Shown: positions 1-64,000 of the stretch, piece by piece
Layout: each line of letters opens with the position of its first letter
Position numbering within the stretch: the stretch's first letter is position 1
NCBI RefSeq assembly: GCF_000712975.1
Contig: NZ_JHQL01000001.1
Location: forward strand, 910,625 to 974,624
Direction: 5' to 3'
Source: Vreelandella neptunia
GTDB lineage: Bacteria; Pseudomonadota; Gammaproteobacteria; Pseudomonadales; Halomonadaceae
DNA length: 64,000 bases
Program-made: the position numbers and the translations under genes
The notes under the pieces: model-generated
What the model was told of the DNA's origin: nothing
What the model saw: the letters and a program-made list of their open reading frames with translations, nothing else
Databases searched by the model: none

Positions 1-1985
1 AAGCGGCTAGCTCCCCAGCTGCGATGCAGGTAGCTTTTTACAGACTCAAGTTCATCATCCGTTACGGTAGCCAGTTCGCCTCGCTCTAATGGGTCATAAT
101 GGTAGATATATAGCCGAGAGGTAAATTGTTCAAAGGGTAAAGAAGCCTCGCCAAAGCGCTCTCCGTTACCAGACGTACTTACCTTAACGCCATCTCCCCA
201 ATCTTGGCCGCTGTCGTTGTTGGGATTATAAAAATAGATCCTCATGACATCGTTTGGATCTAAAGACGCGCGTAAAATCGTTATTGCATGCCAACCAATA
301 AACCGAGCGGCACTGTCAGTGACGGCGATGCCTGCTGGCTGAGGATGAATCAGCGGTTGGTTACCATTGTAATAGGGATGATAGCTGGCATAAAAGTGAC
401 GAATAAAGTTATCTACGCCACTTAGTTGGCCGGTGGCAACGTCAACGTTAATGCTAAATCCACGGCCTGACCACCAACCATGGAACTCTGGGTTGACCCA
501 GCGGTGAGGGTCGCCTTCACGGCCAATGCAGCGTCTACCCATCTCTGCATAGATGCGATCCAAATGGGGCACAACAATCAACGAAGCAGGGTCTAGATCC
601 ATCGGCAGTTCAGATGCAACGCCAGATGCACTCTCCATTGAAGAGATTGCCTGACCTTCAAAATGCATAATGATTTCGTCATCCCGTGCTGCCCAGGCGA
701 CCATTTGTAACAAATAGTCCGGATCATTGTAGGCCCACATGGAGAGCGCTCTTGCTGACTGGCAAGTTGGGTTGTTGCCTTGCCCTACACCTAACGGCAG
801 CCCCAGCATGCATAGCACACCTTCAATGAGGCGTGCGCGAGGTGATGCGTCGACTCCATAGGCAAGGTTCAATCGCGCTTCTGACCATTCTGAAAGTTTT
901 AAATTTAGCTGTCGCCACATCGCTGGGGCAACCGGAGGCTGATAGAGAATGCCCCGCTCAAGTAGCAGTGCCAAGCCATAGACCGCCTGCGCAGTAGCTG
1001 GGTAAACACCGCTGCGAATCAGGGCATGTACCAACTCACGATAGCACAGAAGGCAATCTCGTCCTGTTGATGAGAGGCCTAGGGCTTCTGATAGCAGGTG
1101 GTCTCCCTCTTCCAACAAATAACGCATAAGAACCGTATGGTAGGGTGATACTAACCCTGTGTCGTGCATGGCTCGGGCGAAGCCGGTAGATTCTGCTTGT
1201 AAAGCAGCATTATCCATACGTTCCAGTCGTTCACGATAAAGAGCTACGCCAGGGTCTTCACGGCAAGCTTGCGTTGGCCCAAAAAGTGAACTGACCAGTC
1301 TATCAGCCCCTTGGCCACTTGCGCCTAAATCAATTTCTGGATTGACTTGGCACAGCGCAATTTGAGTAATCATCTGTTTGATGGCATCAACTTGAATTGG
1401 GCGCTGCTTTAAAATGCGCCATATTTCATCAATAAGTTGATCAATCACATGTTCGTAACCAATGCGCTCGGCTAAATGTTTGAACAATTGCCTAGGGATA
1501 GTTGCTAAGCGTCCCTGAGTTTCTCGTTCGGCCTCACTTGGTGCGTTAAATAACAGCCATAAATTAATGGCCATTACTTGGGTTAAATAGTGGTGAGCGT
1601 GCTCTTGAGATACCAGTGCGTGAAGGTAATCACCTTTGGCAACTGCTAAAAGCCTCAATTCACTCAGAGCTTCAATTACCACCACGTTAGGGTCAGCACT
1701 TCTAAGTGAAAAAGTAGTTAGTGTAGGTACTAGAAACTGCGGTGTTTCCCAGTCTGAACCTGCAAACACTCCGGCGGATTCAAAATCCGCCGCGCGAGAT
1801 TCGAGGGCGGCGCAGCCACCCTCTTGCATCAAGATTCTGCGCGCAGTATCCATTACGCGAGGCAGCTTTGCCGGTTTAGAAAAAGCAGGAGCCTGCATAA
1901 GCAGGCGCACCGCCTCATCAAATTTTTTCAAAAGTCCGTTAAGCTTGCCATCTTCATAAGAAGATGCCTCTTGATTGGTCGTCAC
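1..1985 (-). CDS. Unrecognised protein with a papain-like C-terminal region (partial, runs off left edge)
   Basis: An open frame runs without a stop from a GTG at 1985 (preceded by GGAG) to the window edge, giving at least 661 residues; the C-terminus is outside the window. I do not recognise the family by name. The first ~380 residues look helical with no motif I can place. After that, three elements occur in papain order: Cys408 in GNNPTCQSARALSMW, His566 in GWHAITIL, and Asn587 in YFYNPNNDSGQDWGDG, which resembles the NSWG..WG Asn region of C1 peptidases. The His-Asn spacing of 21 is close to papain's 16. No signal peptide is visible, so it is probably cytoplasmic. It follows the ATP-grasp gene by 30 bp on the same strand, so co-transcription is likely. 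Peptidase, amidase or transferase chemistry is inference from these motifs. Confidence is high that it is coding and moderate for the fold. Confidence 0.75.
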   Translation of the reverse strand, partial: MTTNQEASSYEDGKLNGLLKKFDEAVRLLMQAPAFSKPAKLPRVMDTARRILMQEGGCAALESRAADFESAGVFAGSDWETPQFLVPTLTTFSLRSADPNVVVIEALSELRLLAVAKGDYLHALVSQEHAHHYLTQVMAINLWLLFNAPSEAERETQGRLATIPRQLFKHLAERIGYEHVIDQLIDEIWRILKQRPIQVDAIKQMITQIALCQVNPEIDLGASGQGADRLVSSLFGPTQACREDPGVALYRERLERMDNAALQAESTGFARAMHDTGLVSPYHTVLMRYLLEEGDHLLSEALGLSSTGRDCLLCYRELVHALIRSGVYPATAQAVYGLALLLERGILYQPPVAPAMWRQLNLKLSEWSEARLNLAYGVDASPRARLIEGVLCMLGLPLGVGQGNNPTCQSARALSMWAYNDPDYLLQMVAWAARDDEIIMHFEGQAISSMESASGVASELPMDLDPASLIVVPHLDRIYAEMGRRCIGREGDPHRWVNPEFHGWWSGRGFSINVDVATGQLSGVDNFIRHFYASYHPYYNGNQPLIHPQPAGIAVTDSAARFIGWHAITILRASLDPNDVMRIYFYNPNNDSGQDWGDGVKVSTSGNGERFGEASLPFEQFTSRLYIYHYDPLERGELATVTDDELESVKSYLHRSWGASR

Positions 1986-2015
1986 GTTGACTCCTTATCC
2001 CAGCCGTAACGGGGA

Positions 2016-3239
2016 TTATACATAGAAGTCGAGGTCTTCTTGGCGTTTAAGAAGATCGCGTAGTGTGTGCGCATCTTCACCTTTAAAGTAGACCAAGCCC
2101 CAATGGGTACCAAACGCTGTACGTTTAGTGACGGTTTCTTCAACCGGTGATGTCAGTTCGTGAGATTCAAAGTACGGGTGATCCTCTGTTTCTTCAGGGA
2201 TCTCTAAGCGGCTAACAACCCGACGGCGGGGATACACGCCAAAGCAGCCCGCGAACCCATCTGCGTCCACCACTTCTTTGGGAAAGAAAGCCGCAACTTC
2301 CTCTTTGGTGCTTTTGGGGTCGAAGACCAGCATCGAAGCTTGGTAGGCGTTAAAGCCATACACCCGCTCAAGAAGTTCAAATACTTTAAAGCCGGGTGGA
2401 CGATAGGCCACTTCGCCAAAGTACATTTCACCATCGCTGGTCACAAAGTACTCGGGGTGAATAAGGCCGAACTCAATATCAAACGCTTTGATCAGTTTTT
2501 CAATTTGCGCTGTAATCTGCTCGCGGTATTTTTCAAGTTCAGGAGATGCGGGCACAAATACCGAGTAGCCAAGTGTCACGTACTCTGAGATATTCAGAAA
2601 AGCGATCTTACCGTCATGGATCCACGCTTCAACGGCAAATTCCCAACCATCCAAGTGTGATTCCATCAACACCGGGAACTCTTCATCGGGAATCGTATCA
2701 ACTTCATCCGGTGTACGAATCACCCGGTGACCAAGACACCCTGCCTTATCAAACGCTTTGAGGTGGATAGGGTCGTTAGGATCGCCATCCAGCTTGAGTA
2801 GCGTTTGGTTAACACGTTTAAGGAAGCGGACAACGTCATCTTTATCGTGGGCTTCTTCGAAAATGCCTACGCGAATGCCGCCAAGCTGTGCGCGGCGTTT
2901 CATTAGCGCTTTATCGCGAAGTAGTAACGACTGGCCATAAATGCGCGGATTATCGAGCAAGACAGAGTTAATTGCGCCCGCCCACTCTACGGTCTCTTCA
3001 TAAAGTGGGATTGCAACATCGACGCCTTTCTCTTTTAACGTTTCAGCAATTTCGATAGAACGATCGTTGAGACGCTCAAAATTCCAGGGAACGTAGGGAA
3101 TATCATGTTTTTGGCAGTAATCCTCGGCCCAGTCGGGTGCAACCACGATGTAGCGGCGGTCAAAATTCTCTGCCGCTTCGATCGCATTGAGGCTCCAACC
3201 TAGTAGGGCGATATAGCCCTTATTGGGATCCTTTTGCAT
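2016..3239 (-). CDS. ATP-grasp domain ligase of unknown substrate
   Basis: A 407-residue protein with ATG start preceded by AGGAG. The N-terminus (YIALLGWSLNAIEAA) resembles the pre-ATP-grasp Rossmann-like part. The middle and C-terminal parts look like an ATP-grasp fold: a lysine-containing strand near LLKLDGDP, then VLMESHLDGWEFAVEAWIHDGK, and a metal-ligand segment HPEYFVTSDGEMYFGEVAYRPPG near residues 260-285. Members of this superfamily couple ATP hydrolysis to carboxylate-amine (or thiol) ligation through an acyl-phosphate. Such proteins are often auto-labelled 'biotin carboxylase family', but there is no carboxylase partner here. Its only operon neighbour is the papain-like protein 30 bp downstream, so a peptide or amide substrate is possible. 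That functional reading is inference. Confidence 0.85.
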   Translation of the reverse strand: MQKDPNKGYIALLGWSLNAIEAAENFDRRYIVVAPDWAEDYCQKHDIPYVPWNFERLNDRSIEIAETLKEKGVDVAIPLYEETVEWAGAINSVLLDNPRIYGQSLLLRDKALMKRRAQLGGIRVGIFEEAHDKDDVVRFLKRVNQTLLKLDGDPNDPIHLKAFDKAGCLGHRVIRTPDEVDTIPDEEFPVLMESHLDGWEFAVEAWIHDGKIAFLNISEYVTLGYSVFVPASPELEKYREQITAQIEKLIKAFDIEFGLIHPEYFVTSDGEMYFGEVAYRPPGFKVFELLERVYGFNAYQASMLVFDPKSTKEEVAAFFPKEVVDADGFAGCFGVYPRRRVVSRLEIPEETEDHPYFESHELTSPVEETVTKRTAFGTHWGLVYFKGEDAHTLRDLLKRQEDLDFYV

Positions 3240-3451
3240 GATGGTGACTCCTGTGGGTGAGTGAATAAAGTTGCCATACCACTTACTTCACCATACACGA
3301 TAGGGCCTCCCGACGGCTAATTAGCAGCCTCTGAAGGTGAAAATGGCTAAAAATAAGTGCTTTTCATAGTGTGTAGTAAAGAGCAAACCCCTGAGTATGT
3401 TAGGCTAGGCGCCTCAACATTATGTTCAAGTGGCAAGAGGAATAGGCCAAG

Positions 3452-3781
3452 ATGGCGGCCAAGCCGATCTACCGTGTGGTGGTTCACCAGCAGGGTGAAA
3501 TCTGGGATTTATACGTCAGAGAAATTTTTCAAAGCGAACTCTGGGGCTTTATTGAAGTCGAGGAGTTTGTCTTTGACGATGCGTCGCGGGTTGTTGTCGA
3601 TCCAGGGGCAGAAAAATTACAGCGCACCTTTGAAGGTGTTAAGCGCAGTTACCTGCCGCTTAACGCTATTGTGCGCATTGATGAAGTTGAACGTGAAGGC
3701 CCTTTAAAAGCTGTCAAGAGTGATGCCCGCGTCGCAGAGTTTCCTCGTCCCTTCCCGTTACCGCCTCGTGGGGAAGGGTAA
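3452..3781 (+). CDS. DUF1820 family protein
   Basis: A 109-residue protein that I recognise as DUF1820 from its N-terminus (KPIYRVVVHQQGEIWDLYVREIFQSELWGFIEVEEF) and the central DPGAEKLQRTFEGV motif. The family is small, soluble and common in gamma- and betaproteobacteria; no function is established that I know of. The ATG at 3452 follows AGAGG. It is transcribed divergently from the ATP-grasp gene, with 212 bp between them that shows no site I can name. The C-terminal tail is proline-rich (FPRPFPLPPRGEG). Confidence 0.85.
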   Translation: MAAKPIYRVVVHQQGEIWDLYVREIFQSELWGFIEVEEFVFDDASRVVVDPGAEKLQRTFEGVKRSYLPLNAIVRIDEVEREGPLKAVKSDARVAEFPRPFPLPPRGEG

Positions 3782-3866
3782 GCGCCTAAGACAAGCGCAC
3801 CGCTTTGAGCGATACGCGCGATTGGCTTCGTCGGCTACGCGCGTTTTATGATCAGGACATGACGTC

Positions 3867-4502
3867 ATGCAAGTAAATAAACTTCGTAATAGTTGTTACG
3901 CCGCCGCCGTTGGTGTGTTGCTGAGCGCTGGGATAGCCCCTGCATTTGCCCAGTCTGATAGCCAGGCCTGGGTCAGCGATGAGTTAAGCACCTACGTGCG
4001 TAGCGGCCCAACGGATGGTTACCGCATTGTTGGCACGCTGAATGCGGGCGAGCAAGTTGAAGTTCTTGAAAGGAGCGGGGATTATACTCGCGTCCGTGGC
4101 GACGGCGGCGATGCTGTATGGGTGCTGAGCAGTGAGTTACAACAAACTCCCAGCGCCCGTGAGCAGCTGCCTGTATTGCAAACGCAAGTAGATCAACTGA
4201 CACAAGAGCTGGACGGAATCAACAATACGTGGGAGCAGCGTGTCTCTTCAATGACAGAAACGCTCGAAGTACGTGAGCAGCGTATCGTTGATTTAGAAGC
4301 GCGTAATCGCGAGCTAGATAACGAAGCTGAGCAATCTCGCCAGCAGGTGCGCGCATTGCAGGCGCGTTTAGATACGCAAGAAGAAGATTTATTGATGCGC
4401 TATTTCATGTACGGCGGTGGGGTGGCCGGTGCTGGTTTGTTAGTCGGCCTGATTGTTCCCCATTTACCACGTCGTCGTAAAAAGAGAGACCGCTGGTTTT
4501 AA
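3867..4502 (+). CDS. SH3 domain membrane protein (TIGR04211 / YgiM-like)
   Basis: A 211-residue envelope protein. Residues 1-28 form a signal peptide ending in APAFA. Residues ~33-95 are a bacterial SH3 domain (VSDELSTYVRSGPTDGYRIVGTLNAGEQVEVLER). Residues ~100-175 are a heptad-rich coiled coil. A C-terminal transmembrane segment (YGGGVAGAGLLVGLIVPHL) is followed by a basic tail RRRKKRDRWF. This order matches the TIGR04211 family, which includes E. coli YgiM. The topology puts SH3 and coiled coil in the periplasm, anchored at the inner membrane. A role in cell-wall-related functions is only inferred from SH3 domains elsewhere. Confidence 0.88.
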   Translation: MQVNKLRNSCYAAAVGVLLSAGIAPAFAQSDSQAWVSDELSTYVRSGPTDGYRIVGTLNAGEQVEVLERSGDYTRVRGDGGDAVWVLSSELQQTPSAREQLPVLQTQVDQLTQELDGINNTWEQRVSSMTETLEVREQRIVDLEARNRELDNEAEQSRQQVRALQARLDTQEEDLLMRYFMYGGGVAGAGLLVGLIVPHLPRRRKKRDRWF

Positions 4503-4555
4503 AGTGGTTTCTACAGCAAGCGTTACGGGTAAATTTTGAGTGTGAGGTAGGTCCA

Positions 4556-5188
4556 ATGGAAAATCCCTGGCGTCAACGTTGGCAGGAAGGACGTATCGGA
4601 TTTCATTTGTCTGATACGCATCCAGCGTTGGTGCAGCATTGGCCCGCGCTTAACGTAACGCCTAGGGCCAAAGTGCTTGTGCCGTTATGTGGTAAAAGCC
4701 TTGATATGCGTTGGTTAGCAGATGAAGGCCACCCCGTTCTAGGTATTGAGTTGGCACCGGAAGCCATAGAGCAGTTTCTGGCGCAGCGAAACGCAGGCGT
4801 CTCACGCTATACCCAAGCAGGGTTCAATGTCTCACGCCAGGGTAGCGTTGAATTGTGGTGCGGTGATTTTTTTCATTTGCACATCAAACAGGCGGCAGAA
4901 GTGGGTGCGTTTTATGACCGAGCCTCACTGATTGCGCTGCCTCCCGCCACCCGAGAACGCTATGCCTTTCATCTTGCTCAGTTAGTGCCCCCAGGAGCCC
5001 GGGGGCTGCTAGTTGGGTTAACCCATGATGATGGTAATGCCGGCCCACCTTACAGCGTGCCTAATAGTGAAATTGAGCGTTTGTTTGTGCCCAACTTTCG
5101 CATTGAGCTGGTTGAGAACAAACCGGCAGACGAGCGGGGGCGCAGTGAAAGCGTTTGGGCGCTAGAGCGTCGTGGGCCACGCATATGA
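4556..5188 (+). CDS. tpm: Thiopurine S-methyltransferase
   Basis: A 210-residue SAM-dependent methyltransferase of the bacterial TPMT family, which methylates thiopurines and also detoxifies selenite/tellurite in some bacteria. The family is recognisable from WRQRWQEGRIGFHLSDTHPALVQHWP at the start, the SAM-binding segment LVPLCGKSLDMRWLADEGHPVLGIEL (residues ~40-65), the WCGDFF acidic motif (~100) and YDRASLIALPP (~120). Length is normal for the family. The ATG at 4556 follows AGGTAGG. A strong terminator begins 3 bp after the stop, so it is probably the last gene of its unit. Confidence 0.93.
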   Translation: MENPWRQRWQEGRIGFHLSDTHPALVQHWPALNVTPRAKVLVPLCGKSLDMRWLADEGHPVLGIELAPEAIEQFLAQRNAGVSRYTQAGFNVSRQGSVELWCGDFFHLHIKQAAEVGAFYDRASLIALPPATRERYAFHLAQLVPPGARGLLVGLTHDDGNAGPPYSVPNSEIERLFVPNFRIELVENKPADERGRSESVWALERRGPRI

Positions 5189-5190
5189 AT

Positions 5191-5214
5191 CTGCCCGCCA
5201 AGCGGGCAGTTTTT
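5191..5214 (+). terminator. Rho-independent terminator after tpm
   Basis: A perfect 8-bp stem CTGCCCGC/GCGGGCAG with a 3-nt loop is followed directly by five T. It starts 2 bp beyond the tpm stop codon. Confidence 0.93.
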
Positions 5215-5242
5215 CTCAGTATAAACCGTCGGTATGAACTGT

Positions 5243-5836
5243 TTAACGGGCGAGCAAGCGACCAAGCTCAGGGTCACTAAACGCACGGTTTAAACCATCG
5301 CTTAACAAGTCGTTTAACATACGTGTATTAGCATCTTCACCGGGTTTAATGGCATAGCCCTGGGTGCGGCGTGATGTGTACGTGCCCGTATAGGTTGTGC
5401 CCTTATTCTGAGCAATTGCCCGGAAAACCCCTTCAAGGCGCGCTTCGTCAATCAACGGCTGGCCGCTATCACCTTTGGCATAGTTAAGGTTTGCCAGCTC
5501 AAGCGTAATACTTGGACGACCTTGAGCAGCCTCGCGTGTGGGATTAAAGCCCATATCACGCACAGCGCGTTCTGCTTCAGCTTGGAGCTGTGGAATTAAC
5601 TCATGACTACTCACGGTAATCTGCGAAGTAGACATACTGCCACCCGCGCGGGTCCCAATCACTTCGCTTTCCCGAGCATCGGTAGCGATGACAGTGACCT
5701 GTTGGCCAGCGCCTGTTTGCGGGACACTGGCGCTACGCTCTGGGCTTAGCTGAAGGTATTGAGGGCTAGCGCAGCCCGCTAGCAAAATGCTGGTAAGCAA
5801 CGCACCAGTGAGGTGTAAAAAATGGCGCCGACGCAT
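5243..5836 (-). CDS. yajG: YajG family lipoprotein
   Basis: A 197-residue lipoprotein. The leader MRRRHFLHLTGALLTSILLAGC has a lipobox LLAGC with the acylated Cys at residue 22. The mature part matches YajG: QYLQLSPERS near the N-terminus, VTVIATDARESEVIGTRAG, and a C-terminal helical half with the NDLLSDGLNRAFSDPELGRL segment. E. coli YajG is an outer-membrane lipoprotein of unclear function. Ser at +2 is absent (A follows C), compatible with outer-membrane sorting. It is convergent with tpm and has its own upstream region at 5837-6007. Confidence 0.88.
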   Translation of the reverse strand: MRRRHFLHLTGALLTSILLAGCASPQYLQLSPERSASVPQTGAGQQVTVIATDARESEVIGTRAGGSMSTSQITVSSHELIPQLQAEAERAVRDMGFNPTREAAQGRPSITLELANLNYAKGDSGQPLIDEARLEGVFRAIAQNKGTTYTGTYTSRRTQGYAIKPGEDANTRMLNDLLSDGLNRAFSDPELGRLLAR

Positions 5837-6007
5837 ACAATTCTCCGCTGTAACCGAAAATAGGTGACAAACTAGTAGGTATCAAAACGCTGAGCCTACG
5901 CTCAGTATTTTACAAGCATGCCCTTGACTGACCGAATACGACAGCCAAACAAAAGGCTTAGTTAACTGCCAGTATAGCGCTGCGTTTGCGTAAGGTGCTA
6001 CCAACGC

Positions 6008-7102
6008 TTAGGCCGCGCGGGTCTGCTGCTTCGGCTTTTCCGTTTCTTCTTTAAAACGGTGCCACTGACGTGGATGCGCGAACAAGCGTTGTCCACGGCG
6101 CATCTGAAGCTGCTCAAAATCAGCATGGCGCACTGTTGCAAGCCATGGCTTAGCTAGCCAGTCGGCTTCTAGCTCAACACGTACTTCAGCACCTACCGGT
6201 GAAATGGCAGTAATCGTTACCGGTAAGTGGCTCTCTGCACTAGGCTGCTGGGCAAGGCGCACTTCATGAGGGCGTAGCAATAACTCTTCGTTACCATCAG
6301 GTAAGTCAACATTGAGATGAGCGTCGCCACAGGTAAGTATACCTTGGTGTACTTTGCCTTCTAAGTGATTAACGTCGCCAAGGAATTCAAATACAAAACG
6401 GTTTTTGGGGGACCGATAGAGCGTTTCAGGCGTATCAATTTGCTCAATGCGCCCGTTGCTCATTACCACCACCCGGTCAGAAAGCTCAAGCGCTTCTTCT
6501 TGGTCGTGGGTCACAAATACGCTGGTAAAGTTAAGTTCTTCATGCAGTCGACGCAGCCAGCGTCGCAGATCCTGGCGTACCTTAGCATCCAGCGCACCAA
6601 ACGGCTCATCCAATAGCAATACGTCAGGCTCAACGGCCAGGGCGCGGGCTAGTGATACGCGCTGCTGTTGGCCACCTGAAAGTTGCGCAGGTAAGCGGTT
6701 AGCTAAATGCTGCAGCTGAACCATTTCCAGCAGCCTAAATACGCGAGCGCGTATCTCACCGTTGGAAGGACGGCGCTTTTTAGGCATTACGGTTAAGCCA
6801 AAGGCCACATTGTCGTAAACGCTCATATGGCGAAATAGCGCGTAGTGCTGGAAGACAAACCCAATGCGACGATCGCGCACGTGAACGTTAGTTACATCGC
6901 GATCGCCGAACAATATTTTACCGGGTTGAGGAGAGCGATCAGCGCTCTCCAAACCGGCAATAATACGTAGAAGTGTCGTCTTTCCTGAGCCAGACGGTCC
7001 AAGTAGGCCGACTAGTTCGCCTTCATGGATATCCAGATTGATCGGCTCAAGCGCTTGGGTGTTGGCAAAGTGCTTGGCGATGTTCTGTAGGCGAATACTC
7101 AT
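6008..7102 (-). CDS. cysA: Sulfate/thiosulfate ABC transporter ATPase
   Basis: The ATPase of the sulfate importer, 364 residues from the chosen ATG at 7102. An upstream in-frame start would add 10 residues within cysW. I prefer 7102 because GGAGG lies 7 nt before it and the ATG overlaps the cysW stop as ATGA. Walker A is GPSGSGKTT (~35-43), the signature is [15 protein letters not shown] (~137-151), Walker B is [16 protein letters not shown], and the H-loop is [10 protein letters not shown]. The C-terminal ~110 residues form the TOBE-like regulatory domain typical of CysA. It is the last gene of cysP-cysT-cysW-cysA. Confidence 0.96.
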
Positions 7103-7926
7103 AAATATGCCTCCTGGCGCGCTGCGCGCCATTCCAGGCCTGCCTTGGCCGCAAGGGTTAACAGGGCAATAAGGGCCAGCAGCGCGGCGCTAGCAAATGC
7201 GCCCACCGCGTTGTAATCCTGATAAAGCTGCTCTAGGTGCAGCGGTAAGGTGTTTGTCTTCCCACGAATAGCCCCGGCGACCACCGACACAGCGCCAAAT
7301 TCACCCACCGCACGCGCGTTGGTGAGGATGATCCCGTAGAGCAGCGCCCAGCGAATGTTAGGTAGCGTGACACGCCGAAAGGTAGTCCAACCACCCGCGC
7401 CGAGGGTCACGGCGGCTTCCTCTTCACGGGAGCCTTGGGCCTGCATGAGCGGAATTAGTTCACGTGCCACAAACGGGCAGGTCACGAAAATAGTCACCAT
7501 TAAAATACCGGGCCAAGCGAACATCAGTTGAATATCGTGGGTGTCTAGCCAGCCACCAATCCAACCATTGCGGCCATAAAGTAATAGGTAAATAAGCCCG
7601 GCCACTACGGGTGATACGGCAAAGGGAATATCGATCAGCGTTTGCAAAATACGCCGACCTGGGAAACTAAAGCGGGTCACTAGCCACGCTAGAGCGACAC
7701 CAAACACCAGGCATACCGGTATGGTCAATAACGCAATAACAAGCGTTAGGCCAATCGCATGTAGGGTGAACGTATTGCTAACGTTGGCCCAAAAGACCAT
7801 CACACCTTGGGAAAACGCCTGGGCAAAAATGGCCACTAGCGGAAGCAGTAAAAACAACGCTGATAGCAACAGGGCGGTGCCAATGAGTAAACGCCGCACA
7901 GCGGGTGCATCACCAATCCGGCGCAT
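7099..7926 (-). CDS. cysW: Sulfate ABC transporter permease CysW
   Basis: Inner-membrane permease, 275 residues from the ATG at 7926. Upstream in-frame sequence would add 15 residues inside cysT, but the ATG at 7926 overlaps the cysT stop as TAATG. About six hydrophobic segments are visible. The EAA loop that contacts the ATPase reads [31 protein letters not shown]. It pairs with CysT to form the transmembrane channel. The end overlaps cysA by 4 bp. Confidence 0.95.
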
Positions 7927-8780
7927 TAGCCTTTTCCTCCATGCAAGCGGCGTACAAAGCGACCTTGCCAAATGTTGATCGCCAATAGCAGCGCCAGTGA
8001 CACAAAGAGCACAACGGAGGCAATTGCAGAAGCGCCAGCGTAGTCATACTCCTGCAATTTGACGAAAATCATCAGCGCAGTGATTTCGGTTTCGTAGGGC
8101 ATATTACCTGCGATAAAAATAATCGCCCCGAACTCACCTAGTGAGCGTACAAAGGCTAGCCCGGTGCCAGTAACGAGAGCTGGCCACAGGTGCGGCATAA
8201 TCACTCGTCGAAACGCTACGCCATCGGTTGCGCCAAGAGACATCGCTGCTTCATCAACTTCTGCGGGTAAATCTTCCAGCACCGGTTGCACAGTGCGTAC
8301 CACAAACGGAATGCTGGTAAACGTCATGGCCAGTGCAATGCCTACCCAGGTGTAGGCTACTTGGAACCCTAGCGGCTCTAATAAGCTGCCCATCCAGCCG
8401 TTACCCGCATACAGTGTGGCTAGAGTAATACCTGCTACCGCTGTGGGGAGCGCAAAAGGTAAATCCATTAAGGCATCTAGAAGACGCTTGCCAGGAAACT
8501 CATAACGAACCAGTACCCAAGCAAGTAGTAAGCCAAATACTGCATTAACCAGCGCCGCGACAGCCGCTGCTCCTATGGTGACCATGTAACTGGCCACCAC
8601 ACGACCTTCGGTAATAATGGCCCAGTATTCGGCAAGGCTCAGCCCTGCTAACTGACCAAATAGACCAGTGATCGGGAGAAGGAGTACCAGCGAAATGAAG
8701 AGGACGCTGATCCCCATAGACAGGCCAAAGCCCGGCAGCACGCGAGCACTGCCGGACCGCCATATTGCTAGCTGGCTCAT
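7926..8780 (-). CDS. cysT: Sulfate ABC transporter permease CysT (CysU)
   Basis: A 284-residue inner-membrane permease with about six hydrophobic segments. The EAA loop is VDEAAMSLGATDGVAFRRVIMPHLWPALVTG, and SLGEFGAIIFIAGNMP is characteristic of CysT. The start lies 10 bp downstream of the cysP stop with only a weak GGA element. The stop shares one base with the cysW start. Together with CysW it builds the heterodimeric channel of the sulfate importer. Confidence 0.95.
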   Translation of the reverse strand: MSQLAIWRSGSARVLPGFGLSMGISVLFISLVLLLPITGLFGQLAGLSLAEYWAIITEGRVVASYMVTIGAAAVAALVNAVFGLLLAWVLVRYEFPGKRLLDALMDLPFALPTAVAGITLATLYAGNGWMGSLLEPLGFQVAYTWVGIALAMTFTSIPFVVRTVQPVLEDLPAEVDEAAMSLGATDGVAFRRVIMPHLWPALVTGTGLAFVRSLGEFGAIIFIAGNMPYETEITALMIFVKLQEYDYAGASAIASVVLFVSLALLLAINIWQGRFVRRLHGGKG

Positions 8781-8789
8781 GAGATTCCG

Positions 8790-9827
8790 TTAACGACGTT
8801 GCAGTTGATCAAGTAGGGCTCCGCCTTCAAAGTGGTTTTCCATTGCTTCTTCCCAGCTGCCAAACACATCTTCAACTTCAAAGAGTTCGGTATCGGGGAA
8901 TTGGTCAGCAAATTCAGCCACAACCGTTTCGTCGTGAACGCGATAGTTAAAGCCTGCCAGCAAGCGCTGAGTATCTTCACGGTAGAGGTATTCAAGATAG
9001 CTCTGAGCAAGATCGCTATTGCCATTACGCTCAGCATTTTCACCCACCACCGCAACGGGGAACTCTGCCAGAATACTGACCGGCGGCACGATGACTTCGT
9101 AGTCGTCGCTGCCGTATTCGCTGCGGATATTGTTCACTTCTGATTCAAAGCTGATTAATACGTCGCCAATGCCGCGTTCGATAAAGCTTGTGGTGGCACC
9201 ACGGCCGCCGGTATCAAACACCGCAACATTGCGCAGGAAGGTGCGCATAAAGTCCTGGATTTTTTCTTCATCACCGTCAAATTGGTTATCGGCGAAGCCC
9301 CAGGCAGCTAAGTAGGTGTAGCGACCGTTACCGGACGTTTTAGGGTTCGGGAAGACCATTTGCACGTCTTCTTTCACTAAGTCGTCCCAACTTTCGATGC
9401 CTTTTGGATTGTCTTTACGGACCAAAAACGCAGTAGTGGAGTAGTAGGGAGATGCATTATTGTCGAATGCGTCTTGCCAGTCTTCTGCTACTAAGCCCGC
9501 ATCCGCAAGCACTTGAACATCAGTTACCTGGTTGAAAGTAACTACATCCGCACGCATTCCTTGCATAATCGCGCGCGCTTGCGCTGAAGAGCCGCCGTGA
9601 GACTGACTAATGGCAATCTCTTCACCGTGCTCTTCTTGCCACCACGCTTGGAATTCCGGATTGATAGCTGAAAACAGTTCACGGGCAATATCGTAAGAGG
9701 AGTTCAGTAACTCGCGCTCTTGAGCCATCGCAGTGTTAGAAACAGCGGTGGCAGCCATAGTAGCGCCAACAGCGGTGGCTATTAGGCTGCGGCGCAGGCC
9801 AGTACGGAAAAAAGTAGATCGCGTCAT
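8790..9827 (-). CDS. cysP: Periplasmic sulfate/thiosulfate-binding protein
   Basis: A 345-residue solute receptor. The signal peptide spans residues 1-35, with cleavage after AMA in SNTAMAQERELL. The mature protein shows family motifs: ELLNSSYDIARELF, SHGGSSAQARAIMQGMRADVVTFNQVTDV, FPNPKTSGNGRYTYLAAW and FDTGGRGATTSFIERGIGDVLISFESEVN. These residues surround the sulfate site. CysP and Sbp are close paralogues; I use cysP because it heads the transporter operon. AAGGAG precedes the ATG. It is the first gene of the unit, read from the AT-rich region 9890-9960. Confidence 0.92.
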   Translation of the reverse strand: MTRSTFFRTGLRRSLIATAVGATMAATAVSNTAMAQERELLNSSYDIARELFSAINPEFQAWWQEEHGEEIAISQSHGGSSAQARAIMQGMRADVVTFNQVTDVQVLADAGLVAEDWQDAFDNNASPYYSTTAFLVRKDNPKGIESWDDLVKEDVQMVFPNPKTSGNGRYTYLAAWGFADNQFDGDEEKIQDFMRTFLRNVAVFDTGGRGATTSFIERGIGDVLISFESEVNNIRSEYGSDDYEVIVPPVSILAEFPVAVVGENAERNGNSDLAQSYLEYLYREDTQRLLAGFNYRVHDETVVAEFADQFPDTELFEVEDVFGSWEEAMENHFEGGALLDQLQRR

Positions 9828-9913
9828 TACAACAGGCTCCTTACATCTGGGGGCGATTTAATCGCAATGATGCTAAGGTTAAACCTGTGATTGTGGAATT
9901 ACAATTATGTTTT

Positions 9914-9948
9914 ATATTCTATTTGGGAATATGTATTTAAAGATATTC
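9914..9948. promoter_or_regulatory. Probable CysB-type operator region upstream of cysP
   Basis: An AT-rich block holds the inverted repeat ATATTC-N7-GAATAT (9914-9919 and 9927-9932) and a further ATATTC at 9943-9948. It lies 87-121 bp upstream of the cysP start. LysR-type regulators such as CysB bind this kind of loose AT-rich dyad upstream of sulfate operons. The assignment to CysB is inferred from position and from cysB being in this window. Confidence 0.5.
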
Positions 9949-10047
9949 ATTCTTTGACGGCTGAGCTTTAACGACAGGGCGGTGGGCTTCCTAGGTGGCT
10001 CTGGTAAGATATATCTTCTTTTTCCCCTGTTAACCTAGGAACGCATT

Positions 10048-10749
10048 ATGAGCGCCGAGCAGGACTTTCTGATTGCCCCTTCGATTCTTTCCGCTAATTT
10101 CGCGCGACTTGGTGAAGAGGTCGACAATGTGTTGGCTGCTGGGGCCGATATTGTCCATTTCGATGTCATGGATAATCACTATGTGCCGAATCTGACCATC
10201 GGGCCGATGGTGTGCAAAGCGCTGCGCGACCATGGCGTGACAGCGCCCATCGATGTGCATCTAATGGTCAAACCCGTAGATCGTATGATTAGCGACTTTA
10301 GTGCGGCTGGGGCGAGTTATATTACTTTCCATCCAGAAGCCTCTGAGCATGTTGATCGCTCGCTACAGCTGATTCGTGATAGTGGATGCAAAGCAGGGCT
10401 GGTCTTCAATCCAGCGACGCCGCTTTCGTACCTCGATTATGTCATGGACAAAATCGATATGGTGCTGTTGATGAGCGTTAACCCAGGTTTTGGCGGCCAG
10501 TCGTTTATCCCCGGTACGCTAGATAAATTGCGCGAAGCGCGGGCACGTATTGATGCGTCGGGTCGCCCGATCCGATTAGAAATCGACGGTGGCGTTAAAG
10601 TAGAGAATATCGCTGACATTGCCGCTGCGGGTGCCGATACCTTTGTAGCTGGTTCGGCTATCTTCAACACTCACCAAACAAGTGACCCGCACGGTTACAA
10701 CACGGTTATTCAACAAATGCGCGCTGAGTTGGCAAAGGTTAATGGCTAA
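10048..10749 (+). CDS. rpe: Ribulose-phosphate 3-epimerase
   Basis: A 233-residue TIM-barrel enzyme interconverting D-ribulose 5-phosphate and D-xylulose 5-phosphate in the pentose phosphate pathway. Motifs: [14 protein letters not shown] at the start, [17 protein letters not shown] (metal/catalytic Asp), [10 protein letters not shown] (His), [12 protein letters not shown] and [11 protein letters not shown] (second catalytic Asp). Length is normal. It is convergent with the NDH-2 gene, with only 9 bp between stops. In many relatives rpe is followed by gph; here a reverse-strand gene separates them. Confidence 0.97.
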
Positions 10750-10758
10750 GCGTACAAC

Positions 10759-12057
10759 TTAATGCAATTTCATACGGGGCTTTAAGTAGCGATTTAGCTT
10801 ATCAACCAGCCACGCGAGTCCCGTTTTGGGTGCGCCATGAATAGACAGCTGATGCATTCGATAAAGCGATGCATAGGCTTGGCGCGCCAACCAGCCTTCC
10901 AAAAATAGTCCACGAGACGCAGAGCTGCGCATTAGGTTTCCCACCGCATCGTAACGGGCAAGCGACACTAGCGAGCCGTGGTCGCGATAGACAAAGTCGT
11001 TAAGTGGTTTGTCATCCAATAACCGAACTAAGTTTTTAGCAAGCACCTTGGCTTGTTGATGAGCTGCCTGGGCCCTGGGTGGAACGGAGCCCTCTTCGCC
11101 TTGAGGGCAGTTAGCGCAATCACCCATGGCAAAAATATGCGGGTCATCCACGCTTTGCAGCGTCTGATGAACGCTAAGCTGATGCTTTTTATTAGTTGTC
11201 AGGCCAAGTTCTGCCAGAAATGGCGGCGCTTTGATGCCCGCCGCCCACACGTTTAGGTCAGTTTCGATAATCTCGCCATCGCCTGTCACTAAGCGATACT
11301 CCTCAGCCTCCTGAATAGCGGTGCCGACATGGACGTTTACGCCCATATTTTCGAGCTCTTGTTGCACGGTTTCGCTAATACGTTCTGATAAGCCAGGCAG
11401 CAGGCGTGGCGCCGCTTCGATGAGGTGTACGCTAATCGTTTGGTGGTCTATCGCGGTTACGCCGTAGGCGTTAAGCAAGCGCGAAGCATCTAGAAGTTCT
11501 GCGGAAAGCTCGACGCCTGTTGCGCCGCCGCCGACTATGCCAATGGTCAGCTCTTTATGCTGGCGCAGTTCTGGATCGGTATAGCGCAAAAAGGTATTGA
11601 TCATATCGCGCTGAAACGCCTTGGCCTGCTGGGGTGAATCAATAAAATGGCAGTGCTCAGCAACGCCTGTGGTGCCAAAGTCATTGGAAACACTGCCCAG
11701 CGCTAATACGAGGTAGTCATAACTAAGCTCCCTGGCTGGAAGTACTTCAATGCCGTCCTCATCTTTAATTGGCGCTAGGTGAATGATTTTTTGTGCGTGA
11801 TCAAGGCCATTTAAAGAACCACGCTGGTAGCGGTAATGGTGTGCGGAAGAGTGGCCGCGATAATCCACTTCATCCATGCTGGAGTTCAGCACGCCGGTAG
11901 CGAGTTCATGTAACAGTGGTTTCCATACATGAGTAGCATTGCGGTCGAGCAGCACAATCTCGGCGCGCCTTTTTTTGCCGAGCGTGCGCCCTAAGCGTGT
12001 TGCTAGGGCAAGTCCACCGGCACCGCCGCCCACAATCACAATTCGAGGAATGGCCAT
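10759..12057 (-). CDS. ndh: Type II NADH dehydrogenase (NDH-2)
   Basis: A 432-residue membrane-associated flavoprotein that passes electrons from NADH to quinone without pumping protons. The FAD-binding motif IVIVGGGAGGLALATRLG is at residues 5-22. HVWKPLLHELATGVL follows, then a second dinucleotide fold IGIVGGGATGVELSAEL (~165-181) for NADH. The FAD segment HIFAMGDCANCPQ occurs near 310. The C-terminal amphipathic region (YLKPRMKLH) is the usual membrane-binding part. It is transcribed toward rpe and divergently from gph. Confidence 0.92.
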   Translation of the reverse strand: MAIPRIVIVGGGAGGLALATRLGRTLGKKRRAEIVLLDRNATHVWKPLLHELATGVLNSSMDEVDYRGHSSAHHYRYQRGSLNGLDHAQKIIHLAPIKDEDGIEVLPARELSYDYLVLALGSVSNDFGTTGVAEHCHFIDSPQQAKAFQRDMINTFLRYTDPELRQHKELTIGIVGGGATGVELSAELLDASRLLNAYGVTAIDHQTISVHLIEAAPRLLPGLSERISETVQQELENMGVNVHVGTAIQEAEEYRLVTGDGEIIETDLNVWAAGIKAPPFLAELGLTTNKKHQLSVHQTLQSVDDPHIFAMGDCANCPQGEEGSVPPRAQAAHQQAKVLAKNLVRLLDDKPLNDFVYRDHGSLVSLARYDAVGNLMRSSASRGLFLEGWLARQAYASLYRMHQLSIHGAPKTGLAWLVDKLNRYLKPRMKLH

Positions 12058-12206
12058 TACTTTCTCCTTGCCTAAGATAGCAACAGCATAGAACTTTCTC
12101 GCGTGTCTGACGACGCGCTAAGCAGGTAAGATAATAAAAGTTAACAGCGGATGCGTCTGATCTGTATTGGAATATTCTAATGGCAATAGTTTAGGGAGAG
12201 AGCCAC

Positions 12207-12875
12207 GTGCACGCCATTTTGCAGGGTAAGCGATTAATTGCGTTTGATTTAGATGGCACGTTGATTGATTCAGTGCCAGACCTGGCGGTAGCGGTTCAGC
12301 ATGCGCTTGGTGATGTTGGACTGCCTCTACCTGGTGAAGAGCGCGTGCGAGACTGGGTGGGTAATGGTGCTCAGGTGCTAGTCGAAAGAGCGCTGACCTG
12401 GGCGTTAGCAGAAGCGCCAGGGCAGGTATTGCAAACCACCGCCTATGAAGCTTTTATGCGCCATTATGGTGCTGCTCCTAATGCGCTAACTCAGCTCTAT
12501 CCAGGCGTGCAAACAGCGCTACACGATTTGCATAAGGCAGGCTATCCACTGGTACTGATTACTAACAAGCCAGAGCGCTTTATTGCGCCAATTTTGAGCC
12601 ATTTTGGTCTGTTAACACTTTTTACATATTGCATTGGCGGCGACACGCTTGCCGAGAAAAAACCCAGCCCGCTACCGCTACTTCATGTGGCCCAACAGCT
12701 GGATATTCCATCTTCAGCATGTGTCATGGTAGGAGATTCACGCCACGATATTGCTGCTGGCAAGGCTGCTGGCTTTGCCACCGTGGCGCTACCTTACGGC
12801 TATAACCATGGCGAACCAATTGAGCATAGCCAGCCGGATCTGATTATTGACTCATTGCTAGCGCTAACGGAATAA
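12207..12875 (+). CDS. gph: Phosphoglycolate phosphatase
   Basis: A 222-residue HAD-superfamily phosphatase that removes 2-phosphoglycolate. HAD motif I is FDLDGTLIDS (nucleophile Asp in DLDGT), motif II is LITNKPER, and motif III/IV is KKPSPLPLL followed by MVGDSRHDIAAGKAAG. The start is GTG at 12207 preceded by GGGAGAG; I see no better upstream ATG. It ends 17 bp before the convergent binding-protein gene. Confidence 0.92.
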   Translation: MHAILQGKRLIAFDLDGTLIDSVPDLAVAVQHALGDVGLPLPGEERVRDWVGNGAQVLVERALTWALAEAPGQVLQTTAYEAFMRHYGAAPNALTQLYPGVQTALHDLHKAGYPLVLITNKPERFIAPILSHFGLLTLFTYCIGGDTLAEKKPSPLPLLHVAQQLDIPSSACVMVGDSRHDIAAGKAAGFATVALPYGYNHGEPIEHSQPDLIIDSLLALTE

Positions 12876-12892
12876 GTTAAGCGGTGCTAGGG

Positions 12893-13810
12893 CTACTCTT
12901 CAGCCCGTGCACCGCCTAAATATTCATGTAGTAACTCTGTGTTATGGCGCAACATAGCAGGGTAGTTATAGGCAGGCCCATCGGCATCACTTAAAGTATC
13001 TATATATAAAGGCCCTGCCAGCGCAAGCTCAGTTTCTCGGGCAAGCGCATCCATGTGGATGTAGGGCGATGTACTTTCATAGAAAAGTGCAGGAGGGCGC
13101 TTTTGTGAAAGTCGCATACTCATGGCTTCCATTGCTTGTGCGCTGCCAATCGTCTCACTGCCAATGCCCCAAATGGCCGCGTACTCAAAGTCGTACGCGC
13201 GGGCAAAATAGGCCATAGAGGCCTCGCTAGTGGTGAGCATACGATTTGTGTGCGGAATGCCTTCCAAGCGTTCACTAAGTTGATGATCGAGCTGCGCTAG
13301 TGCTTCACGAGTTTCATCGGCACGCGTGGTAAACGCATCAGCTTGCTCGGGATAGTGTTCAATAAGCGTTTTTTCTATCACATCAACATAAGCGGCCGCC
13401 CCTTTCGGGTCCATCCACATATGCGGATCAGTGCTGTCCTTATAGTGGCCTACTGGGATTGCTAGCGTCTCGTAATTGGCGCTTTCTGCAAGGGCTATCA
13501 GCGTTAGTGAATCATTTGCCATGGCTTCGATATGGCGTATCCATGGTTCTAATCCATATCCGTTATAGAAAACAATGTCAGCTTTTTCAACGGCCAAGGC
13601 ATTTGGCGGTTGAAGCTCCCAGCGGTGCACATCCTCACCTGTTGGCACAATAGTGGTAATGTTGATGCTGTCGCCCGCCACACGCTTCACTAAATCTTTA
13701 ATGACTGAAAACGAAGCGATAACGTTAAACGAGGTGTCGCCCAGCGCGTGAGTGCTGTTGACAGTCGTCATCAATACGAGCGTGATTATCCAAGGTGCTC
13801 GATTGTCCAT
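12893..13810 (-). CDS. Metal ABC transporter substrate-binding protein, manganese-type ligand set
   Basis: A 305-residue cluster A-I binding protein (ZnuA/PsaA/MntC family). The signal sequence is residues 1-23. The four expected metal ligands are visible: His62 (GEDVHRWELQP), His130 (DPHMWMDP), Glu196 (TTSEASMAYFARAY) and Asp271 (PLYIDTLSD). A Glu in third position is typical of Mn/Fe-type receptors such as PsaA, whereas zinc receptors have His there. The long His-rich loop of ZnuA is absent. AGGAG precedes the ATG. No permease or ATPase gene lies nearby, so it must use a transporter encoded elsewhere. Metal identity is inference. Confidence 0.85.
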   Translation of the reverse strand: MDNRAPWIITLVLMTTVNSTHALGDTSFNVIASFSVIKDLVKRVAGDSINITTIVPTGEDVHRWELQPPNALAVEKADIVFYNGYGLEPWIRHIEAMANDSLTLIALAESANYETLAIPVGHYKDSTDPHMWMDPKGAAAYVDVIEKTLIEHYPEQADAFTTRADETREALAQLDHQLSERLEGIPHTNRMLTTSEASMAYFARAYDFEYAAIWGIGSETIGSAQAMEAMSMRLSQKRPPALFYESTSPYIHMDALARETELALAGPLYIDTLSDADGPAYNYPAMLRHNTELLHEYLGGARAEE

Positions 13811-14095
13811 GTCACGCTCCTAACGCATTAAAAAGTCGGCAGATAATAAAGATAGTACAGGCACGTTGCCAGTTTCATTCTGTTGCCAGGCCGTTTGACT
13901 TCTCGGCACCGTAGCGTTGATGCAACAACGGGTTTCGTCCTGTGGGGTTAGCCTCTATGCTGTTAAAACAGGCTGCAAAATACGCAAAATAAACATGGTC
14001 GATAATAGGGTTAGTTACTTTGTATATTCAGCCAAAGCTTAGCCATTATATGGCCTAGCCCAGCGTTTATAGACAGCTCCTTTGGATAGTGTGTA

Positions 14096-15835
14096 ATGAC
14101 TTCACAAACTGGTATGACTTCACGCCGACGTCGTGGTTTCCCTCAGGGGCGCGCTGTGGCACCTGTGGCGCTAGTAGCGCTACGCGACCTCTTGGGAGAT
14201 GAGCGCTGCAACCCCACGCTTAAACGCCGCGACCTATTAATAGAACACTTGCACGCTATTCAGGATGCTCACGGTTATTTATCACTGGTCGAGCTACGCG
14301 CCTTAGCCTCCTACATGAACCTGCCGATGGCAGCGGTGTACGAGACAGCGACGTTTTACGCTCACTTTGATGTGGTACACGACCACCAAGCGCCACCGCC
14401 TGCTACGACTATTCGCGTGTGTGATTCGCTCTCCTGCCAGCTGGCAGGCGCCAGTGCGTTACAACAAGCGCTTGAGGAGCGCGTCGACCCTGACGGCGTG
14501 CGGATCATACGTGCGCCCTGCATGGGCCGCTGTAACCACGCCCCAGTAGCTGAAGTTGGCCATCACCACGTGCTGTACGCCACGGCAGATGGCGTCGAGG
14601 CGGTGGTTGATACCGGCCACTTTCATCCAGAAGCGATTGTGTGGCAGCGTCTAACGGCTTATCAGCAAGCCGGCGGCTTTCAACTGCTGGCCCAGTGCCG
14701 CAGCGGCCAAGTAAGCGTCGATGCACTGAGCACACTCTTAGAGCAATCTCAGCTGCGTGGACTTGGCGGCGCGGGTTTCCCCACTTTTAAGAAGTGGCAG
14801 GCGGTGCGCCAAGGGGCAGGGCCGCGTTACTGTGTGATTAACGCTGATGAGGGTGAACCCGGCACTTTTAAAGATCGCTTCTACCTTGAAAAAGCCCCCC
14901 ACCAATTTCTGGAAGGTGCGCTGGTTAGCGCCTGGGCGGTAGATGCCGAGCGACTCTATATTTACCTGCGCGATGAATACCCTGGACTTCACCGCGTGCT
15001 GCATGAAGCGATTGCCGAGCTTGAAGAAGCCAAGCTCGTACAGCCAGGGCTTATCGTCATGCGCCGTGGTGCAGGGGCTTATATATGTGGGGAAGAGTCG
15101 GCGCTGATTGAGTCTCTAGAAGGTAAACCTGGCAAGCCTCGCCATCGGCCGCCCTATGTGGCTCAGCAAGGGCTGTTCAACCGCCCGACGCTGGTCAATA
15201 ACGTTGAAACGGTTTACTGGATACCACGCATTTGGAAAAAGGGGGCAGCATGGTTTGCTGAGCACGGGCGCAATGGGCGAAGTGGCTTGCGCAGTTTTTC
15301 CGTTTCCGGTCGAGTCAACAAGCCGGGTGTGTATCTCGCGCCTGCTGGAATCACTCTGCGTGAACTGATTGATGAGTATTGCGGTGGCATGGCAGAAGGG
15401 CACACCCTTGCCGCTTACCTTCCCGGCGGCGCATCTGGGGGGATTTTGCCCGCCAGCAAGGCGGATATTCCGTTGGATTTCGATACCCTGCATGCTCACG
15501 GCTGCTTTATTGGCTCAGCAGCGATTATCGTGCTCTCCGAGTACGATAACTTACAGGCCGTTGCGACTAATTTATTGGCCTTTTTCGCTGATGAATCCTG
15601 TGGTCAGTGTACTCCCTGTCGGGTAGGCACTGAAAAGATGTTGAGCCTGCTTGAAAGCGAGCGTTGGGATGTACAGGCGCTGACTCGGCTGGCCCAAGTA
15701 ATGCAGGACGCGTCGATCTGCGGGTTAGGCCAGGCTGCACCGAATCCTGTGCTTGGGCTGCTAAAAGATTTTCGACCGGCGCTTGCCCAGCAGCAGGTTA
15801 TTGTCAGCGATGCGGTGGAAGGGGGCGCGCCATGA
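14096..15835 (+). CDS. NAD-dependent formate dehydrogenase, fused gamma/beta (NuoE+NuoF-like) subunit
   Basis: A 579-residue diaphorase subunit. Residues ~40-190 are a NuoE-like thioredoxin fold with a [2Fe-2S] set (RVCDSLSCQLAGA, APCMGRCNHAPV). Residues ~210-580 are NuoF-like: the FMN/NAD region LRGLGGAGFPTFKKW, NADEGEPGTFKDR and GAYICGEESALIESLEG, then an N3-type [4Fe-4S] cluster ESCGQCTPCRVGTEK with SICGLGQ. It receives electrons from the catalytic subunit and reduces NAD+. In the FdsGBA type, gamma and beta are separate; here they are fused. It overlaps the catalytic subunit by ATGA. A second in-frame ATG lies at 14111, and neither start has a strong ribosome site. Confidence 0.9.
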   Translation: MTSQTGMTSRRRRGFPQGRAVAPVALVALRDLLGDERCNPTLKRRDLLIEHLHAIQDAHGYLSLVELRALASYMNLPMAAVYETATFYAHFDVVHDHQAPPPATTIRVCDSLSCQLAGASALQQALEERVDPDGVRIIRAPCMGRCNHAPVAEVGHHHVLYATADGVEAVVDTGHFHPEAIVWQRLTAYQQAGGFQLLAQCRSGQVSVDALSTLLEQSQLRGLGGAGFPTFKKWQAVRQGAGPRYCVINADEGEPGTFKDRFYLEKAPHQFLEGALVSAWAVDAERLYIYLRDEYPGLHRVLHEAIAELEEAKLVQPGLIVMRRGAGAYICGEESALIESLEGKPGKPRHRPPYVAQQGLFNRPTLVNNVETVYWIPRIWKKGAAWFAEHGRNGRSGLRSFSVSGRVNKPGVYLAPAGITLRELIDEYCGGMAEGHTLAAYLPGGASGGILPASKADIPLDFDTLHAHGCFIGSAAIIVLSEYDNLQAVATNLLAFFADESCGQCTPCRVGTEKMLSLLESERWDVQALTRLAQVMQDASICGLGQAAPNPVLGLLKDFRPALAQQQVIVSDAVEGGAP

Positions 15836-18639
15836 GTACTGAATTTGCGCTAACGCTGGATGGCCACGAAGTGACTGCTTATGCCGGTGAAACCCTATGG
15901 CAGGTGGCCAAGCGCGCAGGAGAAACCATCCCCCATCTCTGTTTCAAAGAGGCTCCAGGTTACCGTGCCGATGGTAACTGCCGTGTTTGCATGGTCGAGA
16001 TTGACGGCGAGCGCACCTTGGCGGCCAGCTGTATACGTGAAGCAGCGCCGGGCATGGTGGTGCGCAGCGCAAGCTCTCACCGCGCGGTGCAGGCCCGTGA
16101 AACCGTGCTGGAGCTGTTCATGGCGGATCAGCCCAGTCGAGCGGAAAGCCCCGACCGTTCCAGCCATTTTTGGAAGACTGCCGAGCAGCTTTCAGTGGAT
16201 GAACATGCTGTTAAGGCATGGCTGCCACCGCGCCGGAAAACCCCTGTTAGCCACGCGGTGGTGGCGCCGTCAGTTCAACAGCCAGATACCAGCCATCCCG
16301 CCATGCAGGTTAATTTAAACGCTTGTATTACCTGCAACCTGTGCGTACGCGCCTGCCGTGAGGTGCAAAGCAACGACGTGATTGGTCTGGCTCAGCGCGG
16401 CGCGGCAGCCACGGTGGTGTTTGATTTTAACGACCCGATGGGCGATAGCACCTGTGTTGGCTGTGGCGAGTGTGTTCAGGCGTGCCCGACGGGAGCGCTG
16501 ATGCCTGCCTCGTTGGTGAGTTCGGCTGGCCACGGCGATTCACACAGTCAGCGACAGGTTGATTCCGTTTGCCCTTACTGCGGCGTGGGCTGCCAGCTTA
16601 CCTACCATATGAATAACGACGCCCTGGCGTATGTAGAAGGGCGCAACGGCCCTGCTAACCAGGGTCGTCTGTGCGTGAAAGGGCGCTTTGGGTTTGACTA
16701 CGTTAGCCATCCGGCACGGCTAACCAAGCCGCTGCTGCGCAAACCGGGGGTGGCTAAAGGTCTCGACCCAAGCTTTGACCCTGCCAAGCCGCTCAGTCAT
16801 TTCCGCGAGGCCAGTTGGGAAGAAGCACTCGACGTGGCCGCCAGCGGCTTAAGGAACCTCAAGGCCGCCCATGGCCCAGAAGCCTTGGCGGGCTTTGGCA
16901 GCGCTAAATGCTCCAATGAAGAAGCTTGGCTATTTCAAAAGCTGGTGCGTACGGGGTTTGGCAGCAATAATGTTGATCACTGCACCCGGCTGTGTCACGC
17001 CAGTTCTGTCGCTGCGCTGATGGAGTGCCTGGGGTCTGGGGCGGTAACGGCATCGTTTATGCAGGCTCTGGAAGCAGATGTGGTGATCCTGACGGGTTGT
17101 AACCCAGCGGTAAACCATCCTGTTGCGGCCACCTTCTTCAAGCAAGCTGCCAAACGCGGCACTGAGATTATTATTCTCGATCCTCGCGGGCAGGCATTAG
17201 ATGCTTACGCTAGCCTGAGCGTTCGCTTTACGCCAGGCGGCGATGTCTCGTTATTCAACGCGCTGCTCCACGTCATTATTGCCGAAGAGCTTTATGACAA
17301 CGCCTATATTCAAGCGCATACCGAAGGCTTTGAGGCATTGAAAAACAGCGTTGCTCATAGCACTCCTGAAGCTATGAGCGTGCTGTGTGGCGTCGCGCCA
17401 GAGACTCTTCGAGAGGTGGCGCGGGGCTACGCCAACGCCGAGAAAGCGATGATTTTCTGGGGTATGGGCATTTCTCAGCATACCCATGGCACCGACAACG
17501 CGCGCTGTCTGATCTCATTGGCGCTGGCGTGCGGTCATACAGGCCGTCCAGGCACTGGTCTGCACCCGCTGCGCGGACAAAATAATGTGCAGGGCGCATC
17601 CGATGCGGGGCTTATTCCCATGGTGTTGCCCGACTATCAGCCGGTGGGTGATCGCCAATTGCGGGCTGCCTTTGAAGAGCTGTGGAATACTCCGCTCAGT
17701 GCCGAACCAGGGCTGACGGTGGTCGAAGTCATGGATGCTATCCACGCGGGGAGTGTGCGCGGTATGTACATCCTGGGTGAGAACCCCGCTATGTCTGACC
17801 CAGACCTGACTCATGCCAGAGCCGCCCTTGGCAAACTTGAACATCTGGTGGTGCAAGATTTGTTCGTCACTGAAACCGCCCAGTTTGCCGATGTCATTCT
17901 GCCAGCTTCCGCCTGGCCTGAGAAAGACGGCACTGTGACCAACACCAACCGCCAGGTGCAGTTAGGCCGCGCGGCGCTGCCGCTACCGGGAAACGCCAAG
18001 CCCGATTGGTGGATTATCCAGGAGATTGCCAAGCGCTTTGGGCTTAGCTGGAATTACGCCCACCCCCAGGAAGTGTTCGTAGAGATGCAGCAAGGTATGG
18101 CGTCGTTTAATCACATCAGCTGGGCGCGGCTGGCGCGGGAAGGCTCGGTAACGTACCCCTGCCCAGCGGAAGATTTACCTGGCCAGGATGTGGTGTTCAG
18201 CGACGCCTTTCCACGCAAAGGTGGGTTAGCTAAATTTTCCCCTACGCGCCCGTTACCGCCAGACGAACCGGTAGATGACGCTTACCCCACGGTATTAACC
18301 ACTGGTCGGCAACTAGAGCATTGGCACACCGGCTCCATGACTCGGCGCAGCCACGTATTAGATGCCCTGGAGCCAGACGCCGTGGCCAGTCTTTCCCCAG
18401 GCGAGTTAAATCGCCTAGGCGTTGCACCAGGAGAAAAGCTGACGATCACAACGCGACGCGGCACGATTACGCTCACCGCCAGAATGGACTCAAAAATTCC
18501 TGATGGCATGGTGTTTGTGCCGTTCGCTTATGCAGAGGCGGCAGCCAACCTGCTGACCAACCCAGCGCTTGATCCCTACGGCAAAATACCGGAGTTCAAA
18601 TACGCGGCGTGTCGGTTAGCACCTCTAGTGAGCTCCTAG
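15832..18639 (+). CDS. NAD-dependent formate dehydrogenase, molybdopterin catalytic (alpha) subunit
   Basis: A 935-residue soluble enzyme oxidising formate to CO2. Domains in order: plant-type [2Fe-2S] ferredoxin (residues ~1-85; CFKEAPGYRADGNCRVCMVE), His/Cys cluster region, two [4Fe-4S] clusters (ACITCNLCVRACREV and CVGCGECVQACPTGA), the molybdopterin-type [4Fe-4S] motif VCPYCGVGCQLTYH, then the Mo-bis-MGD domain. The Mo ligand is Cys388 in HCTRLCHASSVAAL, not selenocysteine. The C-terminal dinucleotide-binding domain contains TTGRQLEHWHTGSMTRRS. I chose the ATG at 15832, which overlaps the upstream stop as ATGA; longer reading into the beta gene is unlikely. No fdhD or small delta-subunit gene follows. 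Confidence 0.93.
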   Translation: MSTEFALTLDGHEVTAYAGETLWQVAKRAGETIPHLCFKEAPGYRADGNCRVCMVEIDGERTLAASCIREAAPGMVVRSASSHRAVQARETVLELFMADQPSRAESPDRSSHFWKTAEQLSVDEHAVKAWLPPRRKTPVSHAVVAPSVQQPDTSHPAMQVNLNACITCNLCVRACREVQSNDVIGLAQRGAAATVVFDFNDPMGDSTCVGCGECVQACPTGALMPASLVSSAGHGDSHSQRQVDSVCPYCGVGCQLTYHMNNDALAYVEGRNGPANQGRLCVKGRFGFDYVSHPARLTKPLLRKPGVAKGLDPSFDPAKPLSHFREASWEEALDVAASGLRNLKAAHGPEALAGFGSAKCSNEEAWLFQKLVRTGFGSNNVDHCTRLCHASSVAALMECLGSGAVTASFMQALEADVVILTGCNPAVNHPVAATFFKQAAKRGTEIIILDPRGQALDAYASLSVRFTPGGDVSLFNALLHVIIAEELYDNAYIQAHTEGFEALKNSVAHSTPEAMSVLCGVAPETLREVARGYANAEKAMIFWGMGISQHTHGTDNARCLISLALACGHTGRPGTGLHPLRGQNNVQGASDAGLIPMVLPDYQPVGDRQLRAAFEELWNTPLSAEPGLTVVEVMDAIHAGSVRGMYILGENPAMSDPDLTHARAALGKLEHLVVQDLFVTETAQFADVILPASAWPEKDGTVTNTNRQVQLGRAALPLPGNAKPDWWIIQEIAKRFGLSWNYAHPQEVFVEMQQGMASFNHISWARLAREGSVTYPCPAEDLPGQDVVFSDAFPRKGGLAKFSPTRPLPPDEPVDDAYPTVLTTGRQLEHWHTGSMTRRSHVLDALEPDAVASLSPGELNRLGVAPGEKLTITTRRGTITLTARMDSKIPDGMVFVPFAYAEAAANLLTNPALDPYGKIPEFKYAACRLAPLVSS

Positions 18640-18759
18640 TTAGTACCCTCTAAATAAAATGTGAATGCGTCATACGCCCCTTGTCACTGCAAGTGGTGCC
18701 TGGGTTGGGGTATCATCTTTGCAAAGTGGTTTGATTCATGTGATGGAGTAAGCGGGGCG

Positions 18760-19365
18760 ATGGCACAAGTGCAGGCAGTGCAACGTGTGTTGATGATCGA
18801 TAATTACGACAGCTTCACGTTCAATATCGTCCAGTACCTCGGCGAGCTGGGAGCCGAGGTGGTGACCTACCGTAATGATGAGCTTACCCTTGAACAAATT
18901 GACGCCTTAGCGCCTACCCATTTAGTTATTTCACCAGGGCCATGCACCCCTAATGAAGCGGGAGTATCGCTGGCAGCGATTGCTCACTTTGCGGGTAAGT
19001 TGCCTATTTTGGGCGTTTGTCTTGGGCATCAGGCGATTGGCCAGGTTTACGGTGGTAGGGTAGTGCGTGCACCCCAAGTGATGCATGGCAAAACGTCTGC
19101 TGTCGTGCACGGTGGGCAAGGGGTATTTAATGGGCTTGAAAACCCGCTAGAAGTGACCCGTTACCACTCGTTAGTGGTAGATAAAGCAAGCTTGCCGGAG
19201 TGTTTTGAAGTCACCGCTTGGACCGCAGACGATGATGTTACGCCAGGGCTGATAATGGGCTTTCGTCATCGTATCCTCGATGTTGAAGGGGTACAGTTTC
19301 ATCCTGAGTCGATTCTCACGCGCCAAGGCCATGCGTTATTGGCCAACTTTTTAACACGCGGCTAA
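18760..19365 (+). CDS. trpG: Anthranilate synthase glutamine amidotransferase subunit
   Basis: A 201-residue class I amidotransferase supplying ammonia for anthranilate synthesis. [22 protein letters not shown] is the conserved N-terminus. The nucleophile is Cys in [11 protein letters not shown], and the His/Glu pair is in VQFHPESIL. An upstream in-frame GTG at 18661 would add 33 unrelated residues. The ATG at 18760 with GGAG 11 nt upstream fits family length. In many bacteria the same subunit serves PabB as well; pabB is elsewhere in this window and trpE is not in it. Confidence 0.93.
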
Positions 19366-19401
19366 CTGCCAAATTTATACGCTTTAGGGGCTTTTCTGTT
19401 C

Positions 19402-20421
19402 ATGCAAATGCGAGATGCAATTAATGCGGTAATGCGCCGCGAAGACCTCTCTTTCGATGCAATGCACGCGCTAATGCGCCAGATCATGACCGGCGAAGCC
19501 TCCGATGCGCAAATTGGTGGCCTGCTGGTGGGGCTGGCCATGAAAGGCGAGAGCGCCGAGGAAATTAGCGCGGCGGCCCAGGTTATGCGCGAGCTAATGA
19601 AGCGGGTAGAGCTACACACCGATAACGTAGTAGATATTGTCGGTACCGGCGGTGATGGTGCGAACCTGTTTAACGTTTCTACGGCGGCTAGCTTTGTGGC
19701 GGCCGCTGGGGGCGCTCATGTGGCTAAGCATGGTAACCGCAGCGTTTCTTCATCCTCAGGCAGTGCAGACCTTTTCGATATCGCCGGTATTTACCTTGAT
19801 CTCAAACCTGAACAGGTGGCGCGCTGTATTGAGCAGGTCGGTGTGGGCTTTATGTTTGCCCCCAACCATCACCCGGCCATGCGCTACGCTATTGGTCCGC
19901 GCCGGGAGATGGGCGTGCGCACGCTGTTTAACATCCTTGGCCCTTTAACTAATCCTGCCGGTGCACCTAATCAAGTGCTGGGCGTGTACTCGCTTGAGCT
20001 AGTGCCGTTAATGGCGGAAGTGCTTCGAAAGCTTGGCAGTCGTCACGTGCTGGTGGTGCACTCTGAAGATGGTTTAGATGAAATTTCGTTGGCTGCACCC
20101 ACGCGGGTGGCTGAACTGAAAGATGGCAACATTACTGAATACACCATTACCCCAGAAGAGTTGGGTATTGAGCGCCAAAGCCTTGCCGCGCTAAAAGCGA
20201 CCAGTGCAGAAGACAGCCTGCGGTTAGTAAAATCTGCGCTAAGTGGTGAAGGAGCGGCTGCTGATATGGTGGCGCTCAATGCTGGCGCGGCGCTTTATTG
20301 CGCAGGCGTAGCGGATAACTTAAAAGAGGGCGTATTAGTCGCGCAGGATGCTCAAGCTTCTAAACTGCCGCTTGAAAAGCTAAAAGAGCTTTCGCACTTT
20401 ACTAGCGTCTTTAAAGGATAA
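19402..20421 (+). CDS. trpD: Anthranilate phosphoribosyltransferase
   Basis: A 339-residue enzyme for the second committed step of tryptophan synthesis, joining PRPP and anthranilate. The PRPP/Mg loop is [22 protein letters not shown] (~75-96), followed by [16 protein letters not shown]. The anthranilate-side segment is [31 protein letters not shown]. Length is typical. It lies 36 bp after trpG and 7 bp before trpC, on one operon. Confidence 0.96.
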
Positions 20422-20428
20422 AAATCCA

Positions 20429-21232
20429 ATGACTGACCAGGCAACGCCAACTATTTTAACGCGCATTTTGGCCCGAAAGGACGAAGAAGTCGCCGAGCGC
20501 CTGCAGGCGGTAACCGAGGCAGACCTGCTGGCGCTGGCTGAAAAGCAGAGTGCTCCCCGTGGTTTTATTGACGCGCTGAATGCCCGCATTATCGCAGGCG
20601 ACGCAGCAGTCATCGCTGAAATTAAAAAAGCCTCGCCTTCTAAAGGCGTCATGCGTGAAGATTTTCATCCTGCGGATATTGCTAAAAGCTATGCCGAAGG
20701 CGGCGCAGCATGCCTATCCGTATTGACCGATGCAGACTTTTTTCAGGGCCATGAAGACTTTCTGATCGCCGCCCGCGATGCGTGCGATCTGCCCGTGATT
20801 CGTAAAGATTTTATTACCCATGGCTACCAGGTGACCGAGGCGCGAGCTATCGGTGCAGACTGCATCTTGCTGATTGTCGCTGCCCTAGACGACGCCCAGC
20901 TGCGTGATCTGCATCAGCAAGCCAATGCGTTAGGCATGGATGTACTCGTCGAGGTGCACGACGCTGTTGAGCTTGAGCGAGCCCTGGCGCTGGATTTAAA
21001 GCTGGTGGGTATTAACAACCGCAATTTGCATACCTTTGATACCAGCCTTAACACCACCTTAGATCTTCTGCCGCGAATCCCTGAAGGCGTCACGATCATC
21101 ACGGAATCCGGCATCCAAACTCGGGATGACGTGGAACTTATGCGTGACCATGACGTGAATGGTTTCCTCGTCGGTGAAGCCTTCATGCGCGAAGAGGACC
21201 CGGGTCAGGCCCTTAAGCGTCTCTTCTTTTAA
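20429..21232 (+). CDS. trpC: Indole-3-glycerol phosphate synthase
   Basis: A 267-residue TIM-barrel enzyme, stand-alone (not fused to trpF). Motifs: [17 protein letters not shown] (catalytic Lys), [72 protein letters not shown] and [15 protein letters not shown] at 20429 follows AAAGGA. It is the last gene of trpG-trpD-trpC; a 16-bp tandem duplication follows 6 bp after the stop. Confidence 0.96.
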
Positions 21233-21238
21233 CTGACA

Positions 21239-21269
21239 TTGTTTGAAACGTTAGTTGTTTGAAACGTTA
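21239..21269. repeat. Two-copy 16-bp tandem repeat between trpC and ydiJ
   Basis: TTGTTTGAAACGTTA occurs at 21239-21253 and again at 21255-21269, with one base between. It sits in the 47-bp gap between the two convergent genes. Function is not apparent. Confidence 0.9.
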
Positions 21270-21279
21270 ATAGCATGCA

Positions 21280-24200
21280 CTAGCCTGCCCGCTTTAAGCA
21301 CCCAAGCAGCGCTTGAAGCGGGTGGTGCAACGTTTGTGCTGAGTAGCGTTTCACCTGGCTACGACAGGAGTAGCCGGTGGCGAGAAGCTTGCCCGCGTTT
21401 TCCTCGGCTTCCACCTGGGGCTGCCAGGATTGGGCGTAGATCGTCTTAGAAGTGTCGACATTACGGGTTTCATGTCCGTAGGTGCCGGACATACCGCAAC
21501 AGCCCGTGGTGGCTAACTCCAGCTCTAAACCAAACGCCGCAAACACCTGTTGCCAGGCTTTGGGGCTGCCTGGTGCGTTGGTCTTTTCGGTGCAGTGGGA
21601 AAGCAGCTTAAAGCCTGGGTCGGTTAAGTTCAGTTGGCTAGGCGCTAGCGTGTTAATACGGGTGGCTAGCCACTCTTGTAGCATCAGCACGTTAGGCACT
21701 TGCTCTACCCCTAGCGCTTTGATGTACTCCTGGCGGTAGGTCAGCGTCATGGCAGGGTCGATACCCACCATCGGCACTTCAAACTCTGCCAACGCCCGCA
21801 GGCGCTTGGCCTGTTTTTCTGCCGTTCGCTCAAAGGCACCTAAAAAGCCCTGCACGTGCAGCGGTTTGCCGTTAGCAGAAAACGGCATCACAAACACCCG
21901 CAGACTCAACCGCGACAGTAGTTCCACCACGTCCATCACCAGCTTGGCTTCGAAGTGGCTGGTGAAGGCGTCCTGGACAATAATCACGCTGTTGGCGCGC
22001 TGCTGCTCGGTAAGCAGCACCAGCGAGGTGGGAGTGGCTTCCGCAACGCCCCAAGCCCTTAGCTGTTTCTTTACGCTGGCACGGGAAAGCTGCGGGGAGT
22101 CGCTCATTCCCAACCCTTTGCGCATCAGACTGTCTACCCAGCGCTGGTTGAGTAGGGCGTTATATAGCGGCGCGACCTTGGCGAGGGTGGGCAACATGAA
22201 TTCGGTGCCACCGATGATGTAATCGCGCAGCGGGCGTAGATAGCGGCCGTGGTAGACCTCTAAAAACTGCGAACGGAACTGCGGCACGTTGACCTTAATC
22301 GGGCACTGGCCCGCACAGGATTTACACGCCAAGCAGCCCGCCATGGCATCGTAAACTTCGTGAGAGTAGTCGTGGTGTTGCTGTTTGCTAACGGTGTTCA
22401 TCACCCGACGGGGAAAGCTTTTAACAAAGCCCCAGCCGTTTTCGGCTTTCTTCTTGCGCGACTCTTCCACCACATCGATGCCCGCCTGAGACTGCAGGCG
22501 TAGCCACTCACGTATCAAGCTGGCACGGCCTTTGGGCGAATGACGGCGGTCGCGGGTGGCCTTCCAGGAAGGGCACATGGGGTCATCAACATCGTAGTTG
22601 TAACAGGCACCATTGCCGTTGCAGTACACCGCAGCGTCATAGGCCTGCCAGGCGCGTTCGTCGATGGTGCGATCCAACTGGCCGCGCAGGGTAACGCCAT
22701 CGACCTTTAACAGTTCAGGGTCGCTGTCTTTGGCGATCAGGTCATGATCTTCTGCGGGGGACGCAATTTTGCCGGGGTTTAGCTGATTATGTGGATCAAA
22801 CGCGGCTTTGACGCGCTGCAGGCTGGGGTAGAGTTCACCAAAGAACTTAGGGCCATACTCAGAACGCACGCCTTTGCCGTGTTCGCCCCACAACAGCCCA
22901 CCGTACTTCTGAGTTAGAGCCGCCACTTCATCGGAAATCTCACGAATCAGTTTTTCCTGTTGGGGATCTTTCATATCCAGTGCCGGGCGCACGTGCAGCA
23001 CTCCCGCATCCACATGGCCAAACATCCCGTAGGAAAGTTGCCGAGCATCCAGCGCGGCGCGGAACTCGCTGATAAAGTCAGCTAGGTGTTCCGGCGGGAC
23101 GGCGGTGTCTTCCACAAACGCAATCGGGCGCTTTTCGCCCTGCACGTTACCCAGCAAACCCACCGAGCGTTTACGCATAGCGTAGACTTTTTGAATCTGC
23201 GGGCGGCCTTCGGCCAGGGTGTAGCCTAAGCGCTCGACGGTCACATCGCGGCCAAGGTGCTCGGTAAAGGAGCGAACCCGTTCCGCCAAACGCTCAGGAT
23301 CATCGTCATTAAACTCGATCAGGTTAATGCCCCGAATTGGCGTGTGGCCGGTAGCGGGGAAAAACTCAGCTACGCTGTCCCAGACAAAGTCTTCCATGGC
23401 CAGCTGCAGCACGGTGTCATCGATGGTTTCAATCGAGGTGGGCCGAGCGCTGGCGGTCATGAGGGCTTTGGCATCGCGCAGTGCCTCCATAAAGCTGGCA
23501 TAGCGCACATTCACTAGCGTTGAGTGCTTCGGGATCGGCAGTACGTTCAATACTGCTTCATTCAAAAAGCCTAACGAGCCTTCCGAGCCACACAGCAGGC
23601 TGTTCAGGTTCAGTTGGCCTTGCGTCTCTCGCAGGTGAGCTAAATCGTAGCCGGTTAAACAGCGGTTGAGTGGCGGAAATTTTGCCTCAATCAAATCGCG
23701 CTGTTGGTCGATAATCTCAGCAGCGGTGGTATGCACACGGCCGAGAATGCCTTCTTGTTGGCGCTCAGCCTGCTCTTCTTCAGTACTAAGCGCACGGCTG
23801 TGCAAGTGCTGGCCACCCAGCAGCACCGTATCGAGCGCTAGCACGTGGTCACGGGTTTTACCGTATTCACAACTGCCCTGGCCGCTGGCATCGGTGGAAA
23901 TCATGCCGCCGATGGTGGCGCGATTAGAAGTGGATAACTCCGGTGCAAAAAACAGCCCGTGGGGCTTCAATGCCGCGTTGAGCTGATCTTTCACCACGCC
24001 CGCCTGAACGCGTACCCGGCGTGCCTCTACATTGATCTCTAAAATCTGGTTCATATGGCGGGACACATCCACCACGATACCGTCGGTCAACGACTGGCCG
24101 TTAGTGCCGGTGCCGCCGCCCCGGGGGGTGAGCACGATATCGCGGTGGGGCAGCTCAGCAGCCAGCTTGGCAAGGCGCTCAAGGTCTTCGGCATGCTTAG

Positions 24201-24384
24201 GAAACACCGCAGCCTGGGGCAAGCGCTGGTAAATCGAGTTATCCGTTGCCAGCACCGTGCGGTTGGCATAGTCCGGGGCAATTTCGCCTTCAAAGCCACG
24301 AGCGCGCAAGGCGTCTAGAAAACGCACGTAATGCGTGCTCAGGCGTTTAAACGGGGCCGTACGCGAATCCAAAGATGCAATCAT
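21280..24384 (-). CDS. ydiJ: YdiJ-type FAD-linked oxidase with Fe-S domain (D-2-hydroxyglutarate dehydrogenase family)
   Basis: A 1034-residue protein fusing three parts. Residues ~45-270 form the PCMH-type FAD domain (LTPRGGGTGTNGQSLTDGIVVD, TIGGMISTDASGQGSCEYGKTRDHV). Residues ~270-550 form the FAD-linked oxidase C-terminal domain (GMFGHVDAGVLHVRPALD, WGEHGKGVRSE). The C-terminal part contains Fe-S motifs (CLACKSCAGQCPIKVNVP near 670) and a CCG-type domain (TTGCCGMSGTYGHE). Length and order match E. coli YdiJ (about 1018 residues), characterised as a D-2-hydroxyglutarate dehydrogenase. It acts on 2-hydroxyacids with a membrane or quinone acceptor presumed. Substrate here is by family. Confidence 0.88.
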   Translation of the reverse strand: MIASLDSRTAPFKRLSTHYVRFLDALRARGFEGEIAPDYANRTVLATDNSIYQRLPQAAVFPKHAEDLERLAKLAAELPHRDIVLTPRGGGTGTNGQSLTDGIVVDVSRHMNQILEINVEARRVRVQAGVVKDQLNAALKPHGLFFAPELSTSNRATIGGMISTDASGQGSCEYGKTRDHVLALDTVLLGGQHLHSRALSTEEEQAERQQEGILGRVHTTAAEIIDQQRDLIEAKFPPLNRCLTGYDLAHLRETQGQLNLNSLLCGSEGSLGFLNEAVLNVLPIPKHSTLVNVRYASFMEALRDAKALMTASARPTSIETIDDTVLQLAMEDFVWDSVAEFFPATGHTPIRGINLIEFNDDDPERLAERVRSFTEHLGRDVTVERLGYTLAEGRPQIQKVYAMRKRSVGLLGNVQGEKRPIAFVEDTAVPPEHLADFISEFRAALDARQLSYGMFGHVDAGVLHVRPALDMKDPQQEKLIREISDEVAALTQKYGGLLWGEHGKGVRSEYGPKFFGELYPSLQRVKAAFDPHNQLNPGKIASPAEDHDLIAKDSDPELLKVDGVTLRGQLDRTIDERAWQAYDAAVYCNGNGACYNYDVDDPMCPSWKATRDRRHSPKGRASLIREWLRLQSQAGIDVVEESRKKKAENGWGFVKSFPRRVMNTVSKQQHHDYSHEVYDAMAGCLACKSCAGQCPIKVNVPQFRSQFLEVYHGRYLRPLRDYIIGGTEFMLPTLAKVAPLYNALLNQRWVDSLMRKGLGMSDSPQLSRASVKKQLRAWGVAEATPTSLVLLTEQQRANSVIIVQDAFTSHFEAKLVMDVVELLSRLSLRVFVMPFSANGKPLHVQGFLGAFERTAEKQAKRLRALAEFEVPMVGIDPAMTLTYRQEYIKALGVEQVPNVLMLQEWLATRINTLAPSQLNLTDPGFKLLSHCTEKTNAPGSPKAWQQVFAAFGLELELATTGCCGMSGTYGHETRNVDTSKTIYAQSWQPQVEAEENAGKLLATGYSCRSQVKRYSAQTLHHPLQALLGCLKRAG

Positions 24385-24472
24385 AGTTGATCAAGCCGTC
24401 ACTGCTGGGAGCGGATAGGGGATTGCGCTACTTTACCGCAGCTACCACGGCTCTGCATCCTGGAGGTGAGGT

Positions 24473-25063
24473 TTATGCATCGCCCAGCGCTTCTTTTACC
24501 AGCGCAGCACAGGGCTCGTTCATAGGCAGCGCCAAGGCAAGTGTATGTGCCTGAGGAGACATCTTGCCCCAGGTTTTTTGCACAATGCGCACCATGTGCT
24601 GTTGGTCAATCTTGCGCGAGAAATCTGCAAAGTAGTTTTCTAAAAATACCAGGCAGGCGCAGTCCTCCAGTGCTTGCACATCGGCGTCGCGACCTAGGCC
24701 TTTCTTACGGATAATGGTTGCGGTTCGTTCGGCGTCTGCAACGCTGTAACCAGCGTCGCGCATCAGTTGGGCAGTAGTGTTGCCAGCGCGCTCGCTCTGA
24801 TCGCGACGCCAGGACAAATAGCCAATGCGCCCTTCAGGGTAATCGCTGCGCGGCACCAACCAGCGTTGGAGATGCTGGGCGCGTACCGCCAAACGCAGCA
24901 GTTCATTGGGGTTGTTTTGCAGCGGATCAAGCCAATGGCTCATACGCTGGGCGTAGGCAAGTTCCTGGGGCAGGGTAGTGTCATCGACAAGAGTGGTTTG
25001 GCGCGGATCTTGAGCGTGAAGCGCATCAATGGCCGTTAGGGTTTGTTCAAAGGCAGTTGGCAT
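24473..25063 (-). CDS. DUF4202 family protein
   Basis: A 196-residue soluble protein that I recognise as DUF4202. Motifs: FEQTLTAIDALHAQDPR, ELAYAQRMSHWLDPL, LRLAVRAQHLQRWLVPRSDYPEGRIGYLSWR, IIRKKGLGRDADVQALEDCACLVFLENYF and QKTWGKMSPQ. The conserved His, Arg and Glu-Asp residues suggest an enzyme, but no function is known to me. The frame opens farther upstream, but that start lies inside the symporter's terminator hairpin, so the true start is ATG 25063 or 25075. Neither has a clear ribosome site. Confidence 0.82.
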   Translation of the reverse strand: MPTAFEQTLTAIDALHAQDPRQTTLVDDTTLPQELAYAQRMSHWLDPLQNNPNELLRLAVRAQHLQRWLVPRSDYPEGRIGYLSWRRDQSERAGNTTAQLMRDAGYSVADAERTATIIRKKGLGRDADVQALEDCACLVFLENYFADFSRKIDQQHMVRIVQKTWGKMSPQAHTLALALPMNEPCAALVKEALGDA

Positions 25064-25121
25064 AAGGGTTCGCATGGTGAGTGGGTATTGCCAACATGCT
25101 AACAGGATAGTAGCAGGCCAT

Positions 25122-25158
25122 AAAAAAAGCGCCTGCCGCACAAAAGAACGCAGGCGCT
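25122..25158 (-). terminator. Rho-independent terminator of the symporter gene
   Basis: The stem AGCGCCTGC (25128-25136) pairs with GCAGGCGCT (25150-25158), and seven T follow when read on the minus strand. It lies 20 bp beyond the symporter stop, so the DUF4202 gene needs its own promoter or read-through. Confidence 0.92.
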
Positions 25159-25178
25159 AAGTAATATTGATAGTGAGT

Positions 25179-26432
25179 CTATGCGCGGCTGTTGTTATAA
25201 ACCTCTTCGTTTAGTTCACCTTCGCTTTTGCCCACGAGAGTTGTGACCATCAAATCACCCGCCACGTTTACGCTGGTGCGGGCCATATCTAGAATTCGGT
25301 CAATACCGGCAACCACTGCAATGGCTTCCAGGGGCAGGCCAATTTGTGCCATTACAATCGACAGCATTATCAGGCCTGCGCCAGGAACGCCCGCGGTACC
25401 AATCGAGGCCAACGTACCGGTGGCCACAATCATGCCGTAATCCATCATGGTTAAATCGGTGCCGGTCATTTGGGCAATAAACAGCACTACTACGCCTTGG
25501 TAAAGGGCGGTGCCGTCCATGTTAATCGTTGCGCCCACTGGCAGCACAAAGCCAGATACCCCTTCTGAAATCCCTAAGTTTTTTTGCGCACAGCGAATCG
25601 ACACCGGCAGCGTGCCTGCAGACGAGGCAGAGGAGAATGCCACCACAATGGCGTCCAAGCTGCCTTGCAAATAGCGCACCGGGTTTAAGCGGCCAAGGAG
25701 TGAAATAAAGCCAGAATAAACCACTAGCACATGCAGAATGCTGGCGAGATACACCACACCGATCAGTTTAGCCAGTGGCAACAGAATTTCTAAGCCGTAC
25801 TGGCCTGAAACGTGAGCGATTAAGCCAAATACACCAAAAGGCGCAAAGGCCATGACAATCCCGGTAAGCTTGTACATAGCTTCAGCAAAGCTATCGAAAA
25901 CCTTCATAACCGGCTCGCCTTTTTCGCCAATCAGCGTTAGCGAAATACCTAAGCCAATGGCAAATACAATGATCTGCATAATGTTGCCATTAGCCAGGGC
26001 GTCGAGAGGGTTGCGTGGCACCAAGTTAACTAAAATAGAGATTAGGGAGGGAGCTTCGTTTGCAGCCACTTCTGTATCAAAGCTTAAATTGACGCCAACC
26101 CCTGGCTGTAACAGGGTGGAAAGCAGTAGACCAATGCTGATAGCAAAGGCGGTGGTGATCAAATACAGCGTAATGGTACGCGCACCAATGCGTCCCATTT
26201 TTTGCGGGTCACGCATTGAGGTAATGCCCACTACCAGCGTCGAGAACACTAGGGGGACAATCAGCATCATTATGGCATTAATGAAAATATCGCCGAGTGG
26301 CTTAAAGATGCTAGCGGTTTCACCTAGTAGTGCCCCAGCTAATACCCCTAGTGCCAACCCCACCAAAATTTTTTTCCACAGCGCGATTCTACGCCACCAA
26401 GCAAATTTTCCCTTTTTCGCTGTTTCTTGCAC
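25179..26432 (-). CDS. Dicarboxylate/amino acid:cation symporter (DAACS family)
   Basis: A 417-residue inner-membrane carrier of the GltP/DctA family, importing glutamate, aspartate or C4-dicarboxylates with Na+ or H+. It has eight hydrophobic segments plus re-entrant hairpins. The serine-rich HP1 tip is FSSASSAGTLPVS, the TM7 motif is INMDGTALYQGV, and HP2 is GTLASIGTAGVPGAGLIML. The start is GTG at 26432, with AGGAG 7 nt before it. Substrate cannot be fixed from sequence alone. Confidence 0.92.
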   Translation of the reverse strand: MQETAKKGKFAWWRRIALWKKILVGLALGVLAGALLGETASIFKPLGDIFINAIMMLIVPLVFSTLVVGITSMRDPQKMGRIGARTITLYLITTAFAISIGLLLSTLLQPGVGVNLSFDTEVAANEAPSLISILVNLVPRNPLDALANGNIMQIIVFAIGLGISLTLIGEKGEPVMKVFDSFAEAMYKLTGIVMAFAPFGVFGLIAHVSGQYGLEILLPLAKLIGVVYLASILHVLVVYSGFISLLGRLNPVRYLQGSLDAIVVAFSSASSAGTLPVSIRCAQKNLGISEGVSGFVLPVGATINMDGTALYQGVVVLFIAQMTGTDLTMMDYGMIVATGTLASIGTAGVPGAGLIMLSIVMAQIGLPLEAIAVVAGIDRILDMARTSVNVAGDLMVTTLVGKSEGELNEEVYNNSRA

Positions 26433-28815
<2,383 letters not shown>

Positions 28816-29007
28816 AGGTCACTTCCTTGCTGAGAGAGCCAATGATTAGAGTTAACTAACTTATGTTATGACGATGCTTGGAAGGGTGAAGTGCAATAAA
28901 GTTCAGTGACTAAGAGTAGACGAAAAACAGTTGCTTAATGTTGTCATGGTTTGTGCAATATTGCCCAAGCAGCCATGATGTAGGGATAACATGCTAAGGA
29001 AAAGGCT

Positions 29008-30108
29008 ATGTCGAAGTTGTCGGACGAGGATTATCGCAGTATTCCCTTAAATGCGACCTTGGCGCTTGCCGCGCTGGTGGTGATTGTTGCGGGTATGAAA
29101 GCAGGGGCTGATCTGTTGGTGCCTCTTTTGCTGGCAGTATTTATTGCCGTTGTATGTACGTCACCTGTCCAGTGGCTTCACCGTGTTGGCCTAAGCATGC
29201 GGGCCTCTGCTTTTTTGACTTTGATGGTGCTGTTGGGCTTTATTTCTTTAATTGGCCTGCTGGTAGTGAACAGCTTTAGCACCTTTGTAGAGGCATTGCC
29301 GGATATTGAGTCGCGTCTGTATGAGCACTATTGGGATTTGTTGAATGCGCTCTCTAGTCGTGGGCTCGCTATTGATCCTGATCAGCTCAGTAATATGTTT
29401 GCAATGGAAGACGATGGGTCATGGGTGACCGCATTATTAGGCGAGATTGGCAACCTATTTATGCAGGGTAGTATTATTGGGTTGTTGGTAATTTTCATGC
29501 TGTTTGAAACGCTGAACTTTCGAGATAAAGTATCGCGCGCGCTTGAGAATCCTGCCCCAAGCCTAAAGCGATTTAGCGAGTTTAGCTTAACGCTGAAGCG
29601 CTACTTGGCGGTGAAAACAGTGATTAGCTTAGCCACTGGGGTGTTGGTGTGGCTCTCTTGCTTAATGGTGGGGGTAGAGTTCCCGCTGTTGTGGGGGGTG
29701 CTGGCTTTTGCGCTCAACTTTATCCCCAATATCGGTTCAGCCTTGGCGGCGATTCCTCCCGTACTACTATTGCTGGTATCTCAAGATGGTGGAGCATTGC
29801 AGGCAATTTTACTCGCTTCGGCTTATCTGGTAATTAACTTTGTTTTAGGTAACTTGATTGAACCAAGAGTGATGGGGCAAGCGTTGGGGTTGTCGACGTT
29901 TGTTGCGTTTCTTTCGTTGGTTGTATGGGGATGGATCTTTGGGGCTGCGGGGATGCTGTTGTCGGTAGTATTGACGATGACGTTGAAAATTGCTTTAGAT
30001 AGCCACCCCCAAACTCGCTGGATTGCCCATTTATTGGGGCCGGGAGGGCAGCGCCGAAAACGTTTTGGTGATGCGCGACTCCCACCTTGGAAGCGGCGAC
30101 AGGAGTAG
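29008..30108 (+). CDS. AI-2E family transporter / PerM-type permease
   Basis: A 366-residue polytopic membrane protein of the AI-2E transporter family (YdiK/TqsA/PerM). Hydrophobic segments: two at residues ~12-50, one ~65-90, one near 155-175, then several in 210-335. Family motifs: LLVPLLLAVFIAVVCTSPVQWL, LKRYLAVKTVISLATGVLVWL, PLLWGVLAFALNFIPNIGSALAAIPPVLL and GNLIEPRVMGQALGLSTFVAFLSLVVWGWIFGAAGMLL. Members export AI-2 or act as cation/proton antiporters; substrate here is unknown. RBS AAGGAAAAGG precedes the ATG. Confidence 0.9.
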   Translation: MSKLSDEDYRSIPLNATLALAALVVIVAGMKAGADLLVPLLLAVFIAVVCTSPVQWLHRVGLSMRASAFLTLMVLLGFISLIGLLVVNSFSTFVEALPDIESRLYEHYWDLLNALSSRGLAIDPDQLSNMFAMEDDGSWVTALLGEIGNLFMQGSIIGLLVIFMLFETLNFRDKVSRALENPAPSLKRFSEFSLTLKRYLAVKTVISLATGVLVWLSCLMVGVEFPLLWGVLAFALNFIPNIGSALAAIPPVLLLLVSQDGGALQAILLASAYLVINFVLGNLIEPRVMGQALGLSTFVAFLSLVVWGWIFGAAGMLLSVVLTMTLKIALDSHPQTRWIAHLLGPGGQRRKRFGDARLPPWKRRQE

Positions 30109-30210
30109 CCACTAGTAAGCAGTAATGCTGTTTAAATACCTGCTGAAAAAGCGTTTGCCCCTGCCAATGCGCAGAAAATAAAAAGTACGCAACAAATGGG
30201 CTGTGTTTAT

Positions 30211-30280
30211 GATAGGGATACGAGAATTGATAGGGATATAAGAATTGATAGGGATATAAGAATTGATAGGGATACAAAAG
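30211..30280. repeat. 18-bp tandem repeat, about 3.9 copies
   Basis: Units GATAGGGATAyrAGAATT at 30211-30228, 30229-30246 and 30247-30264 are followed by a partial copy to 30280. Copies 2 and 3 are identical. It sits between the convergent permease and trxA genes and abuts the trxA terminator. Unlike a CRISPR, there are no spacers. Confidence 0.95.
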
Positions 30281-30309
30281 GGTTACCGCTGGCTGTGCCA
30301 GCGGTAACC
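30276..30309 (-). terminator. Rho-independent terminator of trxA
   Basis: A perfect 13-bp stem GGTTACCGCTGGC/GCCAGCGGTAACC with a 3-nt loop occupies 30281-30309. On the minus strand it is followed by CTTTTG, whose T-run comes from the end of the tandem repeat. It lies 10 bp past the trxA stop. Confidence 0.85.
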
Positions 30310-30319
30310 TTAGCGCGGG

Positions 30320-30643
30320 TTAGGCGTTTTGATCGATAAACTGGGTTAGCTGAGATTTAGATTGGGCGCCTACTAGCGAAGCTACTTTCGTGCCGGACTT
30401 AAATAGCATCACGGTAGGAACGCCGCGCACGCCTTGTTCTGCTGCAATTTCAGGCGCATCGTCAACGTTCACGCTAACCACTTTTAAGTTATCACCACGT
30501 TCTGCAGCAACTTCATCAACCACAGGTGCCATTACTTTACAGGGACCGCACCAGGGGGCCCAAAACTTCAGCAGGACTGGCTGTTCGGCGTTGAGGACTT
30601 CTTGCTCAAAATTGGCGTTGGTGACATCAACATTGTTAGCCAT
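30320..30643 (-). CDS. trxA: Thioredoxin 1
   Basis: A 107-residue cytosolic disulfide reductase. The active site WCGPC is at residues 31-35 in LKFWAPWCGPCKVMAP. The cis-proline segment is GVRGVPTVMLFKSG. It reduces ribonucleotide reductase, PAPS reductase and others; the CysH gene encoded nearby is one classical client. AGGAG lies 7 nt before the ATG. Confidence 0.97.
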   Translation of the reverse strand: MANNVDVTNANFEQEVLNAEQPVLLKFWAPWCGPCKVMAPVVDEVAAERGDNLKVVSVNVDDAPEIAAEQGVRGVPTVMLFKSGTKVASLVGAQSKSQLTQFIDQNA

Positions 30644-31961
<1,318 letters not shown>

Positions 31962-32064
31962 GAATACCAAAAGCACCAACAAGAGCATTAGATGATGAGA
32001 TGGATAGCACGCCAGCTGCAAGAAGCTTGCGCGCTATTCACCATTTACCACCTACCTTTCATTT

Positions 32065-32685
32065 TCAGTGTTGTAAATGCAAGCCGCATTCGCGCTTATC
32101 TTCCACTTTGGTGGGGTCGAAGTAGTCAAAGTTGTTAGGCAGGCCGTGAGCTTCAAGGTAGTAGTACATTTCTTTTGCTGTCCATTGTAATAGCGGGGCG
32201 ATTTTTAAAAGGCCATCGCTATTACGGCTGGCAGGCTGCATTTTGGCCCGTTCTGGGGTGTCTTCTGCTCGGAGTGCAGTAAACCAGACGTCAGGTCGCA
32301 TTTCTCTCAGCGCTCGCTCAAACGGCTCAATTTTTACTTCTTGGGTAAAAGCCGCGTGGCGTGGATCGTCAATACTTGGCATTGGCCCTTCAAGTGCTTC
32401 TCGGTGAGCACGGGTTCTCTTGGGAATAAAGCTCACCATGTTTAAATTGAGGCGCTGAATGAGTGCATCGGCAAACTGATAGGTGGCCGCTGTGTTGTAA
32501 CCGCTATCCATCCATACGATCGGTATATCTGGGCGTACCTGAGTCACCATATGCAGAATTACCGCTTCAAACGGACGAAAGTTGGTGGTGCAAATAGGGC
32601 GTTTGCCTTGGTTAAACGCCCATTCAATAAGGTCTTGGGGGTTATTGGCAAAATCACGGTTAATGCCATCAAGCGCTGAAGACAT
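32065..32685 (-). CDS. cysH: Phosphoadenosine phosphosulfate reductase
   Basis: A 206-residue enzyme reducing PAPS to sulfite with thioredoxin. Motifs: RPDIPIVWMDSGYNTAATYQFADAL, a basic segment near FIPKRTRAHREAL, PDVWFTALRAEDTPERAKM and the C-terminal catalytic Cys in KRECGLHLQH. The Cys-Cys pairs of the Fe-S-containing APS reductases are absent, so the PAPS/thioredoxin type is likely. The protein is shorter than E. coli CysH (244 residues). An alternative start 5 codons upstream exists, but AGGAGG sits correctly before ATG 32685. It is convergent with cysB. Confidence 0.9.
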   Translation of the reverse strand: MSSALDGINRDFANNPQDLIEWAFNQGKRPICTTNFRPFEAVILHMVTQVRPDIPIVWMDSGYNTAATYQFADALIQRLNLNMVSFIPKRTRAHREALEGPMPSIDDPRHAAFTQEVKIEPFERALREMRPDVWFTALRAEDTPERAKMQPASRNSDGLLKIAPLLQWTAKEMYYYLEAHGLPNNFDYFDPTKVEDKRECGLHLQH

Positions 32686-32800
32686 GCTGCCTCCTGTCAT
32701 AAGGTCAAGTATGACACTAGGCTATCAAAGAGAGGGTGCTTAGCCCCAATACCGTTTGGTTTGGCTTTTATATTTCTTTTTGATTTAAAAAATTTGCTGG

Positions 32801-34159
32801 TTATTCCAATGCGCTAATGAGATGACGAATCTTATCCAGTGTTTCGATGTACTCTTCTTCTGCTTTTGAGTCGGCGACCAGGCCCCCGCCGCCCCAAACA
32901 TGCAGCGTACCTGCATCAGCTACCATGGTTCGTATTGCAATCGATGTATCCATACTGCCCCGGATATCTATGTAGCCTAGGCTTCCGCAATAGACACTGC
33001 GCTGGCAGGGTTCAAGCTCGTCGATAATTTGCATGGCGCGTATTTTAGGTGCGCCAGTAATAGAGCCACCGGGGAAAGCAGCAGTGAGCAGTGAGAGCGG
33101 CGAGCGATGCTTGGCAAGCTGCCCTTGGACCACGCTAACCAAGTGATGCACGTTAGGATAGCTCTCTAGCTGACATAGCTGTGGCACACGAATAGACCCT
33201 GGTGCACATACCCGGCCTAAATCATTGCGCAGTAAGTCAACAATCATGACATTTTCCGCACGGTCTTTGGTGCTGTTCAATAACTGCTCGGCAAGCGTCT
33301 GGTCTTCTTCCGGTGTTTGCCCCCTTGGTCGTGTGCCTTTGATCGGGCGCGTTTCCACCACGCCTTCTCTGCACTGAAGAAAGCGTTCGGGAGAAAGCGA
33401 CAGCACAGCTTGGTTTTTCCATGCCATAAAGCCTGAGAAAGGCGTTGGCGTTGCCTTACGCAGGCGCAGGTAGGCCTGCCATTCATCGCCTTGATAGCGC
33501 GCTGTAAAGCGCTGGGCAAGGTTGATTTGATAACAATCCCCTGCACGAATATAGCGTTGAACAGCATTAAAGCGTTCGGTGTAATCCGCTTGGCTAAGTT
33601 CGGCCTGAAATGGCTGGGTGAGTATGAAATCTTCACCGGTAGTTGAAGGAGGACATGCCAACCACTCTAGCACCTGCTGCTGACGAGTAGCGCAAGCAAC
33701 GAGCCAGGCGGTTTGGGTTTGGTGATCAATGGTAATGCACCAGTCGTAAAGCCCTAGGCGTGCCAACGGTAGTTGGGTAACGCTTGGATGACGGCTGGGA
33801 ATTGCAAGATGGTTGCGACCCAGGTCATAGCTCCAGTAACCCATTAGGCCGCCTAAAAATGGCAGATCGCAGCTCATATCAGTGCGCGGCAGTTGTTCAA
33901 GCATCCATTGCTGCTGTGCCGCCATATCACCTGTCAGCACTTCAGGAAGTCGCATGTGGGCTGAATGAAACTCGGTCTTGCCGTTAGGCAACACTTCTAG
34001 CGTGGCTAGTGGGTCGCTGCTAATAATGTCATAGCGTCCGCTTGCTTTAGGACGGCCGCTATCAAGTAGTACCGCCCCAGGGCGTTGTCGCAGACAAGAA
34101 AAAGTCTCCAAGGGGTTAGGAGAGTAGGGCAGGGCTTTAATGGTCAACGCCGATGTCAT
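32801..34159 (-). CDS. pabB: Aminodeoxychorismate synthase component I
   Basis: A 452-residue chorismate-using enzyme of folate synthesis making 4-amino-4-deoxychorismate. The key discriminator is Lys274 in RPIKGTRPRGQ; the Lys is the PabB nucleophile, while anthranilate synthase TrpE has Ala there. Its number coincides with E. coli PabB Lys274. Other motifs: AGDCYQINLAQRF, DLLRNDLGRV, PNVHHLVSVV, FPGGSITGAPKIRAMQIIDELEP and VWGGGGLVADSKAEEEYIET. The length equals E. coli PabB. It needs an amidotransferase, probably PabA or the TrpG of this window. Confidence 0.93.
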   Translation of the reverse strand: MTSALTIKALPYSPNPLETFSCLRQRPGAVLLDSGRPKASGRYDIISSDPLATLEVLPNGKTEFHSAHMRLPEVLTGDMAAQQQWMLEQLPRTDMSCDLPFLGGLMGYWSYDLGRNHLAIPSRHPSVTQLPLARLGLYDWCITIDHQTQTAWLVACATRQQQVLEWLACPPSTTGEDFILTQPFQAELSQADYTERFNAVQRYIRAGDCYQINLAQRFTARYQGDEWQAYLRLRKATPTPFSGFMAWKNQAVLSLSPERFLQCREGVVETRPIKGTRPRGQTPEEDQTLAEQLLNSTKDRAENVMIVDLLRNDLGRVCAPGSIRVPQLCQLESYPNVHHLVSVVQGQLAKHRSPLSLLTAAFPGGSITGAPKIRAMQIIDELEPCQRSVYCGSLGYIDIRGSMDTSIAIRTMVADAGTLHVWGGGGLVADSKAEEEYIETLDKIRHLISALE

Positions 34160-34351
34160 GAAGCAATCGCCTGGCCAGTGAAAGGCAGTGCATTTTAGAG
34201 GTCGTTAATCGATGACACCAGCAGAACACGCCGACGCATTTCTCACGATGGGTAAAATTTGATTAACGAAGCAGGGGTGATTGTTGACATTAAGGTGGTT
34301 GTGAAATGCTGGGTTACACGAAAGATGAATAAAATCGAGCATTTTGACTAG

Positions 34352-34380
34352 TTGACGGCACAAATAGGGCAGGCTAAAGT
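34352..34380 (+). promoter_or_regulatory. Sigma-70 promoter of the gntR-prp cluster
   Basis: TTGACG (34352-34357), a 17-bp spacer and TAAAGT (34375-34380) form a good sigma-70 promoter. The expected start near 34387 gives a leader of about 25 nt before ATG 34412. Confidence 0.65.
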
Positions 34381-34392
34381 TCTCCTACCCCA

Positions 34393-34408
34393 TAATTGTC
34401 GACAATTA
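34393..34408. promoter_or_regulatory. 16-bp perfect palindrome, probable GntR (FadR-type) operator
   Basis: TAATTGTCGACAATTA is perfectly self-complementary. Its core TTGTCGACAA fits the TnGTnnnACnA pattern of FadR-subfamily GntR regulators. It lies just after the predicted transcription start and 4 bp before the gntR ATG, as expected for autorepression of the propionate operon. Confidence 0.7.
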
Positions 34409-34411
34409 GCC

Positions 34412-35155
34412 ATGACCTCACTGACTACGCTTTCTCGATCAACCGCTGATACGCCCAATGATCAGGTCTCGCCAGAAGTTCGAACGCTGGCTGAGCGGGT
34501 ATTTCATCAGTTGCAAGACGCTATTGTACGTGGAGAACTGGCGCCAGGCAGCAAAATTACTGAGCCGGGGCTTTCTAAAACATATGGTATTTCTCGCGGC
34601 CCACTGCGGGAAGCTATGCGGCGTTTAGAAGCACATCGTCTTATTGAACGTGTTCCCCACGTCGGCGCTCGCGTTGTCAAACTCTCTATGAAAGAGCTGC
34701 TTGAGCTTTTCGATGTGCGTGAAGCATTGGAGAGCATGGCTGCACGTTTGGCGGCGGAACATATGTCTGCCGACGAGATCAAGGGGCTGCGAGAAGTGCT
34801 TGCGCTCCATGAGGGACAGGCAGATCTCAAGCGTGGTGAAGCCTACTACCAGCGTGAAGGCGATCTCGATTTTCACTACCGCATTGTTCAAGGCAGCCAC
34901 AATAAAATGCTGATGAACCTGCTGTGTGATGATCTTTACTATTTAGTACGTCTTTACCGCACCCAGTTTAGTGCTAGTGGTTCACGCCCTCAGCGCGCTT
35001 TTGTAGAGCACCATCGCATCGTCGATGCGATTGAGGCCGGGGATGCCGAACTCGCTGAGCTGCTGATGCGTCGTCACGTCAGTGCTTCTCGCGCAAACGT
35101 CGCCGACCGCTATGCCGCTATTCTTGAACAACAAACAACGTCATCAGCGGATTAG
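34412..35155 (+). CDS. GntR family (FCD domain) regulator of the methylcitrate operon
   Basis: A 247-residue regulator. Residues ~25-95 are the winged helix ([64 protein letters not shown]). Residues ~100-240 are the all-helical FCD ligand domain with metal-binding Asp/His residues ([59 protein letters not shown]). The start is ATG 34412; an upstream TTG overlaps the -35 box and is rejected. Position next to prpB suggests it represses prp genes and is relieved by 2-methylcitrate or a relative; the ligand is inference. Confidence 0.9.
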
Positions 35156-35198
35156 TTCGATACGCCTATCCGCCAGGCTTTTCAAAGGAGCAACGTCA

Positions 35199-36095
35199 AT
35201 GTCCACTTCATCTATTCTCACGCCAGGTGCTCGCTTTCGTGCTGCGCTAGAAGCGAACCGCCCTCTACCAATTTTAGGCACGATTAACGCATACACTGCG
35301 ATGATGGCCGAGCGGGTAGGGCATCAAGCGATATATCTGTCTGGTGGTGGCGTGGCTAACGCGTCTTTTGGCTTGCCGGACTTGGGTATGACCAGTATGA
35401 ACGACGTGGTGGAAGATGCGCATCGTATCTGCGGTGCCACTGATGTTCCTTTGCTGGTAGATATTGATACAGGCTGGGGCGGCGCGTTTAATATTTCGCG
35501 TACCGTTAAAGAGATGCAGCGCGCAGGCGTTGCTGCCGTTCACCTTGAAGACCAAGTGGCTCAAAAGCGCTGCGGACATCGCCCGAATAAGGCCATTGTG
35601 TCCCAGCAGGAGATGGTCGACCGTATTAAAGCCGCAGCGGATGCCAAGTTAGATCCTGATTTTTATCTGATTGCGCGTACCGATGCATTCCAGAAAGAGG
35701 GCCTAGACGCGGCCATCGAACGTGCTAATGCCTGCGTGGAAGCAGGTGCTGATGCGATCTTTGCTGAGGCGGTGCACACGTTAGATGACTATCGCGCATT
35801 CTGCACGCGCGTAAACGCCCCGATTCTGGCTAACATTACTGAATTTGGTGCGACGCCGCTGTTCTCTCAGCAGGAGTTAGGTGAGGTGGGCTGCCGTATG
35901 GTGCTCTATCCGCTTTCTGCCTTCCGTGCAATGAACGCCGCCGCCCTGAAGGTGTATCAAAGCATTCTGGATAACGGTCATCAAAAAGAGGTCGTGGACA
36001 TTATGCAGACCCGCGATGAGCTGTACGACTTTTTGAATTATCACGATTTCGAGCAAAAGCTGGACGCGCTATTCGTTGAGCAAAAAGACGCTTAA
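35199..36095 (+). CDS. prpB: 2-Methylisocitrate lyase
   Basis: A 298-residue enzyme splitting 2-methylisocitrate to succinate and pyruvate, the last step of the methylcitrate cycle. Motifs: [66 protein letters not shown] (catalytic Cys in KRCGH, where isocitrate lyases also have K-K/R-C-G-H) and [16 protein letters not shown] precedes ATG 35199. An upstream start within gntR is less likely. It lies 43 bp after the regulator. Confidence 0.95.
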
Positions 36096-36154
36096 TGACT
36101 GCTTACCCATTTAGATAATTAAAACCTATAAAAAGAGCTAACAGGAGACACATC

Positions 36155-37282
36155 ATGGCTGACAAACCGCAAAACAGCGCAGGACTTCGTGGGCAAAGCG
36201 CCGGGAGCACTGCCCTGTGTACCGTAGGTAAAACGGGTTCTGGTCTAACCTACCGTGGTTTTGATATTAAAGAGCTGGCTGAGAAGGCCAAGTTTGAAGA
36301 AGTTGCTTACTTGTTGCTGAAGGGCAAACTGCCCAACCAAGCTGAGCTTGATAGCTATATTGCTAAGCTGAAAGGGCTGCGTGGCTTACCTGATGCATTG
36401 AAAACTGTGCTGGAGCAAATTCCGAAAGATGCGCATCCAATGGATGTGATGCGTACTGGTACCTCCATGCTAGGTAACCTAGAAACAGAGGAGAGCTTTG
36501 ACCAGCAGCAAGATGTATCTGATCGTTTGCTGGCAGTGCTCCCCTCGATTATTTGCTACTGGTACCGTTTCAGCCACGACGGCGTTCGTATTGATACTGA
36601 AACCGACGATGCCTCGGTAGGCGGCCACTTCCTGCATATGCTGCGTGGCGAGCCTGCTTCTGAGTTGCATGCGCGCGTCATGAACGTATCGCTGATTCTG
36701 TACGCCGAGCATGAGTTCAATGCGTCAACGTTTACGGCGCGCGTTTGTGCCTCGACGCTTTCCGATATGCACTCCTGTGTTACCGGCGCGATTGGTTCGC
36801 TGCGTGGTCCGCTGCACGGCGGTGCTAACGAAGCAGCCATGGCGATGATTGAGAATTGGACGTCGCCAGAAGAAGCTGAGCGTGAAATGCTCGGTATGCT
36901 TGAGCGCAAAGAGAAAATCATGGGCTTTGGTCATGCGATTTACCGCGAGTCCGACCCGCGTAATGAAATTATCAAAGAGTGGTCGAAGAAGCTTTCTGAA
37001 GACGTGGGCGACAGCGTGCTTTACCCCGTGTCTGTGCGCTGTGAAGAAGTCATGTGGCGCGAAAAGAAGCTGTTCTGTAACGCGGACTTTTTCCATGCCA
37101 GTGCTTACCACTTCATGGATATTCCGACCAAGCTGTTTACGCCGATCTTCGTCATGTCCCGCCTGACAGGGTGGGCAGCCCACGTGTTTGAGCAGCGTGC
37201 CAATAACCGCATTATTCGCCCCAGCGCCGACTACACTGGCCCTGAGAAGAGCGAGTGGGTGCCCATCGAAGCGCGTGACTAA
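36155..37282 (+). CDS. prpC: 2-Methylcitrate synthase
   Basis: A 375-residue citrate-synthase-family enzyme condensing propionyl-CoA with oxaloacetate. Catalytic residues sit in GPLHGGANEAAM (His), MGFGHAIYRESDPRN (His) and FFHASAYHFMDIP (Asp-equivalent region at the end of the fold). The N-terminus GLRGQSAGSTALCTVGKTGSGLTYRGFDIKELAEKA is characteristic of PrpC. AGGAG precedes the ATG. It sits between prpB and acnD on the same strand. Confidence 0.95.
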   Translation: MADKPQNSAGLRGQSAGSTALCTVGKTGSGLTYRGFDIKELAEKAKFEEVAYLLLKGKLPNQAELDSYIAKLKGLRGLPDALKTVLEQIPKDAHPMDVMRTGTSMLGNLETEESFDQQQDVSDRLLAVLPSIICYWYRFSHDGVRIDTETDDASVGGHFLHMLRGEPASELHARVMNVSLILYAEHEFNASTFTARVCASTLSDMHSCVTGAIGSLRGPLHGGANEAAMAMIENWTSPEEAEREMLGMLERKEKIMGFGHAIYRESDPRNEIIKEWSKKLSEDVGDSVLYPVSVRCEEVMWREKKLFCNADFFHASAYHFMDIPTKLFTPIFVMSRLTGWAAHVFEQRANNRIIRPSADYTGPEKSEWVPIEARD

Positions 37283-37315
37283 GCCTTAACGGGCCGTGAT
37301 TAAGTGAGAGGCATT

Positions 37316-39955
37316 ATGAACACGAATTATCGCAAGCCGCTGCCAGGCGTAACGGCAGAAGGTGCGCCGGTAGATTTCTTCGATGCGCAGCAAGCCGTTG
37401 AGGATATCCAGCCTGGCGCCTACGCGACGCTACCCTATACGTCCAGGGTGTTGGCCGAGCAGTTGGTTCGTCGCTGCGACCCAGCGTTGCTAACCGATGC
37501 CCTAAAGCAGCTCATTGAACGTAAACAAGACTTGGACTTCCCCTGGTACCCGGCGCGGGTGGTATGTCACGACATTCTTGGGCAAACCGCGTTGGTAGAC
37601 CTTGCAGGCCTACGCGATGCGATTGCTGAAAAGGGTGGTGACCCAGCGAAAGTAAACCCTGTGGTGCCCACGCAGCTGATCGTTGACCACTCATTGGCCG
37701 TTGAGCACGCAGGGTTTGAGAAAGACGCGTTCGAAAAAAACCGCCAGGTAGAAGATCGCCGTAATGATGACCGCTTCCATTTTATTAATTGGACCAAAGT
37801 GGCTTTTGAGAACGTCGATGTTATTCCTCCGGGTAACGGCATTATGCACCAGATTAATCTGGAAAAAATGTCACCGGTGGTGCAGTGCCGCCCTGATGAA
37901 CAAGGCGTGCATATTGCTTACCCGGATACCTGTGTAGGTACCGATAGCCACACGCCAATGGTCGATGCGCTGGGCGTCATTTCCGTCGGCGTTGGCGGTC
38001 TTGAAGCTGAAAGTGTGATGCTGGGTCGCGCGTCGATGATGCGCCTGCCGGATATCGTCGGTGTAGAACTCTCCGGCAAGCTGCAGCCGGGCATCACCAG
38101 CACCGATATGGTGCTGGCGATTACCGAGTTTCTACGCAAAGAGCGCGTGGTGGGTGCCTACCTGGAGTTTTACGGAGAAGGCGCTGACGCGTTAACCGTT
38201 GGTGACCGGGCGACCATTTCCAACATGACGCCAGAGTACGGTGCTACGGCGGCGATGTTCTACATCGACAACCAAACCATTGACTACCTCAAACTCACAG
38301 GTCGTGAAGATGAGCAGGTGGCCTTGGTGGAAGCCTATGCCAAGCACACAGGGCTGTGGGCCGATAGTTTAAAAACTGCTGAGTATGAGCGGATACTGCG
38401 CTTTGATCTTTCCAGCGTTACCCGCACCTTGGCAGGGCCTTCCAACCCCCATGCGCATTTGCCCACTTCGGAGCTTGCCCAGCGCGGTATAGCGATTGAC
38501 CTGGATAAAGCGCGGGCCGACGAGCAAGCGGGCAGAATGCCGGATGGCGCGGTCATTATCGCCGCTATTACCAGCTGCACCAATACCTCTAACCCGCGTA
38601 ACATGGTGGCAGCAGGCTTAATTGCCCGTAATGCTAACCGCTTAGGGTTAACCCGCAAGCCGTGGGTAAAGTCGTCGCTGGCGCCGGGTTCGAAAACCGT
38701 CAAGATGTACTTAGAAGACGCTGGCTTGATGGATGAGCTGGAAGGACTTGGCTTTGGTGTCGTGGCATACGCCTGTACTACCTGTAACGGTATGTCCGGT
38801 GCGTTAGATCCGGTGATCCAGAAAGAAATTATTGATCGTGACCTATATGCCACGGCAGTACTTTCCGGTAACCGTAACTTCGATGGGCGCATTCACCCCT
38901 ATGCGAAGCAGGCATTTTTGGCATCGCCGCCCTTAGTGGTTGCTTACGCAATTGCGGGTACGATTCGCTTTGATATCGAGAAAGACGTACTGGGCACCGA
39001 CCAAGACGGTAACCCAGTAACGCTGAAAGATATCTGGCCCGACGATAGCGAAATCGATGCGATTGTGAAGGCTTCCGTGAAGCCGGAACAGTTCCGTCAA
39101 ACCTATATCCCAATGTTTGACCTCGACAAGAGCGCACGCACCCAGGTGAGCCCGCTTTACGAATGGCGGCCCCAGAGCACCTATATTCGTCGCCCGCCCT
39201 ATTGGGAAGGCAACATGGCTGCCGAGCGTGGCTTGAAAGGCATGCGTCCGCTGGCGATCTTGCCGGACAATATCACCACTGACCATCTGTCGCCCTCTAA
39301 CGCGATCATGATGGACAGTGCGGCTGGCGAGTATCTGCACAAGATGGGCTTGCCTGAGGAGGACTTTAACTCCTACGCGACCCATCGCGGCGACCATTTG
39401 ACGGCTCAGCGGGCGACCTTGGCCAACCCCAAGCTGTTTAATGAAATGGTGCACGACGAGCAGGGTAAAGTGTTGCAGGGGTCGCTGGCACGGGTTGAGC
39501 CAGAAGGCACTGTGACGCGGATGTGGGAAGCCATTGAAACGTATATGGCACGTAAACAGCCGCTGATCATTATTGCTGGTGCGGATTATGGTCAGGGTTC
39601 CTCGCGTGACTGGGCGGCGAAAGGTGTTGCGCTAGCGGGTGTTGAGGCGATTGTAGCTGAAGGGTTTGAGCGTATTCACCGCACCAACTTAATTGGTATG
39701 GGTGTGATGCCGCTGCAGTTTGAAGAAGGCACCACACGGAAAACCCTAGCGCTGGACGGTACGGAAGTCTTCGACGTAGAAGGTGTTCCTCAGCCTCGCG
39801 CAGAGCTGACGTTGGTTATTCATCGTCAAAGTGGTACCACTGAACGTGTGCCAGTGATCTGCCGCATTGATACTGCTGAAGAGGTCACGATCTACTCTGC
39901 CGGTGGGGTATTGCAGCGTTTCGCCCAGGATTTTCTTGAATCCACCACGGCGTAG
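37316..39955 (+). CDS. acnD: Fe-S-dependent 2-methylcitrate dehydratase AcnD
   Basis: An 879-residue aconitase-family protein that dehydrates 2-methylcitrate, replacing PrpD. Cluster Cys residues lie in AAITSCTNTSNPRNM and YACTTCNGMSGALDP. Other motifs: VCHDILGQTALVDLAGLRDA, TCVGTDSHTPMVDALGVISVGVGGLEAE, ILPDNITTDHLSPSNAIM, and the swivelling domain ADYGQGSSRDWAAKGVALAGVEAIVAEGFERIHRTNL. ATG 37316 has GAGAGG upstream; a GTG four codons earlier is possible. AcnD needs PrpF, which is encoded next, to yield the right isomer for hydration. Confidence 0.95.
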   Translation: MNTNYRKPLPGVTAEGAPVDFFDAQQAVEDIQPGAYATLPYTSRVLAEQLVRRCDPALLTDALKQLIERKQDLDFPWYPARVVCHDILGQTALVDLAGLRDAIAEKGGDPAKVNPVVPTQLIVDHSLAVEHAGFEKDAFEKNRQVEDRRNDDRFHFINWTKVAFENVDVIPPGNGIMHQINLEKMSPVVQCRPDEQGVHIAYPDTCVGTDSHTPMVDALGVISVGVGGLEAESVMLGRASMMRLPDIVGVELSGKLQPGITSTDMVLAITEFLRKERVVGAYLEFYGEGADALTVGDRATISNMTPEYGATAAMFYIDNQTIDYLKLTGREDEQVALVEAYAKHTGLWADSLKTAEYERILRFDLSSVTRTLAGPSNPHAHLPTSELAQRGIAIDLDKARADEQAGRMPDGAVIIAAITSCTNTSNPRNMVAAGLIARNANRLGLTRKPWVKSSLAPGSKTVKMYLEDAGLMDELEGLGFGVVAYACTTCNGMSGALDPVIQKEIIDRDLYATAVLSGNRNFDGRIHPYAKQAFLASPPLVVAYAIAGTIRFDIEKDVLGTDQDGNPVTLKDIWPDDSEIDAIVKASVKPEQFRQTYIPMFDLDKSARTQVSPLYEWRPQSTYIRRPPYWEGNMAAERGLKGMRPLAILPDNITTDHLSPSNAIMMDSAAGEYLHKMGLPEEDFNSYATHRGDHLTAQRATLANPKLFNEMVHDEQGKVLQGSLARVEPEGTVTRMWEAIETYMARKQPLIIIAGADYGQGSSRDWAAKGVALAGVEAIVAEGFERIHRTNLIGMGVMPLQFEEGTTRKTLALDGTEVFDVEGVPQPRAELTLVIHRQSGTTERVPVICRIDTAEEVTIYSAGGVLQRFAQDFLESTTA

Positions 39956-39996
39956 CCAAGCAGGCGTGTAACGTGTAGCGCCAAGGCGATTAATGA

Positions 39997-40029
39997 AAGA
40001 GCCCGTCGCTAAGCGTCGGGCTCTTTTTT
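39997..40029 (+). terminator. Rho-independent terminator between acnD and prpF
   Basis: The stem AAGAGCCCG (39997-40005) pairs with CGGGCTCTT (40017-40025), with further T to 40029. It lies 42 bp past the acnD stop and 92 bp before prpF, so prpF is either expressed by read-through or from its own promoter. Confidence 0.9.
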
Positions 40030-40120
40030 CGGCATGCGGTTAGTGAACATGGTCATTGGAAAACGACATTGAGCATGGTCATTAGGCATCGTCATCGAAA
40101 ATGGTTAGGGAGCGTTGTTT

Positions 40121-41299
40121 ATGTCTCATGTTGCGCAAATTAGTATTCCCGCCACTTATATGCGAGGCGGCACCAGTAAAGGGGTGTTTTTTACCCTAAA
40201 CGACTTGCCCGAGGCAGCGAGAGTGCCAGGAGAGGCGCGGGATAAGCTGCTCCTGAGGGTGATTGGAAGCCCCGACCCCTATGAAAAACAGATTGATGGG
40301 ATGGGTGGGGCGACATCCAGCACGAGTAAAACGGTTATTCTTTCCAAGAGCGAGTCCGTGGATCACGATGTGGATTATCTATTTGGGCAAGTGTCTATTG
40401 ATAAGCCGTTTGTAGATTGGAGCGGTAACTGTGGCAACTTGTCAGCAGCTGTCGGCCCCTATGCAATTGCTAATGGGTTAATTGATCCCGCCAAGGTGCC
40501 GGAAAATGGTGTGGCTGAAGTGCGTATTTGGCAGGTCAATATTGGTAAAACCATTGTGTCTCAAGTGCCTATTGTGAATGGTCAGGTGCAAGAGACCGGC
40601 GATTTTGAGCTGGATGGCGTGACCTTTCCTGCTGCAGAAATCCCCGTGGCTTTTATGGACCCTGCTGACGGTGAGGGGGCCATTTTCCCCACTGGCAACT
40701 TGGTAGATGAGTTGGAAGTGCCTGGGGTTGGCGTTTTAAAAGCGACGCTGATTAATGCAGGTATTCCCACCGTGTTTGTTAACGCCCAGGACATCGGCTA
40801 TACCGGCTGTGAGTTACAAGAAGCGATTAACAGCGATGCCAAGGCGCTTGCTATGTTCGAGACTATTCGTGCCCACGGCGCGGTGCGTATGGGATTGATT
40901 AAGCACGTTGATGAAGCGGCCAGCCGACAGCATACGCCGAAGGTGGCTTTTGTTGCCCCACCGGCTAGCTATACCGCCTCCAGTGGTAAAGCGGTGAGTG
41001 CAGAAAATATCGATTTGGTGGTGAGAGCGCTTTCAATGGGTAAGCTGCATCATGCGATGATGGGCACTGCAGCGGTGGCGATTGGTGCAGCTGCCGCTAT
41101 TCAAGGCACGCTGGTGAACTTAGCCGCAGGCGGAGATGAGCGGGAAGCGGTTACCTTTGGCCATCCTTCTGGCTCCTTGCGAGTCGGGGCCAAGGCAAGC
41201 CTAACGGACGGGCGTTGGCAGATAGATCAAGCGGTGATGAGCCGTAGCGCACGGGTATTGATGGAAGGAGCGGTACGAATACCAGGCGATAGTTTTTAA
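40121..41299 (+). CDS. prpF: 2-Methylaconitate isomerase PrpF
   Basis: A 392-residue protein of the PrpF family (diaminopimelate-epimerase-like fold), which isomerises 2-methylaconitate made by AcnD. Motifs: IPATYMRGGTSKGVFF, IGSPDPYEKQIDGMGGATSSTSKTVI, WSGNCGNLSAAVGPYAI, NAGIPTVFVNAQDIGYTG and VTFGHPSGSLRVGA. AGGGAG lies about 8 nt before ATG 40121; a TTG two codons upstream is not preferred. It completes the AcnD/PrpF form of the pathway. Confidence 0.95.
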   Translation: MSHVAQISIPATYMRGGTSKGVFFTLNDLPEAARVPGEARDKLLLRVIGSPDPYEKQIDGMGGATSSTSKTVILSKSESVDHDVDYLFGQVSIDKPFVDWSGNCGNLSAAVGPYAIANGLIDPAKVPENGVAEVRIWQVNIGKTIVSQVPIVNGQVQETGDFELDGVTFPAAEIPVAFMDPADGEGAIFPTGNLVDELEVPGVGVLKATLINAGIPTVFVNAQDIGYTGCELQEAINSDAKALAMFETIRAHGAVRMGLIKHVDEAASRQHTPKVAFVAPPASYTASSGKAVSAENIDLVVRALSMGKLHHAMMGTAAVAIGAAAAIQGTLVNLAAGGDEREAVTFGHPSGSLRVGAKASLTDGRWQIDQAVMSRSARVLMEGAVRIPGDSF

Positions 41300-41346
41300 T
41301 ATCGCTTTTAAGCAGTGCTTAAGCACTAGTAATGTGTTGGCATGAT

Positions 41347-41395
41347 GTAGTGGTTAAGAAATAGCAGTTAAGAGATAGCAGTTAAGAGATAGTGG
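41347..41395. repeat. 14-bp tandem repeat after prpF
   Basis: ATAGCAGTTAAGAG occurs twice exactly (41361-41374 and 41375-41388), with a diverged unit before and a partial one after. It lies in the gap between prpF and comEA. Confidence 0.85.
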
Positions 41396-41413
41396 CTATG
41401 CAGCCTTGATGAT

Positions 41414-41442
41414 AAAAGCCGCTTGGGTCTCCCAAGCGGCTT
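41414..41442 (-). terminator. Terminator of comEA (possibly bidirectional)
   Basis: A perfect 12-bp stem AAGCCGCTTGGG/CCCAAGCGGCTT with a TCT loop. On the minus strand it is followed by TTTT; on the plus strand there is no T-run beyond the stem, so it mainly serves comEA. Confidence 0.8.
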
Positions 41443-41488
41443 CAACCATTGCTTATAATAGCTATTACGTTAATTACTCGTACGTTAA

Positions 41489-41773
41489 TTACTCGGTAAC
41501 TGTCACTTGATCACGCATGCGGTCAACGGTGGCAGGGCCAATACCGCTAACCCGGGTGAGGTCATCTGCATCTGCAAACGCTCCATTGTTCTCGCGTTCT
41601 TCTATAATGGCTGCCGCACGGCTCGGGCCAATACCAGGTAGTTCAGCCAGCAGCTCCGCATCTGCCGTGTTCACATTAATGGGCGTTATATCCTGTGCTA
41701 AAGCAAGGCTTGATATGCCTAAGCTTAAGCTCAAAAATAGAGCAGCGAATAGTCCTTTGAGAGTTATTGGCAT
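41489..41773 (-). CDS. ComEA-like helix-hairpin-helix DNA-binding protein
   Basis: A 94-residue exported protein. The signal peptide ends at ALA26-Q27. The mature ~68 residues are a double helix-hairpin-helix domain: INVNTADAELLAELPGIGPSRAAAIIEERENNGAFADADDLTRVSGIGPATVDRMRD. Proteins of this form bind DNA in the periplasm during natural transformation. I see no other competence gene in the window, so a DNA-uptake role is by family. Confidence 0.9.
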   Translation of the reverse strand: MPITLKGLFAALFLSLSLGISSLALAQDITPINVNTADAELLAELPGIGPSRAAAIIEERENNGAFADADDLTRVSGIGPATVDRMRDQVTVTE

Positions 41774-42079
41774 TATTAGTATCCTCTTGTTTTCCCTGGA
41801 GTCGCCTTACCATAGGTAATTATGTTAGGCAGTGAAATGTTGCGGTGGTTTGCATACGCAAAACATTCCCTGTTGCTTCTATTCCCTATCCCATCTATTC
41901 CCTATCCCATCTATTCCCTGTTACTTCTAGTTCTCTTTGCCTTGACTAAATTAATACGTTTATAGGATGAGTGCTGTAAGACATTAACGATGATTTTTGT
42001 AAGATTTTTGCTATCTGATAATGGTCAATCGCCTACACAGCAAGGTGAAATTGGCTGTTATAATGTTGGGAAATGAAAA
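41774..42079. other. Intergenic region between comEA and pyrF, with 16-bp tandem repeat
   Basis: These 306 bases include the comEA promoter side and the pyrF promoter side. At 41879-41919 CTATTCCCTATCCCAT is repeated 2.6 times. No gene or other clear site is visible. Confidence 0.7.
41879..41919. repeat. 16-bp tandem repeat upstream of pyrF
   Basis: CTATTCCCTATCCCAT at 41879-41894 and 41895-41910, then a partial third copy CTATTCCCT. The two complete copies are identical. Confidence 0.92.
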
Positions 42080-42793
42080 ATGGAGTTAAACGCAGTGTCT
42101 ACTGATTCCCCTTTGATTATTGCTTTGGATTACTGCTCTCTTGACGCGGCTTTGTGCATGGCAGATCAGCTTGATCCTAAGCGCTGCCGGGTGAAGGTCG
42201 GTAAAGAGCTGTTTACGCGTAGTGGCCCTGCGGTGTTAGAAGCCTTGCATGGCCGTGGTTTTGAAATTTTCCTAGACTTAAAATTTCATGATATTCCGAA
42301 TACCGTAGCAGGTGCGGTACAGGCAGCGGCAGAGCAAGGTGTCTGGATGGTTAACGTGCATGCGTCCGGTGGCCGTAAAATGATGGAGGCGGCCGCTAAG
42401 CGCTTAGATGACCATGGCTTAAACACGCATCTTATTGCCGTTACTGTGCTTACCAGTATGCAAGCTGAGGATTTAAGTGAGACGGGCATCGATGATACGC
42501 CAGAAGAGCATGTCTTACGTTTAGCATCCTTAACGCAGCAGAGCGGATTAGGTGGGGTAGTGTGTTCAGCTCAAGAGGCGGCGCAAATTAAGTCGCTTTG
42601 TGGTAACGATTTCTTGAAAGTAACGCCAGGTATTCGGCCTAGCTTTGCTGCGGCTAATGATCAACAGCGAATTATGACACCCAGTGATGCAATGCGCGTT
42701 GGCAGTACTCACTTAGTGATTGGACGGCCAGTCACTCAAGCAGAAGAACCTATGGTGGCGCTTGCAGCTATAGAAGCTGAGCTGGAGGGCTGA
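42080..42793 (+). CDS. pyrF: Orotidine 5'-phosphate decarboxylase
   Basis: A 237-residue TIM-barrel enzyme for the last step of UMP synthesis. The catalytic Lys-Asp network lies in [17 protein letters not shown]. Other motifs: [31 protein letters not shown] and VTPGIRPSF, with the phosphate-binding end [13 protein letters not shown] 42080 gives five extra residues over a GTG at 42095, which has GGAG about 10 nt upstream and may be the real start. It is convergent with lapB (4-bp gap). Confidence 0.95.
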
Positions 42794-42797
42794 TTCA

Positions 42798-43994
42798 TTA
42801 CTCGCCATCGACACCTGTAATAGGTTTAATGGTGCCCCAGCGTCGGCAGCTCGGGCACTGCCAAGCCAAGTTATCGCTTGCAAAGCCACATCGGCGGCAA
42901 CGATGGCGAGGCTTGCCCTCTAAAAGAGCGTCGGTATGGTGCTTTAAAAGCAATAAGCGGGTGTCTGGCGGTGTTTTTCCACTTAGACGTTGGCTTTCAT
43001 GATAAAGGTCGATTAAGTAATCGAGCCCTCCTAGACTGGGTGCCTCCCTTAACCATTCGCCCGTTCGTTCAATAGCGCTATCTACGCCATCTCGTTGATG
43101 AACGAGTTCTCCTAAAGCGATAATGATGCTGGTGTACGGTGCTTGCCACAGCAGCCGATAAAGATGCGTTTCAAAGCCCTGAATGTCGTTATTACGCTCA
43201 TAGGCATGCTGAAGGGCGGGTAGCATGGTGGGAATGTGAGCAATATCCTGTTGGGGAATATGGCTCAGTCGTTCAATGGCACGCGTGTAATGCCCATTAT
43301 CCATCTCTAGCTCGGCAAGCAGTAATGTTGCGCGGACGCATCGCTCATCGAGTTGTAGTGCTTTTTTTAAGTGTTTGCGGGCGAGCGCTCTACTTGCTTG
43401 TTGTATCTCTTCCTGAGCGAGCTCACATAGCCAGTGAGCAGCCGGGCGACGCATGCCAGGTTGTTGCTTTATCAATGATTGCGCCACGTCGAAGGCTTCT
43501 TGCCACTCTTTTTCGCGCTCAAGTAAATCAATCAATAATCGTTTGGCTTCCTGACGATAGAGGTCACTGAGTGATTTGTCGAGAAGCGCTCTCAGCAGTC
43601 GCTGGGCACGGTCATGAACGCCTAACGCCATAAAATCGCGCGCTAGTTCAAGCTGCACATGTTCGTTCGTTATAGTGGAAAGGGCAGGGCGAGCCAGAAG
43701 GTTTTGATGAATCCTTACGGCTTTGTCGGCTTCACCACGTGCACGAAACAGCTTGCCTAGCGCGATATGGGTTTCTACCGTGTCGCTGTTGACATCTAGT
43801 GCGTTGATGAACGTGTTGATCGCTTCGTCGGGCTGCTCGTTAAGCAGATAGTTAAGCCCGACGAAGTACTCTTTCGATAAGCCTATCGTGCGCGAGGAAG
43901 GGGGGCGCAAGCGGCGGGATGTATAACGAACACCCAGGCCAAAACCGATGGCGATGGCTGCCAATAGAACGCTTAGCAGCACGACATCGAACAT
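42798..43994 (-). CDS. lapB: Lipopolysaccharide assembly protein LapB (YciM)
   Basis: A 398-residue inner-membrane-anchored regulator of LPS synthesis; in E. coli it steers FtsH degradation of LpxC. Residues 1-20 are a transmembrane anchor (VVLLSVLLAAIAIGFGLGV). Residues ~45-350 are tetratricopeptide repeats (EYFVGLNYLLNEQPDEAINTFINALDVNSDTVETHIALGKLFRARGEADKAVRI). The C-terminal rubredoxin-like metal site is RCRRCGFASDNLAWQCPSCRRWGT, with four Cys. It starts directly after the lapA stop with AAGGAA upstream. Confidence 0.95.
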   Translation of the reverse strand: MFDVVLLSVLLAAIAIGFGLGVRYTSRRLRPPSSRTIGLSKEYFVGLNYLLNEQPDEAINTFINALDVNSDTVETHIALGKLFRARGEADKAVRIHQNLLARPALSTITNEHVQLELARDFMALGVHDRAQRLLRALLDKSLSDLYRQEAKRLLIDLLEREKEWQEAFDVAQSLIKQQPGMRRPAAHWLCELAQEEIQQASRALARKHLKKALQLDERCVRATLLLAELEMDNGHYTRAIERLSHIPQQDIAHIPTMLPALQHAYERNNDIQGFETHLYRLLWQAPYTSIIIALGELVHQRDGVDSAIERTGEWLREAPSLGGLDYLIDLYHESQRLSGKTPPDTRLLLLKHHTDALLEGKPRHRCRRCGFASDNLAWQCPSCRRWGTIKPITGVDGE

Positions 43995-44300
43995 TTATGC
44001 CAGTTCCTTAAGCTCCTGGGTACGCAAGCGATCCAGCTCTTTTTGCTGCTGCTTATTATGGCGCTCGCTTCGAGCTAATTGCGCTTTAAGCCGTATATAA
44101 ACGCCTAGCATGGCGAGCATGCCTAAAATGACGCCAAGAGCTAACGTAGCCAGTAACCAAACCGAGAGGGACACAGGCGGTAGTTCTGCCCAGATCAGGT
44201 TTAAGGCGATAGTTTGTTGGTTGTTGACGGCAAATAAAATACCTACCAGCAGAACAACCAGCAATATGATGGCCAGAATCAGCCCTTTGATCCAACGCAT
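43995..44300 (-). CDS. lapA: Lipopolysaccharide assembly protein LapA (YciS)
   Basis: A 101-residue inner-membrane protein with two transmembrane segments (ILAIILLVVLLVGILFAV and VWLLATLALGVILGMLAML) and a cytosolic coiled coil (KAQLARSERHNKQQQKELDRLRTQE). The NNQQTIALNLIWAELP loop is typical of LapA. It acts with LapB, whose start codon follows immediately. Confidence 0.93.
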   Translation of the reverse strand: MRWIKGLILAIILLVVLLVGILFAVNNQQTIALNLIWAELPPVSLSVWLLATLALGVILGMLAMLGVYIRLKAQLARSERHNKQQQKELDRLRTQELKELA

Positions 44301-44446
44301 GAGAGTTTCCTAGTCAGTGACATTCATAATGGCTCTATTGTGTATTAGTCGTGGCGTGGCGTCATCCCGCATAAAGTAGGATAGCCCGATCATATCAACA
44401 CTCTTGCTATTGACGACGCCAACGTTGCATAACCTTGGTAAGCTTA

Positions 44447-44743
44447 CTAATAGCCTAGTGCTCGGCTAGCATCTACCTGCTCACGAAGCTCCTTGCCAGG
44501 TTTAAAGTGCGGCACGTACTTACCATCCAAGTCGACTGGGTCTCCCGTTTTTGGGTTGCGCCCAGTACGCGGCTCTCGGTAGTGTAATGAAAAGCTGCCG
44601 AACCCTCGGATTTCAACACGCCCTCCACTTGCAAGCGCATCGGTCATGTCGTCTAAAATAATACGCACCGCCGTTTCCACTTCTTTGGCGGATAGCTCCG
44701 GTTGACGCATCGCAATTTGTTCGATTAATTCAGATTTGGTCAT
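44447..44743 (-). CDS. ihfB: Integration host factor beta subunit
   Basis: A 98-residue HU/IHF-family DNA-bending protein. [33 protein letters not shown] is the N-terminal helical part. [27 protein letters not shown] is the arm, with the intercalating Pro in RNPKTG. GGGAG precedes the ATG. It normally follows rpsA, but rpsA is absent here and the next gene upstream is the divergent sdhE. Confidence 0.96.
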
Positions 44744-44948
44744 CGGTTGGCTCCCTGCGAACTTTAAAGGCCGTGACGCACGTGCGACCTCGATAACAGC
44801 AAGGTCAGCATACTGCGCATGGCAGCATAAAACAATTCAGATAAAACAAGGTACTAGAATGAATATCAGCATAGGCGAAGCAAGGCGCTGGCGCGACCCC
44901 GTGGCTTAGGTATACTGACAACTCATTTTGTAACTGGAGAGGCTGACG

Positions 44949-45242
44949 TTGAACGACGATACTTCCCCTGCAGCCATACTGCGCAAGCGCCTTTATTGGC
45001 ATTCCCGTCGTGGCATGTGGGAGCTAGATTTATTGCTGATTCCTTTTCTCGAGCACCGTTTTGATGGGCTGAGTGAGGACGAACAGCTAGCCTATCAGCG
45101 TTTAATTGAAGAAGAGGATCAAGACCTCTTTGGATGGCTGATGCGTCGTGAGTGGCCCGAGGAGCCATCGTTAAAGCGCATCGTGAAGATGATTGTGGAC
45201 CATGCAGAAACTACCGATAACTCTGCTTATCGCACGCTCTAA
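44949..45242 (+). CDS. sdhE: FAD assembly factor SdhE
   Basis: A 97-residue protein that promotes covalent flavinylation of succinate dehydrogenase SdhA. The conserved RGMxE motif is in HSRRGMWELDLLLIPFLE, with the downstream acidic EEEDQDLFGWLM. The start is TTG at 44949 with GGAGAGG just upstream; no in-frame ATG precedes the conserved region. It overlaps ygfX by 41 bp, the order seen in E. coli (ygfY-ygfX). Confidence 0.92.
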   Translation: MNDDTSPAAILRKRLYWHSRRGMWELDLLLIPFLEHRFDGLSEDEQLAYQRLIEEEDQDLFGWLMRREWPEEPSLKRIVKMIVDHAETTDNSAYRTL

Positions 45243-45600
45243 AATACAGAGCGCTTTCCACGCTTTGCTGGCTGTTGGGTTATGTGCAATGGCGGCATGG
45301 CTGATAGGCTTATGGGTCGCGATACTATCGGCTTTAGTCGCCTTGCTGTTGCTAAGCCGAGAGTATCGCTATCAACCTACGGGCGAGCTGAGGGTTGTAA
45401 AAAGCGACTATCAACTTAGTGCTCAGTGGTTGTCAGAAGAAGGTGAGCTTGAAAACGAACAACCGGTTAATGCGGACTACGTAGGACCTTGGTTAATCGG
45501 ACTTCGAGTTGGGCCACAGAGACTTTGGCTATGGCCTGATAGCTTGCCAGCCCATAGCCAACGAGCGCTGAGGCGCTTATGCCATCGTCCTGGGCGATAG
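45202..45600 (+). CDS. YgfX family membrane protein
   Basis: About 132 residues from ATG 45202, which lies inside sdhE. Two hydrophobic segments (FHALLAVGLCAMAAWLIGLWVAILSALVALLLL) are followed by a small soluble part containing GPWLIGLRVGPQRLWLWPDSLPAHSQRALRRLCHR, diagnostic of YgfX/CptA. E. coli ygfX-ygfY was once proposed as a toxin-antitoxin pair, but ygfY is SdhE; YgfX function remains unclear. The 3' end overlaps the convergent nadB by 24 bp. Confidence 0.85.
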   Translation: MQKLPITLLIARSKIQSAFHALLAVGLCAMAAWLIGLWVAILSALVALLLLSREYRYQPTGELRVVKSDYQLSAQWLSEEGELENEQPVNADYVGPWLIGLRVGPQRLWLWPDSLPAHSQRALRRLCHRPGR

Positions 45601-47229
45601 TTGCTTAAGTGACGACTCGGATGCCATGGTGTCTTGTTGGTGTTTAGGCCAGTCAATTGAGTAATGCAACCCACGTGATTCATGCCTTTGAAGCGCTGCT
45701 AATACCGTTAACTGCGCTAGCCAGAGCGCTTGTTGCAAGCGCACACTTTCCGGATGTCTGCGCTTTTCATCTATATCGTCAAGCTGCATTTCAAGGTCGC
45801 TTAGCTTATCGTAAGCGATACTTAAACCGTGATTGCTACGAACAATTGAAACATATTGGCTCATAATGGCGCGCATCTCGCTGCGTAAAGCAGTGAGTGC
45901 TGGCATTGGAATTGCGATCTCTTGCTGGTCTGGCAACTGCTCTGATCGTTGTGATGCATCAGTGTGATCGCCTGGCAAATTTTTGCACTGAGTTTTCTGT
46001 GGCTGTGTTTTCTGTATCTGTGTTTTCTGTGACTGTGCTAGCAAGTGCTTTGCACAGCTTCTTGCGTACACCAGGCATTCTAGTAATGAATTACTGGCCA
46101 TACGATTGGCGCCATGCAGTCCCGTATAAGCAATTTCACCAACAGCATAGAGATTGGTGACGTGAGTTGCGCCGTGATGATCGGTAGCAACACCACCACA
46201 GCTGTAATGAGCAGCAGGGACGACTGGAATGGGCTGGCAGGTAATATCAATTCCCCGAGAGGCGCAATGAGCCAAAATGGTAGGAAAGTGATGACGGATA
46301 GCCGTTTCTCCAAGGTGGCTGATGTCTAGCCAGACATGCCCTTGGTGACTTTGTTGAATTTGTGAATCGATAGCTCGGGCAACCACGTCTCTAGGGGCTA
46401 GCTCGGCGCGAGAATCGATATCGGGCATAAACCGATGCCCAGCTTCATTTAGCAAACGCCCACCCTCTCCTCGAACGGCTTCGCTAATCAAAAAAGCAGG
46501 CCCTTCTGGATCAAACAGGCAAGTAGGATGAAACTGCTGAAACTCAAGATTCATTAGTTTCGCGCCCAACTCAGCCGCCATTACCATACCTTCTCCACTA
46601 CTTGGCGAGGGGGTAGTGGTATGGCGATAAAGGCCGCTTGCACCACCGGTTGCCAGAGCAACGTGCTTAGCAAACAGCATCTGTTGGTGCTGCTGTCGAT
46701 CGACGCCTTCCGCGCCAATGCAGCGTCCTTCGGTATCGCTAATCAAATGCAAGATGGTCAAGTCACTGCGCTGAATAATGTTGGGATGTGCAGCTACTTT
46801 TTCGTATAACGTATCGACTACCGCGCGACCAGTCGCGTCATCCGCATGAATAATGCGGCGTGCGTTATGGCCTCCCTCGCGGGTTAAATGGAAGGGGTAG
46901 CGAGCGCTGGGGTCTGGGTCTGGAGTAAAGGGTACGCCGTTGTTGATTAGCCACTGAATGGCGTCTGGGCCATGAGTGACAGTAAAGCGGACTGCATCTT
47001 CATCGCACAGGCCATCGCCAGCAATGAGTGTATCTCGTATATGTGCCTCTAGGTCGTCATCCGGTGAGAGAACGGCGGCTATTCCCCCTTGCGCCCAGCG
47101 GCTGGCTCCTTGGTCGTCCAGGGCGGGTCTCACTAACGTCACCGAGAGATGATCGGCAACTTCAAGTGCTAGGGTTAGGCCGGCGACGCCGCCGCCGATA
47201 ATAAGTACGTCGGATGTTGGCGTGCTCAT
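45577..47229 (-). CDS. nadB: L-Aspartate oxidase
   Basis: A 550-residue FAD enzyme making iminoaspartate for NAD synthesis. FAD-binding: VLIIGGGVAGLTLALEVADH at the start. Catalytic region: HLTREGGHNARRIIHADDATGRAV, MNLEFQQFHPTCLF, EAVRGEGGRLLNEAGHRFM and PAAHYSCGGVATDHHGAT. The C-terminal helical domain is reached through a low-complexity linker containing a threefold QKTQ repeat. I start at ATG 47229, with a GGATCGGG element upstream; nine more codons are possible. Confidence 0.94.
   Translation of the reverse strand: MSTPTSDVLIIGGGVAGLTLALEVADHLSVTLVRPALDDQGASRWAQGGIAAVLSPDDDLEAHIRDTLIAGDGLCDEDAVRFTVTHGPDAIQWLINNGVPFTPDPDPSARYPFHLTREGGHNARRIIHADDATGRAVVDTLYEKVAAHPNIIQRSDLTILHLISDTEGRCIGAEGVDRQQHQQMLFAKHVALATGGASGLYRHTTTPSPSSGEGMVMAAELGAKLMNLEFQQFHPTCLFDPEGPAFLISEAVRGEGGRLLNEAGHRFMPDIDSRAELAPRDVVARAIDSQIQQSHQGHVWLDISHLGETAIRHHFPTILAHCASRGIDITCQPIPVVPAAHYSCGGVATDHHGATHVTNLYAVGEIAYTGLHGANRMASNSLLECLVYARSCAKHLLAQSQKTQIQKTQPQKTQCKNLPGDHTDASQRSEQLPDQQEIAIPMPALTALRSEMRAIMSQYVSIVRSNHGLSIAYDKLSDLEMQLDDIDEKRRHPESVRLQQALWLAQLTVLAALQRHESRGLHYSIDWPKHQQDTMASESSLKQLSPRTMA
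45992..46036. repeat. 15-bp tandem repeat in the nadB linker
   Basis: Three units GTTTTCTGTnnCTGT at 45992-46006, 46007-46021 and 46022-46036. On the nadB strand they encode the pentapeptide series QPQKT, QIQKT, QSQKT. The frame is kept, so copy-number change would alter linker length only. Confidence 0.9.
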
Positions 47230-47594
47230 GGGACCCGATCCTCTTTTCACATTCATAACGCGGTAGGTGCTAAACGCTAAACGCCTTTTACGCGATAGAT
47301 AACAGAAGTGGCATCATAGCGTGACTGCTTTCGCTTGGCGATGAGTGGGCGCGAAAAATTGCTTTCAGTGCATATAGATAGAGGCGAAAGACTGGCATGC
47401 AATAGATAGGGGGATGGGCTTATGAGGCAGAGCTACCAGCCTGGCTAACAGATGCTAAAAAGTGACCAATAGAAGCTACTGGATACGTTCTTTATAGGCT
47501 AAGACAACTGATAGTTTGCTATCGCCTAATAGGCTGACCAAACGTGCGATGAATAAATAAACTGGAAACAAGTAGGAAGGGGTGTTGCAGTATA
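47230..47594. other. Intergenic region between nadB and the tRNA array
   Basis: These 365 bases follow the tRNA array on the minus strand and precede nadB. I see no open frame with a ribosome site, no clear terminator and no repeat. The nadB promoter should lie near 47250-47330. Confidence 0.5.
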
Positions 47595-47682
47595 TGGTGC
47601 CCGGAGCCGGACTTGAACCGGCACGGAGTTACCTCCGAGAGATTTTAAGTCTCTTGCGTCTACCAATTTCGCCATCCGGGCA
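47595..47682 (-). tRNA. tRNA-Leu (anticodon TAA)
   Basis: An 88-nt class II tRNA including encoded CCA. Acceptor TGCCCGG pairs with CCGGGCA. The anticodon loop CTTAAAA gives TAA. The variable arm is long, as expected for Leu. It is the last of the Gly-Cys-Leu array, in the order of E. coli glyW-cysT-leuZ. Confidence 0.96.
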
Positions 47683-47723
47683 GTGTATCGATGAAAGATT
47701 GCTATTCGTCGTCACACTTAAAA

Positions 47724-47797
47724 TGGAGGCTGGAGTCGGAATCGAACCGGCGTACACGGAGTTGCAGTCCGCTGCATAACCACTCTGCCATCCAGCC
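47724..47797 (-). tRNA. tRNA-Cys (anticodon GCA)
   Basis: A 74-nt tRNA including CCA. Acceptor GGCTGGA pairs with TCCAGCC, the anticodon loop contains GCA, and the T-arm has GGTTCGATTCC. It lies between the decayed tRNA-Gly copy and tRNA-Leu. Confidence 0.96.
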
Positions 47798-47808
47798 TTA
47801 CAAGTCAT

Positions 47809-47884
47809 TGGAGCGGAAAAGTAGATTTGATCGGACTGGCGTTCCAGCTCACGACCCTCTCTTGCTTTACCACATTATCCAAGT
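47809..47884 (-). pseudogene. Decayed tRNA-Gly copy
   Basis: This stretch abuts the intact tRNA-Gly. Read on the minus strand, its last 16 bases match the tRNA-Gly 3' end including CCA at 14 positions (CTACTTTTCCGCTCCA against CTCCTTTCCCGCTCCA). The T-loop region matches 8 of 10, and a D-arm-like TGTGGTAAAGCA matches AGTGGTAGAGCA at 10 of 12. The acceptor and anticodon stems no longer pair. It looks like a tandem duplicate that has lost function. Confidence 0.7.
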
Positions 47885-47959
47885 TGGAGCGGGAAAGGAG
47901 ATTCGAACTCCCGACCCTCGCCTTGGCAAGGCGATGCTCTACCACTGAGCTATTCCCGC
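47885..47959 (-). tRNA. tRNA-Gly (anticodon GCC)
   Basis: A 75-nt tRNA including CCA. Acceptor GCGGGAA pairs with TTCCCGC, and the anticodon loop in CGCCTTGCCAAGGCG gives GCC. It is the first tRNA downstream of pgsA. Confidence 0.96.
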
Positions 47960-48042
47960 TTGACTCGAGGGCGAATTATACGCATTGCTGCGCACTTGTC
48001 AATTAATGAATTTATCTGAAGCCTCTGTTATGCAACAAGTCA

Positions 48043-48591
48043 TTACATAGAGCGACTCAAGTGTGGCCAGGCTGCTTTGAGGTATTGGGCCATTGACCAA
48101 AGCGTAAGAATGGCGGCGGCGTAGAGAACAACAACGCCAATGAGTGCAAGCTCATGCCCTGGTGGGAAGGCCAATAGTATGAGGAGAGCAACCATCTGTA
48201 GCGTTGTTTTAAGCTTGCCGATCCAAGAAACCGCGACCATTCCGCGCTTGCCCATTTCCGCCATCCACTCGCGAAGTGCTGAAATGACGATTTCACGACC
48301 AATAATGACCAGCGCGGGTAGAGTTAATACCAGAGTGTCAAAGCGCTCGATAAGCAGCGCTAAGGCAACCGCGACCATTAACTTATCAGCCACGGGATCG
48401 AGAAACGCGCCAAATGGCGTGGATTGATTCCAGCGGCGGGCTAGGTAGCCATCCAGCCAGTCAGTTACGGAGGCTAGCGCAAATAGGCCTGCAGCCACAG
48501 GCATGCTCCAGCTAAAAGGTAAGTAAAAAAGTACTACCAGTAGTGGAATGAAGGCGATTCTTGCCAGAGTCAGTATGTTAGGTATATTCAT
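48043..48591 (-). CDS. pgsA: CDP-diacylglycerol-glycerol-3-phosphate 3-phosphatidyltransferase
   Basis: A 182-residue inner-membrane enzyme making phosphatidylglycerol phosphate. The CDP-alcohol phosphotransferase motif is [27 protein letters not shown] (D-G-A-R-G-D-D pattern). Several transmembrane segments are visible. The N-terminus [26 protein letters not shown] aligns with E. coli PgsA, so I start at 48591. The open frame extends 30 codons upstream toward uvrC, but those residues look unrelated. The tRNA array follows. Confidence 0.93.
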
Positions 48592-48686
48592 CGCAGGGCG
48601 CGATCCTTGCCGGAGAATCATAGAAGACGAAGTAGTGGAGAACATTCTATCCCCCTTAGTGCCTAGCATCCACGTTAACAACAGGT

Positions 48687-50510
48687 TTATCCGTTGAGAG
48701 ATTGGTAAATAGTCTCGGCAAGCGAGGCATTAATGCCGGGTACACGTGCTAGTTCATCGCGACTGGCCTTTTGAACGCCCTGTAAGCCACCGAAGAAGCG
48801 TAGCAGTTCGCGCCGTCTTTTAGGGCCGATGCCGGGTATATCCTGAAGTGTTGAGGTGCGTCGTGCCTTGTCACGTTGGGCCCGATGGCCGGCAATAGCA
48901 AAGCGGTGTGACTCGTCACGAATATGCTGAATCAGGTGCAGTGCCGGCGAAGCTGGGTCAAGGGGGAGTGGGTTGTCGGTGGTTTCCAGAAAGAGCGTTT
49001 CAAGGCCTGCTTTACGAGTAGTGCCTTTGGCAACGCCGAGCAAAATGACATTGGTAACCGCTAGGTCGGTTAGTACGCCGCGGGCCATGTTGAGCTGACC
49101 TTTGCCCCCATCAACGATTAAAATGTCAGGTGCCACGGCTTCGCCACTTTTCACACGTTTGAGTCGACGTGTTAAGGCTTGCTGCATGGCTGCATAGTCA
49201 TCGCCTGCGGCAACGCCCTCTATGCGGAAATGACGGTAATCGCTCTTGCGTGGACCCTGATGGTCAAACACTACACAGGAAGCCACGGTTGCTTCCCCAT
49301 GGCTGTGGCTGATGTCAAAGCACTCTAGGCGCTCGGGTATTTTGTCTAGTGAGAGAGCTTTCTGAAGGGCTTCAAATCGCTGAGTAAGTTGGGTTTTATT
49401 AGCCAGCTGCGAAGAAAGCTGTTGCTCAGCATTAGTCATTGCTAGGTGCTGCCACTGAGCGCGATGGCCCCTAACTTGGCTGGTAACGCGAACGCGTTTT
49501 CCTGCTTGCTGAGAAAGGGCTTCAGCAATCAGTGTGCTGTCTTCAAGTGGATGACTGGTAATAACTTCACTTGGTACGTTATGAGGCTGTCCGAAGTAGT
49601 ACTGGCTAACGACCTCTGTCAACAGCATGTCAGGCGGCAAATCTAGGTCGTTTTTGGGCGTATGATGGCGAGCGCCCAGTAAACGTCCATCGCGTACGCT
49701 AAGGATTGATATGCCAAGCGCGCCAGGACGTTGGGCAAGTGCAAAAACGTCGGCATCGCCATGTTCATTATCGACAAACTGCCGTTGCTGCAGCTGGCGC
49801 AGCTGCTGTATCTGATCACGTAACCTTGCTGCTTCTTCAAAATTTAAGGCACGGCTGGCTGTTTCCATCTCCTCGCTAAGTAGTTGGGTGACATGTTCGC
49901 TTTTGCCTTCAAGGCACATAACGGCATGCTCTACATCGCGTCGGTAATCCGCTTCCGAAATGTAGTCGACACAAGGCGCGCTACAGCGCTGAATTTGGTA
50001 TTGCAGGCAAGGGCGAGAGCGGTGGGCAAATACGCTGTCTTCGCAGTTGCGGATGCGGAAGATTTTCTGCATGAGCGCTAGGCTTTCTTTCACTGCCCCA
50101 CTACTTGGATAGGGCCCTAAATAGCGTCCATCTCCCTTGCGCTGCCGTGCTCGCTTGTATTCAAGTGCGGGGTAGGCGTGCCGATCAGTAACAAAGATGA
50201 AAGGGTATGACTTATCGTCTCTTAACAGGATGTTATACGGTGGGCGTAGTTCCTTTATGAGCGTCTGCTCTAGAAGCAATGCTTCGGTTTCGCTGCGAGT
50301 AACAGTGATTTGGATATCAGCAATGCGTGCCACCATTGCCTGAGTTTTGGCGTTAAGCTGGCCGCGAAAATAGCTAGCAAGGCGCGCTTTTAGGCGCTTA
50401 GCTTTACCAACGTATAAGGTGTTGGTGTGCTCATCCAGCATTCTATAAACACCTGGGGAGGTGCTAACAGAACTTAAAAACTGCTTAGCATCAAAAGTCA
50501 TAGCTGGCAT
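48687..50510 (-). CDS. uvrC: Excinuclease ABC subunit C
   Basis: A 607-residue nucleotide-excision-repair nuclease. Residues ~12-90 are the GIY-YIG domain ([31 protein letters not shown]) for the 3' cut. A Cys region (CPC-type: [18 protein letters not shown]) follows. The UVR motif is [21 protein letters not shown]. The RNase H-like domain ([37 protein letters not shown]) makes the 5' cut. Two C-terminal helix-hairpin-helix motifs ([31 protein letters not shown]) bind DNA. Confidence 0.97.
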
Positions 50511-50546
50511 CGGCGCTTCTAATCAACAGAAGTTGCGATGGTAGGA

Positions 50547-51197
50547 CTATCCCATGATGGCGTCAAAGCCCTCGACTAAACCATAGCGCAGTGCCAAGTG
50601 GGTAAGCTCTACATCAGTGGCTACCTGTAGTTTGTCAAATAGCCGATAGCGGTAAGTGTTAACCGTTTTGGGGCTAAGGTGCAAACGGTCAGAAATATCC
50701 TGAACGCGCTGACAATTTACAATCATAAGGGCAATTTGTAGCTCTCGGTGCGACAAGTGCTGAAAGGGGTTGTCCTCATCAGTAAAATGGGAAAGCGCCA
50801 GTCGCTGAGCGATCTCTTTACTAACATAGCGCCTTCCGTGAAAGACTTGACGAATAGCATCGGTCATTTCAGTTGCGTCAGCGCCTTTGCTAAGGAAGCC
50901 GATTGCTCCTGCTTCTAGCATAAGTCGTAATGCGCTATCTTCCATATGCGCGGTTAAGATCAGTACCCTAACGTCTTCCATTGTTCTATGAATACGTCGA
51001 GTTGCTTCAAGGCCTCCGATGCCAGGCATGCGAATATCCATCACAACAATGTCAGGTTTTAAGCGACGGCATTCAGTGACTGCGCTTTCACCATCGTCAA
51101 CTTCGCCTACGATCTTGATATCGCACTCTTCGTTAAGCAGGTGAGCAATACTGGTTCTCACCAGGTGATGATCATCGGCGATTAAAACTTTGATCAA
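50547..51197 (-). CDS. uvrY: GacA/UvrY family response regulator
   Basis: A 216-residue two-component regulator. The receiver domain (1-120) has the acidic pair in MIKVLIADDHHLVR, the phospho-acceptor Asp54 in KPDIVVMDIRMPG, and Lys in FLSKGADATEM. Residues ~145-210 are a LuxR-type helix-turn-helix (LSHRELQIALMIVNCQRVQDISDRLHLSPKTVNTYRYRLFDKL). In gammaproteobacteria the partner kinase BarA/GacS lies elsewhere, and the regulator drives Csr/Rsm small RNAs. It heads uvrY-uvrC-pgsA, the E. coli order. Confidence 0.94.
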   Translation of the reverse strand: MIKVLIADDHHLVRTSIAHLLNEECDIKIVGEVDDGESAVTECRRLKPDIVVMDIRMPGIGGLEATRRIHRTMEDVRVLILTAHMEDSALRLMLEAGAIGFLSKGADATEMTDAIRQVFHGRRYVSKEIAQRLALSHFTDEDNPFQHLSHRELQIALMIVNCQRVQDISDRLHLSPKTVNTYRYRLFDKLQVATDVELTHLALRYGLVEGFDAIMG

Positions 51198-51313
51198 GGT
51201 GCTGGCTCCTGCATAAAATCATCGTAGTGGTGGGCGAAAGCCACGGTTGCAAGGTATAGAGTGCCACAGCTCTTATCAAAGGAGAATTTAGTTGATCGTT
51301 GTTCATCATTAGC

Positions 51314-51343
51314 TTGACGTTAAGCGATCTGTCAGCGTACTAT
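51314..51343 (+). promoter_or_regulatory. Promoter of tRNA-Ala
   Basis: TTGACG (51314-51319), an 18-bp spacer and TACTAT (51338-51343). The precursor leader then contains a small hairpin AAGCGA/TCGCTT at 51360-51381 just before the tRNA. Confidence 0.6.
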
Positions 51344-51391
51344 TTTTCGCCGTTATAAGAAGCGATTTGAAAACGTCGCTTAAAAGTATGT

Positions 51392-51467
51392 GGGGCCTTA
51401 GCTCAGCTGGGAGAGCGCAACACTGGCAGTGTTGAGGTCAGCGGTTCGATCCCGCTAGGCTCCACCA
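51392..51467 (+). tRNA. tRNA-Ala (anticodon GGC)
   Basis: A 76-nt tRNA with encoded CCA. Acceptor GGGGCCT pairs with AGGCTCC. The anticodon arm is CAACA-CTGGCAG-TGTTG, giving GGC. The T-arm is GCGGTTCGATCCCGC. Confidence 0.97.
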
Positions 51468-51520
51468 ATTTGTTATTGTTAATAATATTGTTGGCATTAC
51501 TGACATTGTTGATAGAATCC

Positions 51521-51554
51521 AAAAAAGCGCCCATGGTAATGGGCGCTTTTTTTT
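51521..51554. terminator. Bidirectional terminator between tRNA-Ala and argF
   Basis: The stem GCGCCCAT (51527-51534) pairs with ATGGGCGC (51539-51546), flanked by six A on the left and eight T on the right. It can stop transcripts from both convergent genes. Confidence 0.93.
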
Positions 51555-51592
51555 AACTATTTATTCGTCAAATGAACGTTTGGGTTTTCTGG

Positions 51593-52516
51593 CTATTCGT
51601 CAGTAATTTTACCGAGCAGTAAAAACTCAATCAGGGCTTTTTGAGCGTGCAGACGGTTGCCTGCTTCTTGCCATACGACAGCGCGCGGGTCATCTAGCAG
51701 AGTGGTGCTAATCTCTTCACCGCGGTGAGCAGGTAAGCAGTGTAGGAAAAGCACGTCAGGTTGTGCGCTGTCGAGCATCGCTTCGGTGACTTGGAATCCG
51801 GCAAAATCGGTTTCACGCTTAGCCTGTTCTTCTTCCTGCCCCATGGATGCCCACACATCTGTAGTAATCAAGTCGGCCCCTTTGACGGCTTCTTGTGGGT
51901 CGTGCAGCAGTGTGATGCAGTCGCTGGCCGCTTCCATGATGTCAGCGCGAGGTTCATACCCTTTCGGGCAGCAAATGCGCAGATGGAAGCCAAATTGGCG
52001 AGCAGCATTAATCCAAGAGTGGCACATGTTATTGCCATCCCCCACCCAAACCGCCGTGCGCCCTTTTACACTGCCGCGTAGTTCGGTCCAGGTCATCACA
52101 TCCGCCAATAGTTGGCAGGGGTGATAGTCGTCACTCAAGGCATTAATGACAGGCACGCTGCTGGCGCTTGCGTAAGCCTCTAGTCCCGCGTGGGAGAAGG
52201 TGCGGATCATTACCGCATCGACCATTTCAGACAGCACTCGGGCAGTATCTTCGATAGGCTCGCCGCGCCCTAACTGTGTGTCGCGGGGGGAGAGAAAGAG
52301 CGCATGGCCGCCGAACTGTGCCATGCCGGTTTCAAACGATACGCGGGTGCGGGTGGATGATTTTTCAAAAATCATCGCCAGCGTGCGGTTAGGCAGCGGT
52401 GTGTACACCGGGCCGTTAGCCTTTAGCTCGGTTTTGATCTTAATCGCACGCTGAATCAGGTACGCCAGCTCATCTGGGGTTAAATCCAGCAAGGTTAAGA
52501 AATGGCGTGTCGCCAT
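51593..52516 (-). CDS. argF: Ornithine carbamoyltransferase
   Basis: A 307-residue enzyme making citrulline in arginine synthesis. The carbamoyl-phosphate loop is [18 protein letters not shown]; the ornithine-side motifs are [11 protein letters not shown] and [12 protein letters not shown] (catalytic Cys). Length is normal. No ArgR box is obvious upstream. argF and argI are the same family; I use argF. Confidence 0.95.
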
Positions 52517-52736
52517 GATGGTATCTCTCCGCGCAAAAACACTATCCTAGCGATGCTAGGGGGGATGCGCAACGCGCCTGGCATGCGTAGAATGAGTCGC
52601 TATATGTAAGGCCGAGTAGTTTGCTCAAGTATTAACTTGCACAGCAATAAAAGGTAATCTTCGGCTAAAGGGTTAAAGCCAGTTAACGAATTGCGTAAAC
52701 TGGCGCCATAACATTCCTTGTTTCTAGGAGCACATC

Positions 52737-53087
52737 ATGAGCACGACTGCCGAAAATATTCAGCGCCAAATTAGCGAAAACCCTATCCTCATCTACATGA
52801 AGGGCACGCCACAACTACCGCAGTGCGGTTTTTCCGCGCAAACAGTACAGGCGCTGATGAGCTGCGGCGAACGTTTTGCCTTTGTTAACGTGTTGGATAA
52901 TCCAGACGTTCGCGCTGAACTGCCGAAAATTGCTAACTGGCCAACCTTTCCGCAACTATGGGTCGAAGGCGAGCTGGTAGGCGGTTGCGACATCGTAGTC
53001 GAGATGCATCAAAGCGGTGAACTTGAGAAGCTGATTAAAGAAGCTGCCCAACGCGTTGGCGCTGCTGAGAGCGGCGACAACGCTTAA
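52737..53087 (+). CDS. grxD: Monothiol glutaredoxin (Grx4 type)
   Basis: A 116-residue monothiol glutaredoxin that carries or senses [2Fe-2S] clusters. The active site is CGFS in MKGTPQLPQCGFSAQTVQAL. Other motifs: NWPTFPQLWVEGELVGGCDIVVEMHQSGEL, for glutathione binding. AGGAG precedes the ATG. It is a single gene, divergent from argF. Confidence 0.96.
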   Translation: MSTTAENIQRQISENPILIYMKGTPQLPQCGFSAQTVQALMSCGERFAFVNVLDNPDVRAELPKIANWPTFPQLWVEGELVGGCDIVVEMHQSGELEKLIKEAAQRVGAAESGDNA

Positions 53088-53245
53088 CGATTAGTGCCCC
53101 ATGTCGCTCAGTCGTTAGAGCTGCTAGTCTATGAGACTGTTGGTTTACCAGTCTATAAGCTGGGCGGTTGGCGGGCTGCAGCGCAGCCGCTAGAATGGTG
53201 CTCTTTTCGCATCGACAGTTAGCCCGCCAAAGGAAGTAGTGCTCA

Positions 53246-55162
<1,917 letters not shown>

Positions 55163-55216
55163 CCGCGATGGTTGACTCGCAATGTTCATATTTTTGTTCC
55201 TTAAGGAGATAAGCGC

Positions 55217-55543
55217 ATGTTTAAAGGTGGAATGGGCAACATAATGAAGCAAGCCCAAGAAATGCAGGAGAAGATGCAGCAGGTTCAAGAAGAAGCTGCG
55301 AAAGCAGAAGTACATGGCGAAGCGGGCGCGGGTATGGTGAAAATCACCATGAATGGTCGCCATGATGTCATCGATGTCAACATTGACCCCAGTGTTCTTG
55401 AAGAAGATAAAGAGCTTCTGGAAGATTTGCTTGCCGCGGCCGTGAATGACGCTGTTCGCAAAGTAGAAGCAAATTCCAAGGCGAAGATGGAAGAAGCAAC
55501 GGCAGGCTTAAACTTGCCACCCGGCTTTAAGATGCCGTTCTAA
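55217..55543 (+). CDS. ybaB: YbaB/EbfC family nucleoid-associated protein
   Basis: A 108-residue DNA-binding dimer. The N-terminal helix is rich in Met, Gln and Lys ([30 protein letters not shown]), followed by the beta part [44 protein letters not shown]. It lies between dnaX and recR as in most bacteria; AAGGAG precedes the ATG. Confidence 0.96.
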
Positions 55544-55546
55544 ACC

Positions 55547-56152
55547 ATGCGTTTTTCCCCGCTTGTTGAGCAACTGATGGACGCTTTTCGCGTATTGCCA
55601 GGCGTTGGGCCGAAAACGGCTCAACGTATGGCTATGCATTTACTAGAGCGCGAACGCCCAGGTGGACAGCGGTTGGCGGCGGTAATTCAGCAGGCCATTG
55701 AAGAAGTAGGTTATTGTCAGCGCTGCCGTACATTGACCGAAGCGGATATCTGCGTGCTGTGCGAAAGTAGCCGTCGTGATGATTCACTCTTGTGCGTTGT
55801 GGAGTCACCTGCTGATCAACTTGCTATTGAGGAGGCGGGCGGCTTTCATGGTCGTTATTTTGTGTTACATGGCCATCTCTCTCCTCTGGATGGTATTGGC
55901 CCTGATGCCATCGGCTTAGATTTATTGGAAAGCCTCATCGCAGAGGGCAACATCCGTGAAGTAGTGCTTGCCACCAATCCCACTGTGGAAGGCGAGGCGA
56001 CAGCACACTTTATTGCTGCCCAACTTTCTCATTACGGTGTCTCTTTCTCTCGGCTCGCCTATGGTGTGCCCATGGGGGGGGAACTTGAGTATGTCGACGG
56101 TGGTACGCTAAGCCGCGCCTTTAATGGTCGCCAGCCTTTTGCCAGCGATTGA
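55547..56152 (+). CDS. recR: Recombination protein RecR
   Basis: A 201-residue protein that loads RecA on gaps with RecF and RecO. The N-terminal helix-hairpin-helix is [17 protein letters not shown]. The zinc finger is [16 protein letters not shown]. The Toprim domain includes [42 protein letters not shown]. The start lies 3 bp after ybaB. The stop overlaps the proposed rnd start as TTGA. Confidence 0.97.
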
Positions 56153-57339
56153 CCCTTACAAAAAACGCAAACGCTTATGCGCTTGTGCCAACCCGGAAGT
56201 GTGCTTTGTCCTCTTTAGCCCCCCCGTTGTATCAATGGATTGATAGTGCTGACGCCTTAGATGCTGCTTGCGAGCAAGTCGCCGGTGCCAGTGTCATTGC
56301 CCTCGACACTGAATTTTTCCGCGAAAATACATTTTTTCCGGTGCCAGCGCTTGTTCAATTCACCACGGGTGATACGGCTTATTTAGTCGATCCGTTGAGC
56401 ACGCCCTGTACTGCTGCCTTTCGTGACTTGCTGCAAAATAGCGCCATTAAACTACTGCACGCGTGCAGTGAAGATTTAGAGGTTTTCCAGCATTGGGCAG
56501 GCGTATTACCAACACCACTTATCGATACACAGGTTGCGCAGGCTTTTTTAGGTGAAACCCCCGGCATGGGCTATCAAAAACTGGTAGAGCATTGGATGGG
56601 AGAAACGCTGCCTAAAGAAGAAACGCGTTCCAACTGGTTAGAACGTCCCTTGACGCCCTCTCAGTGTGAATACGCGGCGTTAGATGTTATTTATTTGCTG
56701 AAAGTGTGGAGATTACAAGCTGAAAAGCTTGAGCAACTAGGTCGACGTGAATGGCTTGACGATGAGTGTGCCAGCCTGATTGAGCAGGCGGGACGCAGTG
56801 TTGAAAGCGACGGCCAGTGGTATACGCGCCAGCGGCAGTTATGGCGTCTTGATCCCCATCAGCTTGAGGCCTACCGTTTAATGACCATTTGGCGGGAAGG
56901 GGAAACCCGGCGCCGTGATTTACCGCGTAACTGGTTAGTCAGCGATAAACTATTGTTTGCGGTAGCGGAAAAAATGCCCAAAAACCGCTATGAGTTGGCC
57001 GAGATTGAGGGAGTCAAACCGCCGCTGATTAAAAAAGAGGGCGACACGTTGTTAGCGCTGGTGAAGCAGGCTCAGCACTGCCCTGAAGATAATCTGCCTG
57101 CGCGTTGGCCAGATCCAATGCATCCTGCGTTTAAGCGGCGCTTTAAAGCACTAAAAAAAGTGGTGGTTGATAAGGCGGCTGAATTGCAAATAGCGCCGGA
57201 AATGCTATTGCGGCGGCGAGATATTGAGGGGCTGGTGATGCAGCGGCTCGCTAATCAGCCGCTAACGCCTCCTGGTGGCTGGCGTCATACTTACCTAACT
57301 CAAGAAATTTATCAGGCGCTTGAGGAGTCATCGCAATGA
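56149..57339 (+). CDS. rnd: Ribonuclease D
   Basis: A 3'-5' exoribonuclease trimming tRNA precursors, up to 396 residues. DEDDy motifs: Asp/Glu in [12 protein letters not shown], Asp in [12 protein letters not shown], and Tyr/Asp in [12 protein letters not shown]. Two HRDC domains follow ([39 protein letters not shown] and a second near the C-terminus). The proposed TTG at 56149 overlaps the recR stop. A TTG at 56206, with GGAAG upstream, would remove 19 residues and is an equally good candidate. The 3' end overlaps ycgL as ATGA. Confidence 0.92.
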
Positions 57340-57629
57340 GCGAGAAACTGCTTTGTGAAATTTTAAAAAGCTCACGTAAAGACGAGATGTACCTCTATAT
57401 AGACAAGCAGAAAGGGTTGTCATCCGTACCCGAGGCGCTAATGGAAACCTTTGGTAAGCCAGTGCCGGTACTGACAATGATATTGACCGCCGACAAAAAG
57501 CTGGCTCGGGTGAACGCAGCCGATGTGATGTCCGCCATCCAAGAGCAAGGCTTTTATCTACAAATGCCGCCTGCGAAAGAAGCCTATTTGCTGGATGTTC
57601 ACCGTGCGCAAGCGGCTAACCGCGAATGA
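57336..57629 (+). CDS. ycgL: YcgL domain protein
   Basis: A 97-residue protein of the YcgL family, recognised from CEILKSSRKDEMYLYIDKQKGLSSVPEALMETFGKPVPVLTMILTADKKLARVNAADVMSAIQEQGFYLQMPP. It is a small alpha/beta protein; function is not established. It overlaps rnd by 4 bp, and its own stop overlaps the first mini-cistron ATG at 57626. Confidence 0.92.
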   Translation: MSEKLLCEILKSSRKDEMYLYIDKQKGLSSVPEALMETFGKPVPVLTMILTADKKLARVNAADVMSAIQEQGFYLQMPPAKEAYLLDVHRAQAANRE

Positions 57630-57671
57630 ATGTTTTGCTATGAACGTTTTGTTATGAACCTTTTGTTATGA
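57626..57671 (+). other. Chain of three five-codon mini-cistrons linked by ATGA overlaps
   Basis: Three short frames sit between ycgL and acpH. They are 57626-57643 (MNVLL), 57640-57657 (MNVLL) and 57654-57671 (MNLLL). Each overlaps the next by ATGA. The first overlaps the ycgL stop and the last overlaps the acpH start. They arise from a 14-bp tandem repeat (57628-57669). Ribosomes leaving ycgL could be relayed to acpH by repeated termination-reinitiation. Whether the peptides matter is unknown. Confidence 0.8.
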
Positions 57672-58303
57672 ACTTTCTTGCCCATGCTTGGCTTGCCCAT
57701 TCTGGAAGTGATGAGTTCCTTTACGGAAATCTGATTGCTGACGGTGTGAAGGGGCAAGACCTCACGGCTTGGTCGCCAGAGGTTGCTAGTGGCATACGTC
57801 ATCATCGCCGCGTGGATGCTTGGATTGACCGGCACCCAAACGTTTTAAAGGCAAAGCGGCGCGCGCCACGCGCTCAGCGGCGTTATGTTGGTATTGCGTT
57901 AGATATCGTGTGGGATCATTTTCTTGCTCGTCAACAGGCGGGAGAGCAGCAGCATCAGTTAATTGAGCGCTGCTATCAGCTGTTACAGGCTTGGCCTGCG
58001 CCGCAACGCCTGTCTACCATGATGCCACTCATGATTAAGCATGACTGGTTGCACCGATACGCTGATTTTGACTTTACCTGTCGTGCAGTAGCAGGCGTTG
58101 GCCAACGGCTATCGGGGCCTAACCGTTTAGCAGAGTTAGTGCCTTGGCTTTACGAAGACTACCCATGCTTAGCAGCCGACTTCTCAGTGTTATGGCAAGA
58201 GTGCCGTGCCACGCTAACCAGCAGTGGTGGTACTACGGAGGGTGGAGATTATTTAAAGATGGTGAAAGTAAAGGGAATCAATGATGGTGGCGGCTATGCG
58301 TGA
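57668..58303 (+). CDS. acpH: Acyl carrier protein phosphodiesterase family protein
   Basis: A 211-residue protein of the AcpH (YajB) family, HD-like, which removes the 4'-phosphopantetheine from holo-ACP in E. coli. Motifs: MNFLAHAWLAHSGSDEFLYGNLIADGVKG, GIRHHRRVDAWIDRHP and GIALDIVWDHFLAR, with His and Asp residues for metal binding. There is no Shine-Dalgarno before the ATG; the start is fed by the ATGA chain from ycgL. The C-terminal ~20 residues appear extended. It overlaps ycgN by 8 bp. Confidence 0.88.
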   Translation: MNFLAHAWLAHSGSDEFLYGNLIADGVKGQDLTAWSPEVASGIRHHRRVDAWIDRHPNVLKAKRRAPRAQRRYVGIALDIVWDHFLARQQAGEQQHQLIERCYQLLQAWPAPQRLSTMMPLMIKHDWLHRYADFDFTCRAVAGVGQRLSGPNRLAELVPWLYEDYPCLAADFSVLWQECRATLTSSGGTTEGGDYLKMVKVKGINDGGGYA

Positions 58304-58742
58304 GCGCTTCTGGGAAAGATACTCGCTAGAAGAATTAACGCCCCAAGAGTGGGAGGCGTTATGCGATGGCTGTGGCCAATGTTGCTTGTTGAAGCTCCAC
58401 GACGATGAAACGCAAGAATTGGCAGTGCTTAACGTTGCCTGTCGGTTACTGGATATTCACAGCTGTCAGTGCAGTGACTATGAAAATCGCTTCGATAGCG
58501 TACCCGACTGTACGCAACTGACGCCTGAACTTGTCAAAGAGTTTACTTGGCTGCCGCACACATGTGGCTATCGGCGTGTTGCTGAAGGGCGCAAACTAGC
58601 AGGATGGCATCCATTACTTAGTAATGATGCGGAGCGCGTTCACAGAAAAGGCGTTAGCGTAAGAAGCTTTGCGGTTTCCCAGGACGATGTACCTGAGCGC
58701 CAACTAGAAGATCATATTATCGCAGTATTGCCGATGACTTAA
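58296..58742 (+). CDS. ycgN: YcgN family Cys-cluster protein (UPF0260)
   Basis: A 148-residue protein with a Cys-rich cluster of the UPF0260 family. Motifs: FWERYSLEELTPQEWEALCDGCGQCCLLKLHDDET, then ACRLLDIHSCQCSDYENRFDSVPDCTQLT and WLPHTCGYRRVAEGRKLAGWHPLLS. The conserved Cys residues probably bind a metal or Fe-S cluster; function is unknown. I start at ATG 58296; a start at 58281 would add five residues. ycgL and ycgN are also close neighbours in E. coli. Confidence 0.9.
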   Translation: MRERFWERYSLEELTPQEWEALCDGCGQCCLLKLHDDETQELAVLNVACRLLDIHSCQCSDYENRFDSVPDCTQLTPELVKEFTWLPHTCGYRRVAEGRKLAGWHPLLSNDAERVHRKGVSVRSFAVSQDDVPERQLEDHIIAVLPMT

Positions 58743-58775
58743 ATCCATAAGTCGCCCTCCCTGGCACGTGTCTGA

Positions 58776-58816
58776 CCGCTGGCTAACCAACATGTTAGCT
58801 GGCGGTTTTGGTTTTT
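58776..58816 (+). terminator. Rho-independent terminator after ycgN
   Basis: A 12-bp stem CCGCTGGCTAAC/GTTAGCTGGCGG, with two G-T wobbles and a 6-nt loop, is followed by TTTTGGTTTTT. It overlaps the 3' end of the opposite-strand 55-residue gene. Confidence 0.85.
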
Positions 58817-58962
58817 GTGCTATCCCAAATGGTTAAAAATGCTTCTTTAAACGGCAAAGGCTGTGGTGCTTTTGCTGTTTTTAACGTAGCCAGCTGCTGT
58901 GTAGACGCGCGTGTTTTTGGCGAAGTATCCCAAATCGTTGGAAACTGTTCTTTATAGTTCAT
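58795..58962 (-). CDS. Unrecognised 55-residue protein with a duplicated motif
   Basis: A small protein with ATG preceded by TAGGAG 7 nt upstream. It contains two related segments: YKEQFPTIWDTSPKTRA (residues 3-19) and FKEAFLTIWDSTKTKTA (residues 38-54), separated by a Gln/Ala/Lys linker. The shared core is KExFxTIWD. There is no signal peptide, transmembrane segment or Cys. I do not recognise the family. It has its own upstream region with a palindrome over the expected transcription start. It overlaps the ycgN terminator at its 3' end. Confidence 0.75.
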   Translation of the reverse strand: MNYKEQFPTIWDTSPKTRASTQQLATLKTAKAPQPLPFKEAFLTIWDSTKTKTAS

Positions 58963-58997
58963 GGTGTTCTCCTAATTACGTGTTAGATCAAATTGTG

Positions 58998-59017
58998 CAT
59001 TAGACATTTGTCTAATG
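58998..59017. promoter_or_regulatory. 20-bp palindromic operator upstream of the 55-residue gene
   Basis: CATTAGACATTTGTCTAATG has two perfect 9-bp arms and a 2-bp centre. The TAGACA..TGTCTA core resembles TetR-family operators. On the minus strand it directly follows a TATACT -10-like box (59018-59023), so a bound repressor would cover the transcription start. The regulator is not identified. Confidence 0.7.
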
Positions 59018-59040
59018 AGTATATGAGTAGTATGGCGTAA

Positions 59041-59077
59041 AAATTATTTTATGGAAAGTATTTCCATAAAATAATTT
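59041..59077. repeat. Perfect 17-bp inverted repeat
   Basis: AAATTATTTTATGGAAA, a GTA centre and its exact complement. It lies between the ptrB terminator and the promoter of the 55-residue gene. It could be an operator or an RNA hairpin; it has no T-run, so a terminator role is unlikely. Confidence 0.8.
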
Positions 59078-59083
59078 GCTGAC

Positions 59084-59110
59084 AAAAAAGCAGCGCCTAA
59101 GCGCTGCTTT
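59084..59110 (-). terminator. Rho-independent terminator of ptrB
   Basis: A 10-bp stem AAAGCAGCGC/GCGCTGCTTT with a 4-nt loop; on the minus strand it runs into TTTTTT. It lies 86 bp past the ptrB stop. Confidence 0.88.
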
Positions 59111-59195
59111 ACACGTTATCTAGGTTAAGTCTTGATATTTTTCTAGTGCTAAAGGCCTCCGCTAGGTCAAATATCTGTGGCGCTTTGGAACAGCG

Positions 59196-61331
59196 TTAGG
59201 GTTGCTGGTGTGTCGTATCCACAGAGACTAATCCAAGAGCCCAGAGAATAAACGCGTCTTGGCGGGCAGTATCTCGCCAAGCTTTGAACCTACCCGATGC
59301 ACCGCCGTGGCCGCTGGTCATGTCGGTATGTAGCAATACAGGCGAGCTGCCTTGCTGTGCCTCGGTAACGCGGGCATAAAATTTAGCGGGCTCCCAGTAA
59401 CTGACGCGAGTATCAAACCAACTGCCCTCTATCCACAGCGCTGGGTAGTGCTGAGAGCGAATGTTGTCGACAGGCGAGTAGCCACGGATACGTTCGGCTA
59501 CTTCTGGGTCTTCAGGGTTACCCCACTCACTATATTCGGCGGTAGTTAGGGGTAATTCTGGGTTCTGCATGGTGCGTAATACATCTAAAAATGGCACCTC
59601 TAACACCGCTGCGCAAAACGCCTCAGGCCTGCGATTGATGCAGGTGCCAACTAACAAGCCGCCTGCACTTGCTCCGCAGGCCACGATCCTTTCTGGCTGA
59701 CTAAATCCTGCGTTTACTAACGCATCGCGGGCCGCTAAAAAGTCATTAAAACTGTTCTCTTTGTGGGCCATTTTGCCGTTGAGATACCACGGTTCGCCTC
59801 GCTCACCGCCGCCGCGTACGTGGGCTACTGCAAATGCTGCGCCACGTTCGAGTAGTTCAAGCCGGGCAATTGAGAACCAGGGGTCAAGCGCTTCACCATA
59901 AGCGCCGTAACCATACAGCAGCGTTGGGAGTGGTTGGCCAATTAAGTCAGCACGCATAACGATGGATACCGGTACGCGTTCGCCGTCAGCGCTGGTTGCC
60001 CATATGCGCTGGCTGACTAGTTGTTCAGGCAGCAGTTGGCCGTAAACAGGGACTTGCTTTAGCAGCGTGCGTTCACCGCTATCAAGGTTTAGCGCATACC
60101 AGCTGGGGGGGCGAGTGAATGACTCTTCACGTAGATGTAATGTATTTGCATTGAAGTGTGGCGAATCTTCTAGCAGCTGCGAGCAGGGTGTTTCAGGTAG
60201 TTCTATATGCTTATCCAGTGAGAGGTTGTGATCTTTATCTAGCACTAAGCGACGTAACATGACCTGGGCATCTTGATGGCTTCGCTCGGCGATGATTAAA
60301 CCCCACTCAAACGCATCGATTCCTTCTAAGGTGGTAGCTGCACGGTGGGCTATCAGTGGCTGCCACTCAGGAGCATCGGCACTGTGCTGGGTAATATGCA
60401 TGAAGTCGAGCTGAAAATGAGGGCCTGCAAGGTTTTGTAAGCGATAAAACGTACCAGGGCGATGTTCAATGCTTACTTCAACACCTGCTTGGCGGGCGTG
60501 TAGGCATAGTGGTGAAGCCTGGGGTTGGTTTGCAGGCACCGCATGAATTTCTGTTGTATCTTTTGAACCGCTTTCAATCAGAAGCCATGCTTTCGAACGC
60601 GTTTTGCCAATCCCAATCCAGAATTCTGGATCGTTTTCTCGCATGATTAAGGTTGGTTCGGCAAGGCGCTCTGGCGTTGAAAACGGTATCCATACACGCC
60701 AGATAGAGTCTGGTCGCTGAGTATCGTCAAAACGGGTAAATAGCAATGTTGCACCATTAGCCGCCTGGTCTTCAGCCCAGCAAACACTTGCGCCGATGTC
60801 ACTAAGTAACTGTTGTGGTTTTCCGTTTGGCAATGCTTTTAGCCACAGGGTAAAGCGCTCATCTCCTTGAGTGTCTTCTGTCCAGGCGAGCCATTGCTCA
60901 TCAGGAGAAAGCGCCATATCGCCCATATCATAAAACGGCTGGTCAGCGGCACGATCGCGCACGTCAAGAAAGCACTCGTGTGCATCAGGCTGGCCGTTAG
61001 GATGTCGCCACCAGCAAGGGTAATCATCCTCGGCGGCAGTGTTGTTCCAGAACGTAAAATGGTCCAGCGCTGTCTTAAGACTGGTGATCGCCAGCTCGCG
61101 GCGCGCTAAGTGGCTTTGATAAAGTGTTTCAGCAAGCGGCCGTAAAGGAGCAAACCATTCAGCATGCTGATGGTTTGCAGCGTCCAAAAAAAGTCTTACA
61201 TCGGGCGTTTCACGCTCTTCAAGCCAGTGCCATTCTGGAGAATTAGCGCGATAATAATGTGCGACAGGCGAGCCTTCGTGCATACCAGGCTGTGCTTTCA
61301 TAAATTGATAGGTACCATAGCGGGAAATCAA
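59196..61331 (-). CDS. ptrB: Oligopeptidase B (S9 family)
   Basis: A serine oligopeptidase cleaving after basic residues in short peptides. An N-terminal beta-propeller (~70-430) guards the active site. The hydrolase triad is visible: Ser555 in CGASAGGLLVG, Asp640 in WFDTRVSYWEP and His675 in TSGHGGASGR, numbered from the TTG at 61331. The spacings of 85 and 35 equal those of E. coli protease II (S532, D617, H652). The offset of 23 hints that the true start is downstream, for example ATG 61301 or 61283, though the TTG has GGAG 10 nt upstream. The enzyme is cytosolic. Confidence 0.93.
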   Translation of the reverse strand: MISRYGTYQFMKAQPGMHEGSPVAHYYRANSPEWHWLEERETPDVRLFLDAANHQHAEWFAPLRPLAETLYQSHLARRELAITSLKTALDHFTFWNNTAAEDDYPCWWRHPNGQPDAHECFLDVRDRAADQPFYDMGDMALSPDEQWLAWTEDTQGDERFTLWLKALPNGKPQQLLSDIGASVCWAEDQAANGATLLFTRFDDTQRPDSIWRVWIPFSTPERLAEPTLIMRENDPEFWIGIGKTRSKAWLLIESGSKDTTEIHAVPANQPQASPLCLHARQAGVEVSIEHRPGTFYRLQNLAGPHFQLDFMHITQHSADAPEWQPLIAHRAATTLEGIDAFEWGLIIAERSHQDAQVMLRRLVLDKDHNLSLDKHIELPETPCSQLLEDSPHFNANTLHLREESFTRPPSWYALNLDSGERTLLKQVPVYGQLLPEQLVSQRIWATSADGERVPVSIVMRADLIGQPLPTLLYGYGAYGEALDPWFSIARLELLERGAAFAVAHVRGGGERGEPWYLNGKMAHKENSFNDFLAARDALVNAGFSQPERIVACGASAGGLLVGTCINRRPEAFCAAVLEVPFLDVLRTMQNPELPLTTAEYSEWGNPEDPEVAERIRGYSPVDNIRSQHYPALWIEGSWFDTRVSYWEPAKFYARVTEAQQGSSPVLLHTDMTSGHGGASGRFKAWRDTARQDAFILWALGLVSVDTTHQQP

Positions 61332-61363
61332 CGTCGGGTGTCTCCACCCACATGAGGGGTATT

Positions 61364-61789
61364 ATGCTGTTTGAAGACTCAATGTCACTGTTGTGGTTAA
61401 GTTATTACGTCCTTTCACTGCTAGTGCTAGTCGCTGTTTACTTTGCGATGGCGTTCTTGCCTCGTCTACCACGCTTGCTCATCACCTGGTGTGTGGCGGG
61501 GGCGATGTGGATACCAGCAGGATATCGGTTGCCATTGATAGAAGAGGGTGAGTTTTATACCGGCTGGGCGCCGGCAGCCATGGTGTCTGCAGTTGCCTTT
61601 TTAGAGGGTAGCATGAGTGCGTTACGCGGTGGTTTGCTTTGGTTAATTCTGGGTGTTGGTTTAGGTGGATGTGTGGGGGTTGCTCTGTGGTGGTGGCGTA
61701 GGCCCCAGTTAGTTGAAGAGGCCAATTCACGTCGCGATGTAGAAGAAGATCCGCAACCGACTCGCCGCCGAGAACCAGTCATTAACTAA
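61364..61789 (+). CDS. Small membrane protein of unknown function
   Basis: About 141 residues from ATG 61364, which has GAGGGG 5 nt upstream; a start at 61352 would add four. Hydrophobic segments: LLWLSYYVLSLLVLVAVYFAMAFL, LLITWCVAGAMWIPAGYRL and GGLLWLILGVGLGGCVGVALWWW. The C-terminus is charged (RRDVEEDPQPTRRREPVIN). I do not recognise a named domain. It is divergent from ptrB and 33 bp upstream of the amidotransferase start, so it may share its operon. Confidence 0.75.
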   Translation: MLFEDSMSLLWLSYYVLSLLVLVAVYFAMAFLPRLPRLLITWCVAGAMWIPAGYRLPLIEEGEFYTGWAPAAMVSAVAFLEGSMSALRGGLLWLILGVGLGGCVGVALWWWRRPQLVEEANSRRDVEEDPQPTRRREPVIN

Positions 61790-61822
61790 TGCGTGTTCAA
61801 GGCGCGATGGTGGAGCCAGCCG

Positions 61823-62608
61823 ATGTGTGAGTTACTGGGCATGAGCGCCAATGTGCCTACCGATATTTGTTTCAGCTTTTCCGGCTTTTTGCATCGTGGT
61901 GGGGGTACAGGCCCCCATCGCGATGGGTGGGGTATTGCGTTTTATGAAGAGGGAGGTTACCGGGAATTTCGTGATCCTCATCCTTCTGTTGACTCTCCAA
62001 TTGCCCGCTTAATCTGTGAATATCCTATCAAATCTAATGTAGTGATCAGCCATATTCGCCAAGCGAATGTAGGTGGTGTGCGGCTGGCAAATACGCATCC
62101 GTTCACTCGTGAAATGTGGGGGCGGCCCTGGTGTTACGCTCATAATGGCCAGTTAAGTGATTGGCAACAGCTGCCGCTAGGCGTGTATACCCCGGTAGGT
62201 ACTACTGACAGTGAGCACGCTTTTTGCTGGCTAATGGGGGAGCTACGTCGCTGCTTTCCCACACCGCCAGCGTCTCCACAACTATTATGGTCGCGGCTGC
62301 ACGAGTTGTGCGAAGAGTTGCGCGGGTTAGGTGTTTTTAACCTACTGTTATCTGATGGGGTTTACCTATACAGCTATTGCTCAACCAAACTGGCACACAT
62401 TACCCGCCGCGCGCCCTTTGGTGAGGCAGAGCTATCTGATGCGGAGTTGACGGTTAACTTTATCGAACATACGACGCCTAACGATATTGTCTCTGTGATC
62501 GCCACTGAGCCGCTTACTCAAAATGAAGCGTGGCAGCGTATGGTGCCTGGTGAATTATTGGTATGGCGTGAAGGAGAAATCTACGCGCGTTATGGTCATA
62601 GCAAATAG
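61823..62608 (+). CDS. Class II glutamine amidotransferase (YafJ-like)
   Basis: A 261-residue N-terminal-nucleophile amidotransferase. The chosen ATG at 61823 makes Cys the second residue (MCELLGMSANVPTDICFSFSGF), which becomes the catalytic N-terminus after Met removal; GGAG lies 7 nt upstream. Further motifs: DGWGIAFYEEGG, VISHIRQANVGGVRLANTHPF and CYAHNGQLSDW. There is no synthase domain, as in E. coli YafJ. The amide acceptor is unknown. A longer start adding ten residues would bury the Cys and is rejected. Confidence 0.9.
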   Translation: MCELLGMSANVPTDICFSFSGFLHRGGGTGPHRDGWGIAFYEEGGYREFRDPHPSVDSPIARLICEYPIKSNVVISHIRQANVGGVRLANTHPFTREMWGRPWCYAHNGQLSDWQQLPLGVYTPVGTTDSEHAFCWLMGELRRCFPTPPASPQLLWSRLHELCEELRGLGVFNLLLSDGVYLYSYCSTKLAHITRRAPFGEAELSDAELTVNFIEHTTPNDIVSVIATEPLTQNEAWQRMVPGELLVWREGEIYARYGHSK

Positions 62609-62659
62609 GAGGTCGACACAGCGTGAGCGACAGTAGCGAAGGTACGTTTTAAGCTAAAG

Positions 62660-62677
62660 TTGAAACGCCAGTTTCAA
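62660..62677. promoter_or_regulatory. PsrA-type operator upstream of fadD
   Basis: TTGAAACGCCAGTTTCAA has 7-bp perfect arms with a 4-bp centre. It matches the GAAAC-N(2-4)-GTTTC motif of PsrA, a TetR-family fatty-acid sensor in pseudomonads and relatives. It lies 117 bp upstream of the fadD start. Confidence 0.75.
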
Positions 62678-62793
62678 TCGATCGTTTTACAGCATGCTGC
62701 CTGTCGTATATGGTTGGCTTTTTTAGGCTTGCCACTTTGTCACGTAACAATAACAAGTCGGTCAAATATCGACACGGATAGCGGAGATTGCCC

Positions 62794-64000
62794 ATGAGCG
62801 AACACGCCAATGCCCACGTACTACGTGGTCCAGCGCTTGAAGGCTTGGAACAGTACAATTCAGTTACGGATGTCTTTCACTCAGCGGTTAAACGTTTTGC
62901 CAGCAAACCAGCCTTTAGCTGCATGGGAAAAACCTTAACATTTGCCGATCTTGATCGACTTTCTGCCAATTTTGCAGCTTGGTTGCAGCATGAAACCGAT
63001 CTGGTTCCTGGGGATCGGATAGCTATTCAACTGCCTAATGTGCTGCAGTTTCCAGTGGCGGTGTTTGGTGCATTAAGAGCGGGCCTAGTGGTTGTCAATA
63101 CCAACCCGCTTTACACTGAGCGTGAGATGGCGCACCAGTTTAAAGACTCAAATGCCAAGGCCATTGTGATTTTAGCCAACATGGCAGATAAACTTGAGAA
63201 AGTGTTGGATAGAACAGATATCCAACACGTATTGGTGACTCAACTTGCCGATCTGCACGACGTGCCGAAGCGTTGGCTAATCAACGCCGTTGTTAAACAC
63301 GTCAAAAAAATGGTGCCTGCCTATTCGTTACCTAGCGCTGTTGGCTTTCGTGATGCACTGAAAAAAGGCGCGTCGTTACACCATACCGAGGTGCAACGCA
63401 CCATGGATGATGTAGCAGCACTGCAATACACTGGTGGCACCACCGGCATGCCTAAAGGCGCTATGCTGACCCACTGTAACTTAGTGGCCAATATGCTTCA
63501 GGCCCGTGCCGCCATTGGTGAACACTTAACTGACGGTGAAGAACTCGTAGTTGCACCATTGCCGGTTTATCACATCTATACGTTTACCGTTAACTGTTTG
63601 TTCCTCATGGAAACAGGCAATCACTCGCTATTGATTACTAACCCTCGCGATTTACCGAGCTTTGTTAAAGAGCTTAAGGGGTTGCCATTTACCGGTTTTA
63701 TTGGTCTGAATACGCTGTTTAATGCGCTGTGTAACCGAGATGACTTTAAACAGCTCGATTTTTCAAAGCTAAAGCTGACCATTTCAGGCGGCATGGCGCT
63801 TACCAAAGCGGCTGCTAAACGCTGGGAAGAAACGACAGGTTGTCCAATTGCGGAAGGCTACGGGCTAACGGAAACATCGCCCATTGTTAGCTTTAATCCG
63901 ACCAACGCTATCCAGCTTGGCACCATCGGTAAGCCTGTTGCAGGTACTGCTGTTAAAGTGGTTGATGCGGATGGAAATGATGTGTTGGCGTTAGGTGAAC
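62794..64000 (+). CDS. fadD: Long-chain-fatty-acid-CoA ligase (partial, runs off right edge)
   Basis: The first 402 residues of an AMP-forming acyl-CoA synthetase that activates fatty acids for beta-oxidation. AMP-binding signature YTGGTTGMPKGAMLTHCNL, then PLPVYHIYTFTVNCLFLMETG and the A5 motif GYGLTETSPIVSFNP. The conserved N-terminus includes FADLDRLSANFAAWLQ and GDRIAIQLPNVLQFPVAVFGALRAGLVVVNTNPLYTEREM. GGAG precedes the ATG at 62794. The C-terminal domain lies outside the window. The PsrA-type site upstream suggests induction by fatty acids. Confidence 0.95.
   Translation, partial: MSEHANAHVLRGPALEGLEQYNSVTDVFHSAVKRFASKPAFSCMGKTLTFADLDRLSANFAAWLQHETDLVPGDRIAIQLPNVLQFPVAVFGALRAGLVVVNTNPLYTEREMAHQFKDSNAKAIVILANMADKLEKVLDRTDIQHVLVTQLADLHDVPKRWLINAVVKHVKKMVPAYSLPSAVGFRDALKKGASLHHTEVQRTMDDVAALQYTGGTTGMPKGAMLTHCNLVANMLQARAAIGEHLTDGEELVVAPLPVYHIYTFTVNCLFLMETGNHSLLITNPRDLPSFVKELKGLPFTGFIGLNTLFNALCNRDDFKQLDFSKLKLTISGGMALTKAAAKRWEETTGCPIAEGYGLTETSPIVSFNPTNAIQLGTIGKPVAGTAVKVVDADGNDVLALGE

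Follow-up and report, generated by a model that had tools for sequence, protein, structure and literature searches.

A 14-nt ladder of ATGA-overlapping five-codon frames between ycgL and acpH in Vreelandella neptunia, a putative translational relay with counterparts at other operon junctions

Between ycgL and acpH of Vreelandella neptunia, the 38 nt from the stop of the first gene to the start of the second are built of 14-nt repeats and spanned by three five-codon frames. Here, we describe the anatomy of this ladder, the conservation of its phase, the variation of its copy number among species and its recurrence at other junctions, which goes beyond the single site of an earlier sequence-only reading. 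The ladder is probably a translational relay from ycgL to acpH, born by slippage and kept by selection on coupled acpH expression, as judged from comparison of related genomes.

Results

The ladder lies in a same-strand run of recR, rnd, ycgL, acpH and a CxxCxxCC-domain protein gene (Table 1), within a window (the whole stretch of DNA analysed) of 64,000 nt. Coordinates and translation agree exactly with the sequence-only reading, which had described three ATGA-overlapping five-codon frames running from the ycgL stop to the acpH start: ATGA lies at 57626, 57640, 57654 and 57668, the ycgL TGA (57627-57629) is inside the first of these, and stop and start overlap by 4 nt at every step. Its arithmetic, that a period of 14 is what keeps an 18-nt frame with a 4-nt overlap, is right as a subtraction (18 minus 4) but too narrow, as any unit of length 2 mod 3 without an early stop serves. 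Tandem Repeats Finder lists the repeat with 91% matches; its output for the 64-kb window has 23 rows. The ladder is more than chance expectation, an unbroken overlap chain forming in only 0.95% of 2000 length-preserving shuffles of the 38-nt spacer. A 20-nt pattern of the unit (at most 3 mismatches) matches three places inside the ycgL-acpH array itself and nowhere else in the genome, bar one lone 3-mismatch site without ATGA; the other period-14 ATGA arrays of this genome differ from the ladder in sequence.

Table 1. Features of the ycgL-acpH region of the window
Feature	Coordinates	Strand	Remarks
recR (presumed name)	55547..56152	+	Upstream member of same-strand run; from ORF list
rnd (ribonuclease D)	56149..57339	+	DNA_pol_A_exo1 from residue 28, HRDC
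ycgL	57336..57629	+	PF05166; ATGA overlap with rnd stop
Mini-frame 1, MNVLL*	57626..57643	+	Shares ATGA with ycgL stop
14-nt tandem repeat, 3.4 copies	57626..57673	+	Last partial copy is the acpH start
Mini-frame 2, MNVLL*	57640..57657	+	Translation of window sequence
Mini-frame 3, MNLLL*	57654..57671	+	Its TGA within acpH ATGA
acpH (acyl carrier protein phosphodiesterase family)	57668..58303	+	PF04336 from residue 1; without Shine-Dalgarno
CxxCxxCC-domain protein	58281..58742	+	PF03692; 23-nt overlap with acpH end

Upstream, the stop of the gene that we take to be recR overlaps rnd as TTGA, if the first TTG is the (putative) rnd start. The acpH start is firm because the Pfam ACP_PD match begins at residue 1, and a longer acpH was rejected, its upstream frame being shut by TGA at 57641; the protein shares 89-93% identity with those of V. 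alkaliphila, V. andesensis and V. venusta. Elsewhere in the window, a perfect 6-nt repeat (54649-54707, about 10 copies) codes for an EP repeat within an ORF that is presumably dnaX-like.

Loci in relatives were located through acpH homology, independently of the repeat. acpH was matched in 65 of 82 genomes of Vreelandella, a genus formerly called Halomonas (17 had no match), one split match (L064) and 46 loci without a ycgL match were left out, and merging of identical junctions reduced 99 to 63. These 63 distinct junctions comprise 18 direct ATGA/GTGA overlaps, 28 gaps of 6-12 nt, 14 junctions bridged by mini-frames and 3 unbridged ones, two of which come from poor assemblies (G031 and G074; 86% and 74% completeness) with a ycgL frame that ends early, while the third, L012, has an out-of-phase spacer of 30 nt; all other unbridged gaps are of at most 12 nt. 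In a tree of 61 rows, L012 groups with the 14 relays in a single clade of 15 (support 100/99), adjoined by a clade of six genomes with direct ATGA overlap.

The comparison of related genomes proposed in the sequence-only reading shows that the ATGA phase is kept despite diverged units, and that copy number varies. Eight genomes carry 14-nt units, with two in L006, three in L001 and L002 (both genomes of the window's species, identical in count), four in L007, and three plus a 9-nt in-frame piece in L003, L004, L005 and L008. A single frame bridges ycgL GTGA to acpH ATGA over 35 nt in L010 and L011, and further one-frame bridges measure 29 nt in L015, 14 nt in L013 and L014 and 11 nt in L009; these six arise in 59-87% of length-preserving shuffles and are individually unremarkable. 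The chain in L007 is matched by 41% of shuffles and that in L006 by 6%, the test being strong for spacers of 38 and 47 nt (0.4-1%) and weak for the others because the shuffles preserve length.

Column conservation was assessed in the three units next to acpH of the eight ladder genomes, with units treated as orthologous by position and changes placed on the tree. All 26 changes fall on the 30 remaining sites and none on the 12 ATGA sites (P = 1.6e-4 if rates were equal; 0.002 allowing any four adjacent columns). The remaining columns change at 0.87 per site, versus 0.85 at ycgL third codon positions, and the ladder looks selectively maintained because all of the change lies outside ATGA and runs near the silent-site rate. 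Since the ATGA columns are unchanged and the others drift, the start and stop of each mini-frame are kept and the peptide is not, and the peptides vary among relatives (MNVLL, MSVLP, MSFLP, MNALR and others).

In the window, the sequence upstream of acpH pairs with the anti-Shine-Dalgarno at +0.4 kcal/mol, against medians of -5.25 for 42 window ORFs of at least 200 aa and -2.1 for 500 random 17-mers, so the absence of a Shine-Dalgarno from acpH, also remarked from sequence alone, stands. Pairing is weaker than the long-ORF median in 61 of the 63 junctions and reaches it only in L012 (-8.6 kcal/mol, the strongest of 63) and the relay L015 (-5.4). The pattern named beforehand as evidence that would count against the relay, a relative whose spacer is ordinary and carries a Shine-Dalgarno, turns up once, in L012; among the 28 short-gap relatives the best pairing is -5.2 (L038), so that acpH there does not depend on a clear Shine-Dalgarno. 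As the sole sound unbridged ycgL-acpH spacer, L012 carries a strong Shine-Dalgarno-like stretch, as if substituting for coupling.

Comparable ladders exist at further junctions. Runs of four ATGA at 14-nt spacing are present in 50 of 275 family genomes and in 21 of 398 genomes sampled across the phylum (3 of the 21 are family members already counted, V. neptunia included), and many of these runs open into a gene. By Pfam names and computed chains, ladders stand between an ABC transporter gene (taken as msbA by its place) and LpxK in three species, PhoH and YbeY, PilM and PilN (two species), a polyketide-cyclase-like and a VTT protein, two ABC permeases, aldolase II and a HAD hydrolase, and polyprenyl synthetase and DXS; in L141, a ladder of unrelated units precedes the same gene, acpH, behind a DsrC-like gene. 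Outside the family, L293, L295, L302, L307 and L311 connect long open frames. The chains at these other junctions have a largest gap of 3 nt over spacers of 24-58 nt, partly with unlike units (L302, L311), and early stops interrupt the units of L302, although the gene can still be reached there by another path through the sequence whose gaps never exceed 2 nt. Units are unrelated in sequence between junctions but share architecture and phase.

Among 81 genomes scored at pilM-pilN, with the pilN start allowed to shift by up to 4 codons from the aligned start, there are 63 direct overlaps, 3 gaps of 12 nt, 11 relays and 4 others. Eight relays are one-step (one in the poor genome G074), two are two-step and one is four-step. 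In three of the others (L353, L361, L366) the strict chain of overlaps is gone, and they remain crossable if gaps of up to 3, 13 and 4 nt are allowed, residual gaps that 17, 67 and 40% of shuffles match, respectively; the fourth, L365 (poor genome G031), was left out of gap scoring. Of 27 pilN units, 18 begin with ATGA and 5 with GTGA, in which both start and stop survive; the remaining 4 (ATAA, GTAA, ATGT, ATGC) are broken. In direct-overlap genomes the pilM tail holds two ATGAG motifs 14 nt apart (L352), which suggests that the pilM-pilN ladders arose by slippage between short direct repeats.

At msbA-lpxK, units were found in 7 of 36 loci inspected (23 of 30 loci read first, then 7 minus-strand loci and 6 more by eye; in 17 of the first 23 the start was not placed or no unit was evident). 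There is one unit in L326 and L341, a 17-nt plus a 14-nt unit in L322, two in L325 and three in L321, L323 and L324; V. neptunia itself has a plain ATGA overlap (L436).

Several further arrays were recorded. In L195, L200 and L202, ladders precede genes without a clear same-strand upstream gene and are perhaps 5' leaders; the gene that follows encodes an HI0933-like flavoprotein in L195 and a LysR regulator in L200, with L202 similar by eye. The 14-nt array of L101 and L197 satisfies the ATGA pattern in either strand and stands ahead of an ORF of 501 codons or more that looks flavoprotein-like by eye. Period-11 ATGA chains with unlike units and a very short final frame occur in four species (L254, L256, L257, L258; three nearly identical). 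In V. neptunia, C2:176220-176293 (L068-L071) is a period-14 ATGA array with TAG inside its units and no long ORF after it, and G037, a genome of the same species, has slightly different unit sequences there.

These genomes are rich in tandem repeats as a class, and across the family as a whole ATGA arrays are no more frequent than reversed ones: at period 14, ATGA arrays occur in 50 genomes and arrays of the reversed motif, AGTA, in 51. The existence of an array is therefore ordinary, and what stands out is position and conservation. In a set of 72 period-14 arrays (minus the window's arrays and the species-mate's acpH array, with the L004, L005 and L008 acpH arrays added by hand), 22 end at an ORF of at least 150 aa, several of them representing one junction in different related species. 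Every one of the 22 is intact, versus 42 of the 50 elsewhere (Fisher P 0.096; 0.042 without heptamer arrays). An open ladder thus often comes free, and 10 of these 50 arrays follow an open frame of at least 100 codons yet precede no long ORF.

Control-period tallies cover only arrays whose loci were read. Arrays end at an ORF of at least 150 aa in 20 of 71 cases for period 14, 2 of 26 for period 13 and 1 of 16 for period 11, and within the genus in 0 of 7 for period 17 and 1 of 31 for period 12 (in frame). Period-15 arrays are unable to form a ladder; in-frame ones reach such an ORF in 7 of 31 rows among the matches listed, mostly within longer open frames, so such a tally does not set period 14 apart. 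As null controls, periods 13 and 15 are imperfect, because the former couples by unit skipping and the latter is tolerated as a protein repeat.

Discussion

The interpretation offered from sequence alone, a translational ladder whose repeat number could tune acpH output, is supported in part. In the relay that we favor, a ribosome ending ycgL at TGA would re-initiate on the overlapping ATG, read five codons, stop at the next ATGA and repeat this over three mini-frames, to be handed at last to acpH, whose start lacks a Shine-Dalgarno. In reporter assays (PMC10666635), a separation of 38 nt, exactly as far as ycgL and acpH stand apart here, reduced re-initiation by 80-90% in two E. coli gene pairs and eliminated it in a third, a penalty that a ladder of overlaps would sidestep. 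The most likely origin of the ladder would be slipped-strand duplication at a junction where the two genes already shared ATGA; since 14 nt is 2 mod 3 and brings in no early stop, each such duplication would keep the stop-start chain, so termination-reinitiation would still reach the downstream gene, and selection on coupled acpH expression, a presumed benefit, would retain the ATGA of each unit while the remainder drifts. Against the relay, every step should lose ribosomes.

Neutral slippage, in which the array grew from short direct repeats 14 nt apart, its phase is meaningless and acpH is translated by direct initiation without a Shine-Dalgarno, is unlikely. It accounts well for the equal frequency of reversed-motif arrays, the ease with which open units arise (42 of 50), the 10 of 50 arrays that stand behind long open frames with no long ORF following and the TAG-containing units of C2:176220-176293, but it does not lead one to expect the invariant ATGA columns of the acpH clade, the near-gapless chains at different junctions, partly of unlike units, or a Shine-Dalgarno-like stretch at the single sound unbridged junction. 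Since ATGA arrays are not enriched, some lead to no gene and period 15 also reaches long ORFs, the ladder seems to begin by accident and later to be retained where it carries ribosomes. Apparently, ladders are recurrent at other operon junctions, with selection apparent at acpH.

An adaptive copy-number rheostat, in which each re-initiation loses a fixed share of ribosomes and repeat number sets the acpH:ycgL ratio, is quite improbable. Unit number does vary among close relatives (2, 3, 4), intact steps number 0, 1, 2 and 4 at pilM-pilN and 0-3 at msbA-lpxK, and repeat length was correlated with fpg1 expression in M. tuberculosis, with no translational mechanism in the part of that report used here (PMC2734929), but such variation among species is also expected without selection, and L001 and L002, both of the window's species, have three units alike. 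That the repeat is an RNA structure or a protein-binding site regulating acpH is very improbable, for although its U-rich unit might conceivably bind a protein, folding at 57600-57700 is no stronger than in shuffles (z -0.96) and the non-ATGA sequence changes at about the silent-site rate between relatives.

Comparison with known systems draws on excerpts of the cited papers. The ladder is like ordinary ATGA/TGATG termination-reinitiation coupling in that stop and start share ATGA and a short distance is needed (PMC10666635, PMC12548453), and differs from an ordinary coupled junction in its four successive couplings, via frames that encode no known protein. In M. tuberculosis uPPE2-PPE2, the AUGA closing a short frame is also the start of PPE2, to which that frame delivers ribosomes (PMC12713380); as described in the excerpt, that is one step under a riboswitch, whereas the present ladder is multi-step between two operon genes. 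A 2025 review covers short frames that deliver ribosomes, as well as MIRUs coupled at -4 nt (PMC12548453). MIRUs, in the portions consulted, are apparently mobile units of 40-100 nt at 41 places in one genome (PMC12548453, PMC4213456, PMC2734929), and those of senX3-regX3 measure 77 and 53 nt (PMC4213456), published lengths that are both 2 mod 3, like 14. The ladder resembles them as thus described, with copy-variable units in an operon and an inner ORF coupled at -4 nt through ATGA, but its unit is only 14 nt, short of their 40-100 nt, and has no second locus in its own genome, whereas homologous MIRU copies are scattered over theirs. It differs from a leader peptide or uORF relay in sitting between two same-strand genes; L195, L200 and L202 may be of that kind in relatives. 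Bicistronic design cassettes are engineered, single-step and usually carry a Shine-Dalgarno inside the first frame. They are alike, in the excerpt, in that a short upstream frame drives the coupled gene (PMC12548453).

The sequence-only reading had not seen such a ladder described. In the open-licence literature, with most subscription journals outside that scope, no paper on a 14-nt multi-step ladder was recognisable by title or abstract opening. The multi-step ladder is less of a novelty than that reading supposed, single-step ATGA relays and MIRUs having already been described.

Re-initiation is usually studied at a single junction, and the natural step series found here (pilM-pilN 0, 1, 2, 4; msbA-lpxK 0-3; ycgL-acpH 0-4) makes per-step efficiency measurable and tests whether ribosomes that have terminated require an overlap or are able to scan. 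More doubtfully, multi-step ladders might be a recurrent, selectable junction element, in which slippage adds or removes mini-cistrons that keep the phase, a set fraction of ribosomes drops off at every re-initiation, and repeat number would step the protein ratio without touching promoter, Shine-Dalgarno or coding sequence. The ladder also suggests how tandem repeats may grow in a coupled operon without silencing the next gene, namely by a unit length of 2 mod 3.
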